Positions 1-64,000 of a stretch of DNA of 64,000 bases are shown one piece after another. Position numbers and translations under genes: made by a program. The notes beneath the pieces are model-generated. The model did not search any database. It was not told where the DNA came from and saw only the letters and a program-made list of their open reading frames with translations. The first letter of the stretch is position 1; each line of letters starts with the position of its first letter. This stretch comes from Branchiostoma floridae (Eukaryota > Chordata > Leptocardii > Amphioxiformes > Branchiostomatidae), in contig NC_049984.1 of assembly GCF_000003815.2 (NCBI RefSeq), forward strand, positions 17,462,453 through 17,526,452. Direction: 5' to 3'.

Positions 1-188
1 TTATTGCGTAGATCAGGTCACCTTTCATACAAAGCTCTGTATTTCAAACGGAAGCCAATTTGTCACGCAATCTCTCATTGTCAACTACAGGACTGACAGC
101 TGGTTTAAATCCCCCTGGACGTTGCATAACGTACACGCAATACGGCTTTAGGTATTAGTATCAATGCCACGCTGCGTGGTACGGGATA

Positions 189-397
189 CTGTAAAAGCAG
201 AAATTTTGCGCGGTGGATTAATGTTCGCGGTTCTCGCGGCGGCCGCTTCACCGCGAATTTAAAACCACCGCGAACATTTTTCCATAACAGTAAGATACTA
301 CAGTGGATGGTGCTACCGCGAAATTAAAACCACCGCGAAAAGTCCATTTTCCCGCTACCTCGAAATTAAATCCCCGCGAACTTAAATGCATTTACAG
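189..397. mobile_element. MITE with CTGTAAA termini, TA target duplication
   Basis: The ends are inverted (CTGTAAAAGCAG at the left, complement CTGTAAATGCATTTAAG at the right) and each is flanked by TA at 187-188 and 398-399. The interior repeats the motif ACCGCGAA-n-TTAAAACCACCGCGAA several times in both orientations. There is no coding capacity, so this is a non-autonomous DNA element of about 209 bp. A TA duplication suits Tc1/mariner-type integration, but the superfamily is an inference. Confidence 0.6.
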
Positions 398-488
398 TAT
401 CTCGCAATGTGGCATGACATACAGGTGCGGGGTTTCCCGCTGTGCAGTGCGGATTTCCCGCGGTGCAATATGGGAAGTTCTGCGTTGC

Positions 489-624
489 GGCAACAATCCA
501 ACTCTGTAAGAGTAAACACTAAAGCTCTGTAAGAGCAAACAATCCAACTCTGTAAGAGTAAACAATCCAACCCTGTAAGAGTAAACACTAAAGCTCTGTA
601 AGAGTAAACACTCTGCAACAGCAT
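489..624. repeat. Minisatellite, about 23-bp unit, about 6 copies
   Basis: Tandem units of the form AACAATCCAACTCTGTAAGAG alternate with a variant carrying ACTAAAGCTCTG. The two variants are interspersed rather than blocked. Short open frames here only translate the repeat. Confidence 0.8.
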
Positions 625-1458
625 GATTGATGATGATGGTGATGAATTATCATAAAATAAAATAAAATAATCGGTAAATCGTTGATTAATACAATTTCAT
701 ACCAATCTAACCTGTTTGAGGCATCAAACTTAGAATATTTACATACGAATCAAAAAAAGATCTATTGTAATAACGAAGTTGAAGTAGCAACGTTATTTTT
801 TATTCAATTTATCAAAACTCCGAGGAACTTGACAAGAATGAGAAGCACTGTATTCTCTGATTGATACACGGGAGGCATTCGGATGCATAAAAGAGTTGAA
901 ACGGATACTTATTCATAAGATTTCATTATGATAAAACGGATACATACATAAGATGGATGGAAAGAAAGCAAGATCTCTATTTCAAAGCCCATTCAACTGC
1001 ATCTCAAAGTCCCCAGGCTTCCCGTAGCTTTCCTTTGTCCAGTAAATATCGGTATAATATTTCATTATTGTTGCTGTTAGGGCAATAGTGGATCAGTAGA
1101 ATAAAAAGCTTTGATGAAAAATGTCAAGGGCCGTTTCTCTCTGCAGAATACACACCTTTGAATATTGATACGAAAGGTCTCGTGTAGCCTCAGGTAGGAG
1201 AATACTGTCCGTTCAATACACCATCTCGTTTGTTTTATCCGTTTGAAAGAAGTCATTCAAAGATGGCTATAGTGTTACATTAATGATGAGTTTTTTTCTT
1301 AGAATGTTGCTTGCTCGGGTTTTCGGTCTTCTATTTCTTTACCTTTAGAAAGTAGTGAGGGCTATAATATTACACAAATGATAACGTTTTCCTTTGAAAT
1401 AAACAATGTTTGTTTGACGTGGCTTGGTCGGCTGGTCGGTCTACCGCTTCTTTGCCGT
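625..1458. other. Unassigned stretch
   Basis: Apart from a short (AAAAT)n run near 650-672 I see no gene, RNA or recognisable element. The sequence is AT-rich with only short chance frames. Confidence 0.5.
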
Positions 1459-1790
1459 AGAAGCCGTCTGTACATGATTAGGTGTTTGAAGAAACACGGT
1501 CTGAGCTCTAGCGACTTAGTACTTGTGTACATAGGGTTTGTCCGCCCCACCCTGGAATACGCCTGCCAGGTTTGGCACCCTGGGCTTACAGTAGATGTAG
1601 TCACGTATGATAGAGCGTGTCCAGGCTAGAGCCTGTAAGATTATTCTTGGTCGCTCCTACAGTTCCTACAGTTCAGCGCTACAAATGTGTGATCTAGAAC
1701 CTCTGCATATAAGACGAAAAGCTCACTGCCTGAAGTTGGCTAGATCCCTTGTGAATTCTGAGGTTTTCAACTGGCTACTTAACTTTTGCA
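1459..1790 (+). pseudogene. LINE ORF2 C-terminal fragment, frameshifted
   Basis: This is the region after the reverse transcriptase of an APE-type non-LTR retrotransposon. One frame reads LYMIRCLKKHGLSSSDL and then RPTLEYACQVWHPG. The match continues in another frame from about 1607 with ERVQARACKIILGR, so a frameshift lies near 1600. No catalytic RT motifs remain, meaning only the 3' part of the ORF is present. It is a dead copy, and the exact LINE clade cannot be set by eye. Confidence 0.75.
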
Positions 1791-1794
1791 CATC

Positions 1795-1908
1795 TATCCA
1801 CAAAATAGTCTTTAAATCTATCCAGCGAAGGTGCCTCTACTGTGCTTGGTGATAACAAATTCCACTCTACGATAGTTCTGGGAAAATACGAATTTTGTAA
1901 TACTTAAT
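1795..1908 (-). pseudogene. LINE ORF2 extreme C-terminal fragment (YFPRTIVEWN)
   Basis: The minus strand reads YFPRTIVEWNLLSPSTVEA followed by PSLDRFKDYF. This is the well-known tail motif of many LINE ORF2 proteins (F-P-R-T-I-x-x-W-N-x-L, then A-P-S-L-x-x-F). It abuts a plus-strand LINE fragment in the opposite orientation, so at least two insertions are juxtaposed. A second copy of the same family lies at 6370-6500. Confidence 0.7.
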
Positions 1909-4900
1909 CTCAATAACAGCTTCAGCACCGAGAACACGTGGACCTCACACGTGCCAACTCCAATCCAACAATTACTTTATTCTCTGTAATCGATATCGAC
2001 CATGACCGCTGCGGCAAATGTTGACCATATGGCGTTACATAGCCGGCCACTTTCAATTTGGCACATGGTATAAAAGGATATGTTCAGCGGGAGACTGACC
2101 AATGGCTTGAACTGATTGTTGTAGAAGCCAATTAGTCATGGACTACTGTTCCTTTTTTGGCCTATCCAGTTTGATATTCCCACAGGGGCTTTTCCCACAA
2201 TTGCAACAAGGAGTGATGTTTTGAACATCCTGCGAATACTTGATATGGACCCTAAAAGCTTCTGTCACGTATAGCCCACCAGAACCTCCTGAACCTCTCC
2301 AGGCCATGGTTCGGAGTTCTTCATAAGCAAGGTCATCTGAACTTGGGAGTTGGCCGGCGAGGTTTTCTACTGGTATTTAAAAGTCGTCTGCGCCAGCTGA
2401 CTATCAATTTTGATAATCTAATAACTTGGGAAGTCATATTTTCCTTGGTAGTGACCAGAGGTGCAAACTGGAACTAGAATAAGATTTATATAGTAATATT
2501 TATAAGTATTATACTCAAGGCTGCTCTCAACCCATCGCCGACCTTAGCTTTGAAGTCCATTGCCGGGAGAAACGTCATGGGAAGGTCCTGAATAAATGAA
2601 AGGGTCTAAACGTCAGCCTCTAGTCCACCTTTTTCCAGGTTCATATTTGCATGACAAGGCATGATGTATCTGCCTCGCTCAGAGCAGACCGCCATAGCTT
2701 CCAGGGGTCATTCTGGTGACTGACACTGACCGGAAGGTCTGAGTTCAAAGCGCTTTCCTGACTTTGTAACCAAGAGGAAGTCGTGACTCTTTCTGCCATG
2801 TTCCACAACTGATAAGCGACTAGAATATATATCGTCAATACAGCCAGATTTCTTGGCTCTGTTTGCTTTGAAATTTACCTCCATCACATCAGTTTCTATA
2901 GAATCTTTCATCGAAGCTAGCATGGCGTCTGCATTAGTGAAAAGCGCCAACTGCCATCTTAACATCGTGGCCATTGCATGTTTGGAGCATGAGATTCGAA
3001 AACCTGAGGCCCTGCTGCAGTACCATACAAAGCCGCCAGGGTACCCATCATAGAAAGGTGACCTTTAGTTTGCTGACGCATAACAACATACCTATATCCT
3101 ACAGATCCAAAATTTGGGTAAGTCTAATTTTCGTGTTCGAAATTGCAGTTCAACTTTTCCAGAATCCTGCAGATCCATCCACAGCTTCTAGAGTTATGTT
3201 GCCCATTTTCACAAATGTTATCAACGACACATTAATTCCTTCTTTGTGAAGTAACTCGTAATTACAGAATGAAGAGTATAAGTGATTATCCTGATAAGCC
3301 AGACGCAAACCGTCTTTAACTAATTTATTGAAACTCCGTTTTAGACTGATCAAGTCTGGAGAACGTATTTCCTAATATCATCCCCGATGAATTATCTACC
3401 ATCGTACACGACAGACATGTGACATCGTAGGCGGTCCCTATCGGAGAAATTATTTAGACAACATGCTGTCTGTGAAGAGTCATTGTCATTCCTTTGACGT
3501 CAATGCATGTTTATTGTATTCGCTGATACTGAAAAAGAGCCAGAAAAGTTAAGGAAGATATGAGAGACGGTAGCCTGGAATTCCTTCAATTTGGGATCGC
3601 ACCTCTGATGGCTTTGGCAAGAAAGACAATCTCATCCAAACGGGTGTTCTCACTTCGGCACGGAAACGACCAAAGTAGTTAACCTTGGATGGCCGGAGCT
3701 CATATCAACACGGAAAAAAAGCTCACAACTAAAATGATTTACGTACTGGGTCATCTACCTTCCTATATCTTATTGATTAAGTGAAGAAAAAGATTGTTAT
3801 TCATAAACCTTTATCTGATTTGTTAGAGATTTAAATGTGAGTTTTCTCGCGGTTCAAAGACGCAGACATAATGCTATCGGGAAATATAGATTGTAGTCAT
3901 AATACTTTTCACCTCAATATTACATTTTCAAGAAGTGAACGGAGGTATGAGATCTTCGAACTCTATTTTGTAAAGGCTAGCTTTTATCTATTTTCAACCG
4001 CTGCCCCTGGCCTATATAAAACCTGTCTGTTCAAATCGAACTCAAGGAGTGTTCAATATCCTCCAACCTACCTGCTTCCGTTTGCCACCTCTTTGCTGTC
4101 AAAAGCAATTACTCGGGCTAGGTAAAATCCACGGTGACTAATGCCACGGTGGTTGTAGCGATCGCTTTCTGTCAAGGATCCTTCCAGAGCGATAGGAAAT
4201 CCTATTAAAGACAAAGGCCCTTCAGATGTGGTGGATTCGAATAAAATTGGTTAGCTGCAAGATAGATGCAATATATCCTGATTGCAACCTACGCAAGTGT
4301 CGGAATTCAGATGAAAAACAGTCTTTCTTATTTCCTTTCATTTCCGCCAAGGTAATACTTCTTTTGCAAGAAGTAGGCGTGAGCAGCTGTGCATATTCTC
4401 CGTTCCGGAATTCTGACTTCAATAAATTACACACCGTTTTGCGAATGAAAAGCGTTTGAGAAGAGCATAGAGACCTCTTTCGAGTAAGATAAAAGGCCGC
4501 AGTCTCTCTCAGAAAGAAGCAAGGCGGAAACAATCGATATGATTCACTTGGAGTTATAAGAAGGAGAGCTCCAATCTTTGATACACGACTTGTAACTTAA
4601 CCTAACGTTTCAAGGGAACGCTATAATTTAGACTAGGCAGCTTGCCAGGTCGGTAACTAACCCCCATTACTTCAACTTTGAAGATACTCTCTTCCATTAA
4701 CTTTTCAAGTCACGAGGGCATCGCCTGGCCGACCTCTGGAATGAATTACACTGCCCTTGTAAGGCTCCTTACCTCTTAGTCAACTTAAATGAAGTACGCA
4801 GACTGCAAAGTAAGCTTATACTGCAAAGTTTAGGACCAAACTCTCAACTGGGTAGGGAATCTTATTTTACAGAGCGGAATTTTAGACAATGCAGCCCTAA

Positions 4901-5289
4901 GAAATCACATTTAAAATGGATTTTCCAACCTATAAATTACAAGCGAGACTGTCACTATACCAGTGAATTCTTTGGTAGGTTTTAGATCACAGTGGGTCGA
5001 TATGTGATATTCAGAAGAGGACCATCTTGGTACTTGGCGTTGGATGCAGACAGGCGAGCGTCATTCCTGAATTTGCGATTCCAAGGTGGTATTTTTCTCT
5101 AAAGGTCACGTCCGGTGCCGGGAAATTGCAACGCGAAAGAGATAAGGAAGAAATCACTCTCAACCGCGCCTTTTGAAGACACTCTGTAGATGATAATCTT
5201 GTCAAAGCGTGGCAAGAATTTACGTCTCCTAATTGGCTGAAGACGTGACTCTTTGTAACAGACAAGACAGACTCGATGTATAGTATCTA
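1909..5289. other. Long unassigned stretch
   Basis: No confident gene or repeat is seen over more than 3 kb. On the minus strand, frames at about 3353-3150 and 3050-2708 read like weak coding sequence: the first has two N-glycosylation-type sequons, and the second ends at a GT after GATGTGATGGAG. They match no family I recognise and could not be joined convincingly. The 103-residue minus frame at 4533-4222 is likewise unrecognised. Confidence 0.4.
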
Positions 5290-5412
5290 CAGGTTCATTG
5301 TTACCCTCTACCAGGCTCCACAGGTCGCTGGAAAAATAGTAAAAATTGGCCAAATAAGACAGAAAACACGGCAGAGGAGCACGATTTGCGCCCTGAGTCC
5401 GCCAAACACTCT
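5290..5412. mobile_element. Partial copy of the CTCTACCAGGCT foldback family
   Basis: CTCTACCAGGCTCCACAGGT followed by CGCTGGAAAAATAGTA matches both arms of the foldback element at 35315-35604. Only one arm and some interior survive here. No coding capacity. Confidence 0.55.
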
Positions 5413-5486
5413 TAAACCAATTAACTCCTACAAGACTTTTATTCCTAACTTCGTCAAAGTCCCCTCATTCGGACAGTCTGGTAGAG

Positions 5487-5685
5487 ACTAGTTCATTGTA
5501 CTGGGGAACTCTTCCCTAGTACTTTTCGACACACACAATGAACAGTGAACCACAGCTTATTGTCCCATCCTAAGGACTGCAAAACCTTTCCCTGTAGTGT
5601 ACATGTCAAGTGAGCGACACAACTGGGATTTGAACCACCCGAACTATTGGTCCAGAGGTCGCTAACCACTGGACTATGCATGCTA
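5487..5685 (-). mobile_element. tRNA-derived SINE
   Basis: The minus strand has an A-box-like TAGTCCAGTGGTTAGCGA and, about 30 bp on, an exact pol III B box GGTTCAAATCC (plus-strand 5626-5636). The acceptor stem does not pair as in a working tRNA. The head continues into a non-tRNA body of about 130 bp, as in a SINE. It should be called a retroposon, not a tRNA gene. Confidence 0.7.
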
Positions 5686-6044
5686 CTTAGTATGTTTGAA
5701 AGCAGGACACTTTGGTAGACTTCTGCATCAGTATTCTCCAGGCCCTTCTGTCTGGAAGGTAAAGTATGGTAAAGGTGAAGGCAGGATAACGTAAATACTT
5801 CTGATGGTCTCATTCATGAGAAGATAACACCTACACAGCTGTGTGGGCGGAGTGAAACTAACTCTAATCCTACTCGAGTGCAGAACCTGACAGCGGAACT
5901 GCGGCTTTCTCAGTCTTCAAGATTATTTGAAATTCTCCCATCTTCCGGTGTATAGGGTGGTGCCCATCTCTGCTTCTATGGCCCACGGGCTAGTCCTCTG
6001 GTACCGGTAATGGTGTGTTCAGCCATCATATTCGGTATCTGTAT

Positions 6045-6077
6045 GTCAATCAATCAATCAATCATTTAATCAATCAA
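6045..6077. repeat. (TCAA)n microsatellite
   Basis: Tandem CAAT/TCAA repeats with one interruption (ATTT). Confidence 0.85.
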
Positions 6078-6261
6078 AAATGATTTATTATCAAAGCATG
6101 GTTCTAACAGCCAGGGGCTGAATTGTGTCTTGTTGTCCATAAAACTGTGCTTATTTTGACATACATTATCAATTACTGACACGTGATTACACTTTAAAAC
6201 TAATGATCTAGGGGAGTACTACTGTTTCAGTGGATACTTGGTTTAACAGGAATAAAAAATA

Positions 6262-6326
6262 CACATGTCTCTATCTATATAGCCGGTATAACTGCCCTTC
6301 GACGTAACACATCAGCTTTGCAGGCA
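6262..6326. repeat. Single copy of the CCGGTATAAC motif family
   Basis: CTATATAGCCGGTATAAC then GCCCTTCGACGTAACACATC. The same module is present at 12541-12600 and 16375-16450, and in tandem at 20398-20712. Confidence 0.7.
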
Positions 6327-6369
6327 TGCGGCGCGGCTGGTTATATTACACTGAACGACCTGTCACATA

Positions 6370-6500
6370 TTAACTTTTTGCATATCCACCTGCAGGTGTT
6401 CTTTAAAACTATCAAGCAATGACACCCCTGCTGTGTTTAGGGATGATAAATTTCACTCTTCAATAGTTCTGGGAAAATACGAATTTTTTAACACATTACC
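6370..6500 (-). pseudogene. LINE ORF2 C-terminal fragment with in-frame stop
   Basis: The minus strand reads NSYFPRTIEE, a stop, NLSSLNTA, then LLDSFKEHLQ. The stop falls exactly where this motif has its invariant tryptophan (TGG to TGA). It is the same family as 1795-1908, and both share the stretch TTCTGGGAAAATACGAATTT. Confidence 0.7.
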
Positions 6501-6879
6501 CCTGTCCCTGACTGATAATCAGAGAAAGTTAGTGGGTACCAATACCCGCGACCTTGCACCCGAATACAAAGCAAGCAGTTTAACCATCATTCTTCAGTTG
6601 AAGTGGTTAAGCGATGCATGGGATAGCCAAATCATTAGGTCAAGTTCAGGTGATGCTGATTTGCTGGTTCGCTGGCTCACGAGTTGCTGATCCTTTTCGT
6701 ATATCTATTGATTCTGGCACGTCTACAGAGCTTCGCTTGCGCAGTTTGTTGAAGCTTGTGTAACTATGCGGCACTAGAAGAACAAAGTGGGGTTGTATAT
6801 AACGTTAAGTGTTTGAAGTGGACGTTTTAGGCAAAGACATGTAGACGGCATGGTCACATGGCTTATGGAGTAGAAAAAA

Positions 6880-7600
6880 GAACAATTAGTAACCCACAAA
6901 TCGGGTTTGTTCAAAGCTAGGCCATTAGCCCACTTCTAGGCAATGAACTGAACAAATTGTCGGTCGATGGAAATAATTGTGCAAGGAGATAAAAGTGAAC
7001 ACTGATTTGAAAGGCTGAATGATTTCTGCAGAGGAGAAAAAGTTGTCATCGAGAGGTTCCATAGTTTGGCAGTCAGGGGAAAGAAACTGTTGCTGTAGAA
7101 GGATTTTGAGACCTGAGCAATATTAGAGCGTTAAAATGTAAGATAGGGCAATCTGTATGAAATTTATATCTACTGCCCTATATCCCCACATTTACATCAA
7201 TATTTCATACTTTGAGTGGTTAAAACGGCACAGAAACAAGCAGCAGCTAGGATTCCCTGAATATTGTAACCCACAAAATGAAACTTCACGGCGTCTTCTC
7301 GCTACTGCGGTATCGAATATTTGCTCCTTGAATGTTTATCGAATATTTGCTCCTTGAATGTTGATAAGGAATGGAATAGAGTTGCTTCATCCTCTTACGT
7401 GGAAAAATGGCCCAAAATTGACTTTGGTAATTGAAGTTCTACAAGCCTGACTCAGGCTAATATTACTTAGGTTGCCTTTAACGATGTCAGCTGGAGGAAA
7501 ACCAAGTATTGCGCTGAAAGGCTCTCAATGGGGGGACAAGTAGTGTGACTTCATCGGCGTATTCACCGTATAGAAGAGGGAGGCAATGTTTCGCTTGTGA
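6880..7600 (-). pseudogene. LINE ORF2 C-terminal fragment split by an insertion
   Basis: This aligns by eye with the minus-strand LINE tail at 35850-36188: GGGGAAAGAAACTGTTGCTG and TTGCGCTGAAAGGCTC occur in both, in the same order. In the copy at 36 kb the two blocks are about 50 bp apart. Here they are separated by about 390 bp because an element at 7135-7477 has inserted. The reading frame is broken in several places. Confidence 0.65.
7135..7477. mobile_element. MITE with GGTTGCCT end, TTAA duplication, nested in LINE
   Basis: TTAA flanks the segment on both sides (7131-7134 and 7478-7481). Removing the segment plus one TTAA restores colinearity with the LINE copy at 35.8-36.2 kb. The interior (CATACTTTGAGTGGTTAAAA, then CGGCACAGAAACAAG) matches the element at 39.84-40.20 kb. 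The left end has decayed. A 26-bp direct duplication (GAATATTTGCTCCTTGAATG) lies at 7313-7364. Confidence 0.6.
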
Positions 7601-7683
7601 GAATGGGGTCCAACTATTGATGCTAACTAATAACATACTTGATGCTAACTAATAGCTTATCTTGAAAGTTCATCTATGTCAAC

Positions 7684-7845
7684 TTGGTAGAAGTCATTAT
7701 CAAAGAAGCCATCTACATCAGAGCTTTACAACCATTCCTTAACAGAGATGCCATAGACTTCCTGCAACCTATGATCCACTGCTTACTGAGTCACGTGTTC
7801 TATCTGCATAACGTGACGTTACGGCAGCAGTGGATTGTTCATTCC
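7684..7845 (+). pseudogene. Penelope-like GIY-YIG C-terminal fragment
   Basis: The frame reads IIKEAIYIRALQPFLNRD, close to the R-E-A-I-x-I-R-x-x-x-P-x-L-N-R-D-G-G signature at the C-terminal end of Penelope-like GIY-YIG endonuclease domains. The GGRY part that usually follows is lost. No reverse transcriptase remains, so it is a 5'-truncated, decayed retroelement piece. Confidence 0.55.
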
Positions 7846-8119
7846 TTGACACAGACTGGTGCTGTTCAGTTCAAAAGTTGGGTGAGTCTAATTTTTACAG
7901 TTTAACTAGTTCAATAATAGCCAATAGGTTTGTGCTGCATACACCTTAGCCGTTCATGTCTAAAATCACACATTACAGGAAATACCGACTTGACGAAACT
8001 CTCTGTAATATGTCTGAAAGCATGTAGTATATTTGTAGCTAAAAACAGCAAAGAACAATTGCAGTTTTTGGCCAAAACGTTCATCATTCACATATATCAA
8101 AACCATTAAAATTTGGAGA

Positions 8120-8600
8120 GCGAACGACATTCATATTGGAATTATTCCAAAGTCAAACATTTAATAATCACATAAAATAATCAATAACTTCATAAAATCC
8201 GGATGACTACAGTTATCAAAGGATTTTGATTGGCACCAGAAACGTCTGTAAATTCACTGAATTTTTTTGTCGTGTAGTGAGAACGACATTCATATTGGAA
8301 TTATTCCAAAGCTATGCATTTAATAATCACATAAAATAATCAATAACTTCATAAAATCCGGATGACAACACTTATGGTAGAATCTTGGTACTGGCGCCAG
8401 AAACGTCTGTAAATTCACTGAATTTTTTTGTCCTGTAGTGTGAACGACGTTCATATTGGAATTAAGATAAACATTTCATAATCACATAAAATAATCAATA
8501 ATTTCATAAAATCCGCATAACAAAAGTTATCGACGGATCTTGGAACTGGCGCCAGAAACGTCTGTAGATTCACTGAAAAGTTTTGTCGTGTAGATTGAAT
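8120..8600. repeat. Three tandem copies of an about 160-bp repeat
   Basis: Each unit starts GAACGACATTCATATTGGAA, continues TAATCACATAAAATAATCAA, and ends with CCAGAAACGTCTGTA and TTTTGTCGTGTAG. Units begin near 8123, 8281 and 8443. Divergence between units is visible, so it is not a recent expansion. No coding potential. Confidence 0.8.
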
Positions 8601-9059
8601 TTGAAAATATCCCTCCCTCTTGGATGCCTATCTTTCAGAAACGTTGAGATAATCACTGCGTTGTGCCCCGGGGTTCGTCATGCCATGAAGACTATATCTA
8701 GATCTGTACTTCCTACAATCTCAGGAAATTGATATTGCCAAGCAACTAGAAGGCACACACTTTGGAACGCAAGTTGCCATGTGAGCCGAATTATCTTTCT
8801 GGCCTCAGGCAGCGTCTACCAACTCAGACATTGAGATTTTATAGCTGAAGTACAAGCTTATGCAATTACACAATATGTACGGAATTTCCATTTGATTTCA
8901 TCTAAATGTAAATTCCACCACGGTAATAAACTGTCACTAAGACGAAAACATGAGGTGCATTTCGTTGATGCCAGCCTTAACAAATGATTTCCGTAACTAG
9001 GACAGAGTTCGATGGCCTTTAACTTTTTATTTATTTATCTAGTTTTACTACATGTATGA

Positions 9060-9390
9060 AAGGAGGTACCTATCACCTTTTCAAGATGTCAACCCGTAAA
9101 CCAGACTGTAAGGTTTACTACAGTCGCATTGGGAAGGACCCCTACTGTTTTAGATAAGTGCAGTGCTTAAGGTGTGGTTCTCCTCAAACACGGGGCCTAC
9201 ATTTAACGTCCTATCCTGGGGACGGCCCTAGCCGAAGCTAGGTACTCATTTACACCTGAGTGAAGTGAGGAAGTCATGTAAAGTGCCTCAGGGCACATCA
9301 TCGGGGCACATCAGCGGTTTTTTTTTAAAACCAGGACCTCTGGAGTATGGACTAAAGACGTTACCGATTGCGCCACACGATGTCACGACA
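9060..9390 (-). mobile_element. tRNA-derived V-SINE-like element, minus strand
   Basis: Read on the minus strand it contains GTGTGGCGCAATCGGTAACG (tRNA-like head), then a body with CTAGCTTCGGCTAGGGCCG, AGGACGTTAAATG and GGGTCCTTCCCAATGC. The same body occurs on the + strand at 40787-41065. Head plus body order is that of a tRNA-derived SINE, and the V-SINE resemblance is from memory. Confidence 0.65.
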
Positions 9391-10774
9391 GCACAGGACA
9401 TGGGATCTAACCATAATAAAAGAGTTCGAAGATCTCATCCCTCCGTGAAGTCGAGTTTCCCGTATATTCTGTTTTGTTGTATTACATCAAGTACATGTAT
9501 CAAGTATTGAGTTTTGATGCGTACAGTCATCACTTTCTGTATATACGGAGAACGTGACTAACATATAGGAAATATATAACTGCGAAAACACAAATACAAA
9601 GACAAAAATACCTCTCCGTGAATTAGTAGCCTCGTCCATTGACCCCATGACCCGGACTGCCCGTCATGTCTGATAAATGACTAGTTCTACCACCTTTTAA
9701 CTCTAATTCCTGTCACTCCCACAAGTAACAACTAACCTTTGTGGTGACGCCCTTTTCCTCCCCCCCCCCCCCCGCTACTTAACTGACATGGTATGCAAAT
9801 AAATAATATACACAAAAACACACAGTCATATAGACATACCGAAACGGAACATCAGATTCAAGAACTCTTGATCGGACATTCTAAGCAGTGCTCCTTTCCA
9901 TTTACAAAGGAAATAAGTTGCTGGTGTAGAAGGGCAGGTATGAGACAGCTTTTTTCTGTTTTCTCGAAATTTCTCGAAACCATTCCTTTAAGACGTTGCA
10001 GCTTGCTACAATCTTAAAATCTCCTTCTGTGATTGGGTCGATGACTCTAAGATAGATAACAGCCGTACAAACGGTCACTGACCTTGTTGTATGAAGATGC
10101 AAAATCTAGCCGCTGCAGGCGACCTTCAGATGAGAAGAGCGATAGGAAATTGCCTCTCGTGAAAGAGAGAGGAGGGTGGAAATGTGAAGCACTTCAAGGA
10201 TTCTTGATCGTACACTGCACTGGTATTGACTCAGGAGTTGAATGTGTGTGAGAAGTCATCGACTCATGAAGAGAGCAGGCAGTCGAAAGCCGCTTCTTCG
10301 AGCGCGCATTCAACAAATTGTACGCCATTGCAAAGATATATATGAACAAACTACATATCTCAGTATCAATCGCAAACGTAGGAAAATAAAAAAAGTAGAG
10401 TTACAAGTATTTAGATTGCAACCTGCTAACTCTGGCGAGATCAGGGTTTCTTCGAGTTTTCGTCATTCGCCATACCAACAATTTCTCACCACACAATGCT
10501 CATATGTACATGCGGGATTCTCTAGAGAAACCTTAATAGATTTACAAAGCGTATCTATCGACAAATGCAAAGGAGCAAAAGAAACAAGAAAGTATAACTA
10601 ATTGTTGATAGTATTTCCTTAAATCTGCTTCAAGACGATGGTCCCCCAGCCAGCAATTGTTCCTTCTGAAGTGCTATATAATCTCAAAGAAGATGTAGGT
10701 CATAATCTTTTCTACGCGGGGTATTAGCTATCTCTTTCCAATGATCCACGATTTCATCTCTTTCTCTTCCTCCG
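9391..10774. other. Unassigned stretch
   Basis: Contains a C-run at about 9763-9776. A 119-residue plus-strand frame at 10242-10601 is rich in K/R and Q and matches no family I know. It has no paralogue in the window and no clear splice context, so I do not call it a gene. Confidence 0.4.
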
Positions 10775-11312
10775 AAAAAGCGTGTAAAACTAGAAAGACA
10801 CAGAGAACACCCTAGAAACACTCGTAAAAGTAGTATTGGAGCACTACATTTGCTTGTAGATTAGTACCGTTACTATCATATAAATTCTAACAGACTAAGA
10901 CGGATGGACTATTTAGGATAGTGACTGTAGTGTAGACCTTATCAAAGTGCTTGTGTCTCCAGTGAAAAGACACAGAAATACCATAGAAACACTCGTAAAA
11001 GTAGTATTGGATCCATACATTTGCTTGTAGATTAGTACAGCTACTACCGTGCAAATTCTAATAGAATAAGACAGATGTACTATCTAGGATAGTGAAGTGT
11101 AGTGTAGACCTTATCAAATAGCTGGTGTCTCCACTAGAAGGACACAGAAAACACCACATGCAGAAACACTCTTAAATAATATAGTATTGAAGCCCTACAT
11201 TTGCTTGTATATTAGTACAGTTACTATCGTACAAATTCTAACAGACTAAGACAGATGGACTATTTAGGATAGTGACTGTAGTGTAGACCTTATCAAAGTG
11301 CTATTGTCTCCA
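10775..11312. repeat. Three tandem copies of an about 177-bp repeat
   Basis: Units contain AGAAACACTCGTAAAAGTAG, TTTGCTTGTAGATTAGTAC, CTATTTAGGATAGTGA and TGTAGACCTTATCAAA in fixed order, beginning near 10785, 10965 and 11140. Non-coding and moderately diverged. Confidence 0.8.
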
Positions 11313-12540
11313 AAGGCTTGTAAATTCATCAGTCCAATTGTTTCCAATACAACGCAACATCATATAAAAGATGGCCCTTCAGTTTTACTTAATTGTCTAC
11401 CCGTGAGAATCCATATTTCAGGCATTTTTTTCGTGAAGAAAAAGAAAACTTTTGCGCGACAATTGTAACATGTACAATGTATAGCAACTTGACATAATAT
11501 TTGACAATTAGATACATGACAATTTATCTACAGCAAAGAACTAATGGAATTTATGGATAAAGGTAGAGAAACATATGGATAACGTTATGCAAACTAATAC
11601 TCTAGAATATTATCTTAACATTGTTAACAGTAATACAGTATGCTGCTTCAGGAATTATAGGATTGTCTTCTTGTCTCGCAAAGAGCTATATATAAATTGG
11701 ATTCATTGGAAGATATATGAACAGGACATGATCATATATTGAATGTCACTGTCTTGGTATGTGGTGATATTGTATCGGACTTACATAAAATAGATCGTAC
11801 CAATTTCAGTCTTTATAATAGGTTTATAACAGTCTATTATAAAGTAGAATTCGTTCTAAATATGATTATGCAATCTTGAGCACAGTATCTCATTGACTGA
11901 TGTTCCTTGTTAACCTGGATATGAGTTACAAGGACAAAAAGCCTTCTTACGGTTATCAAAACATGCAGTACCCAGAAACCTATCAAAGGTAGGGAATGCT
12001 ATCAAGTTTCTATCACCTATCAAAATTTCTTTATCCATTTGCATTTTGTACCATACTACGTTCTATCGACGTATTCAGTATTCAAGATCACGATCGTCAA
12101 GCAAAAACAAGTACTCCTAGTCTCTACCAGATTGACTACGCTGGCTATTTTGGGGAGAATAATTTGATTTGTCATCGGGGTTTTGCTACCTGAGGAGTTG
12201 GCCTTTCGCGCAGCGGAGGGGAAACATGAACCGAAGCGTGAACTGACTCCTCTGGCTAATTTACTGATTTCCCCCCCGAATTCTACGACCCTCGTACCCC
12301 CATAGGAGGCCACGGTGGAGGCTAACGTACTCTCGAGAGGACAGTCAAGAGGGAAATTTGGTATTTATTTTATATCTGACGCTACAGCACCAGATAGGAT
12401 CTTCCTGTGCCATAAGAGAATGTCCGAATCCGTTGAGATGCGGGCATGTTATCTGTAATTAGGTCATCTATGAGGGGCTGGCTCAGTTGGGACAGGCGGA
12501 TGAAATCATGTATTCAGTCACCGTAGATACCGCTCCTGTT
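11313..12540. other. Unassigned AT-rich stretch
   Basis: No gene, RNA or repeat is recognised. Frames are short and overlap in several phases. Confidence 0.5.
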
Positions 12541-12600
12541 GTATCTATATCTGTATCTATATAGCCGGTATAACCGCCGTTCGGTTGTTTTCGGTACTGT
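12541..12600. repeat. Single copy of the CCGGTATAAC motif family
   Basis: Carries TGTATCTATATAGCCGGTAT followed by AACCGCCGTTCGG, the same module as the tandem array at 20398-20712. Confidence 0.65.
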
Positions 12601-13074
12601 ATGGTCAAATGTCGGCTTCTGGTGGGACAGATTACCTTGAGACTAATAGATTACAGCCAGACTGATAACCACCGTTTCAAAGATATGTGGGCTATCCAAT
12701 AACGTCAATAAGAAAACTATGACTTATGGCCTTGTGCTATTAAAAGAAAAACTTTGGCGCATGCAAAGTAATCCTATGGTAAGTGGTTCTTTTCTCTGGT
12801 TTGGAGTATAAAATCCTGGATTTTGTCGTTCATTGGTGCGTACACGCTACTGGAAAGGGTTACAGTCATTAACGTTAGACATTGAGAAGTTTGACCTTGG
12901 ACGTTAAGCCGTGGTCCACCGTTCCTTCTGCTAGCCGAAAAGAGACAATGCGAAACCCAGTGCGAGACATGCTACCACTGTCGGTAGCATCAAGCTAATG
13001 TTGTAGTTTCCCATGGTACGAATCTTGCCTCTGATCCCCACACAAACACCATGCCTGTCCTTAGTGCTGATATA

Positions 13075-13300
13075 TTAGTAACGCTGCGTTGACCGCACAG
13101 CGATGGAGCGATTTGACAAGGTGCTCGACGAATTTCATAGATAAAAACGAATCTTTTTATACTTTGCATGTTTTGTTGTCTTTTCAGTCTTACTTTTACA
13201 TTTTGCATTCTATTACAACTATAAAATCAAGGGTTACACGAATCCGGTTTAGGTCGCAGCGAGGTCTTAGCGCGATCGCCGTCTAGTTGAACGGAGCCTA
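13075..13300. mobile_element. MITE fragment sharing the GAATTTCA core
   Basis: The interior, GAATTTCATAGATAAAAACG then TGCATGTTTTGTTGTCTTTT, is homologous to the interior of the AGGTGG-ended MITEs at 36.6, 42.0, 49.5 and 52.4 kb. The right end (AGGTCTTAGCGCGATCGCC) is quite different from theirs. The matching left end is missing, so this copy is truncated. Confidence 0.55.
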
Positions 13301-14764
13301 GGTTGCACTATCTCTATCTCAGCTAAGTCCTTAACCTAAAGGAATTTGTCTCGTCGCGCCTGCATGGTACCGATTAAGCTTCCAACGTCTCAAGGAAGGA
13401 TATAAACTTAAGACCCTACATATCGTTTACAGACATACCCACGTCGCCCATTAATACAATTGCTGCGGGTTGTGCCGGATTTTTACTTAGATCCCCTGAC
13501 GGGCTGGTAGCGGGAGATTGCAGGAACTGACTAAAGCTTCTCTACACCTTGTGGACGAAATGTCTTCTGATAAGAATCCGCCTGAGACTGGGATTTTCTA
13601 GTAATGGAGACGTTTCATCCACCTGACGCTGCATAGAGCTCTACCAAAATGGTGTACCTAAGTGGCTCGTCCGAATGAGGGGAGGGGGGGTGGGGGGCTC
13701 AATCCGCACCTGAAAGCCAGTTAATATGTAGCCACATAACTCAGTCATCAAACTCAGCAGTTCTGAAATTTTCTCAGATTGGAACTAAACTGTTTCTCTA
13801 GAAATAAGCTGCGGCTCGTGTCTTATTCTGCTTGACCTACCCTTTCATCGTAGCGAAGATTTGTACTGACACAGCGTGCATTTACGTGATTAAACTGGCA
13901 TCAAGAACTGGGAAAAAATTGCCCTCCATCCGCTATGGGATAAATATAAGTATGCAAAATGCTGCAAACTTCTGTGAAGGGCTTTGAAAGATTGACCTCA
14001 CCACTGCCTAAAAAAATTGCAATTAATAAAGTTTGTGACACAAGATCGTCATGATGTATTACTATAACTTTCCCTAACTTTTGCTCAAGGCAGTCTCCAC
14101 AGTCTCCAAAGACGACAAATAATCATAAAAAGCGTTTGTATCTCTTAGTCTCCAGGCGTCTTTGCAACTTTCGTATGTGATGATCAAATTGATTCAAACC
14201 AACTCAACCGTATAGAATATTTTCTTTGCGTTGCCTGTCAGGCACAACGTGATCTCATGGAAAGTTTCCAATAAAAAGACCGATAAATATTATATACCTG
14301 TCGTTAACCTTTTACTGTAACCAAGGGAAGCATATCAGATGCCACACGGTATTTCTAAATCTCTTCGCATCTTTGCAGTTAAGCACCTATGTGGAAAACA
14401 TAGGTGATATAATCCAGGCGATTCAAATCAACTCACCCGAATGAGCAAGGACCGAAGGGGCAAGGCACAAATGGCGCACGGGGTGATAAACCCGCAGGAG
14501 TCCGTAGATACGGTGTAAGCCATGCATAAATCATGCCGTGCCTAACGTTACAAGATAGGCGAACTTGCCTAGCTTTTTCACCCGGAATAAGGAGGATTTA
14601 CATTCAACGTTCCTCGCCACTTCCTTCACCAGGAATTACTGCAAACTCTTTACTTCCTCAATTTTGTCGTTCTGTGCCAAAATGCATTACTTAGGTCGGA
14701 CGAAAGTCTGTTTACCTTGCAGCAAATCATTTTTACTTCCTTCTTGTGTGCCTCAACATTTGCA
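13301..14764. other. Unassigned stretch with a G-run
   Basis: Holds a G-rich run at about 13679-13699. Otherwise nothing is recognised. Confidence 0.5.
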
Positions 14765-14845
14765 AAATTTTGAGGGTTGAGTCAAATGTGACATTGGTCG
14801 CGGCGAGGTCGCAGCGCCATCGCCCTCTTGTGGAATTGGTATGAT
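14765..14845. mobile_element. Short fragment of the GCGATCGCC-ended MITE family
   Basis: TCGCGGCGAGGTCGCAGCG followed by CCATCGCCCTCTTGTGG resembles the right ends at about 13250-13290 and 32405-32450. Only the terminus is present. Confidence 0.45.
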
Positions 14846-15616
14846 CTGCACGTTAGATCCATCATGCAGTAGTAGGGACGGATGTCTGCCCGACCAAGCT
14901 TGACCTTTTAGAATCTTCTGAGTATGAAAGATTGACATTTCAATTCCACAGGGAAATCACTAGTCTATTGATAGAATTGTTTTTTCTTATATCTTCCCCA
15001 GGTAAGCCTTATGTACTGCCAGCTGAGAGCTTCGTATTTCCATCAGCTAAGAAGTGTTTAGGTAGGACAAATAAAATGACGTAGCCACTATGACATACGA
15101 CAGCCTTTATCAATGTAAAAGAAAGCTTGCCTCATTAAAACCACGCATGTCGTCGAAATCAAGTTGAGTTTATATTTAGAATTAGCTTGGTAATTACCTA
15201 TTCTTCCTGTCGTCCTTGTAAATATAATTGCACAAATCTACCTTGCACACGAGATACTAAAGAATACAGAACATGCATGTAACGTGACAGAGATTCAAAT
15301 AAAAATGATGATAAGATAAGCCTAAATGAGGTCAACGACGTGTACGTAGGATATCCTTTGGCCACGAATGGTTATCACATCAAATTCTTTCTCCACTTTC
15401 CAATCTATTTAGTAGCTTATAGACATGATACGTAAAGCGAACACGTCAACATATCGGCGCTACTTCTTCTCAGCGCACTGATTTTCATCATTACGATGTG
15501 ATTCGGTCCTGAAACTTATTTCATCCGCTGAACCAATCGCCCATCATCTCTCTTATCGTCGACGCCGTGTGATGAGTGCGAAACGGGCGTCTCCTGGGCG
15601 ACGAGCGGCTGTGTGA

Positions 15617-15736
15617 TATATAACACGATAACTTGCACGGCATTTAGGTACGGCACTGTGTGTGGAGAGACCTCAGAGGGAGATACTACTTGTGGTTTGT
15701 GTCTTGACGACCGCTTACCATCACTCTCTGTTTAAG
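15617..15736 (+). promoter_or_regulatory. Candidate TATA promoter and non-coding first exon
   Basis: A TATATAA box sits at 15617-15623. About 30 bp downstream begins a stretch without useful frames, ending at TTTAAG|GTAAGGTGAC with a strong donor at 15736/15737. The flanking region is less AT-rich than its surroundings. A spliced 5' UTR exon is a reasonable reading. The gene it might serve is unknown. The receptor at 46 kb has an upstream acceptor but lies 30 kb away. Confidence 0.25.
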
Positions 15737-15913
15737 GTAAGGTGACTATTTGCCGTGTGTCGCGTTGTAAGTGCACATAAACCTCAATCTAGTAAAGTTC
15801 CTATCGAAATACTGGACAGTTATATCCCCAGACTTCTTCCATCGATACGGCTTGAATCTCGTCCCTTGAAATGAGACAAATCTTCCACAGGTCTTTGACT
15901 GTCGTTCTTTATA

Positions 15914-16099
15914 CCCCCCTCACATTAGGCGAAAATCGATCGGACGACGACTCTGCGAGCTCCAAATTACGAGGAGGCATGGCCCTGCTGCCGACGAAGA
16001 AATGGCACAGTTCCCCCCTTCCCGTCAGAGTCATGCCTCCTCGTAATTTAGAGCTCACAGACTCGTCGTCCGATCGATTTTCGCCTAATGTGAGGGGGG
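15914..16099. mobile_element. Foldback MITE with long inverted repeats
   Basis: Left arm CCCCCCTCACATTAGGCGAA through ATTACGAGGAGGCATG pairs with the right arm CATGCCTCCTCGTAATTTAG through CCTAATGTGAGGGGGG. The arms are about 65 bp with few mismatches, around a spacer of about 55 bp. The element is non-coding, and a 95-residue frame crossing it is incidental. A diverged end of the same family is seen at 17016-17060 (AAAATCGATTGGACGACGAT). Confidence 0.8.
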
Positions 16100-16374
16100 C
16101 ATTAACCGAGTGCCCACCGACAGACGCTGGAAATGAAATGCGTTTAGTCAGAAATTAATATAGAAGCTAAGTGAACATCATATGTTCTTGTCTATCCTCA
16201 TGTCAGTTTAAAGAGCTATCAAAAAATGTCAATTTGTTTTCGGAGAGTTAAAAAAAATGGAGTCAAGCACAGCGGGCAATATGATTTCAAGATGTTATTC
16301 GATAAAGAAAATGTTGCTCTGGACATTGAATTAAGTGCCAGTCGGTATTCTTTCTTGTGCCTTATAAGGGCAAT

Positions 16375-16450
16375 ACTACCCACCTGTATTTGTATCTGTG
16401 CCTGTATTTGTATAGCCGATATAACCGTCCTTCGGCGTAACGTACAAGCT
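16375..16450. repeat. Single copy of the CCGGTATAAC motif family
   Basis: GTATTTGTATAGCCGATATA then ACCGTCCTTCGGCGTAAC, preceded by short TGTATYTG repeats as in the array at 20.4 kb. Confidence 0.65.
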
Positions 16451-16810
16451 AACACCATCTACGTGTATTGTGTACAATGGCCCTTAATGTATAGTGATTG
16501 GCAATCATAATCAAACTGTTGAAGGACTAATGTACCTCTTTCCTCTATGATATACGCATCCGTCAAAATCATTCTGTCCACAACGCTATTATCTAGCGCC
16601 TTTGGCTTCATTGGTTGACAATGAGCTAGATCAGGGAAGACTTGGCTGCAAATTGCCATATTCAGTCAGCCACATATGTTGGACTGATCCGGACGAATAT
16701 GGCGAGACTCCTGACTGGACACGCTGTGGGGGGAAATGTCATGTGGGAATCTGTAGATTGCTTTTCCATTCGCGCTTTTCATGACACAACGGGCGAGTAC
16801 ATTTTCTTAA

Positions 16811-17011
16811 GGGCGCGGTCACATAGGACGTGCGATAGTAGTACGATTTTGATGCCATAAGATTTTCAAGCAGGCCGTGATAGAATCAACCACCGACATG
16901 GATCCAAAACAGCAACACATTTGAATTTTGCAGGAGACGTACGTTTTTGTCCTCTAGAATGCCCGAAGATAGAGATTGTACGACCATCGCACGACCTATG
17001 TGACCGCGCCC
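16811..17011. mobile_element. MITE with GGGCGCGGTCACA ends, TAA duplication
   Basis: Left end GGGCGCGGTCACATAGGACG and right-end complement GGGCGCGGTCACATAGGTCG differ at one base, and pairing continues with lower identity further in. TAA flanks both sides (16808-16810 and 17012-17014). A 3-bp T-A-A duplication fits the PIF/Harbinger type. Length is 201 bp, with no coding capacity. Confidence 0.75.
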
Positions 17012-17015
17012 TAAT

Positions 17016-17147
17016 ATCCCTGTCACATTTGGTAAAAATCGATTGGACGACGATTCTGCGGTGATCGCCCGAGCCTCGCTTGTAATAATAACTTTATTGC
17101 ACAAAAATTGTACAAGGTACAAAGTATGGCTTATATGTGACAGGGAT
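17016..17147. mobile_element. Small MITE with ATCCCTGTCACAT ends
   Basis: ATCCCTGTCACAT at the left and its exact complement at 17135-17147 on the right. It lies two bases beyond the TAA duplication of the previous element. The inner left side resembles the foldback element at 15914-16099. Confidence 0.55.
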
Positions 17148-17541
17148 GGTTTTCAGGTGATAAATTTGCGCAACCCTGTCGATTTTAAATATGGCCGATA
17201 TTCCATTGATACGCCCGAATATCGTGGATAATGTGACAAGAAAGTACACAGCAGTACAGTTACCATCTCCTCAGCGCCATTACGATCTGCCACATGACAG
17301 TGATATTGTATCGCACAAATATTCTTGTTAAATCCGATTGCGTCCATTATGGGGTATTACAGGTTCTTATCCCAGCGCGGCGCGCACGGCCAGATACTTA
17401 ATTGTCAAAATTGTCGCTCCGTGGGATACTAGTAAGTATAATCTAGACTCTTAGAAGCCCCATTAGAATCCATCTCCTCGCTGCAAAATTACGAAATCGA
17501 TATACATTTTGAGAAAAGCATGCGCACCGCCAGTTTCTTGC
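17148..17541. other. Unassigned stretch
   Basis: Nothing recognised. Confidence 0.5.
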
Positions 17542-18646
17542 CACGCGCGGATCCAGGGCGGGGCGCCCCCCCCCCCCCATCAGCTGGCAAAAAAAAATAA
17601 AAAATTGGCAAGATAAACCAAGGCTACTAGGTCTTCTGAGGGACGCCAAGAATATTGACAACGTTATAAAACTAATTCTCTTATTTGAAAGGAGATTTTC
17701 TGGTAATTATTTAGAGAAACTTGCGGTTTGCAATTACTAGTGGGTCTTCCGAGTCACGTAAACTTACGGTAAACCGTAAAGGCCTGGAGACGGAGCGCAG
17801 CCGCATCAATATCTCCCCATGAAACTGGTGCCGGGCCGCTGTGAGCCAAAATCGGCGTGAGCGTGGAAATTTTGTAAGATCTCCAGAAAATCAGCGGAAG
17901 TTGATTATCTTTATAAACTGATGATTTCTATCGTCCGTCATCGGCTAGAGAGACGCGACCGGTCGACCCCGCCTTGGGAAAATCGGCGTCGTACGGCGGC
18001 ACCCCCCTCCCCATTATAGTTCTGATCAGTCGCCGCGATGATCGTGCCGACGTTTTTGTTGTCATTTTTCCAGATTAACCGCCATCAATTGCCACCACAG
18101 AAGCAAAAAGAATCCGTAATATATGTAATTTCAAATGCGTAAGACACTTTCAAAATAGTCTCCGGCAAGCCGCGCAGACCCCATGCCCACGAGATTTCTA
18201 TGCGATTTTATAGGAGCGCAAGCCGCTTCGCGGAGCAAGTCATATCGGCCGCCAGGTACAAATAATTTTGCGATATTGTTTGTGTAGCGTGGCGTCATTT
18301 ATGAATATTAAGAAGGAGGAACTATCCTTCCTAAGGTTTGTTTTCAACCTCCTTGGTGGTAGTTGTTAAAAAAAATGTCCCTAACTTGAACTAGACAGCC
18401 ACAGACATGACAAAAAGTCAGTGTTAGTTTGTTTCTCAAATTTGCTCAGAGATGGCTCTAAAATGCACCAGAGAGCCTCTATTTCTTAAAAATTTTATGG
18501 GGGAGGCCCCCCATACACCCCCAACGGCAGGGGGGGAACCCCTCTCTCGTGCTCTCCCCCCGCGCAGCTTGTGCTGCGCGGCCGCGGCCTTCGGCCGCGT
18601 CATGGTGCACGCCCCCCCCCTTAGGAAATTTCTGGATCCGCCAGTG
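17542..18646. mobile_element. Non-autonomous DNA transposon, GCGGATCCAG ends
   Basis: The left end CACGCGCGGATCCAG runs into a C-tract. The right-end complement CACTGGCGGATCCAGAAATT runs into a G-tract. In between are GC-rich hairpins (GCGCAGCTTGTGCTGCGC and GCCGCGGCCTTCGGCCGCG) and G/C-rich blocks such as GGGGGAGGCCCCCCAT. No transposase frame remains. End sequences of this kind are common on hAT-like elements, but a clean 8-bp duplication is not visible, so the superfamily is uncertain. Confidence 0.5.
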
Positions 18647-18740
18647 CAGTTGCCTAACAGTTATATGTAGCTATCCACCCAAAAATATTGACAGAGAGCG
18701 TCTGCATATAGTGTAGTACTCTTCTCAAAGCAGATGTTCG

Positions 18741-18966
18741 GCTCCAGCTGTTTTTGACGTGTTTATTGCGTTTTTGTCAGGCTTTCTATTTTGTCCCGAT
18801 TTCTTTATTTCCACTGACCAAATTTCTAAAAATAGACACGTCAAAAACAGTCTGCTCCAGCTGTTTTTGACGTGTTTATTGCGTTTTTGTCAGGCTTTCT
18901 ATTTTGTCCCGATTTCTTTATTTCCACTGACCAAATTTCTAAAAATAGACACGTCAAAAACAGTCT
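18741..18966. repeat. Perfect 113-bp direct duplication of a foldback unit
   Basis: Units at 18741-18853 and 18854-18966 appear identical by eye. Each begins GCTCCAGCTGTTTTTGACGT and ends ACACGTCAAAAACAGTCT, so each unit is itself a hairpin (CTGTTTTTGACGTG against its complement). The inner text TTTTTGTCAGGCTTTCTATT recurs in the foldback at 26622-26790. Confidence 0.85.
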
Positions 18967-19021
18967 GCTTGGAGAGTAGTGTGTAGGGTGTGGTCTTTCT
19001 TGTGGAGACTATAAAAACCAA

Positions 19022-19345
19022 CTATTTATGAGTGTATCCAAAATACACGCTTACTTTCCCACTATTCCTGACAATGAGAAATCAATCCTACTATCAAAAT
19101 CAAAGGACCCACACATTATAAAAGAAGTGGGTAAATTCGTCTTCCACTGCCTAAAAAGAAGAAGTCAAACCCAACAAAACCAGTATAATGTACATTCCAG
19201 TAGCACAGCATAGTCATAGAATGTAGTTCCGAGCACCTTTGTATTTTCCATATTTTACATGTTGTTTGTACAAAATGTACCTGCAATTAGCCCTCGGGCA
19301 AGAATTTGCAATAAACATATATATATATATAATGTGTTCAGAGTC
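19022..19345 (+). pseudogene. LINE 3' end: ORF2 C-terminus and 3' UTR with AT tail
   Basis: The frame ends ...EVGKFVFHCLKRRSQTQ, which parallels the C-terminus of the long LINE at 53.8 kb (...ELCKFVYSCFKRRDE). A 3' UTR follows with TTAGCCCTCGGGCAAGAATT and TGCAATAAA, then an (AT)n tail at 19318-19331. This is a severely 5'-truncated insertion in sense orientation. Confidence 0.7.
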
Positions 19346-20397
19346 TGAGGGATGCGGGGTTACAGTAGATAATCTCAGCTTCAGACATAAGCCCATTCGA
19401 TTTGAATATATGGATGACATCTATTTTCGGCGGCTCCCAAAGAAAGAAAAACATACAGTATACCCTACAAAGCAGCTGCAAAATGAGCAAATATATGCTG
19501 TAGATTGCACAAATCATGTTGGAAAAAGCATACACTCATAGAATACCAATGTCGATTCCAAGATCGATACCAAGCAATAAGATGTGAAAGCGCTAAAATG
19601 AAGAAAACTAATTTATTCTTTGGTATACCATATTCCTTGCATTCAGTCATTGTTTTTTTCAACCTTCCTGACTACTTAGATTTCACAATGAAGGCAACTT
19701 TTATTTTTGGCCAAGCTTTTTTTACATTCGCTCGCACCAGTTTTGGAGTTCCAAGAAGATGGCAGCCATACAATCGAACCAGCGTAGCCTAATAATTAAC
19801 CGTAAAGGTATTATAAATGTAAGGTGGATTTGATTAAGACACCTTACGGCAACAAGGCCACGGAATCCCCCCTCCAAAAAACGATTCCTTGCCAATTCTT
19901 GATCTAGTTTGGTAGATGAAAGTGGCAAGGGCGGAAAGAGGAAGACAGAGATGATTAAAGATTCGGGATCAACTGATAGCAAAGAGTACCTTCTTAAATG
20001 TAATTGGGTTACAGATTGTAAGGAAGACTTGAACACTCCCGCCTCAGAAGTTTGATGCATCTAGTTCTTTAGTTTTGCTTTTAGGGGATCCTTTAATCAT
20101 AGCAGGCTCGCCAAGGTCGACACAATCCATACGAAACAGGAATGTTTATGGTCACTGCAGGCCGAGAAATCGAAAAGGAGGCATGACTAGTCAATTACAT
20201 GATTATGTATCTTCTAGCAGATATTGGGAAGATTGATTTGCGTGAATGTCTTCATTGTGGGCGCAACAGATGACCCTGGGCTGGTAAAGGTGAGGGAGGG
20301 AGTAAGAAACCCTCACGATCTTGGCTCTCAATATCTGCCCGAAGATTAGTAGGAGGGTCGGTTGTCAGGAACTTGAAAGGGTCAGTCAGAGAAGAGC
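19346..20397. other. Mostly unassigned, two short dispersed-repeat traces
   Basis: The motif ATATGGATGACATC at about 19406, and the complement of 19720-19800 (GGTTCGATTGTATGG ... GGTGCGAGCG), resemble 29570-29640 and 29853-29885. No gene is seen. Confidence 0.4.
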
Positions 20398-20712
20398 ATT
20401 TCACTGTCTGTATCTTTGTAGTCGGTATGACCGCCCTCCGGCGTGATATCCCAGCTCCTGCATCTCTTTCTATTATGTATACCGGTATAACCGCATTTTA
20501 GCGCAACACACTGGTCAGCTTCTGTATCTCTATCTGTGTAAACGCCCTTCGGCGTAACACACCAGCTTCTGCATCAGATTCTGTATCTGTATCTGTATAG
20601 CCAGTATAACCGTCCTCCGGCGTAACACATCAGCTACTGCATCTGATTCTGTATTTGTATCTGTATCTTTATAGTAGGTATAACCGCCCTTCGGCGTAAC
20701 ACACCAGCTTCT
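20398..20712. repeat. Tandem array of the CCGGTATAACCGCCC module
   Basis: Five units of roughly 55-75 bp. Each has a run of TGTATCTGTATCT, then TATAGYMGGTATAACCGCCC, then TTCGGCGTAACACACCAGCT and a CTGCATC spacer. Length varies mainly in the TGTATC part. Isolated units occur at 6.3, 12.5 and 16.4 kb. Confidence 0.8.
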
Positions 20713-20789
20713 AAGGTTTCATGACCAATGAGCTTGAATACTGTTTTGAGACCTTTGAGAAAAAACTCAGATCATTGCGTTTATTCATT

Positions 20790-21262
20790 TGCCTCACCAA
20801 TTCAAACGATTATTCAAATTACCCTTAGGTCCGAGAATTATTTGTGGCGGTTCAACCAATTAAGAGGATCCACCAAGGATTTGCTGTGGCTATTTCTGTA
20901 CCCTGATCCCCATGAGACTTAGTGGTATTATCACTGTAGCATATAGATTGATAATCAGATCCCGTTCTGTGGCTTTTCTCTCAGAGCTCGTACGAATCTC
21001 AGGAGACATTTCTTTGCGGTTGGAAATGGCAAGGGCATTATATATTAAGCACATTGCTTAAACTTGTTCTATAGACAGTATGGATTTACATACAGCCTTG
21101 AGTTATGAATTTGTATGCCGCACTGATATTTCCACCGAGTCTCTTTGGAGAAATGTACAGAATTAGCCACAGTGAAAGCCTGTGAGAATTATGGTAATTG
21201 GTTGAACCTCCGCAAATAACTCTTGGATTAAATGATAATTGAATAGACTTAGGCAACAGACC
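20790..21262. mobile_element. Inverted-repeat pair, possible foldback element
   Basis: 20810-20915 contains GAGAATTATTTGTGGCGGTT, CAACCAATTA, TGCTGTGGCTA and TTCTGTAC. The same string of blocks occurs on the minus strand at 21255-21125 in the same order. The arms are diverged and enclose about 200 bp. No family is assigned. Confidence 0.5.
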
Positions 21263-21492
21263 TGTAATTTGCAAATGTTGTGTTTGTATTCATAACATTC
21301 GTAAGAAAAGTGGATAGACGAGATGATGTATGCATAAACAATGTTTGGATAGTCTGTTTTTCTCCGAGGTCGCGATTGGTATCAAAGAAGCATACAACTA
21401 ACGAAAATCGGATATAGAAGAATTCTTGTACACAACCACGCTGTGGTTAGTTTACTTTCGTTTCGATGTCTCTCAGACACTTTCCTCAGAGC

Positions 21493-21702
21493 TTCTGACT
21501 GGAGTTCTGCTTCTCGCCGCTATATGCAGCCGACGTAGGTGGCGCTTTTGCGGCGAGATCACAATCCCAAACGTGGCCAAATTTGTATCACCCCTCGTCC
21601 TGGTTCATCACTGGTCATGTTTAGAATTGTGTTGTCGATCACCGCAAAAGCGCCACCTACATCGGTTACATATAGCGGCGAGAAGCAGAACCCCAGTCGG
21701 AA
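21493..21702. mobile_element. MITE with long inverted repeats (TTCTCGCCGCTATATG)
   Basis: The left arm CTGACTGGAGTTCTGCTTCT then CGCCGCTATATG then GTAGGTGGCGCTTTTGCGG pairs with the right arm CCGCAAAAGCGCCACCTAC then CATATAGCGGCGAGAAGCAG then AACCCCAGTCGG. The arms are about 70 bp. Non-coding. Confidence 0.75.
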
Positions 21703-22149
21703 GCAGATTAAGTTATTTTCGAAAATATAGATCGTGTGGCGACTTTTGCTGCTGTTTCGTACACTTAGTCTAACCAATTTAAATTTGCTATATGTTTGAA
21801 GCTTTTGTCCTTGTTATCTCTGTGCATTTCATTCCTACGAGGCTTACTTGATTGGGACTTGGAAAGTTGCCTTCTCCTCACAAATGGCATCGTCTTGAAA
21901 GTACTGCAGTGTATTACAGTTAGTTAACATTCAGATACTGCACAAGGTCTTTGTAACATTCAAATATCCTGCTTTTCCTGTGTATTGCAGTTTTTATCTT
22001 TGTTTAAAATGGACACCAGAGATATCTTTGCTGCAATCATCAGTGCTTTTTCCAAACTCTTTCCAGTGTTGTCAAAGAGTGCACATCACAGTCATACGTT
22101 AAAGGAATCATGCCATATTTTACGTTCAGAACCCTACAGATTCTACGTT
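21703..22149. other. Unassigned stretch
   Basis: Nothing recognised. Confidence 0.5.
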
Positions 22150-23040
22150 ATAACTTGTTTATTGTTGTTTATTAAGAAACCTTTTAGCCCTTACGGGCTA
22201 ATCTTCCAAGGTTTAATCAACATGAATCAACATTACAATCAACATGAATACATACATTTTTAAAAATACAACAATCACAGAGTATTTACAATAGAGCACA
22301 GTGTCTAGGGGTCAGAGGTCTTGTTGACAATGTTTGAGATAGCTTGCTTAAAACTGGACAGTGTATACAGTGACTTAATGTTAGATGGCAATGAGTTCCA
22401 GAGCATAATTGCTCGGTACAGGAAGGTACGTTTTCCACTGTTTGTTTTAGGTTTGGGTAGTCTGAAGTTGTTGGATACAGAAAATCTAGTATTATACATG
22501 TGGGATGAATTAACTGGTATGAAGGAATTGTACACATTTTGTGGTTCGTGGCTAGTGAGGACTTTAAAGAACATGATCAGAGTACTTAAAGAGAATCTCT
22601 TTCTCACTGTAGGCCAACCAAGCTCAAGATGCATCCGCCTATCAGATGTGTCCGATGTACATTTTAATAACAGTCTACACGCTCTATTTTGTACTATCTG
22701 CAGTTTTCTCATATTCGAATCTGACATGCTGGCTAGCAGTGGTGAACAATACTGTACTACTGATAGCACCAGGGCTTGAAGTACCAGTTTACACACATCA
22801 TCAGGTATATAACAAGCATATCTTCTAACATAGGCTAAGTTTCCTGAGAGTTTTGTTACAAGATATTTGGTATGAAGATTCCAAGTTAGTGACGGGTCCA
22901 TATGTAAGCCCAATAGGACTGCTTCGATTACTTGTTCAACTTTCTCAGAGCCGATTACAAGGTTCAAAGATTTATCATAAACTTTAATGATGATGTGCAA
23001 TGAGCATACTAGATGAAGTTGACACTCTAGAGGCTTCAAT
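22150..23040 (-). pseudogene. LINE ORF2 C-terminal 244 codons and 3' UTR
   Basis: An uninterrupted minus-strand frame (23039-22305) covers the region after the RT of a CR1/L2-like non-LTR retrotransposon. It reads LGLHMDPSLTWNLH, LAYVRRYACYIPDD, QNRACRLLLK and finally RAIMLWNSLPSNIKS. The upstream catalytic YxDD is absent, so the insertion is 5'-truncated. Downstream on the minus strand is a hairpin-like TTAGCCCGTAAGGGCTAA, then AATAAACAACAATAAACAA at the end near 22155, a typical LINE 3' tail. It is relatively well preserved but cannot be autonomous. Confidence 0.8.
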
Positions 23041-23355
23041 ACGCATCACTCAAGAGTGTATTAACAAAGCTGGACAGTTCTATCATATTTGAAGAAGACA
23101 TTTAATGAGAAATCTCATGTGAGATCTCACAAGAGTCCACTCGAGGCACGGCTGGACACGACGTAAGGGCTCGGTCATAAAGGTCCGCATAAATTTGCGC
23201 CGAAAGTCTGTCGTTATGAGACGTGTGCTCATTTTAAGAGAGAACTGAGAATGAATATGGTTACGAGGGCATAGGTGTTGCCATGTTTTATCCCTACGTT
23301 GGGAGGAAAAAAAAGAAGCGCAAGACAGTCAAGAAGGACCTGATTTGTTTGGATC

Positions 23356-23731
23356 GCATGCCCGGTAAACCGCCTCATGGTGTAACACACCAGGTTTGTA
23401 CTGAACAGTACAAGCTGCATACCCGGTAAACCGTCTCATGGTGTAACACACCAGGTTTGTACTGAACAGTACAAGCTGCATACCCGGTAAACCGCCTCAT
23501 GGTGTAACACACCAGGTTTGTACTGAACAGTACAAGCTGCATACCCGGTAAACCGTCTCATGGTGTAACACACCAGGTTTGTACTGAACAGTACAAGCTG
23601 CATACCCGGTAAACCGCCTCATGGCGTAACACACCACGTTTGTACTGAACAGTACAAGCTGCATATCCGGTAAACCGCCTCATGGCGTAACACACCAGGT
23701 TTGTACTGAACAGTACAAGCTGCATATCCGG
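23356..23731. repeat. Satellite of six 61-bp units
   Basis: The period is exactly 61 bp (23356, 23417, 23478, 23539, 23600, 23661, plus a 10-bp remnant). Each unit has CATACCCGGTAAACCGCCTC, ATGGTGTAACACACCAGG and TTTGTACTGAACAGTACAAG. Units differ at a few sites (CGCCTC/CGTCTC, GGTG/GGCG), and neighbours alternate in the CGCC/CGTC variant. The core resembles the module at 20398-20712. Confidence 0.9.
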
Positions 23732-23754
23732 ACAGATTTATTTTATTCACTCAC

Positions 23755-24060
23755 ATATACATAGAGAAGGACCCTACTATTTTCGATAAATGTGATTTTT
23801 TTTTTCTTTTTGCTAGAGGCGTAGCTCTTTCCAAACATATGTAATCAATAAAGTCCTATCTGAAGACCTCCATAACCGAAGCTAGGTACCCATTTTCACT
23901 TGAAAGAAGAGAAAGATGAACATTTTATTTGTTCTGGGCCAAACGCCCCACCATTAGGCCACGCGACCCCATGTTATATCATCGCATCTCTCGGCCTCTG
24001 TTATCGGAATGGCCAACGGGGATTCCTCAACAGGTCCCATGTTCGCAAAGGCTAATTTGG
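23755..24060 (-). mobile_element. Degenerate V-SINE-like copy
   Basis: On the + strand GAAGGACCCTACTATTTTCG, CCATAACCGAAGCTAGGTAC and CCATTTTCACTTGAA line up in order with the copy at 9120-9265. The tRNA-like head is heavily decayed. Confidence 0.5.
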
Positions 24061-24299
24061 TATCATGTATTCCGTGGATCTGACATTTTCTCACGTATCC
24101 GAATGAAGATAATGGATGATGCAGTACCCTTAGGGTGATTCTGAGGCGTTATCATATTCACGCAACAATAGGCTGGAAACTGGAACGGTCACATAACAGG
24201 AACAACGACATCAATCAACTCACGACGACATAGAAATGCAAGAGAGTCACATCACATTCGTAGTATCAATTTACCATTGGGAAACGATGCTTTTTAGCG

Positions 24300-24992
24300 T
24301 CCTGCATGATAGTCTGTTCTTTCCTGCGTCATATTCTGTTCTTTCCTTCGTCATAGTCTGCTCTTTCCTGCGTCATAGTCTGTTCTTTCCTGCGTCATAT
24401 TCTGTTCTTTCCTTCGTCGTATCTGTTCTTTCCTGCGTCATAGTCTGTTCTTTACTGCATCATAGTCTGCTCTTTCCTGCGTCATAGTCTGTTCTTTCTG
24501 CGTCATAGTCTGTTCTTTCCTGCGACGAGCGTCATAGTCTGTTCTTTTCTGCGTCATAGTCTGTTCTTTCCTGCGTCATATTCTGTTCTTTCCTGCGTCA
24601 TAGTCTGCTCTTTCCTGCGTCATAGTCTGTTCTTTTCTGCGTCATGGTCTGTTCTTTCCTGCGTCATAGTCTGTTCTTTTCTGCGTCATGTCTGTTCTTT
24701 TCTTTCTGTGTCATAGTCTGTTTTTTTCTGTGTCATAGCCTGTTCTTTCTTGCGTCATAGTCTGCTCTTTCCTGCGTCATAGTCTGTTCTTCCCTGCGTC
24801 ATAGTCTGTTCTTTCTTGCGTCATAGTCTGCTCTTTCCTGCGTCATAGTCTGTTCTTTTCTGCGTCATAGTCTGTTCTTTCTGCGTCATAGTCTGTTCTT
24901 TTCTGCGTCATAGTCTGTTCTTTTCTTTCTGTGTCATAGTCTGTTTTTTTCCTGTGTCATAGCCTGTTCTTTCTTGTGTCATAGTCTGTTCT
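24300..24992. repeat. Large 21-22-bp minisatellite, about 30 copies
   Basis: Unit AGTCTGTTCTTTCCTGCGTCAT with variants at CTGTTC/CTGCTC, TTTCC/TTTTC and CATAG/CATAT. A higher-order pattern is visible: the block TTTTCTGCGTCATGTCTGTTC with TTTCTTTCTGTGTCATAG appears twice (about 24680-24730 and 24905-24950). Long open frames on both strands merely translate the repeat. Confidence 0.9.
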
Positions 24993-25239
24993 AGACTAGA
25001 CCAAAAGGACCAGTTATACCATTCAGCACTCACAATGACATAAAAATTGATCCTGACTTGACTTGACTTTAATTTAGATCCACATTTAGCCAAGAATAGT
25101 ATGTTGTCAGATATTCTTACTGTGGTCCACATAAAATACATCAACACCACTTCTCTACTTTTTTGCGAACTTTAGATACTGCTATCATTCAGACTCAACA
25201 GTAAATGGGAAATTGGAAAGATCTTGGAGAGACATCGAA

Positions 25240-25960
25240 AAACCTACAGAAAATTTAAAAGCCAGATTTAAAATATTACTTTACCTTACAAGACTTTCTG
25301 TTCTTTGTATCATGTAGATGACAAATTGGAAATAACTTGCATGAAAAAACCTACAAAACAAATTTAAAAGCCAGATTTATGATATCAACTTACAAGACTT
25401 TCCGTTCTTTGTGCCATGTCTCTGTACGATACAACAGGCGGAATACCAGAAAGTCCTCCTATAGGCACAGACATATCAATCAACGGACAAAAGACATGAA
25501 AATGAAAATATAACATTACCTTACAAGACTTTGATAAACGATACTTCCCAACTTTTTTTTTTGTCAAACCTTGGAAAACACTTCGTTTGAAATACGGCCC
25601 TTTGTATCGCTGTGGTTCGGAATGATCGCCATGGCTATATCAATCAACTCATAACGGCATGAAAATGAAAATATAATATTACCTTACGAGACTTTGATAC
25701 ATGATACTTCCCAACATTTTTTGTCAAACCTTGGAAAACACTTCGTTTGAAATACGGCACTTTGTATCCCCGTTGTACGAAATGATCGCCATGGCTATAT
25801 CAATCAACTCATAACGACATAAAAATGAAAATATAATATCACCTTACAAGACTTTGAATAACTATACTTCCCAACTTTTTTTTGTGAAACCTTGGAAAAA
25901 CGTCTTTTGAAATACGGCCCTTTGTATCCCCGTGGTACGGAATGAGTGCCCGACTAATGT
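25240..25960. repeat. Tandem repeat, about 165-bp unit, three good copies plus older ones
   Basis: Units carry ATATCAATCAACTCATAACG, ATGAAAATGAAAATATAA, ATTACCTTACAAGACTTTGA, ACTTCCCAACTTTTTT and CCTTGGAAAACACTTCGTTT. They start near 25467, 25627 and 25795. The preceding region 25240-25420 has shorter, older related copies (TTTAAAAGCCAGATTT, ACAAGACTTTC). Confidence 0.75.
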
Positions 25961-26222
25961 ATTCTGACTGTTACTTATAGCGGCCATTACTATCTTGGGA
26001 AGGACGGCGGCAGCGGACACTGAAGCACAAAAACCATTAGTTTTCTAAAGGTACCTGCTGGGCCCATTAGGTCTTTCTTAATTGGAGAGGCTGGAATGGG
26101 TGAATAATAGGACGGTAAGACGGTATTCATCATCTTTTCCCTGAAGGTCAACTTTATGAGAGAGTGAAGCTCAGTGGCTTGTCTTTGTGGTTGACTGGAA
26201 TGTCGTATATTAGTTTTGTAAC

Positions 26223-26580
26223 TTGAACAAGGTCGAAGATGAAGCCCACTTTTTATTAGATTGTAGTTTATATAGTAATGATAGAAGTATTCTTTTTAGC
26301 TTTATTATAGGAAAGTTCCCTCGCTTTGAATCTTTGTCTAGTGTTGAAAAATTCATTTTTCTTATGAGGTTTGATCGAACGACATTATACAAACACATCT
26401 CAAGCTACATATTCAACATTACTAAGAAACGAGAAGAAGCCGAACAAATGTATTAGACTAGTTTTAGAATCCATGTTTTAGAAACCATGTGTACTGCATT
26501 ACTATCTTTTGTATCTATATGCCTGTACTTAGCCCGATAGGGCATGAATGTGCAATAAAGGCTATTATTATTATATTATT
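26223..26580 (+). pseudogene. LINE 3' end: ORF2 C-terminus (HFLLDC) and 3' UTR
   Basis: The frame reads NKVEDEAHFLLDCSLY, the H-x4-C half of the C-terminal zinc-knuckle-like motif of LINE ORF2, and ends TKKREEAEQMY. The 3' UTR has TTAGCCCGATAGGGCATGAA, TGTGCAATAAAGG and a (TTA)n tail. A related end lies at 38290-38530. Strongly 5'-truncated. Confidence 0.75.
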
Positions 26581-26621
26581 CGGGCTCTGGGGAGAGAATA
26601 CTCTCCAAGTAGAGGTTGGAC

Positions 26622-26790
26622 TCGACTTGTTTTTGACATCCCTTTTCAGGCGTTTCCGTCGGGCTTTCTATTTTGTGAGGCTTTCTTTTTTTTGTCAGCC
26701 GGTGAAAAACAAAACTGCCGGACAAAAACAAAATGAGCCAAAAAAAATAAAGCCCGTAAAAACGCCTAAATCAAAAACAAGTCGGAACCT
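26622..26790. mobile_element. Foldback element with CGACTTGTTTTTGA ends
   Basis: The left arm, GACTCGACTTGTTTTTGACA then CAGGCGTTTCCGTCGGGCTT, pairs with the right arm AAGCCCGTAAAAACGCCTAAAT then CAAAAACAAGTCGG with several mismatches. The inner GGGCTTTCTATTTTGT also occurs in the 113-bp duplication at 18741-18966, so these are one family. Confidence 0.65.
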
Positions 26791-27339
26791 AACCTCTGCT
26801 TTGACATCACGGTAGCTGATTGCAAGATGAAATTAGATATGTAAACTGTAAAGTGTGCGTCGGGACTTCCTTGAGTTTCTAGATACATACCCCTATTCCT
26901 TTGAATAATCGCTACGGTTAACGTCAGCCATGGCATCGTTGATTGCCTGCTGTATGCCATTGCCACACCCTTTTAGGAAAAGTGGGCAAATTGCCAACAA
27001 GTTTTGGTACTAGGATCTTCATTAGGTTTCTAGACGCATATTCTCATGTTTGCCATTCCTCAGAATAAAGATCAATAAACTATACATTGTATGAAACATC
27101 TGTGTGAGGATTAGATATCCCTACAGGGGTTGTTTGAGGCATTAAGAGGATGAGAATATGGAAAGTATTATGGGAGGCTTACTGGGTAGATTTTGATGAT
27201 TCTACCTAACATCATCCGCATGGTCATCTATTCTAAATTCCATTGCTGAACCCGCTACCTATATGATATCTAGAACGTTTATTTCATTGATTCCTGGCTA
27301 CACACCGATCTATATAAGTAGTTTGCCATGGTCATGATT

Positions 27340-27565
27340 GGTGACGAAGGATATCCCTGTAGCGCAACTGGTAGCAACTTCACAGTTGAGCTCGTGGTTC
27401 GAGTTACTAGTATGATGAAGTTGGTGGGGAGACCCGGCCGGTTGAAGTCCCGACAAAAACATCTCGGTTGGCGGTTGCGCTCGTCTTTCGGATGGGATGT
27501 TAGATGGTGGTCCCTCGTCCAAGGGCTTGCCTCAAGCATGTTACAGGCAACCACTCCATGAAAGG
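27340..27565 (+). mobile_element. tRNA-derived SINE, plus strand
   Basis: The head has an A-box-like TAGCGCAACTGGTAGC and a B-box-like GGTTCGAGTTAC about 30 bp later (27396-27407). A body with CTCGTCTTTCGGATGGGATG and GTGGTCCCTCGTCCAAGG follows. It is distinct from the elements at 5.5 and 9.1 kb. It is not a tRNA gene: the stems do not close. Confidence 0.6.
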
Positions 27566-27639
27566 CTAACGCGTCACAGTTCCATACCAGGTCCCGGTCG
27601 GGATGTTTTTGTAAACGCAAAATAGACAAGTAATGTCCA

Positions 27640-27735
27640 CGACTATTCTCTTTACGTCTCGTGTACTTTGTATTTTATATCACACATTTCGTTCCCGCAA
27701 GCTGCCCAGCTGGACTCCGGTTTAGAAATGTGACG
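27640..27735. mobile_element. Half copy of the CCCGGCCGGGC-ended MITE
   Basis: CACGACTATTCTCTTTACGT, TTTCGTTCCCGCAAGCTGCC and CTCCGGTTTAGAAATGTGAC match the right half of the element at 39131-39403. Confidence 0.55.
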
Positions 27736-29569
27736 TAGGCCTAAAAGATAACCAGGTACAGAAACAGTAAGGAAACTGACCTATGTGCCACTAAGCGGGA
27801 CAAGGTCAACAATAACAACAACAACAACGTAATGAAAGTGCTTGGATGCGGCGAAAGGATGTACTTAATGACCAACTAACTGCGGGATTAAAAGATAGCT
27901 TCAACTCGTAACCAGAACGTGCCCGGACTTTAACAACTGCCGAGGCATGCAGAAAATCACGTTGCCTCAAGGCCAGAAAACAACCAGTGCTTGGGCCAAT
28001 CTAAGCAGGCAATCTTATACGTACCCTGGAGGAAAAGGTACGAGTCTTGGTGCCCACTTTCTTTAAAAAAAGGTTAAAGATTTATGAAATTAAGGTCTTT
28101 TAAAAATACATTTTTGATTCGTTCTAAAAACGAAGTGAGTGGTATAGAAGCCACACCGCACTGTTAGCTACTTGTTTTTTGAAAAATCATTATCCCTTAC
28201 TCCGAGTATGAAAAAAAGAAGAATACGGATTTGTTATTATTGCATGATACCAGTGGAGGAGCATAGTTTATATGTGCCAATAAATTGCTTCTCTCTTTGT
28301 CGTACAATGTACGTTCTACTACAAAGTGATAGTCATATTCTACACTACTAAGTTATTGTTGACACGTACACATTTTTTGGCTATGTATTTCAGTTTTATT
28401 TTATAGTTTGAAACTGGAAGAATGCCATAATGTCATTCCATGGATACTAAATATTCTTGACGTACCCATGAATCTGCTCACGTCTGCAACAGTTTGCGTA
28501 TCAACGGCAAAGAATTAAAAGTTTCTAATTAGACCCAATCCTGCTAGATTAATCTTCTCAAGAAATTAAAATTCCATTAAAACCCCGCCGCGCAATTAGA
28601 GGTACGTTACCGTAGAAAAGGCACACGCTTTCCTGAAGTAATTGTGGTAATTTGTTTTACCCTTTTTAAAAATCTATTTAGGCCACAGGAAGTAAATTAT
28701 TTGGAGAACATCCGCGCGCTCATTAATTTCCGACTGGACTCAGGGAAAAAAAGAAGATTTTTCTTCTTTCTCAGGGATGGTCCGATAGACAGAGATGGGT
28801 AAATAGCTTGTGTTGTTAGCTAATAATCGTATGTAGAATTGACACTAGAGAGGTAGTCTTGACTGTAGTTGCTTAGTAAGTGAAAGTTACGTATGGAGAG
28901 TGGCACCAATATGGAAGCCATGAGTGTAGTTCCCAACATGGTTAGTATCATACCAGTCTACCACACTAGCGTCACTTTTACTACACTAGTGCATTTCTTG
29001 ATTACAGCAATGAATGCCTTGTTGGCTGCGATGCCACATTTTATCACTTCAATTCTTGTTACAACGTTTAAAATGTCTATTCTGAAAAGTTGCCATCTTG
29101 TTTTATACCCATCCTGTCTTATTATTTTTGCAGTCTGCAGAGGATGTCATCCATAAAATTTACTTGATGTAGCCTTATCAAGAATTCAGACGAAGGTATC
29201 TTTGAGGACCGTAGTAGTTCCTATATTGGACCGCCACCTGCATCAAAATAGAAGTTATCATAAACTATAATGTTACAGATAGAAATCATACAACTCGTAA
29301 TAAGCCTTGCCAATGTAAAACTAATCAGTCACAGTAATTATGAAAAACTAAGATCAAATGAGCACAGATTACGGCAGCGTTATCATATTAAAGAGATTGA
29401 TAAGATATTACGAAATTTAGGAGGACACTTTTAATGTGTAAGACAGAATTGTTCCCTCATAAACTTCCAAGGCTCTCATTTTCATATGTGGATAATGACC
29501 AAAATATCTTGAAACGTCTTTTATGCAAAATACAATGGAAGAGCAAGAACATACCATTAGACATACAGG
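27736..29569. other. Unassigned stretch
   Basis: No gene is seen. An 87-residue hydrophobic plus-strand frame (28893-29156) has no recognisable motif. Confidence 0.45.
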
Positions 29570-29885
29570 TAAAGCCACATTGATTCGATTATATGGACGA
29601 CATCCCCCACACCACAAAAATGATGCGAGCGTGCGAAAAAAGTTTAGAACAAAAATAATAAAAAAAGTTGTCATCATTTTGAGCTAAGTGGTCAGGGGGG
29701 TTTGTTTGTTTGTTTGTTTGAACACATCACTGAACACACAGAACATAAGATCTCCAATGTGCAAAAAGGAAGTTTATCAAACCAGTGCTTTTTGCGATAG
29801 GAAAGATGCCCTTTCATCATAAGTATATATTTCCAATATCTTTTGCATTTATGGGATGTCATCCATAATCGAATCAGTCCGGCCG
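29570..29885. repeat. Short inverted pair around CGATTATATGGACGACATC
   Basis: ATTCGATTATATGGACGACA at about 29583 and, inverted, ATGTCATCCATAATCGAATC at about 29855. Related text occurs at 19406 and 19740. A (GTTT)n run lies between the arms at 29699-29720. Possibly the ends of a degraded element. Confidence 0.4.
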
Positions 29886-29985
29886 ACAGAAATATAAACG
29901 GACCCACGTAATGAATTTGACCTCATATGCCTCATACTCCCGGATTGAAAACACGTGTACTTCTGACAGGTATTATATAGCCTTA

Positions 29986-30563
29986 CGAGGGGCATTCAAT
30001 AAGTAATGTCCCTGACCCATTTCCCATAGCAGGAGATTAATGAAACTTGGCACAGTTATTAGTCTTTCTCTTCATAGGAACCACCCAGAGTTTTGCATTT
30101 CTCCCATCATTTGATGTAGCTCTGGACACCGTTCTTGTAGGACATCCCAGGTTGGTCCTCCGACAGATGCCTCATCAATGGCAGAAGAGGGACGACCAGG
30201 TCTGGGAGCTGTTTCCACAGACTTCCGACCTTGTTTGAATTCAGGATGCCAGCGTTTTACAAGGTCATATGATGGGGCATCATCACCATAAGTTTTTTTC
30301 ATTTCATCAAAAGTCCCCTTTGGTGTGCGTCCTTTCAAATACAAAAACCGGATCACTGCGCGACACTCAACTTGCTCCATTTCACACCTGGTCCATTTCA
30401 CACCTGACTCAGTTCAAACACCAGTAAATCAGTAACCACAATTAGTTCAGAGCTGTTTTTTGCAACATAATCCATAGAGATATGACTCATTACACATGCA
30501 AAATTTCATCTAGATCAGACAACTGGAAGTGGGTCAGGGACATTACTTATTGAATGCCCCTCG
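29986..30563 (-). mobile_element. Internally deleted mariner transposon
   Basis: The ends are perfect inverted repeats over about 34 bp (CGAGGGGCATTCAATAAGTA then ATGTCCCTGACCCA) with TA on each side (29984-29985 and 30564-30565). At 578 bp it is less than half the usual length of about 1.3 kb. It retains only the transposase N-terminus. The crisp ends suggest a fairly recent insertion, probably mobilised in trans. Confidence 0.85.
30072..30401 (-). pseudogene. Mariner transposase, N-terminal DNA-binding part only
   Basis: The 109-residue frame reads VIRFLYLKGRTPKGTFDEMK (HTH1), then YGDDAPSYDLVKRWHPEFKQ and ETAPRPGRPSSAID, which together are the paired helix-turn-helix region and the linker (GRP-type hook) of mariner transposases. 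After about residue 83 the sequence no longer resembles the family, and none of the catalytic D,D34D residues are present. The frame is open from its start to a stop just inside the other terminal repeat. It could still bind the terminal repeats if expressed, but it cannot cut DNA. Confidence 0.8.
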
Positions 30564-30565
30564 TA

Positions 30566-31934
30566 CATATGGATGCTGGGTCAACATAGGACGTTATTAG
30601 TCCCTTGTAATTGCATCCTCGTCTTTGCAAAGAGCTGTCTGCTCTCATCTCACTGCTACATTCCTCATTCTATATTACACAATTCCTTCCTCCCGAGTAG
30701 GCGTTGTAATCAAATTTGTGGAAGCGGCTTACCACGAATATAACTCACGTCGTCCGCTCTAATTTAGAAAACTAATCTTGTAGGATAAATTGTGTTCCCG
30801 TCCAGGTCATGAAACGTCTCCTTCAATCGGACGTTCACTTTCTTGTTACCTTCGCCAAGAAGGTCATGTTTCCGTTGCGTTATGGTGCGTGGAATAGCTG
30901 TGGACGATCTTCATGATATTTGGTAGGTGGGTAGGTGTTGGTATTGCTCGAGAATTTTTGATGAAAAAATTAGAAAGAAAAACTCCCATGACTTTTTCCG
31001 AACAAAGCTGTTTGGGGTAACGGAATTTGATAAGAGTAGTTGTGTATGATAAACATCGTATGTATGGTCAAATAAACTAAATCGTCCATCAAAATATATT
31101 TGCAATATCCACACAGTGGATAGTATCAAAAATCGATAGCAAATGTTCACCCAAACAGGTGCAATATTTAACAATATCGATCACTTTGTCTTCATGAAGC
31201 AGTCTGGCACTTTTCTTTCATATAGATTTAGATGGATGCGAGCAATATGATTTCAACATGGTTTTGTACAGTGTACATGTACCGGTACAAAACCAGTGGA
31301 CCGGATCTTGGACCCATTTGGAAATGAACAAATTTTATTGGCAGGCGTTTACACGTTTCGGGGCTTGCCGGTCGAAGGAAACAACAAGAGCGAAGTAGAG
31401 TGGAGTATATAGTCATTTCTACCAAATGTCTATAATCAAACGGAGCACAGGAATATAGGATTCTTAGAGACCCATGACAGTCAGATACTCCACAAAACAG
31501 ATTCCTTTGTAGAGAAACAGACCATTGTTTTTAGTATCGCCCATTTACAACTTGTCTCAGACAACTAGGTCCAGGCTCAGACCCGGACCTGGACTTGATC
31601 CCTTGGACCTAAACCGTACCTGTACCTGAATTTTCTATACCGGTACGCACCCCTAATTTTCACCCGTCCTATCAATCAGCGAGCTTCCTAATTTGTGGTC
31701 TACTCCTTGTGGATTCTCTCTGCCTCGTGTGAGATAAAATCTAGCCATCTAAATGGAAATCGAACCGACGGGCAATTAGGGGAGATTTCCGGTGATTTAC
31801 GGACATCAGCACCTTCACCTTTGCCGAGTTTGAAGGTTGGAGTAATCTAGAATGTAAAGATCCGTCTCAGTCTCAGTGTTTTAGATATGTTTTTGCAGGA
31901 TGTGGTGCGTCTATCTACGTGTTGTCTTTATCAT
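30566..31934. other. Unassigned, with repeat traces
   Basis: TTACCTTCGCCAAGAAGGTC at about 30847 resembles a widespread invertebrate repeat terminus. An imperfect palindrome TGGTTTTGTACAGTGTACAT / ACCGGTACAAAACCA lies at 31258-31295, and GGACCTGGACTT-type repeats at 31565-31630. No gene is seen. Confidence 0.4.
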
Positions 31935-32230
31935 CAAGGCTCATCTGTGTTGGTAGTGATCATAGTACAATGCTAGACTTTCTTCCAACACAAAAGTACA
32001 CACGGAATTTTGAACGACCACTGTTGCCTTCTTCAATACTGATGACCAATCTCTTCAGAACGTTAACTCGCTAGAGTAACGGACACGCGTGATCTTGCGG
32101 ATACGTGACGTCAGCAACTGGTCAAACGTGCCAGGAAGTCTATAACGCTCACCGTCTCCACCACGTGTGTAAATCGAGTCACATTGCTTCAAACGGAACT
32201 GCTTCTTTCCGGTGATGAAAGGTACGGTAA
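31935..32230 (-). pseudogene. Penelope-like GIY-YIG C-terminus and terminal repeat
   Basis: The minus strand reads GGDGERYRLPGTFDQLL followed by TSRIRKITRVRYSSELTF and a stop (about 32190-32065). This is the GGRY-type C-terminal end of a Penelope-like endonuclease. It continues into sequence (GAAGGCAACAGTGGTCGTTC, then GGAAGAAAGTCTAGCATTG) homologous to both arms of the foldback at 45239-45578. The upstream frame is broken by stops, and no reverse transcriptase remains. Confidence 0.65.
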
Positions 32231-32339
32231 ACCGCCTGGCATAGCCATTTGTCTGGAGAATTACCTCTCCCTCTTATACTGCCTCTTTCAGTAAGACAGC
32301 TATCTCGCCCCCCCCCTCTCAAATCACTCAACGGACTTT

Positions 32340-32462
32340 ATGTGGTTCCTAGTCTTTTCAGTCACATCCTTACCCAGTATGAAATTGAAGGTTACACACA
32401 TCTGTCGTAAGTCGCAGTGAGAGCGCAGCGCGATCGCCATTTAGTGGAAAGGGGGCCTTAGT
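32340..32462. mobile_element. Right end of the GCGATCGCC-ended MITE
   Basis: TTTTCAGTCACATCC, then AAGTCGCAGTGAGAGCGCAG and CGCGATCGCCATTTAGTGG, parallel 13185-13290. The left half is absent. Confidence 0.5.
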
Positions 32463-33844
32463 GCCGCCTTACCGACAATTTTTGTCAGCCCCTTGAGTGG
32501 TTGTTCATGTCAAATTGTACTGTATTTTACACAGCTATCAAAGAGGTACTAAATATGCCCTGAGGTGCCATTTCGCAACATCTAATTCACGTCTTCAATC
32601 TTCCCCGTTCGCTTTAATTAGTTTGAAAGATTAGTGGGAACGGATAGAGTTTGCCTATTTGTTATCATTTCTAGCTAAACTCGTTTGATTGAAAACTTCT
32701 GTAACTCATTGACTGACCGTAATTACTTGATACATGTTTCCACATACTAACTTACTTACAGTTGATTTTTCTGGGCCAATATTGTTAAATCAGAAAATGC
32801 CGGGCGGTAATTACATATAAATGAGTCGGTGTTACAACAAATATGTGCTGGGATTGATGGATTAATTAGATACTGCATGTTGCGCGCTTCGACCCTTGCT
32901 AAATTCATACTTATCATCTCAGATACACCCCTTTTAGTAGTACCTAAAAGCATTGCACAACGTCGTAAATGAGTAATGTTATAACATGGAAATGAAAATA
33001 TATATGACATTGTATAGAGTTCTTCAAGGACTTTCTTTCCCCTCTTATCTTTCTTGTCTTTATCCCCCCCCCCCCACTCCAAGTGGATAGGGGCTGGGAT
33101 GACGAAGGTCAAGGTCGATTTTTGCCCCCCCCCCGTATGTTTAGGTGTTGTCTCTGTATCTGTTTATCTCTCTCTGTCTCTGTCAAGATTAAGCATTGAA
33201 AAATCATTGTGTTGCATCGATCAGCATCGCAAATTGTCCACAGAAGAATATGACATCTGATTTGGCCTCATACCTACTGTAATTGTAAGCGTGGGACGAT
33301 CACAGTCAACGCCCTTGTCCCTACTTCCATGGAAGCCGGAATGATCGATGAAGTCCATAGACCCTGAGGTCAGCATCACTAGTCACCTGTTAAATACAGG
33401 CGACCACAAGTCTCGTCTACTAACGACAGTCCGCCGGCAAGTGTACTGATTGGCTCAGGACCCAAGTGGCATTTTCAAACTCCAACGGTCGTTGAATCAT
33501 CATTGAAGTTGGACTCAACAGCAGATGCCAATTTTTCTCTAGCTCGTTCTGCAGACTCTACTTCTCTGGATTGAAACAAACACTTCTTTCGACATACTGT
33601 ATTGGTATCGACTTTGGACAAGACAGAAAGTAGCAACAATATTCAGATATGGTTTGCATCATTCCCATCATGCACTACACATGGGTCTGCATGGGGGCAC
33701 TACATTTATTAAGTTACTGGTTCATTTTTTGTAAATCTCTGATGCAATTTTACCTTTCTGACATTCATGAAGATGCAGTCTGCTAGAAAATACCATCAGC
33801 TTCTGTTGTTGAGTGCCCCTTTAAGACGTTTAGCCCGGACTAAG
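32463..33844. other. Unassigned, with C-runs
   Basis: C-runs at about 33065-33077 and 33126-33134. No gene is recognised. Confidence 0.5.
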
Positions 33845-34066
33845 CTAATTACACTTCTCCAACCGTCCCTGTCTAACACGCCTTCCTGTAGCTACTAGTC
33901 GGGCATATTGGTTTATGTACAAATGTATTTGTCGAGGTCTCCCAACACAATTATGTCTGTGCTTTGGTATCCAGAAAATAAGATTGATTATCTGCTTTAT
34001 TATTTCCATGAAGAATGAAGATGTAGTTTTTGGTAGATTGAAGATAAGCAGATACCAATTATGCAA
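33845..34066 (-). pseudogene. Possible LINE ORF2 tail fragment
   Basis: The 73-residue frame contains IPKHRHNCVGRPRQIHLYIN, which is reminiscent of the G-R-P-x-x-x-x-x-D-x-L tail of some LINE proteins. Evidence is thin, and there is no other family landmark. Confidence 0.25.
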
Positions 34067-34440
34067 ATCCTAATTTGTATGATTAATGCAAAGGTTGAAG
34101 GTGTATATATCCATTTGCCTAATCAGAATATATCATGGAGATATGACGTCTGCGAACTCTTGTTCCTATTGTTTTGGGTCTTGGTGTATGTTTTCATGTG
34201 CCCAGACACTTGTTGCCAGCATAACGTAATAATCTATCAATGGATTGTGATGATGATATATGATTATGTGGGGAGGTTTAGGGAAGACAAAGGTCTAGGT
34301 CAATGATGGGCCTCCTGGTGTAGTTAGCCCTGATAAGCGACGGAATGGGCACTACATATAAACCTAGATCACCGCAAGTAGCTTGAAATCACCCAATTTG
34401 GATATACTAATGACTTCCTTTGGATGGGTCCTTAAGCCTT
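34067..34440. other. Unassigned stretch
   Basis: Nothing recognised. Confidence 0.45.
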
Positions 34441-34775
34441 CGGTTATGTGTACGGGGCGCCTCCGACGTCAAACCACTACATGTTATTGCGTCGTTAAGA
34501 GTAGGGGTGACCCGACGTGCGTGGCCATTTGGGTAAATAATATAATGATATAATATAATCGGGTGTATTTGCAGCCAGTAGGTACCCAATGTTTGAGTAA
34601 TGAGGCACCTCCTCGAGCACGGGACGCCCGTTTTACGTCCCTCCCGGAAGACGATTTTGTGGAATTTCTTTGGCCCAGCTATACCATCCGGTCATCCTTG
34701 GGTGGTCTCCCATCCAAGAACTGTCCGGACTGCGCGTTGCTTAACTCCCGATTGCCCAGTCTAAACAAATTGCGA
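34441..34775 (-). mobile_element. 5S-rRNA-derived SINE-like sequence
   Basis: On the minus strand GGGAGTTAAGCAACG (near 34745) and CTTGGATGGGAGACCACCC (34704-34718) match the box A and box C parts of 5S rRNA in the right order, followed by GGATGGTATAGCTGGG. The 5S match is incomplete, the middle element is altered, and non-5S sequence follows. This is a 5S-derived retroposon (SINE3 type), not a 5S gene. Its full extent on the far side is uncertain. Confidence 0.55.
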
Positions 34776-35310
34776 AACGGAACAAAACAGAATTTCTCTA
34801 TTCTAATCCTTCCACAGTATCGTATTCCGTTGATTTTATTTCAGTTTGTTTTGTATTCCACTCTACTTTGTTTTATTTTGTACTTTCTGTACTTTCCGTT
34901 TCGTTCCAGTTTATTCCATTTCGCATTTTATGTACACCCCTATCCTCATTCGATGACCGATGACCAATATTACTCACCAGGACATTGGATTCTCATGAAT
35001 CAATATAGCAGCAACGTTTATTACATTACATTTGTGTATTTGGGGGTTGTGTCTCATGTAATCTGGGTCACCGATCGCTCGATACAAGTCCCCCGGGACG
35101 TATATTGTTGGTGATGATGTAGAGCCATGATTATTTGTTCTTTAAAGCTTAGTGGGGATTTACACTGATATGAAGGGAATGAGAGGCCATGTTTGTCACA
35201 GGAGGCAGCCATGTGATTGGTCGTTGAGTGACAGGAGAGATGGCGTGGGCCTGTAACGTCTTCAAGCATACAGGGTCACCTGTATACCCTTCTGTAGTAA
35301 AGATGATTTC
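34776..35310. other. Unassigned, low-complexity T-rich part
   Basis: 34800-34960 is a degenerate T-rich run with repeats of TTTTGTATTCCA and TTTCGTTCCA type. The 183-residue plus-strand frame here (34563-35114) reads through the 5S-like SINE and this tract and is not a gene. Confidence 0.5.
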
Positions 35311-35314
35311 TTAA

Positions 35315-35604
35315 GCCGGGTTCACACGTTATATTCGAGTTCGTGGTCCGTGTGGAATTCGTAGCCTCTACCAGGCTACACTGGTCACTGAAAAAATAGT
35401 AGAAATTGGACAAATGTATAAAACTTACCAGAGCAGTTAGCTGTCCGAAGAGTATGATTTGCGACCAGCTAAGTCCACTGACATGTAATCTGGTGACTAG
35501 TATATTTGTCTAATTTCTTTAATTTTTTCAGCGACCTATGGAGCCTGGAAGAGGCTGATACGTCCATACGGAACTCATACGGAACTCTACGTGTGACCCC
35601 ACCT
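35315..35604. mobile_element. Foldback element with GGGTTCACACGT ends, TTAA flanks
   Basis: TTAA at 35311-35314 and 35605-35608 flank arms that start GGGTTCACACGTTATA and, on the right, GGGGTCACACGTAGAG. The inner arms continue CTCTACCAGGCTACACTGGT, CACTGAAAAAATAGTAG and ATTGGACAAAT against their complements. The arms are about 125 bp around a spacer of under 50 bp. A partial copy lies at 5290-5412. Confidence 0.7.
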
Positions 35605-35849
35605 TTAAAAGTATCCGTTAAGATGCGTTCTTATCATGAAAGTGATGCTCTGCGTACACCTTAGTTACGAAAGCTTTACACATGTAGTGCCCAACTAGTG
35701 CCCAAGTTGACGGTCGAAGGCTTACAATATTCCCTTCGAAGGACGAACTTACCACTGATGCAAACTCCCACACGGTGCCCAAGCGGGATTCGAATTTTTT
35801 TAACGAGATTGTTCAAAGCAAGGTCACAAGACCACTTCAAGGCAATGAA

Positions 35850-36188
35850 CTAAGAAGTTAGAAACTGTGTACGGAGATAGCGGTGAACATTTGTTTTGAA
35901 GACTACTAAATTGTAGACTGGAGGGAAACAGGTGTCGTCAAGAGAATTCCATAATTTTCCTGTCCGGGGAAAGAAACTGTTGCTGTAGAAGGACTTGGAA
36001 ACCGACAATTGAACAGTAAAGCGATGTGAGTTCGAAGAGAACCTAGTGTTGCGCTGAAAGGCTCGCACCGAATTGACCCGACACTTTCGATCACAAGTCA
36101 TGTTTACCGACGGGTGCCAGTACTTCAGCCGTGTCCCCGTGTATATGGAGAGCGTGGAATGTTGATACAAAGGCCGCGCGCTTATCAC
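35850..36188 (-). pseudogene. LINE ORF2 C-terminal fragment (FFPRTGKLWNSL)
   Basis: The 112-residue frame ends SNSFFPRTGKLWNSLDDTCF followed by YNLVVFKTNVHRYL, the canonical C-terminal tail of non-LTR ORF2 proteins. It is open throughout, so less decayed than its relative at 6880-7600. Upstream RT sequence is absent. Confidence 0.7.
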
Positions 36189-36617
36189 GACCAGTCTATT
36201 TCAGTCGGCGCCTCTCCAAGCTGACAAGCGTCGTGAAGTCTCTAAATTAAAAATCGTTCAGACGGAAGGTTGCGGTAGATAGTATAGACTTACAAATTTG
36301 CTTTTTTAGATAAAAAGGCATCAGGCAGCAAATTCAACATACAAGTTATATGTGATTACCATTTTAGTGGCGTATGGTTGATCTGCCTTGGTGGGCGGGT
36401 GAAATCGCGACCTCCACGATGCGTTACAATGTTTGACCCCGGTCCCAGAAGAAATTTAAGTCTTATACTACATAGTGCAGCTGTTTATGTATCATCACAG
36501 TTTAATAATTGTACGTTTTCTGTGAGCTCAAGTGTGCAGATTGTCCTGGTTTGGTCTCAAAACATCGTGACTTCTCATCTCCACGGCTGTCCCACTCAGC
36601 TATGGACTTTTGTTTAT

Positions 36618-36865
36618 AGGTGGACTCTCACTGCACTTGGGGCACCGGTGCGGCACTGCGGGGTTCGTTCACCGCGGCACTGTTTTGTTATTTTCGCGAT
36701 TTTTAATAGGTTAGATATTGCGTAATACGTAAAAGTTTGACTTAGACGACAACAAAATACACAAAAAAACGGAAGGAAATTCGTTGTTTATCTCTGAAAT
36801 TCGTTGAGTCATCGACGAACCCCGCAGTGCCGCACCGTTGCCCTAAGTGCAGTGAAAGTCCACCT
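36618..36865. mobile_element. AGGTGG-ended MITE, copy 1
   Basis: Left GGTGGACTCTCACTGCACTT then GGGGCACCGGTGCGGCACTG. The right end is the complement, with GTGCCGCACCGTTGCCC and AAGTGCAGTGAAAGTCCACC. The arms are about 55 bp. The core reads on the minus strand GAATTTCAGAGATAAACAAC and TTTTGTTGTCGTCTAAGTC. The flanks do not match cleanly. Confidence 0.8.
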
Positions 36866-37298
36866 TGACTCAGCATGAAAGTCCGTGTTATTGGCACTCT
36901 GCCGAGGACTGATGACATTTTATGCCCTCAACTCTCTCTGTTTGGCTCCAGGTTGGACGTTATCAACATAACTTACTTCACGGGTCATTAAGTCTCGTCT
37001 AATCACCGCGTCGTACTTTACAGGGGTCAGTCTTCTTGGGACCATGCGATTGGTCGAATGTTGTAGGGGGGGGCAAACATTGATTACTCAAGGGGTGAAA
37101 CGTTATGACCGGCATTCTTCAGTCTCTCGGCAGTACCGGGCAGTCAGTGTTATTTAGTGGCTGAGTGACGGTACTGGCGGCTCTATAGAAGGCATGGCAA
37201 ATGTTTTGTATACGGGTAGCCATAGACTTCACGGACAGTCTTGAATAGTTGAGCGGTCCTTTGCTGACATCCAGGTATTACAGCGGCCACTGAAGGGC

Positions 37299-37586
37299 AT
37301 GCAAATATGTATAAACTACGCAGTCTTCCCGGGAAAACATAGGAGATGATAGGAGCTACAGCTCGCAAGGTTCGGCCGTCTTCTGAGATCAGTTGGCTGT
37401 CCATGAAGCTACTCCACAACTCAGTCCTTCAACAGACATCGTCAGGAACATTGTATACTTCTCAGAGACTGTGGAGAGTCTTACGTTGTCTCGTCTTTGA
37501 TTCCTGGCAGGGGCTTGGAGGACCGTCAGCGGCTTCAGGCCTATCCGTGAAGAAGTGACGGGTGGACTGTGGCAAGCTAAACAACA
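37299..37586 (+). promoter_or_regulatory. Candidate promoter and non-coding first exon
   Basis: An octamer ATGCAAAT at 37299-37306 is followed closely by TATAAA at 37310-37315. About 270 bp downstream lies a strong donor, AAACAACAG|GTAGGTTTG, at 37586/37587. The region between is unusually balanced in base content and free of the repeats that crowd its surroundings. It could be the 5' UTR exon spliced to the acceptor at 46071 in front of the receptor gene, 8.5 kb away. This is inference only. Confidence 0.3.
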
Positions 37587-37638
37587 GGTAGGTTTGAGTA
37601 CTGTCATTTGTACTTTAGCTAGACGTATATACAATCTT

Positions 37639-37750
37639 ACAACTCCGTCGATGTAGGTTAGACATCCAGATACGCCAAAAAGCAGTTACTCAAGCAACAA
37701 AACCATATCCAGTTGCTTCAGTAACTGCTTTTTGGCGAATCTAAACACTA
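37639..37750. mobile_element. Hairpin terminus of a retroelement (GCCAAAAAGCAGTTACTCAA)
   Basis: CGCCAAAAAGCAGTTACTCA then AGCAAC at 37673-37698 pairs with GTTGCTTCAGTAACTGCTTT then TTGGCG at 37712-37737. It is preceded by CGTCGATGTAGGTTAGACAT. I associate this motif with Penelope-like element termini, but that is from memory. Confidence 0.5.
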
Positions 37751-38289
37751 TACAGTAGTCATGTTTGTCGATCTAAACAGTCGAACAGTACACAGTTTAT
37801 TTTGTAATTTAAGCTTGTAACAGAGCCTTCTAATGACAATTACTGACATAGTATACTGTTCTTAGTGGTGAATGTGCAGTTGAAACTATTGTTTATTGTG
37901 TGACACCCACCACCCCCGACCACTTTCCGCCGGGCCTTGTCCCGCCTGTTCCCACAGTCATTACAGCATCTAGCTATAGGGTGCCATATTTACATTCTGA
38001 TAGTAATACAGATTCACGTTGTAAATCAGGCCCCTTTTACCACTTCCCATTACCTTCCTACTTTCAACATTCTACCATTTCACCAGTCTCTGTGCCAGGT
38101 CCCGTATGCCATACTCGTACTTAGGACTTTAAGTCTTCCCTCTTTTGGCCTTTAGCTTCTTTTCAGCCACTCTTCGTATCAGTGGTACAAATCTGTAGTT
38201 AGGACCTTAATTTCTTTTTAGTTAGTCTTCGTATCAGTGGCCCAAATCTGTGTCAACGTTCAAGCGTTTTTATCAGTTCCCTGTCCGTA
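37751..38289. other. Unassigned, with a small tandem duplication
   Basis: TCTTCGTATCAGTGG and CAAATCTGT are repeated about 65 bp apart at 38164-38250. No gene is seen. Confidence 0.45.
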
Positions 38290-38530
38290 CTTACTTATGT
38301 CTTATCTGATAAGGTTAACAACTCGAACAAGGAACAAGATAGCGCTCGTTTTTATCCAGACTTGGAGCAATACGAGTCCTACATTTTCATTACCAAGAAG
38401 CGAGAAGAAGCCGAACTTTTGTGTTAGACTAGATCCTTGACATTTTTATATACATGTTGTGTCTTTGTTGTGACCTGTACTTAGCTCGGTTGGGCAAAAA
38501 TGTACAATAAAGGTCTTCATTCAATCATTC
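38290..38530 (+). pseudogene. LINE 3' end, related to 26223-26580
   Basis: ACCAAGAAGCGAGAAGAAGC then CGAAC parallels the TKKREEAEQ coding end at 26.4 kb. It is followed by CTGTACTTAGCTCGGTTGGG and TGTACAATAAAGG and a (CATT)n tail. The frame upstream is broken. Confidence 0.65.
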
Positions 38531-39130
38531 ATTAAACTAGGGCAAATTTACACTAAGGAAAGCTAACGTGATTTTCCCCGTCACATCAACATTTGTATAC
38601 TTTAATTCTGGGATTCGCGGAGTCGACATCAAGTTGTGTTTCTAAAAGGATTTCTATGTTCTAGGTCTAGGTCATTCTAGGTCATCTCATCTATCCCTAA
38701 AAAGGAACATAATCCCATTGAATGAGTTTAGGATGCCCCGGCCTAGTTCTACGCCACACATGAGCATGGTGGGTTTAAGAAAGGATTGCCTAGACAGATT
38801 TATATTTTTGTAGTCAGCGGACCGAACATGGTGTATCTGTGGGCAGCTTTCATGTACTTAATCCATGCACTTTTCATTTCGTTTCTCGTTTCGTCAATAG
38901 AGCTCCGATTCGTCACCCTGTTGGATGTGGTGAAGACATTCATTTTCTATTTGCTTTTGGCCAGACGAGAACAATGTGGCACTGCACTCAAGTTATTGAC
39001 TTATATTAACATTGTCACATACACTGTACAGACAGAAGGTAAAGGTAGTATTTTTCTTTTACCTCCCCGACCGAAGTCAGGTACCCAATTTTCACACCTT
39101 GGTGACTAAAAGAAGAGTCGGTGAAGACAT
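38531..39130. other. Unassigned stretch
   Basis: GGGCAAATTTACACTAAGG at about 38540 resembles the ends of repeats at 41557 and 50087. Otherwise nothing is recognised. Confidence 0.4.
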
Positions 39131-39403
39131 TAAGGCCTTACGTCGCATTTCCAAACTGGGGCCCGGCCGGGCTGTTTCTGGAAATGAAAGTTATAGATGT
39201 ATACGTAAGAATATACACAAATGATGCATCATTTGTGTATATTCTTACGTATACATCTATATATATGCCTACGACTATTTATAGCATATGCCTACGACTA
39301 TTCTCTTTGTCTTGCGTCGTTTGGAGTCTTTAACATAACACTTTTCGTTCCCGAGTTCGAAAGCTGCCAGGCCCGGCTCCGGTTTGGAAATATGACGTAG
39401 GCC
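39131..39403. mobile_element. CCCGGCCGGGC-ended MITE carrying a perfect palindrome
   Basis: The left end CTTACGTCGCATTTCCAAAC then GGGGCCCGGCCGGGCTG pairs with the right end GCCAGGCCCGGCTCCGGTTT then GGAAATATGACGTAGG. The interior carries a 70-bp perfect palindrome and then TTCTCTTTGTCTTGCGTCGT, related to the core found in other MITE families. Confidence 0.65.
39192..39261. repeat. Perfect 70-bp spacer-free palindrome
   Basis: I paired every base outward from the centre between 39226 and 39227: 35 of 35 pairs match, and the first mismatch is 39191/39262. The centre is ATGATG|CATCAT and the outer ends are TATAGATGTATACG and its complement. AT-rich. Confidence 0.95.
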
Positions 39404-39556
39404 CGGCCGGGTAGTTTGGGGGAAAGAAAAGTACTATATAAAAGACAAAGTGGGCCAAAAGATGATTTAATATTATGCATATTTATTGGCATAAACTTTA
39501 ATTTTTCTTTTCCGCAAACAGCCCGACCGGGCCCCGATTTAGAAATGTGACCAGAA
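39396..39556. mobile_element. Second CCCGGCCGGG-type element, adjoining the first
   Basis: GACGTAGGCCCGGCCGGGTA with GGGGGAAAGAAAAG on the left pairs with CTTTTCCGCAAACAGCCCGA then CCGGGCCCCGATTTAG on the right. It shares the GACGTAGGCC junction with the preceding copy. Confidence 0.6.
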
Positions 39557-39751
39557 GCCGAGAGGGCTAAAATCAGGTCTAACATTGACAGACATATCTA
39601 GGGCACGCGTGAGAGATGTTCCAGGAAACTCATCACCCATGAGAGATGTTCCAGGAAACTTATAATGCACACACATATATGTTTGTTGAAGCGAAAAATG
39701 CTCAGGTCGGATTAATGTTATTTTCGTCGCACATAAGCTGAAGATGGCTTT

Positions 39752-40263
39752 CTCCACAAGCCATGTTGTTTTAGTTATTCGCAAGGTCATGTTTGGTTGA
39801 AAGTTGGTCGGCGAAGTTGCTCTATACTAGTCTTAAAGGCAACCTAAGCAATATATTAATATTACAGTGTCAAAAGTGGAAATATTCTGGAGAAATCTGT
39901 AAAATATTGACATCTACTGCACTGTAGCCCCACATTTATATCATTATATCATACTTTGAGCGGTTAAAAACGGCACAGAAACAAGTCGAGGATATTCCTT
40001 AAATATTGGAACCCCCAATAATTGTGCCTTTATCAGGAATCCTCGTGCGACTTATTCCTACGGCTCAATTTATGAAATGTTAAATGTAAATGTAAAATGT
40101 GCCTAAATGGTGCATTTGATGTCAATATTATACAGATTTCCTTACATCCAGAATATTTCGACTTTCAACGATCTAATGTTGCTAGGGTTGCCTTTTTAGT
40201 ATAGAGCAACTTCGCCGACCAACTTACAACCAAAGATGACCTAAAACAACATGGCTCGTGGAG
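39752..40263. mobile_element. Composite foldback element (GTTGGTCGGCGAAGTTGCTC arms)
   Basis: The left arm CTCCACAAGCCATGTTGTTT ... AGTTGGTCGGCGAAGTTGCT then CTATACTA pairs with the right arm over about 75 bp, with only small indels. Just inside are AGGCAACCTAAGC and its partner AGGGTTGCCT, the ends of the element family at 7135-7477 with TTAA/TTTA next to them. One element may sit inside another, or the ends are layered. Confidence 0.7.
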
Positions 40264-40786
40264 GGTTAAGAAGCCAGGGTTAGATACATTTGTGACAGGT
40301 CAGAGTTGTTCACAACCCATTATGGCGAACGCGGAACCCTGACCAACTAAATGCGACACAAGTCAGCGCATGTTGTTGGCATCCTTCTGTCTCGGAAGTA
40401 TGTATGTAGGCCATAATTTACAGGCTAGTCATGTACTTATCGTTCCATCTTTGACCAAAATGCCTCCCAAATGAATCATACCTCTCCCGCCATTACTTGT
40501 GGTGGACTTATCAGCGGAGACGCAACCCATTTCTTTGTAAAGGTTTGGACTAATCAGTGTCCAGGGACTGTCGGTAATTAAAAACAGCTAATGAGATAGT
40601 GATATAGGTCAGGGAAACGGTCTTTTGTTATGCGTGGTTAATCAGGAAACGCGCTAATCAAGAAATGCGTTACTAATGATGGTAGATCGATAAATGATGA
40701 TTTAGTACAGGAATTGCTTGGTCCGACGAGGAATTGGAAAACTTTTGTATGAGAACGAAATAATCATACGACAAGAAGTGAGAACG
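40264..40786. other. Unassigned stretch
   Basis: Nothing recognised. Confidence 0.5.
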
Positions 40787-41065
40787 CGTGGCGCAATCGG
40801 CGGGGCGGTTTGGCTCAGGCCTAAGAGGTCCTGGGTTAAAAAAACTGCTATGTCGCCGATCTTGTGCACTTGGGAAAAGCACTTTACACGACTTACCTCA
40901 CTTTACTCAGTGCCTAGCTTCGGCTAGGGCCGTCTCTCGGATAGGACGTTAAATGGAGGTCCCGTGTTCGGGGAGAGCCACACCTCAAGCACGTAAAAGA
41001 TCCCGCCACACTTATCGAAAAGAGTAGGCGACCTTCCGGTGTAAGTTGATCAAACCTTACAGTCG
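40787..41065 (+). mobile_element. tRNA-derived V-SINE-like element, plus strand
   Basis: The head CGTGGCGCAATCGGCGGGGC ... GGTCCTGGGTTAAA (A-box-like and B-box-like) is followed by a conserved body: GCACTTTACACGACTTACCT, GCCTAGCTTCGGCTAGGG, GACGTTAAATGGAGGTCC and AAGAGTAGGCGACCTTCCGG. It is the best-preserved of three copies (also 9060-9390 and 23755-24060, both minus). The order tRNA head then long core fits the V-SINE group. Confidence 0.7.
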
Positions 41066-41556
41066 GTACATAGGCTACAAAATCTTCAGCAAGTTGAATT
41101 TGGTAGTCTCAAACGAAAGAAGAAGAAGTAAAACGATAAACATGACTAAATCATGCTTACCTGAACCTGGCGGCAAGAGGTTCGTTGTGCATACGTAACA
41201 CCTGGTTACACAAATTAAGAACTCAAAAATCAATCTTGTCAACCTTCGTCATGTTGAGAATTCTTTTGCAAATTTACCCCCCCCCCCCCCCTTCATTAAA
41301 GCTTGTTAATTAATCTGATCAGTAAAACTGGACCTATTCTGTGTTGCTGCATCAGATTTACGTCCGAATCGATGCGGTTTGCTGTGGTATGAAAGTGAGA
41401 AATGATTTAAATCTTGGACCATCGTACAGGCAATACATATGCAACATATCCCGCATATAAACGAGCTCAACAGGACAAGGGTTTAAGATGTAGACGTACA
41501 GCACATGAACATTTTTGACATGAACATTGCCAAAAGTTTCTTACAGATATCTTTAC
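41066..41556. other. Unassigned, with a C-run
   Basis: A C-run lies at about 41277-41292. Nothing else is recognised. Confidence 0.5.
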
Positions 41557-41660
41557 GTAGGCGAAATTTACACTTGAATCTTTAGTACTACACATCGTAG
41601 CATAGTCTACTGCTGTAGTAGACTGCATATTCGCGTCAGGTTTACACTAACTGAAATGAA
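41557..41660. mobile_element. Hairpin repeat with TTTACACTTGAATC end
   Basis: On the minus strand GTCTACTACAGCAGTAGACT, TGTGTAGTACTAAAG and ATTCAAGTGTAAATTTCGCC match the plus strand of 49990-50090 block by block. Non-coding. Confidence 0.5.
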
Positions 41661-41994
41661 GCCTAGCTGGACACATACTGTTTCATACTTGCCGATAAAC
41701 TGTAGTTAAGTGACCTCTCGTGACCTTTGAGCGGGATTTTTAGCTTGTTTCGTGTTTATGAAAAATTAGAATTATTTTCTGATGCGAGGCACCCAGGAAG
41801 AGAGCCTGACAGCTCGGTTTTACAGATAAAACTAGTAAATGACATGAGTCATTTCTTATCAACATCTCGTCATTTCCAAGTTGCCCTCTGGGTTGGATTC
41901 TGTAATTGTAGCTACAGAAAGTTATCATAGCAATAAGCTGGTTCGCGGGACGAGTTCATCTGAATTATAACAAGCATTCTCCAACCTTGCTAAA

Positions 41995-42236
41995 AGGTGC
42001 ATTCTCACTGCACTTGAGTCAAGCTTGCGTCACTGCGGGGTTCGTTCACTGCGTCACTGTTTTCTTACTTTCTCTGACTTTTTACATTTTAGATATTGTG
42101 TAATACACAAATGCTTAGAAGACAACAAAGTACACAAAAAGTAAGAGAATGCGTTCTTTATCTCTGAAATTCGTTGAGTATCTTTCGAACCTTTTTAGTG
42201 ACGCAAGCTTGACGCAAGTACAGTGAGAGTGCACCT
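41995..42236. mobile_element. AGGTGG-family MITE, copy 2
   Basis: AGGTGCATTCTCACTGCACT then TGAGTCAAGCTTGCGTCACTG on the left, with complementary GTGACGCAAGCTTGACGCAA then GTACAGTGAGAGTGCACC on the right. The arms have diverged from the other copies (GTCAAGCTTGCGTCAC instead of GGCACCGGTGCGGCAC) while staying complementary to each other. The core is conserved. Confidence 0.8.
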
Positions 42237-43278
42237 TAAGCACTGTCGGGGGACGAGTTCGTTTGAATCAGAACAAGTATTCGCCAATCTTTGCAATGAC
42301 AAAGGAACCCGTGGACTGAACGAAAATCACTTGTTTGACTGTACTTGGCGGAAAATCTATCCGTGTTCATGTATTGAGCGCTGATCTGTGCATTTGCGTC
42401 ACTTGCATCCTTGTAAGTTTTTTCAGTTTCGTGTTAGAGTTCAAATACTTTTGACACGGCAGGACTTACAATGTGACGACTTATAGCTTTTGTAATCAAA
42501 GTTTGGTGACTATCTATGATAGGTATGGTGTATTTAATTACAAGCACTCGTTAACAGGTAATGCAAGGTCGAAGTTCAAGGTTATGTATCACAAGATACG
42601 CAGATGAAACTTTAACATGTATAGGTCAACATAGACAAGAAAGGGAATATCATAGCTTACCTGCAACAAGAGGAAAAGGCGAGGATTAAGTGCCTAAAAC
42701 CCACGCACATGTGTATTAAAGATGTTCAGGTCATTGCTACGTATGTGGATAGTACTAGAAAGAAGCTTAAGTTTAAAACTGGTATTCTTACATCTGCATG
42801 TGATTCGCATTCAATGAACGTCTTCTCTTGCATAACGATGAAGACACGGCTTACAAACTGGCACCACGGCGTGTAATGGATAACCAACCATAAATACCGG
42901 CATCCAGAGAATTGATCGATGTTAATCAGGGATAATTCCAGCGGATGTGACTGAAATGAATTTAGTTAACTGCGGGGTTGTAGCGAAACGCAACGTAATG
43001 ACAACACCTAATGATTCTGAATGGGAAGGCGGGGCCGAGTCACAGGGGAATTCAAAGTTTTAGGATGCTTTAAAAAAGGTGAAGATCTGTATGTTGAGAG
43101 TGATGATCCATGTAGAGTTTTAGATTCAGAAGGAGGAGAAGGACAGCATCCTTTTATTCTAAAGCCATGTTATTTAAATTTCATTGCATTTCAAATTCCC
43201 TGTCACATATGTCATAACGGTTTACGACATGTTTACCACATAAGATTGATTGATGATGTTGTTGTTGTTATTCATGGA
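42237..43278. other. Unassigned stretch
   Basis: A 92-residue plus-strand frame (43021-43299) has no recognised motif and runs into the next element. Confidence 0.45.
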
Positions 43279-43966
43279 GTCCATTTCAAGACACCATGAG
43301 GGTTTTTAGGCGATATTTATAATTAGTCTGAATTATTTTGAATAAAAGAATATCTGAGCCACAATAATTAAATTATTTTCAAAAAATTGACTAAGAAAAT
43401 ACTCATTTATTTGAATTTCTTTGAATATTTTAGAAACATTTTGAAAGTAACTGTACAAAAATATCTTTATTTAGAATAATTGTGAAACCTCTCTGTGATT
43501 ATTTCACATTTACAAATATTTATAAAAAATGATAAACCTGGCCAAATGGTAAAATTAGTTTATTACCCCCATAAAAGTAAGCCCTATTGTTGCATCTGTA
43601 TATTTTTAGATTTCACTGCTGGGCACTGGTGGATCCTTTGTGGTGGGCCATTGTTGCATGGCACCCAACCACACTTTGCAAGGATGTGTGAATTGCTTCC
43701 CACCCCACCGAACCATTAACAAAAAATGGTAGAAAATGGTAAATAATGGTAGAATGCTGTTATCATTATTTAGAAACCATTAGAAGTATCTAATTCCACA
43801 CCATGAATATTTCCAAACTTTTATAGGAGCAGGAAAATATTTATAAAGTTGAAACAGTGTTAAAAATATTTCTGAAGTATCAAATGTCCTAGACATATAA
43901 TTACAAAACTTTAAAATCAATTCTAAACAATGGCAACAAACATTCGCATGGTGTCTTGGAATGGAC
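43279..43966. mobile_element. AT-rich element with GTCCATTYCAAGACACCATG ends
   Basis: The left end GTCCATTTCAAGACACCATG and right-end complement GTCCATTCCAAGACACCATG differ at one of 20 bases. The 688-bp interior is very AT-rich with many AAATATTT-like words and no useful frame. No target duplication is visible. Confidence 0.5.
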
Positions 43967-44117
43967 AAATCGTGCAAACTTAGGGTGTCTTGTGAAAGAA
44001 AGAAAGTTTTGTCTTAGATCCGTGTCTACGGTCTCATTATATGTCGTGATAGCCCTGCTGAAATTCGTAGACAGTCTGTTGCCAGGTCCACAATAGGGAT
44101 TTTTTGTCGTTTTGTTT

Positions 44118-44345
44118 CAACCTAAAGCGGATCTAACTTAAGCTGAAGTACTTTTGCGACCTCGCTGTGGACGAGCGATAAGACAGAACAATGAATTTCA
44201 TCGATCAGAGACGACTCTTTTTACGCTTTGTGTGTTTTGCATACTTTTTGCATGATATTCCGGGTTTAAATTCAAGGTTAGCACAAATACAATTTAGGAT
44301 GCAGCGACGGCGCCAAGGTCGACTGAAAATGGTGTGTACGGTTGA
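44118..44345. mobile_element. Diverged MITE sharing the GAATTTCAT core
   Basis: TGAATTTCATCGATCAGAGA then CGACTCTTTTTACGCTTTGT matches the core at 13125-13175. The left part (TGCGACCTCGCTGTGGACG) and right part (GATGCAGCGACGGCGCCAAG) are weakly complementary. Confidence 0.45.
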
Positions 44346-45238
44346 CGTTACCTGACCGGTTCTAGTTCTTTTGTGGGTCTGCCGCTATCAAGGGACATGA
44401 AATTTTCAATCTGACATTGGACGGATAAAAACAATGTAAAACCACTTTCGAACACTAGCTCCCCTTTACGTTGACACTCCTCGTAACGATACAATTAAAA
44501 CATGAGCTATGTTAGATCACCCTGGCTGCAATCTAAAAAAGAAAGTTGAAAAATAAGAGAACCCCTACCCACCAGGTTTTTCCAGGACCGTAATTTGAAA
44601 CACAACATTTTTTTCCTAACAAACGTCACATACATCTCCGGAAAGGTCCCACCAATTATCGTCATACGCACTTATCATACTTCCGGGATGATTGGGGACA
44701 TTTATCACCTTCCGATTAACGTCAGCTACTTAAGGAACGAAGAAAGCGTCTCACTTCCTTCCACGTTTCTTACCCTGCTCCGGTGCAGTCCTTTGAGACC
44801 AATTAAGGCCCACATCCCCACACACGTACGCACGCAAACCTTAAGGGTCCTCCAGGCGTTACAATAAGCGCCTTGAGACGTACGCGGGCTGGCTTATCAA
44901 GCTGAACTAATTGGATTGCCTACTTCGTTTACAGCCAGAAGGGCACAGAAGAAGCCCACTGGGAACTTGCGGTGGGAAGTTATATTGTAGAAGGCGTTTT
45001 CGAAAGGCTGCAAGTTCTTTCAATTAGTCAAGATTCTCGTTTGGTTTTGAAGGATTGGTAGGTGGGAGTGCTTTTGAAAATGGACTCCAATTTGTATCAA
45101 TTTGTTTCAATCGAAGATGATGAGCGCTATGGTAGTTACGGGCAACAGACAAGTTTATACTTCTAAAATTTTAAAACAAACTGATTCTGTTACGGGCTGA
45201 TTTCATGGCACAATGTTCAAACTTTTTCCGGAAATAAT
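44346..45238. other. Unassigned stretch
   Basis: Nothing recognised. A 90-residue plus-strand frame (44595-44867) has no known motif. Confidence 0.45.
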
Positions 45239-45578
45239 ATCAATGAAATCACCCCGTTGTTATGTAAGCTCATCTATGTTGGTAGTTATCATAATACAAT
45301 GTTAAAACTTTCTTCCAACACAAAGGTGTACATGGATCACATTTTCAACGACCACTGTTGCCTTCTTTAGGATCAGTACTGATAAGCAAACAGTATTGAT
45401 AAGTCGGTAGTTAGCATTGATCCTGAATAAGGAGACAGTGCACGTAGTCGTTGAAAATTAGATCCGTGTATACCTTTGTGTTCGAAGAAAGTTTAACCAT
45501 CATACTATGATTATATTATTATTGATTACTACCAACGCAGATGAGCTTCCATGATAGCGGGGTGATTTCATTAACATC
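45239..45578. mobile_element. Foldback of Penelope-like termini
   Basis: The left arm GAAATCACCCCGTTGTTATG ... TTTCTTCCAACACAAAGGTG ... CAACGACCACTGTTGCCTTC pairs with a right arm over about 130 bp. The same sequence lies downstream of a Penelope-like GIY-YIG remnant at 31935-32230, which suggests two head-to-head retroelement ends. Confidence 0.6.
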
Positions 45579-46071
45579 ATTTCTATCGACGGTCGAAGAA
45601 CGGAATTTGCACAAATTTGAAGGCATCGGACGTGTTCAAATTTAGGTGGAAATGATGTAATCACCTCCTGTGAAGCGAGCAATTTTGAAATAGTTCACGT
45701 AATGCTAAGGTCAAGTTTCTAAACAAGGGGCCCGACAAGGAATGTTTGCAGGAACGAAAAAAAATAAAGTGATATACACAAGTTATGTTCATGACTAGCT
45801 TCTTAACATTTTGGTAGTTCTGTGTGTTTTGTTGTCTTTTATATCAACCTTAACGTTATACTTTTCTATTTCGAAAGTTTCCCGGCCGGGCCCCGGTTTG
45901 AAAATGTGATTGTAGCATACGTGTAAACTTGTATATAAACCTTATCTTTTGTATTTTGCACTTCTAATAAGTATAGGGACTTGATTATAAATAGCTCTCT
46001 TTAGCACGGAGGCTGTACAGACTTTGTTGTCAATATGATGAACTCTTTACATGTCTGATTTTTTTTTTCAG
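45579..46071 (+). promoter_or_regulatory. Upstream region and 3' splice site before the receptor CDS
   Basis: A T-run ending TTTTTTTTCAG at 46071, followed by ACCAAC and two ATGs, is a textbook acceptor. The receptor therefore most likely has an upstream non-coding exon. A half copy of the CCCGGCCGGGC MITE (TTTCCCGGCCGGGCCCCGGT) lies at about 45825-45905 in this presumed intron. Confidence 0.55.
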
Positions 46072-46077
46072 ACCAAC

Positions 46078-47337
46078 ATGATGAACGAAAGTGCTGAAAA
46101 CGCAACAGCGGCCACACCGGAGTCCATGGGTGACGGCTCGGCTCTGTCCCTGGAGGTTACCGTACTCCTGGCGGTCCTCATCTCCATCGCCGCGCTGCTG
46201 ACCATTGCAGGAAACGTCCTGGTCATCGTGTCCTTCATCCTGGTCAAGGAGCTACGCATCTCCAGCAACTACTTCATCCTGAACCTGGCCATAACGGACT
46301 TCGTGATCGGCGTGTTCGCGATGCCGGTGTACGCGCCGTATCTGCTTAGCGGCGTGTGGAAGCTAGGAGAGACCTTCTGTACGATCTGGTTGGTGATAGA
46401 CTATGTGGATGGCTCCGCATCCGTTCTCAGCATCACCCTCATCAGCCTGGACCGGTACCTACTGGTCACCAAAGCGATCAAGCACCGCGCGCAGAGATCG
46501 CTGAAGAAGACAGTGATCATGATGGTCAGTGTGTGGATCATCGCGTTCCTCCTGTACGGACCTGCCATTCTGATATGGAGAACCCTGTCTGGCGTGGAAC
46601 TGCCTGAGGGAAAATGCTACGTAGGATTCCACGACAACTTCCCCTTCTTGTTCTCCACCGCTCTTGTTGAGTTCTTCTTGCCCTTCACGTCGGTTGCCGT
46701 GATGAACTTTGCAACGTACTGGAGTATCAGACGGAGGGGGAAGCGGCTACGTCGTCACGGCGCCATGCGCACCAGTAACATCAGAGGCGAACGGAAAGGC
46801 AAATCCATGGTAAAAGTGACCAGAAAAACGCAGCTGCACCTCAGACCACCAGTGGCAAAAGAGAGAAGACTCTCTCGGACACACACCTTTCCACCGGCAC
46901 AACAGGACATCAAAAACGCCAAACAGATCAAACGGAGGGAAGAGCTGGTTGAAAGAGTGTCAGACCTCACGAAGAACACCCGAGCGCGGGAAAAGAAAGC
47001 CGCGAGAGCTCTGGCTATCATCGTCACGACCTTTGCTATCTGCTGGGCGCCGTACACCATCACCATGCTGGTACGTTCCCTATGTAGGAGCTGTGTGAGC
47101 GACACTCTGTTCGAATGGGCGTTCTGGATGCTTTGGCTCAACTCCATGCTGAACCCATTCCTGTACGCCATGTGCCACATGCAGTTCCGAGAGGCCTTCA
47201 AGAAGCTGCTTGGGCCTTTCTTCTGCCGCTGTTGGAAATGTATGACCAGAAAAAACCCAAAACGTCCTTCTCTCACAGACATCAACAAGTTACCCTCGCC
47301 GGTAGAGAAGCAGAAAGATACGAATGGAGTCATCTAG
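46078..47337 (+). CDS. Aminergic GPCR, histamine H3/H4-receptor-like
   Basis: A class A seven-transmembrane receptor of 419 residues in a single coding exon. I start at ATG 46078: the in-frame ATG at 46051 lies inside the polypyrimidine tract of the acceptor at 46071. Landmarks: N-glycosylation sequons at N3 and N8; N46 (TM1); D74 (TM2); C101 and C180 (disulfide pair); D108 (3.32, the amine-binding aspartate); DRY at 125-127; W153; E198 (5.46, the acidic TM5 residue typical of H3/H4 receptors, where most aminergic receptors have serine); a 90-residue basic third loop; CWAPY at 322-326; W353 (7.43); NPFLY at 359-363. The juxtamembrane Cys cluster FFCRCWKC could be palmitoylated. YGPAIL in TM4 and a short P-E-G-K-C-Y loop also favour H3. 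Coupling would by family be Gi/o. The ligand is unproven. Confidence 0.9.
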   Translation: MMNESAENATAATPESMGDGSALSLEVTVLLAVLISIAALLTIAGNVLVIVSFILVKELRISSNYFILNLAITDFVIGVFAMPVYAPYLLSGVWKLGETFCTIWLVIDYVDGSASVLSITLISLDRYLLVTKAIKHRAQRSLKKTVIMMVSVWIIAFLLYGPAILIWRTLSGVELPEGKCYVGFHDNFPFLFSTALVEFFLPFTSVAVMNFATYWSIRRRGKRLRRHGAMRTSNIRGERKGKSMVKVTRKTQLHLRPPVAKERRLSRTHTFPPAQQDIKNAKQIKRREELVERVSDLTKNTRAREKKAARALAIIVTTFAICWAPYTITMLVRSLCRSCVSDTLFEWAFWMLWLNSMLNPFLYAMCHMQFREAFKKLLGPFFCRCWKCMTRKNPKRPSLTDINKLPSPVEKQKDTNGVI

Positions 47338-47822
47338 TTGATCGAACCTTTCTTCTGCCGCTACTAGAGATGTATGACCAGGGACAAGTCAAAGCGTTAT
47401 TGTCTTACATACATCAACAACTTACCCTCGCCACTAGGGAAACAAAAAGAATGGAGTCATCTAGCTGCTTGGTCGTTTCTTGTGTGTCGAAAAAAAGACT
47501 AAAGCGTTCTTCTGTCACGGTCATCAACAACTTAAGCTCGCCAGTAGTGAAACAGAAAGATACGAATGGAGTCATACAGCTGCTCGGGACCTTCTTCTGC
47601 CGCTATATAGCTTCTGGAGATGTATGACCAGGGACAAACCAAAACGCTCTTCTCTCACAGACATTACAACCTACCCTCGCCGGTAGAGAAACAGAAAGAC
47701 ACGAATGGAGTGATCTAGTTGCTCGGCCCTTTCTTCTGTCGGTGTTGGAAATGTGTGCCAAGAAACAGACTTAAGCGTTCTTCTCTCACAGACAATAACA
47801 ACTTAGCATTGTCCGACAAAAG
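47215..47822 (+). repeat. Five tandem copies of the receptor C-terminal-tail coding segment
   Basis: Unit 1 (47215-47346) is the last part of the receptor CDS, from PFFCRC through the stop. Degenerate copies follow at 47347-47473, 47474-47589, 47590-47727 and 47728 to about 47822. Each has TTTCTTCTGCCGCT, ATGTATGACCAG, CGTTCTTCTCTCACAGACAT, AACAACTTACCCTCGCC and AGAAACAGAAAGATACGAAT, then GGAGTCATCTAG. Copies carry indels and stops, so they would lie in the 3' UTR. Short frames over them are relics. Confidence 0.9.
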
Positions 47823-48198
47823 TTTTCTGTATGGACATGTGTGACAAACACTAGCCGAGCTACCACCAGCAGAAGGATAAGATTTACAGGGTATTACTAA
47901 AGACCAAGGGAGCCGCTCGAAGTGATGAACATATGACGAGTCATGAAAACCATATTCTTGTTTCCTTCCTTAGTCTTCGGTTTGTCTTTTCTATCTTTTG
48001 TGACGAATTCTTGGAGAACAAAAAACACTGAACAGTACGTAGTATCAAGACATTCTGTATTATAACTTTCAGATTAAGTAAATAACTTATTATCCAGAAT
48101 ACCTAACATTGCTAACAAGAAGCATCGTAGGTAATACAGTGTAAGTCTATGGTTAATAGTCTTATATTGTGACATTTTATATTGTGACATTCTATCAG
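47823..48198. other. Intergenic gap between two convergent genes
   Basis: I see no canonical AATAAA on either strand. TTATATTGTGACATT is duplicated at 48163-48190. Confidence 0.5.
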
Positions 48199-48344
48199 TT
48201 AGACGTCGTCCCCGAAGCCAAGTATGTTTAGTAGGACGTCAGCCTCGTTGTCGTTCCAGTCGGACCAGTCCAGTGCGCGTGCGCGTCTCAGCTTTAGGTC
48301 AACGTTCAGAATGTCAGAGGTCATGTTCAGAGTCGTGGCGTCAT
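48199..48344 (-). CDS. ARM-like gene, exon 4 (terminal)
   Basis: 146 bases from TTGACCTCAG| to TAA at 48201-48199. Residues 159-206, reading DDATTLNMTSDILNVDLKLR then ALDWSDWNDNEAD and VLLNILGFGDDV. The D/W-rich segment between two helices is notable. Confidence 0.85.
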
Positions 48345-51300
48345 CTGAGGTCAACATAAAAGTCATTTATAGTATTGCAGGAAAGAATCATGCAAGATCA
48401 CAATTCAAGAATACATGTCAAACCTGTACCTTGACCACTCAAAGCCAAAGGACCTGATGAAAGAAAGTGGTTACAGTGAACGCTAACGTGTGGTGACTAT
48501 TGACATGGTTTTCAATGTTTTTGATAATGGCAAAAAAGAAATCAAAGTAACCACCAAAAAGTGGCAAGAATGGCCGGATGATCCACATACAAATGTGCTC
48601 AATAGTACATAAAGGTTTCATTGTATACCAGGCTGTTTTCGTTTAGATACAACGTTAGTCTTGATTTCTCTTACAAAACACGCTTTCCAGATCAATTCAA
48701 CACGGTTTCATAATATATGCTGGGATATATTTAAAAAGAAAGGTTTGGGAACTGAGATTTGTAAATTTGATATTCTGTAAATTTTGTTATGCTGTGTTAT
48801 GAACAATCTCTTGTGAATGACTGTTGCAAGTTCGAAAGTATAACTATCATATCTCTTTCACCACTCCTACTCTTCTGAAAATATTTAGAGTGTTATTCTC
48901 GTCATACCCATCAATTTGATTTGATTTGCTTTATTCGGCTGTATAGTGAGAAATATAGCCAGGGCTACCCAACTAGCCGGAGGCTATTATCAAGGGCTAT
49001 CCCTGGTAACTGTAATATACAATTACATTTGTCGATACATGAGGTTTGTTGTTTGAGCTAGGTTTTACAGGCAACAAAAGATATGGATGTCAACAAATAC
49101 TTCAGTGCGCTTTGTGTGTAAGCGTTCATATGGCGCAATCATTGCTTGTGTTGTGTGGACGTCAACGGTCATTAAAAGTTATTATTATATTAACTGGTTA
49201 TTGTTGAAGGTTTCTAGTAAACCAGTGCATATTCTGAAGAATTACGCGGAAGTCAATCCTGAAAGCTTTCCGTGACGGTAGTCCATCTCTATCCGCAGGG
49301 TAACCTATATCCGTTGCATTTAAAGCCAAGATATTTGCGGATATCAAGTCCAAGGACGGTGGCTTCAAACTACAATATTTTGGAAAAAACACCATCCGTC
49401 GACTAGCTATGACTTAATAAGATGTTTTACGTACAACGGATATAGGTTACCCCGCGGATAACGGTGAACTAGCGTTAAAGGTGGTATCTCACTGAACTTG
49501 GGGAAGCGGTGCGGCAATGCGGGGTTCGAAGGATTAGATAACGAGTTGCAGAAATAAAGAACTAATTTTCTTACGTTTTGTGTAGTTTGTTGTCTTCTAA
49601 GTCATACGTTTACGTATTACGCAATATCCAGATTTGAGAAAAATTACCGAAAATAATACAACAGTGCATCAGTGAACGTACCCCACAGTGTCGCACCGGT
49701 GCCCCAAGTGCAGTGAGATACCACCTTTAATCATTGGAAATACAGTTTGACCTACCGGACACCATGATTTTGAGCGTGTAGCACGCCCACCGCTGGAGGT
49801 TCGGTTCTCCCGTACTGCTGGCCATGTTGATGAGACTTTGAACCAGGCCGAGTTTGCGAAATTCAGCCAGAAGAGCGTCGTCAGAATAACAGATGCAAAA
49901 CTCTCCTGTTCGGGAGGAGGAGAAAAGTAAGACCCAAGTTACAATTTTACGCTCATTTTTACACACATTTAAGCTGTAAGAATACGTATTGTAGTCTACT
50001 AACGTTACAGGTACTATAGTAGACTACGATATGTAGTACTACACGTACAAATTCAAGAAACAAGAGTTAAGTGTAAATTGGGCCTAATACATCGCAGTTT
50101 TGTGTGAGAACCTCACAGCGGTTCAAGAAATGAATATTTAAGCCAAGGAATTTTTAAGATCCTGAAAATATAGGATTGCTAAAAAAAGGGATTCTCTTTG
50201 TTTCATGTGTATTGGTCTCGAAAGTTAATGTAAAACTGAAAAGCGTATTTTTATGGACATCACATTGTGAGCATATCCAGACATACGTTGCACAAATTTG
50301 TGAACTGAGCAAACAAGTACAATATTTACTACATACACGTTACTTCGACTGTTTTAAGACTAATTTGTAACATACCTACCTACCTAGTGAGAGAGAAATG
50401 GTTTATTGCCATTGACATTAAAAACTCTTGCAGCACATTTACAAAATGCTGAATTGCCGTTTTTTTACAGTCAGTATTTCATTCTCTAAAAGTTAAAATA
50501 ATTAAAAGTCTAGTCTCTGGACCTCATGGTCGTTGGTGGGACAAATTAATCTGTTAATAGATTAGATTTCATAATACAGGAAGTCTCCTTTTGATATCAT
50601 CACTCAGATGTCTGATCCAAATTTCATGTTCCTTGCCAGCGGCCGACCCCCCAAAAGGTTAGCTAGGGTTGGTAGGTTTTTGCTAGAGTTGGTGGTGCAA
50701 TCGAAAACATGACATTGTTCCTAGGGCTAATTGGCTGTTATTGAAGTTTGAACCAACAGTTTAAAAGCATGGACGTCAAAGATTGCTTCTGGTATAAATG
50801 GATGACGTCATACTGACCTAGAGCAGCCATACAGGCTATCCGCAGTCTCACGGACGAGGTCGACTCGTTCAATACGAAGACAATTTTACTGACGTACTCC
50901 AGCGCTGCTTTGGAACAATCTCCACCTGAAAACAACGGCATAGATTCAGAAATTGTGGGTTTAACTTAATCGTGTTTACTAGAAACAAATTGGTGAACAC
51001 ATAAGAATACATATCACAAGAGAACTGGAGATCTTTAAGCAAAGAAGTGTGCTCACAAAACTTCTTCGGTGTCAGAATAATCCCTTGGTGGAATAGCCTA
51101 CATGAGACAATAGTGGTTTCTCCCACCATAAACTGCTTCAAGGAGAGGCTGGACAGGCTCATGCGGAAACCGAGCCCCAGACAACCCCCACAAACTGGAA
51201 ATGTTTGTGACATAGAAGCGAAGAGCGGCCCCTAAAATGGAACCATCCGTTTCCGGAATTCCTACCTGGCTGAAGAAAACTCTACTCTAGTCTTCTGTAT

Positions 51301-51625
51301 GACGTTCTGCATTTTCCCCATTATAGGCATCGACGTAGTAGACCTTCGCAAACATCGGCGGTGGAATAGGTTTTTACTAATAGTTAGAAGACTAATGACA
51401 GAACATACCAGTGAACGCCAAGTGTCCCATGGTCATGATAGCCGTGACTTTGTCCTCGTCCGAAGCCCCGGGGTCCTTCAGTACCGCCGCGCAGAGCCTG
51501 ATGTCGCGCCCGTACTGGTTAGCGTCAACGTCCGACAAGTCGTCGTCTTTGCCGTGGAACTTGGCGAGGGCAGCGTCCACATTCTTCTTCGCACTGTCAT
51601 AGGCACTTTTGAACTTACTGAACAT
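48199..51625 (-). CDS. Four-exon armadillo-like helical protein gene (206 aa)
   Basis: Exons 51625-51409, 50925-50818, 49905-49756 and 48344-48199 (TAA) join into one 621-base frame. All three introns are phase 1 with GT-AG ends. The predicted protein starts MFSKFKSAYDSAKKNVDAAL, an amphipathic basic helix, and has an acidic segment at about 26-34. The remainder is all-helical with HEAT/ARM-like periodicity (VTAIMTMGHLAFTGGD; RKLGLVQSLINMASST; QRWACYTLKIMVS; ADVLLNILGFGDDV). There is no signal peptide or transmembrane segment, so it is likely cytosolic. The G-H/F-LAFTGG and W-x-C-Y-x-L patterns recall, from memory, vertebrate ARMH2 (armadillo-like helical domain containing 2). Orthology needs a search. 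It is convergent with the receptor gene. Gene structure is near certain; function is unknown. Confidence 0.85.
48915..49015 (-). mobile_element. LINE 3' tail with (AAATC)n end
   Basis: The minus strand reads GCCTCCGGCTAGTTGGGTAG, CCCTGGCTATATTTCTCACT, ATACAGCCGAATAAAGCAAA and TCAAATCAAATT. Only the 3' UTR and tail of a LINE remain, in intron 3 of the ARM-like gene and in the same sense. Confidence 0.65.
49290..49460. mobile_element. Foldback MITE (TATCCGCRGGGTAACCTATA)
   Basis: The left end TATCCGCAGGGTAACCTATA then TCCGTTG and the right-end complement TATCCGCGGGGTAACCTATA then TCCGTTG differ at one base over 27. Length 171 bp, in intron 3 of the ARM-like gene. Confidence 0.75.
49479..49726. 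mobile_element. AGGTGG-family MITE, copy 3, TTAA duplication
   Basis: TTAA at 49475-49478 and 49727-49730. Ends AGGTGGTATCTCACTGAACT and AGGTGGTATCTCACTGCACT (right complement), then GCACCGGTGCGACAC-type arms. The core reads TTACGTTTTGTGTAGTTTGT then TGTCTTCTAAGTC in the + direction. A piggyBac-type TTAA target is indicated. Confidence 0.85.
49756..49905 (-). CDS. ARM-like gene, exon 3
   Basis: 150 bases between TCCCGAACAG| and GTGTCCG|GTAGGT. Residues 109-158, including YSDDALLAEFRKLGLVQSLI and PNLQRWACYTLKIMVS. A MITE has inserted in the following intron only 25 bp from the donor. Confidence 0.85.
49987..50090. mobile_element. Hairpin repeat with GTGTAAATTGGGCC end
   Basis: GTAGTCTACTAACGTTACAG ... 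GTAGACTACGATATGTAGTA then CTACACGT and TTAAGTGTAAATTGGGCC. Same family as 41557-41660. Lies in intron 2 of the ARM-like gene. Confidence 0.5.
50818..50925 (-). CDS. ARM-like gene, exon 2
   Basis: 108 bases between GTTGTTTTCAG| and CTGCTCTAG|GTCAGT. Residues 73-108, reading GDCSKAALEYVSKIVFVLNE then RIACMAAL. Splicing to exon 1 restores a glycine codon (G|GT), giving LAFTGGD. Confidence 0.85.
50990..51205 (+). pseudogene. LINE ORF2 tail in intron 1 of the ARM-like gene
   Basis: One frame reads FFGVRIIPWWNSLHETIV then NCFKERLDRLM, matching the LINE tail signature F-x-x-R-x-I-x-x-W-N-S-L-P-E-x-V-V...F-K-x-R-L-D. A neighbouring frame just upstream reads EIFKQRSVLTK, so it is frameshifted. It lies antisense to the host gene. 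Confidence 0.7.
51409..51625 (-). CDS. ARM-like gene, exon 1
   Basis: 217 bases from ATG (51625-51623) to TTCACTG|GTATGTTC. Encodes residues 1-72 plus one base. GC-rich at third positions, unlike the surrounding AT-rich DNA. An AG (CATCAGGCAG) immediately precedes the A of AATG, so a further upstream non-coding exon is possible. Confidence 0.85.
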
Positions 51626-52359
51626 TCTGCCTGATGTTTTTGCTCAAATGAAGCGCTTCGTTGGGAAGGAGTAGTAACTTGTGTTTGTTGGTATGTGTGG
51701 CTCGGTTCTTACATGTGTTTGCGTTGAAGTTTTCGTCATGGTAACGGAATAGTTCTAGAACGTTTTTACCATTGACCCTGAGCAAGTCACTTCGATGGTT
51801 TGATACAACATCACAATGTCATAACCGTTAATAAGGCCGTGTCTAAAATGACATTGTGGCACAGTTGGAGATTCTTTCAGATAGATTGAAACAAAAAGAA
51901 AAACAACGTTTAATAGATTGTGAAGTAATGTATTACCCAAGACGTAATTTGAAACAAAACTATTTGGTCCATAGTCCATACTATATACATATTACGTCAT
52001 CTGTCAATGGTGACGTTTCGACCGCTCTAGAATAAGTTCCACGGTAACGTCAATAACATATAATCAAACTCATTTCAAAGTGACTACCGGTACATGTATA
52101 CGTTTATCTTTATTTACCAATGAATACTGTGAATTAGACCAAGCTCTGGCGGAAGGCATAGCTTTCAAATCATCTCATTTAGGAAACGGCAGGTAAGCGG
52201 ATCTTCAGGGATAAATATTCCATTTCAGTCTCCATCAGTTTGAATCCAGGTGTGCGTTGAACACACACAGGAATTAACGGCACCAAATTCGATACATACG
52301 ATCTCCGCAACCACCTGAGTATTTTACTTTAAATGTGTACCTCGGTGTGAAAACGTTAA
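51626..52359. other. Upstream flank of the ARM-like gene
   Basis: Expected to hold its promoter, but I see no convincing TATA or initiator on the minus strand. No repeats are recognised. Confidence 0.4.
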
Positions 52360-52589
52360 GGTGGACTCTCACTGCACTTGGGGCACCGGTGCGGCACTGC
52401 GGGGTTCGTTCACTGCGGCACTGTTTTATTAGTTTCGCGATTTTTAATAACTTAGATATTGCGTAATACGTAAGTATGACTTAGAAGACAACAAAATTAC
52501 ACAAAACGGAAGAAAATTCATTCTTTATCTCTAAATTCGTCAGCTACGAACACCGCAGTGCCGCACCGGTGCCCCAAGTGTAATCCACC
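52360..52589. mobile_element. AGGTGG-family MITE, copy 4, TTAA duplication
   Basis: TTAA at 52356-52359 and 52590-52593. Left GGTGGACTCTCACTGCACTT then GGGGCACCGGTGCGGCACTG is nearly identical to copy 1 at 36618. The right end is CAGTGCCGCACCGGTGCCCC then AAGTGTAATCCACC, with a short deletion. Confidence 0.85.
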
Positions 52590-52830
52590 TTAAGGGCCAG
52601 AGACTACAAAAAATCAATTCATGTATCAGGTATCATAAATCAAAAGGCAGGCGCTTCAGGCATATCTACGGGGAACACTTTAGAGTGTCTGCAGCAGCTG
52701 GTGGTGAGTACACCGTGCACAGAGGCAATCTTCTCAACACGTCCTCTCAAATGAGATCCCGCAGTATCTATCTTTATCTGAGTTCCCAAATAAAGATAGG
52801 AAGGAAAAGCTTAGGATGCATGTACGTTAT

Positions 52831-53368
52831 AGGGCCTTCACACAGAAACCGAATCAGCAGGAAGCAAGCAGAGCCAGCCAAAATGAAGAATTTGCAAAAT
52901 GCGTGCCACATTCGGGTTGGAATTCCAAATTGAAGTAATACCGCTTCACACGAGAGGCAAAATGAGCCGAAATGTCGTGTTGCATATTCCTTGATAGTAC
53001 ATTCTAAACATTTTCACTATTTGTGTTCATTCTTGTGGCCGGTAGGTTCTCCATCGATTGAGATCAGAATACAGTTGTATTCATTGAATGCCGTTCGATA
53101 TCTCTTCACCTCAAATGCACCTCGAAAGTTTTGAGCACGACAAAACATTCGGGACGGCCACAAATATCTGGAATGCAGTGAGAATTTCTAGCTTACACTA
53201 CGAATTCCCAGGAATATACTAATAAGGTTATTTAGACATTCAGGACGGCCACAAATATCTGGAATGCAGTGAGAATTTCTAGCTTACACTACGAATTCCC
53301 AGGAATATACAAATAAGGTTATTTAGGCGGTTTTCCGGCTCATTCCGATTCTCGTGTGAAGGGGCCTT
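52831..53368. mobile_element. MITE-like element with GGCCTTCACAC ends
   Basis: The left end AGGGCCTTCACACAGAAACC and right-end complement AAAGGCCCCTTCACACGAGA then ATCGGAATGAGCC are related. A third copy of the end lies inside at 52946 (GCTTCACACGAGAGGCAAAA then TGAGCC), suggesting nesting. It includes a 91-bp tandem duplication. Confidence 0.55.
53146..53327. repeat. 91-bp tandem duplication
   Basis: Units at 53146-53236 and 53237-53327 carry GGACGGCCACAAATATCTGG, AATGCAGTGAGAATTTCTAG and CTTACACTACGAATTCCCAG, and differ at only about two or three bases. Confidence 0.9.
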
Positions 53369-53774
53369 TAAGATTGACTTTCCGTTGAATGAAACACAAG
53401 AGGCGAGAAGAATTGAACCTGTTACACGGAGATGATTTTTAACGAATTTCCTGTTAAAGTCATGATCAGTCCCATACATTCATGAAACACTCAGATATGT
53501 ATCATATCGTAACATATTCTGCATGCGATATTAACTGTCAAATCATTTCCTCAGGTTTAATACCTACACCTGCCTGTATCTAACCCAAGGGCCAGCAAGC
53601 CAGAGTAGTTCCCTGAAAATTATACAATCTTGATACTTGATACTTTAATAATGACAATGACAATGACAATGACAATGATGTTTATTGCATGTTCATGCCC
53701 CAATGGGGCTAAATGCATTAAGTTTGATATAAAGTTAATGACAACAAATAAACAATGATATATCCTAATAATAA

Positions 53775-56711
53775 CTATTTTCTACAAGCTTCGTCCCTCC
53801 TCTTAAAACAAGAGTAAACGAACTTACACAGTTCTTCCAATATGTCATAGTTAGTTGATGACATCAGATATTTAAACATGTCTACCTTTGTTATGTTTGT
53901 ATATTTCTCTTCAACACGTTTAACATTAACAAGGCTATTACGCATATCATTGTACAGAGAACACTCTAGTACAAAGTGCATTTCATTTTCTATACATCTG
54001 ACATTCTTATTACAAAACATGCATATTCTATCGTCAGGAGGAGTTCGGGTGTATCTGCCAGCTTCAATTTGCAGTGGGTGATCGCTGATCCTTAATTTAG
54101 TCATGGCTCGGCGATAACTAAAATTTGTTATCTCTAGGTACTTTTCTCTTTCATAAGTAAGCTTGAATTTTCTGTAGGTTCTTAACTTATTACCTTGGTT
54201 TTCCTTCATGCCAGGAGAATTCATTTCGGAGTAAAAATTTTGAACAAAGTTGTCTTTCAGTCTTTGGTTTACTTCGGACTGAGCGAAAGATGTGTTGCGA
54301 TCACTGTTAATCAAAAGATAGGCAAAACCAGACTCCTCCAGGATTTTACTAACATTGGAAAACCAGCATGGTATGTTGCGACTGTGTAAGTCCTGCTGTA
54401 CAAGAAAAGCTTCAAATTGTAGACTATTTCTTGGCACTTCTTTAACTAATCTTTTGTAGTATGAATACAATCTAGTATATACTTCGATCCACAGAGGATA
54501 CCTGCCTAGTTCTGCCCTTGTTGCAAGATTACTTGAGTTTTTTCTTACGCCTAATAACGACTTGCAAAACTTCAGATGAACTTGTTCAATGGGTGACTTA
54601 TCATTTAATCCGATTTTGCCCCATACCTCTGCACCATAAGTCAATATTGGGACAACGCAGGCATCAAATAATTTACAATATACTGAAATTGAAGGATTGG
54701 TTTCACCTAGTGTTGTTTTAATACTGAACAAAGCTCTTAGCGCCTTCTTTTGTAGTGTTTTTAATGCTGTTGTGAAGTTGCAACCTGTTGTAAGCACCAC
54801 TCCTAAATAGCAATATGAAGAAACTATCTCTATGTCTTCGTTGAGTATATGAAATTTGAGATTTGAGAACATATGACCCTTTTTGTTAAATACGATTATT
54901 TTTGTCTTATTTATGTTAACTGATAATTTCCATTTGTTGCAATAGAGACCTAGTTTATCAATTGCATTTTGAAGACCATTTTGGCTAGTTGATAGTAGGA
55001 CAAGGTCGTCGGCATAAAATAAACTTGATACTTCAGATGTATTTAGCAAGGGCGCATCAAAATCTCCTGTATTCAGTTCGTCTGCTAAGTCACTGATATA
55101 AAGGTTAAATAGTGAGGGACTTAGAACACAACCTTGCCGCACTCCTATTTTGACAGGGAAATTTTCACTTAAACCTATATTTGTTTTCACACTCGCTGCG
55201 GATTGACTATATAAACTTTTTAGCATATCAAAAAATCTACCGGAAATGCCTTTTGATATGAGTTTGAATAATAGGCCCTCGTGCCAAATTGAATCAAATG
55301 CCTTGGATAGATCCACAAAGCAAGCAAATAGTTGATTTCTTGACTGTGTATATTTGGAAATCAACGTTTTCAGAACAAATATGTTATCTGACGTTCTGTA
55401 ATTCTTTCGGAACCCTGCTTGATTAGGTTTAAGAATTTTGTTTTCCTCGAGAAAAGAGGAGAGCCTTTTGTTTAGTACAGAGGTAAACAGTTTCCCGAGA
55501 CAGCTAGAAATGGAAATCCCGCGGTAGTTGTTAGTGTCGTCTTTTCTCCCTGATTTGAATATGGGCACTATGTAGCTTTTTGACCAGGTCTGGGGGAATT
55601 TTCCACTAAAAAAGGTGCGATTGAATAATGCAACAAGAGGCTTTAAAAGTAAGCTGTGTCCCGCTTTCAGCATTTCGTTAATTATCATGTCTTCGCCGCT
55701 CGCCTTTTTGTTTTTGAGAGCCGTTATTGCACTACTTATTTCAGCCTCCGTGATTTGGCAATCAAGAGGCCCTTGCTCTTTGTTGTGTTCCTCCAGTGCC
55801 TTTAGATTGTCTTTAATTTTCATTTCAAATTCAGTGTCAAAATTTTGCCTCTCAAGCCTACGTTTTTCATGTAATGCTTTGAAGTGAGTTACCCATGAAT
55901 CAGGCGGAATTTCTTCTAAAGCTTTTGGAGTAGAATTGGCGTTTTTAAATTGTTTGAGTAGATTCCAAAAGGCGGTTGGATTATTTTCCTGAAGATTTTG
56001 GAGCTGCATTAAACAGTCAGTTTCATAGTCTTTTTTGCGCTTTCGAATTAGTTTGTTGTATTCCTTTTTCTTCCTAAAATAGCTACCTCGAATAAAAGGG
56101 TTCTTTGGGTTTCGTTGCAATAAATATTGCAGATTACGGAGCTCTTTCCGGGCCTCGAAGCAATTTTTGTTAAACCACTTTTTATTTGTTCGTAGTTTTT
56201 TTTGTTTACTGTTATGTTTGATTTGTAGTGACATTTTCCCCGCTATTTCTAAGATTTCCTGAAAATTGTGAACTTCTTTGTCGATGTCTGCATTTAAGAT
56301 TGAGTTTAGATGCGTTGACAAATTAAAATTTTCAAGCTTGTGCGATAATGCTTGGCTGCGTAAAGCATTTATAAACTTTTCGCTGGAGTCCGGTCCCCAG
56401 ACAAATCTGTCTGGCAAAGGTCGCATATTTATTTTGGGTGTTTCGTTTTGAGATTCTTGTATAAGTGTCTTAATGTTTAGCGAGATCATACAATGATCAG
56501 AAAATTCGGTCAATGGATGTACTCTAAATATATTGATATTGTGGAAGAGGGTACTGCTAGCTATGGCATAATCCACAGTGCTACAGCCGTTAGGCTGGTA
56601 GCATGTGAATCGGCCGCTGAGATCTCCCAGGACTCGCCCATTTAGAATGTGGAGGTTGGATTGGTAACATAAATCAGTCAAATCTTTGCCAAATGTGTTT
56701 GGCGGGTTTTT
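53775..56711 (-). pseudogene. LINE ORF2: endonuclease C-terminus and reverse transcriptase
   Basis: An uninterrupted frame of 968 codons is counted from TTG 56681, continuing upstream in frame through SDKNPPNTFGKD to the frameshift. In order: endonuclease end with DYAIASS and the catalytic SDH in EFSDHCMIS; RT finger blocks IVPIFKSG and NNYRGISISS; VDLSKAFDSIWH (about residues 455-466); GVRQGCVLSPSLFNLYISDL; the catalytic FYADD at about 555-559; a C-terminal knuckle CMFCNK ... HFVLEC (about 887-906). It ends FKRRDEACRK. All RT motifs are intact. Because the start lies beyond a frameshift, the copy is presumably inactive unless the shift is a sequencing artefact. Clade not assigned. Confidence 0.85.
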
Positions 56712-56712
56712 A

Positions 56713-57279
56713 TCAGAATAATTTCTTGGCAGAATCTATTGGAGTTTCGTCCGCGAAGTCTTTCAAGGAACCTAATCGACTATTAAAGTCTCCTCCGAGA
56801 ATCACAAAACCTCTGGACGTAAAACGTGCCACGTCCTGTTCTAGTACATCAAAGATAGATTCTTCAGATCTTTTGTGGATCGAAGAGTTTACAGGACTGA
56901 TATATACATTACCTATGAATACGTCTCTGGATAGGCCAAACAATTCCTTGGCTACATGGATCCAGAGAATATCTTTGCTTTCTGAAGTGCTGCTCTCTCG
57001 TCTTATAAATTTTGCTAGTTTGTTTTTAAAATAAAAGATAATTCCACCTGAGTTCCGTCTGGCTTTACTTTGTTTGTTCCTTAGAGATGAAAAGTGCTGA
57101 TAATGTTGTAGATCAACTTCTGACGTATCATTACTCCATGTTTCAAGGAGGGAGAAGAAATCTAATTTTTCTAAACTGTTTCTAAAATCGTTGACTTCAA
57201 GTTTTTTTCCTAAACCATGAACATTCCAAAAACCTATGGATATAGAGTGAGGAGACATTTGTAACCTTGACATTGTCAT
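56713..57279 (-). pseudogene. LINE ORF2 N-terminus: APE endonuclease
   Basis: A frame of 188 codons beginning MTMSRLQMSPHSISIGFWNV. It carries the APE motifs FWNVHGLGKK (motif with catalytic N), LLETWS (catalytic E), NVYISPVNS (Y) and ILGGDFNSRLG (D and N). It ends KKLF-stop at 56713, where the sequence slips by one base into the next frame, which continues the protein. It is the first half of the same ORF2. Confidence 0.8.
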
Positions 57280-57464
57280 GGCTTAATAAGAGTATCGACA
57301 AAACTATCAGAGTGCTGACTTATTCCCTACCTTTACTAAAACTTTTACTTCATCACTGAAGAGCTTACTTAAACAACTACGTTTGCAATCTACTATAACT
57401 TGTTAACAAGTACTATACGATGTCTTATATAAGTAGATACTAAACCTTGAGTTAGTATTCATAG

Positions 57465-57657
57465 TCATAGTCCCTGTACCACGGATAGTCACGAGAGCGC
57501 TCAGGCTGGAACCGGTTCCGTTGTCCATTCAGGTTTGACGGAAACCAGTCCATGTACAGATCGTCGTAGCCACGGTAGGATTGGAATGGGGGGAAAGGGT
57601 CACGTCGCCATCCGCTGGATTCGTGTGCTGGACCCCATCGTATTGGGGGCCAAGTGT
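57465..57657 (-). pseudogene. LINE ORF1, C-terminal remnant
   Basis: The minus-strand frame reads TWPPIRWGPAHESSG, DPFPPFQSYRGYDDLYMDW, NGQRNRFQPERSRDYPW and ends YRDYDYEY-stop. It is rich in P, R, D and Y and open up to the truncation point, 190 bp upstream of ORF2, so it is the expected tail of a preceding ORF1. The RNA-binding or coiled-coil part is missing. Confidence 0.6.
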
Positions 57658-57682
57658 TGCAAAATTAAACGTATACATAGAA

Positions 57683-57886
57683 CGAATTTTCTCTCACACA
57701 GAAGGGTTGAAAAAGGTCTCACACACAGACAGATTTTTCTCTCTCACACAACAGTTGAAAAAGGTCGCACACATTGACAGATTTTTGTCTCTCACACAAC
57801 CGTTAGAAAAGGTCGCACACATCGACAGATTTTTCTCTCCCACTCCAAAGTTGAAAAACTTCGCACACAGTAACAGATTTTCAAAA
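57683..57886. repeat. Minisatellite, about 48-bp unit, four copies
   Basis: TTTTCTCTCTCACACAACAG, TTGAAAAAGGTCGCACACAT and TGACAGA repeat four times with CGTTAG/CAGTTG variants. The words TCTCTCACACA and CACACAGA also occur in the satellite that follows. Confidence 0.8.
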
Positions 57887-58505
57887 GGTGATTTTTTTAC
57901 CATGTGTTGTCCTATATCATTCTTCACAAATGTTATAAATGCAAGCATATACAGACGGTTTCTCGGTTCAACATGTACTTTATTCTTCAATATAGAGGCT
58001 ATTATATTGTTTTAGTGAATACCGTGACCGGTATTCAAATCCATTTCTATTTCAGCATTAATGATACAATGGCCAGTATGAATTTGACTTTTGACCTGTT
58101 ATATAGCTTATATGAGTTGCCTTTTTCCCATAGAGACATGTATTTGAAATATACCGCGTAGCTGGAATGTCTCTGGATCCATAGAATGCACGCACACATG
58201 TCATATAAGTTGTCCTTCACCGACTCAAACTTGCACGCTCGATATCTTTCTTAGATACTCTTTCCGATCGTTCATGCAGTCATACATAATATCTGTAAAA
58301 ACAAATATTATCCAAAAACCGAGGCTGATTTTTTTTTTCACATACACAGCAAGAAGTTTATGCAAGTCAGTCACCCATGGTAAGAAAGCTTAAGGTGGAA
58401 AAAAATCCGTCCCTGAAGAGAACTGGTTAAAAGATCCTTGTTCGGATGTATAAGTACGACGACTTTAAAGTTTTGGGGGTTGATTGCATTCTTCACATAG
58501 TGCAG
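57887..58505. other. Unassigned stretch
   Basis: Nothing recognised. The last part grades into degenerate satellite-like text from about 58506. Confidence 0.5.
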
Positions 58506-60334
58506 ACACCACGAGAATATGTCGCGTCAACAAATGTGCAATTTTTTGTCTCAAACACTTGCAGAAATCAACTCTCAAACACATATCGAATTATTCTTTC
58601 CACAGACAAACTATTCTTTGATACAGCAGACATTTTTATTCCGACACACAAACACTAGAATTCTCTCTCACACACAGCACAAAAAGTTCTCTCACTTCGC
58701 GAGGCTTTCCCTGCCAACCCGGCTGGAGGAGTGAGCGATTTTTTCGTCTGAGTGAGAGCGAAATTTGGTCGATGTGAGAGCGCTTTCGGAGTAGTGGAAG
58801 AATAACTTGCTTGAGTTTTCTGAAGTTCAAAATGGCAATGAACAGTGTCATTTACTTCAGTTTCCAATAATAAACCTTTTCAAAAATGACATTCTGTTAT
58901 ATTATAGACATTTCCTCGACAATCATATCATTCCGACACACAACGCAGAAATTCTCTCTCACCCACGGAACAACAAGTTCTCTCACCTCGGAGGCTTTCC
59001 CCGCCGATCAGGCTGGAGGAGTGAGCGATTTTTTTGGTCTGAGTGAGAGCGAAATTTGGTCGATGTGAGAGTGCTTTAGGAGTAGTGGAAGAATAACTTG
59101 CTTGAGTTTTCTTAACTTCCAAATGGCAATGAACAGTGTCATTTTCTTGTTTCCACTAATAAACCTTTTTAACAATGACATTCTGTTATATTATAGACAT
59201 TTCCTCGACAGTCATATTATTCCGACACACAACGCTAAAATTCTCTCTCACCCACAGAACAAAAAGTTCTCTCACCTCGGAGGCTTTCCCCGCCGATCAG
59301 GCTGGAGGAGTGAGCGATTTTTTTGGTCTGAGTGAGAGCGAAACTTTGTCGATGTGAGAGTGCTTTCGGAGTAGTGGAAGAATAACTTCATTGAGGTTTA
59401 TTTAATCAAAATGCACAATGATCACTGAAATTTTATTTTGTTTGCAACGATATATATCATACAATAATGATCGCTTATACCAAAGATATTGTCTTGACAA
59501 TCAATATCATTCTGACACACAATACTGAAATTCTCTGTCACCTACATCACAAAAAGTTCTCTCACTTCAAGAGGCCTCCCCTGCAAACCCGGATGGAGGA
59601 GTGAGCGAATGTTTGGTCTGGGTGAGAGAGAAAATTGATCGATGTGAGAGCCCTTTCGGAGTAGTGGAAGAATAACTTCCTTAAGTTTTCTTAACTTCTA
59701 AAGGGGAATGAACAGTGTCATTTTCTTCAGTTTCAAATAATAAACTATTTTAACAATGACATTCTGTTATGTTATAGACATTTCCTCGACAATCACTTTA
59801 TTCCGACACACAACGCAGAAATTCTCTCTCACCCACAGAACAAAAAGTTCTCTCACTCCGGGAGGCTTCCCTGCCAACGCGGCTGTAGGAGTGAGCGATT
59901 TTTTTGGGTCTGAGTGAGTGCGAACTTTTGTCGATGTGAGAGCGCTTTTGGAGTAGTGAAAGAACAACTTCTTTTAGTATTTTTTACTTAAAACCCAAAA
60001 TAAACACTGACATTTTATTCAGTTTGTAACGATATACACTATACAATACCAATCACTTATACCAAATATTAAAGATATTGTCTTGACAATCAATCTTTTT
60101 CCGACACACAACGCTAAAATTCTCTCTCACACACAGAACAAAAAGTTCTCTCACTTCGGGAACTTCCCCTGCCAACCCGACTGTAGGAGTGAGCGATTTT
60201 TTTGGGTCTGAGTGAGTGCGAACTTTTGTCGATGTGAGAGCGCTTTCGGAATAGTGAAAAATAACTTCCTTCAGTATTTTTTCACTTTAAACGCAAAATA
60301 AACGCAGACATTTTGTTTAGTTTGTAACGATATA

Positions 60335-61597
60335 CACACAGCACAAAAAGTTTGGAATGTCAACTTCGGTTGATCATATTTATGTTGTTTCTGCATCAAT
60401 TTCAATATATTATATATCTATAGAAAGCTTGCATGATTTTCTTTCTGATGGTATCAAACTCATTATCATTGTTAACTCATGGAACATACACTAGGCTTGC
60501 TAACGTGAGTGGGTCACGAAAAAAAGTGCCCAAATTCCCCCGTTTCTGTTCAAAACTGTATCGTCCGGTTCAACCGTTGTTATGGCCGCGGGTGACAATG
60601 ATTCAATCAATCCTTTTATCACCTAACATTTGGTATACAGAACATCCAAGTTTCTTTTTAGTATATCTGAGTAGAGTATTTTATGAGTGTAAATTCATGA
60701 AACGAGGACTAGCCCCGCTTACGTACAGGGGGTCCTAAAGACAAAGTGCCAAAATTACCCTACTAAAGTCAATCACTCCATTCTGCTCATTTTCTTCCGT
60801 CAGTATTGACTTGTGAATGAAGGCAAGTTGAATAAACAGGACATGTCAATCAAAGCTACTATTACTCTTTATTCAAGCAAAAAATCTGAACCATGGCAAG
60901 GGTGATCAATCGAGTGCTAGCCATAAGCCGTAGGACGGTTATTCCACCCTAAGACTGTGCTCCAGCATCCAATGGTCCTTGCTCTGTGTGGACTGGTGTT
61001 GTAATCTTGCAGAATGGCATTTGGTAAAATATTGAAGAGGTAAAATGTTGCTACTGGATGGAGGATGGTGTCCCTATATGTCACCACATTAATTTGCCTG
61101 GAATGATGACGAGTCTTGTTTACCCTATGGTGGTTATACCGCCAAAAACCATGACGCTGTCTCCACCACCAAATGCCGAAAGTTACTCTTGTCATGTCAG
61201 CGTGCCGCTCTCCTTGCCGCATCCACGCTTTGATTCTGCCATCCAACTATCGAAAGGGCAGATGAACTCTACTCAAGTGTACTAAAACCTTGTATGTTTC
61301 ATATACAAAATGTGAGTTGAAAAGAGGATTGATTGAACCAGTGACACACGCGCCAATATCAACAGGGCGATGCAGTTTTGAACAGAAGTAGGGGAATTTG
61401 GGCACTTTTTTTTCGTGACCCACTCACGTAAGCAGGCCTTGTGCTCGTTTCATGTGTTTACAATCATAATAGGTTTGATACCATAGGAAAGAAAATCACA
61501 CAAGCTTTCTATTGATATATAATACATTGAAATTGATGTATAAATAACGGAAATATGATATACCAAAGTTGATATTCCAAACTTTTTGTGCCGAGTG
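60335..61597. mobile_element. Decayed Tc1/mariner transposon inserted in the satellite
   Basis: The ends CACACAGCACAAAAAGTTTG and (right complement) CACTCGGCACAAAAAGTTTG start inverted repeats that stay alignable for about 280 bp, with a strong inner block GTGAGTGGGTCACGAAAAAA then GTGCCCAAATTCCCC. This is the long-IR/DR layout of Tc1-like elements. TA flanks both sides (60333-60334 and 61598-61599). Joining the flanks gives CGATATACACTATACAAT, exactly the satellite spacer, so the empty site is known. Length 1263 bp, transposase decayed. Confidence 0.9.
60917..61246 (-). pseudogene. Tc1-like transposase C-terminal remnant
   Basis: One frame reads NVVTYRDTILHPVATFY then NAILQDYNTSPHRAR, the family block around the second catalytic aspartate (Q-D-x-N-x-x-P-H). 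In another frame of the same strand, just upstream, lies FGGGDSVMVFGGIT, the G-G-G-S-V-M-V-W-G-G-I block, with stops. At least two frameshifts and several stops separate the blocks. The N-terminal DNA-binding half is gone. Confidence 0.8.
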
Positions 61598-64000
61598 TAC
61601 ACTATACAATACCAATCACTTATACCAAATATTAAATATATTGTCTTGACAATCAATCTTTCTCCGACACACAACGCTGAAATTCTCTCTCACCCACAGA
61701 ACAAAAAGTTCTCTCACTTCGCGAGGCTTCCCTGTCAACGCGGCTGTAGGAGTGAGCGATTTTTTCGTCTGAGTGATAGCGAAATTTGGTCGATGTGAGA
61801 GCGCTTTCGGAGTAGTGGAAGAATAACTTGCTTGAGTTTTCTGAACTTCAAAATGGCAATGAACAGTGTTATTTTCTTCAGTTTCCAATAATAAACCATT
61901 TTAACAATGACATTCTGTTATGTTATAGACATTTCCTCGACAATCACTTTATTCCGACACACAACGCTGAAATTCTCTCTCACCCACAGAACAAAAAGTT
62001 CTTTCACCTCGGGGGCTTTCCCCGCCAACCAGGCTGGAGGAGTGAGCGATTTATTTTGGTCTGAGTGAGAGCGAAATTTGGTCGATGTGAGAGCGCTTTA
62101 GGAGTAGTGGAAGAATAACTTGCTTGAGTTTTTTTATCTTCTTAAAGGCATTGAATAGTGTCATTTTCTTCAGTTTCCAATAATAAACCTTTTCAAAAAT
62201 GACATTCTGTTATATTATAGACATTCCCTCGACAATCATATCGTTCCGACACACAGCGCAGAAATTCTCTCTCACCCACAGAACAAAAAGTTCTCTCACT
62301 CCGGGAGGCTTCCCTGCCAACGCGGCTGGAGGAGTGAGCGACTTTTTGGGTCTGAGTGAGTGCGAACTTTGGTCGATGTGAGAGCGCTTTTGGAGTATAG
62401 AAAGAACAACTTCTTTTAGTATTTTTTTACTTAAAACCCAAAATAAACACTGACATTTTATTCAGTTTGTAACGATATACACTATACAATACCAATCACT
62501 TATACCAAATATTAAAGATATTGTCTTGACAATCAGTCTTTTTCCGACACACAACGCTGAAATTCTCTCTCACACACAGAACAAAAAGTTCACTCACTCC
62601 GGGAGGCTTCCCTGCCAACGCGGCTGTAGGAGTGAGCGCTTTTTGGGGTCTGAGTGAGTGCGAACTTTTGTCGATGTGAGAGCGCTGTCGGAATAGTGAA
62701 AGAATAACTTCCTTCAGTATTTTTTCACTTTAAACGCAAAATAAACGCTGACATTTTGTTTAGTTTGTAACGATATACACTTTACAATACCAATCACTTA
62801 TACCAAATATTAAAGATATTGTCTTGAAAATTAATCTTTTTCCGACATACAACGCTGAAATTCTCTCTCACACACAGAAAAAGTTCACTCACTTCGGGAG
62901 GCTTCCCTGCCAACCCAGCTCTAGGAGTGAGCGAATTTTTGGTCTGGGTGAGAGAGAAAACTCGTCGATTTGAGAACGCCTTCGGAGTAGTGAAAGAATA
63001 ACTTCCTGGAGATTTATTTACTTCAAACGCAAAATAAATATTGACATTTTGTTCAGTTTGAAAAGATATACACGATCAATCTTTTTCGACACACGACGCT
63101 AAAATTCTCTCTCACACACAGAACAAAAAATTCTCCCACTTCGGGAAGCTTCCCCTGCCGACCAGGCCGTAGGAGTGACCGATTTTTTGGGTCTGAGTGA
63201 GAGCGAAATTTTGTCGATATGAGACCGCTTTCGGAGTAGTGAAAGAATAACTTACTTGAAGTTTATTTACTTAAGACTCAAATCAACAACTGACATTCTG
63301 TACAGTTTGAAACGATATACATTATACAATAACGATGACTTATACCAAAGATGATGTCTTGACAATCAATCTTTTTCCGACACACAATGCTAAAATTCTC
63401 TCTCACACACAGCACAAAAAGTTCTCTCACTTCGGGAGGTTCTCCTGCCAACCCTGCTGTAGAAGTGAGCGAATGTTTTGGTCTGAGTGAGAGCGAAATT
63501 TTGTCGTTGTGAGAGCGTTTTAGGAGTAGTGAAAGAACAACTTCCTTCAATATTTTTTCACTTAGAACACAAAATAAACGCTGACATTTTGTTCAGTTTG
63601 CAACGATATACACTATACAATGACAATCACTTATACCAAATATTAAAGATATTGTCTTGACGATTAATCTTTTTCCGACACACAACGCTGAAATTCTCTC
63701 TCACCCACAGAACAAAAAGTTCTCTCACTTCGGGAGGCTTCCCTGCCAACGGGGCTGTAGGAGTGAGCGATTTTTTGGGTCTGAGTGAGTGCGAACTTTT
63801 GTCGATGTGAGAGCGCTTTTGGAGTAGTGAATGAACAACTTCTTTCAGCATCATTTCACTTCAAACGCAAGATAAACACTGACATTTTGTTTAGTTTGGT
63901 ACGATATACACTATATATGGTACTTTTGTCTGAATTTCAACAGGGTCTGCAAACTTCTCTAAGTAGATTAGAAAATTATTGTTAATCATGGAAGTTAAAG

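Follow-up and report, generated by a model that had tools for sequence, protein, structure and literature searches.

A decaying tandem array of C-terminal tail and stop codon copies probably lies in the 3' untranslated region of an amphioxus histamine H3/H4-like receptor gene

In the 64-kb stretch of Branchiostoma floridae DNA analyzed here (the window), the last coding segment of a receptor gene is followed head to tail by several damaged copies of itself, and the unit that is repeated contains the stop codon. This arrangement raises the question of whether the copies serve the receptor as a store of extra or alternative C-terminal tails or whether they are noncoding duplicates in decay. A preliminary description of the locus had called the gene an H3-like receptor, and homology supports that name. 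The predicted protein contains a Pfam 7tm_1 domain (E 1.8e-57), its best match among solved structures is the histamine H3 receptor (E 1.5e-84), and it thus has the class A seven-transmembrane (7TM) domain and is closest to H3/H4 receptors. The nearest protein among the matches listed was B. lanceolatum "HRH4" (P0002), with 89% identity, followed by a "histamine H3 receptor-like" protein from a B. floridae x B. belcheri assembly (P0003), with 88%. Judged by these relationships, the open frame at 46078-47337 is a histamine H3/H4-like receptor. Alternatively, translation may begin at the second Met (46081), where database record P0001 starts. A stretch resembling a 3' splice site, as read from the sequence only, ends at 46071, just 5' of the coding sequence.

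The first repeat unit is the end of this receptor. Its 132 bp correspond to exactly 44 codons, counting the stop, and the Cys cluster that it encodes is kept in both Branchiostoma relatives. The stop codon is shared by position as well: both relatives end in NGAI-stop, and the B. floridae protein ends in NGVI-stop (47335-47337). Inside the tail, the B. lanceolatum protein has five additional residues and the hybrid-assembly record has one. Because both relatives share the tail and the position of the stop, unit 1 is most likely the functional original and the stop at 47335-47337 the ancestral end of the gene, as comparison of the predicted proteins indicates. The proposal that the first repeat unit is the working receptor tail thus holds. 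The features of the locus are listed in Table 1.

Table 1. Features of the receptor gene and the adjoining tandem array (positions are those of the window)
Feature	Position	Strand	Remarks
Histamine H3/H4-like class A GPCR coding sequence (predicted)	46078..47337	+	419 codons + stop, single open frame
Unit 1, most likely the functional tail	47206..47337	+	LLGPFFCRCW...DTNGVI + TAG; similar tail and identical stop position in P0002 and P0003
Unit 2, 127 bp	47338..47464	+	79.5% identity to unit 1; terminal TAG kept
Unit 3, 115 bp	47465..47579	+	80.9% identity to unit 1; terminal TAG changed to CAG
Unit 4, 139 bp	47580..47718	+	87.0% identity to unit 1, the closest copy; terminal TAG kept
Unit 5, 87 bp, truncated	47719..about 47805	+	79.3% identity to unit 1 over 87 bp
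A_AAA_AAC heptamer, slippery type	47250..47256	+	Zero frame of unit 1; probably chance
Open -1 frame, not considered a gene	47088..47627	+	179 codons + stop; from before TM7 through units 1 to 3 into unit 4

Several searches delimited the array, which spans 47206 to about 47805 and consists of five units on the + strand. A direct-repeat search, which makes no prior assumptions, found two families: one of 125 nt with four copies at start-to-start spacings of 132, 110, and 139 bp, and one of 140 nt with three copies at spacings of 132 and 381 bp. When 47150-47999 was compared with the window by blastn, off-diagonal matches with 68 to 80% identity (E 2.8e-17 to 2.8e-55) all fell within 47204-47805, and no copy of the tail was found elsewhere in the 64 kb, the remaining off-diagonal matches having E values of 0.55 or worse. 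Local alignment of unit 1 with units 2, 3, 4, and 5 gave scores of 116, 100, 149, and 87, respectively, while the maxima of 1,000 dinucleotide-preserving shuffles per copy were 26 to 31; the flanks aligned to unit 1 at background level, with scores of 20 after the array and 17 before it. With the default threshold, Tandem Repeats Finder did not report the 47206-47805 array, whose copies are presumably too divergent for it. The edges of the units were set by the recurrent change at the junctions from a unit end, TAG (CAG in unit 3), to CTG or TTG. These edges coincide: AAG/CTG precedes unit 1, and the four junctions are TAG/TTG, TAG/CTG, CAG/CTG, and TAG/TTG. The tandem repeat that had been claimed is therefore real, with a strong self-match in place of the dot plot without periodicity that would have spoken against it. 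Its limits needed adjustment: an array is present in the span first given, 47215-47822, but the homology begins at 47206 and stops near 47805, and there are indeed four downstream copies, but with the lengths shown in Table 1 instead of 116 to 138 bp. Minisatellites are usually defined by units of roughly 10 to 100 bp, and the complete units of this array, at 115 to 139 bp, are larger than that.

Other repeats occur in the window at a distance from the receptor. A non-LTR retrotransposon-like element occupies 53775-57279 on the - strand, with an endonuclease-domain open reading frame at 56716-57279 (Pfam Exo_endo_phos, E 5.9e-08) followed by a reverse transcriptase open reading frame at 53778-56681 (Pfam RVT_1, E 7.7e-37). 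Tandem arrays lie upstream (5') of this element, at 57687-63897, with 48-bp units at 57687-57881 and longer arrays at 58636-60291 and 61609-63897, whose units of about 289 to 298 bp have consensus sequences that look alike by eye. Arrays of about three copies were found at 8122-8593, 10789-11312, and 25473-25945, with periods of 155, 171, and 160 bp, near the size of the globin repeats discussed below, and inspection by eye revealed no exon close to any of them. Seven window arrays with periods of 61 to 171 bp, taken from 23 Tandem Repeats Finder rows, were checked for adjoining exons, and none was recognized by eye among open segments of at least 45 codons.

All four downstream copies show damage. 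In unit 2, the codon at 47365-47367 is an in-frame TAG instead of the TGG of unit 1, and 5 bp are deleted; unit 3 lacks 17 bp relative to unit 1, in the Cys-cluster region, and has lost its terminal stop; and unit 4 carries an 8-bp insertion and a 1-bp deletion. Thus, units 2, 3, and 4 each contain a frameshifting indel. Unit 5 is open across its 29 codons, after which the similarity ends. The indels, the in-frame stop, the changed stop, and the truncation confirm the earlier view of decaying copies born from coding sequence. The statement that every copy has a stop-bearing end of its own is true of units 2 and 4, which keep TAG, but not of unit 3, with CAG, or of unit 5, which lacks that end. 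Changes found in a single copy (private changes) were distributed 9/9/12 over codon positions 1, 2, and 3 (n = 30; chi-square P = 0.74), so that no overall coding constraint is visible in the copies; by unit, there were 3 private changes in unit 1 and 11, 9, 6, and 4 in units 2 to 5. A check of the copies for synonymous bias, which had been suggested earlier, gave a divided answer, with no overall bias among private changes but an excess at third positions in the comparison with unit 1, where differences summed over the four unit 1-copy pairs, all of which share unit 1, were 21/19/43. Between units 4 and 1, 8 codons differed synonymously and 7 nonsynonymously, and in units 4 and 5 taken by themselves the private changes fell 2/1/7, which are small numbers. 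We read the third-position excess, on these small numbers, as changes made in unit 1 while it was coding together with exchange between the copies and unit 1. A past coding use of units 4 and 5 is conceivable. The analysis turned up no function for the copies, which most likely have none of their own.

The history of the array was examined at 17 sites that could be polarized with the two relatives. Unit 1 was derived at 2 of the 17, and each of these two states was shared with copies. Copies 2 to 5 share a base at 47266 that differs from the one in unit 1 and both relatives, where it begins a Pro codon, and all four copies encode Asn where unit 1 and both relatives carry Lys; the copies therefore group together. 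The most parsimonious of the 15 possible trees paired U2 with U4 and U3 with U5 (63 steps; the next tree required 64), with weak bootstrap values of 0.76 and 0.65, respectively, and the 3' part favored U4-U5 instead. The pairing of U2 with U4 and U3 with U5 is the pattern expected from a two-unit duplication and is a weak sign of one. Three polarized sites within the first 61 bases form three pairs (47242/47251, 47242/47266, and 47251/47266), each of which shows all four combinations of states; this points to exchange between units or to recurrent mutation.

Downstream of the receptor, a scan of 47200-48700 for eight poly(A) signal hexamers found the first one, AGTAAA, at 48077; AATAAA and ATTAAA are absent from this interval. 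The first hexamer is located beyond the array, which places the array probably within the 3' untranslated region (3' UTR) of the receptor. At about 48199-48350, on the - strand, there is an open segment ending ...DWSDWNDNEADVLLNILGFGDDV-stop, which may be the final exon of a gene oriented toward the receptor gene.

Overall, we favor a local tandem duplication of the tail together with its stop, after which the array underwent unequal exchange and its copies decayed within what is presumably the 3' UTR, a reading to which we assign a probability of about 0.85. The 132-bp segment that reaches from the AAG/CTG boundary shortly after TM7, in what would be the helix-8 region, through the stop TAG would have been duplicated in place. 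Because they stand behind a stop codon shared with the relatives, the copies would most likely have been untranslated from birth, as part of the 3' UTR. The array may then have grown by unequal exchange, perhaps two units at a time, as the tendency toward U2-U4 and U3-U5 pairs would suggest. The copies would have decayed through substitutions and indels while unit 1 stayed constrained as the receptor tail. A later deletion must be assumed for unit 5, whose truncation a one-step duplication does not explain.

Among the alternatives, the one that keeps most weight is that the array serves as a store whose sequence is exchanged with that of the functional tail by gene conversion, so that it shapes the receptor C terminus. 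The four-combination sites and the two derived states that unit 1 shares with copies are what such exchange would leave, but only three sites are concerned, recurrent mutation fits them equally well, and any exchange could have run in either direction; we consider this reading unlikely. Its stronger form, in which the noncoding array feeds variants into the C terminus and the 44-codon unit with its own stop spares the transmembrane core, is distinctly improbable.

Another alternative is a modular receptor tail that is lengthened or swapped through loss or suppression of the stop or through alternative splicing. The 44-codon length of unit 1 does put the start of unit 2 in frame, and units 1, 4, and 5 have a pyrimidine-rich AG site at corresponding positions (47277, 47659, and 47790). 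However, translation past the receptor stop would add only nine codons, LIEPFFCRY, before the TAG in unit 2, contrary to the earlier expectation that stop loss adds tail modules. Swapping of tails by alternative 3' splicing fared no better, as a search of 46001-47900 confined to a few strong donor patterns gave a single match, at 47070, before TM7, and its use would delete TM7, as placed by homology. In addition, the proteins of both close relatives have the same end point, and their extra residues lie inside the tail. A second tail module was absent from the eight homologues inspected, all from Branchiostoma or the window itself and taken from the best 120 of 166 homologues; two vertebrate proteins among the others listed were also compared. 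A modular tail is thus very improbable.

It is likewise hard to credit that the copies are what remains of tandem duplications of the entire receptor gene and not of its tail alone. The copied sequence is the 3' end of the gene, as such remnants could be, but searches of the window with the receptor body (46078-47205) gave, apart from the receptor itself, nothing better than E 2.5 by blastn or E 3.2 by tblastn, and every junction is at the same edge, immediately after the last codon of the preceding unit.

Finally, programmed -1 frameshifting at the A_AAA_AAC heptamer would join the receptor to about 125 codons through units 1 to 3, the last of which, in unit 3, would be read in a true tail frame. 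The heptamer does occupy the zero frame, and the -1 frame stays open as far as 47624. Chance seldom leaves the part downstream of the heptamer open, as it did so in 6.7% of drift simulations and in 0.34% of mononucleotide shuffles. Against this, synonymous codon shuffles of the coding sequence placed a classical heptamer (one of 11 listed) in the zero frame in 43% of cases and had an open -1 frame from the heptamer to the end of the coding sequence in 39%, and the RNA fold downstream of the heptamer was unremarkable, with 142 of 200 shuffles folding at least as well. The relatives lack the site, since their tails (CVTRDRRKR and CVTGDKLKKR) have no Lys-Asn at that place, and the -1 frame product had no homologous protein at an E value of ≤10 among 258 candidates. 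Of the earlier suggestion that a frameshift extends the receptor, the openness of the -1 frame to 47624 remains, but this frame is not the tail frame in units 1 and 2, and with neither a homologous protein nor an unusual fold we regard such frameshifting as extremely unlikely.

The local duplication of tail and stop can be compared with two kinds of known repeats. In the variable-number tandem repeats (VNTRs) of receptor and transporter genes, e.g., DRD4 exon 3 and the SLC6A3 3' UTR, the units lie wholly in coding sequence or wholly in the UTR. The amphioxus array is like these in being a tandem repeat in or beside a neurotransmitter receptor or transporter gene, but its unit is tail plus stop. 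Closer parallels are the amphioxus "mirages," tandem copies of exon-intron boundaries described in the globin genes BflGb6 and BflGb9 and in Adh3 (PMC3087553 and PMC3902484) and in TnC and PGBD5 (PMC3902484). Their units measure 150 to 160 bp in BflGb6, 157 bp in BflGb9, and 10 to 72 bp in Adh3 (PMC3087553 and PMC3902484) and 108 and 60 bp in PGBD5 (PMC3902484). BflGb6 haplotypes have six or three repeat units, which are 81 to 100% identical; the term "minisatellite-like" is used for units of 150 to 160 bp, and regular splicing of Adh3 and globin mRNA is reported to be undisturbed by the mirages (PMC3087553).

Like a mirage, the receptor array lies in a lancelet gene and consists of a few head-to-tail copies of a genic segment that carries a gene-structure signal and adjoins the authentic segment. 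Its units are within the size range of those of BflGb6, BflGb9, and PGBD5, the Adh3 units being shorter, and are 71 to 87% identical to one another, compared with the 81 to 100% described for the BflGb6 mirage. In contrast to the mirages, the duplicated boundary is that between coding sequence and stop codon and not between exon and intron, and the receptor frame is uninterrupted from 46078, with the copies after the stop. The segment does not appear to span an exon-intron boundary, as the proteins of the relatives read through it. Thus, the array is a variant and not a strict mirage because it straddles the stop codon. The words "stop codon" do not occur in the main texts of PMC3087553 and PMC3902484, and among the papers listed in searches of a mostly open-access literature, no title or abstract opening mentions a stop-codon-straddling array in amphioxus. 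As far as anatomy shows, the array resembles the mirages, and its placement on a stop codon rather than a splice site appears to be the new aspect. A single decayed array changes little in the understanding of the receptor itself. It would, however, widen the amphioxus pattern of tandem duplication at gene-structure boundaries from splice sites to the stop codon and, if other lancelet genes are alike, would point to a simple route by which C termini are copied and later tested by mutation.
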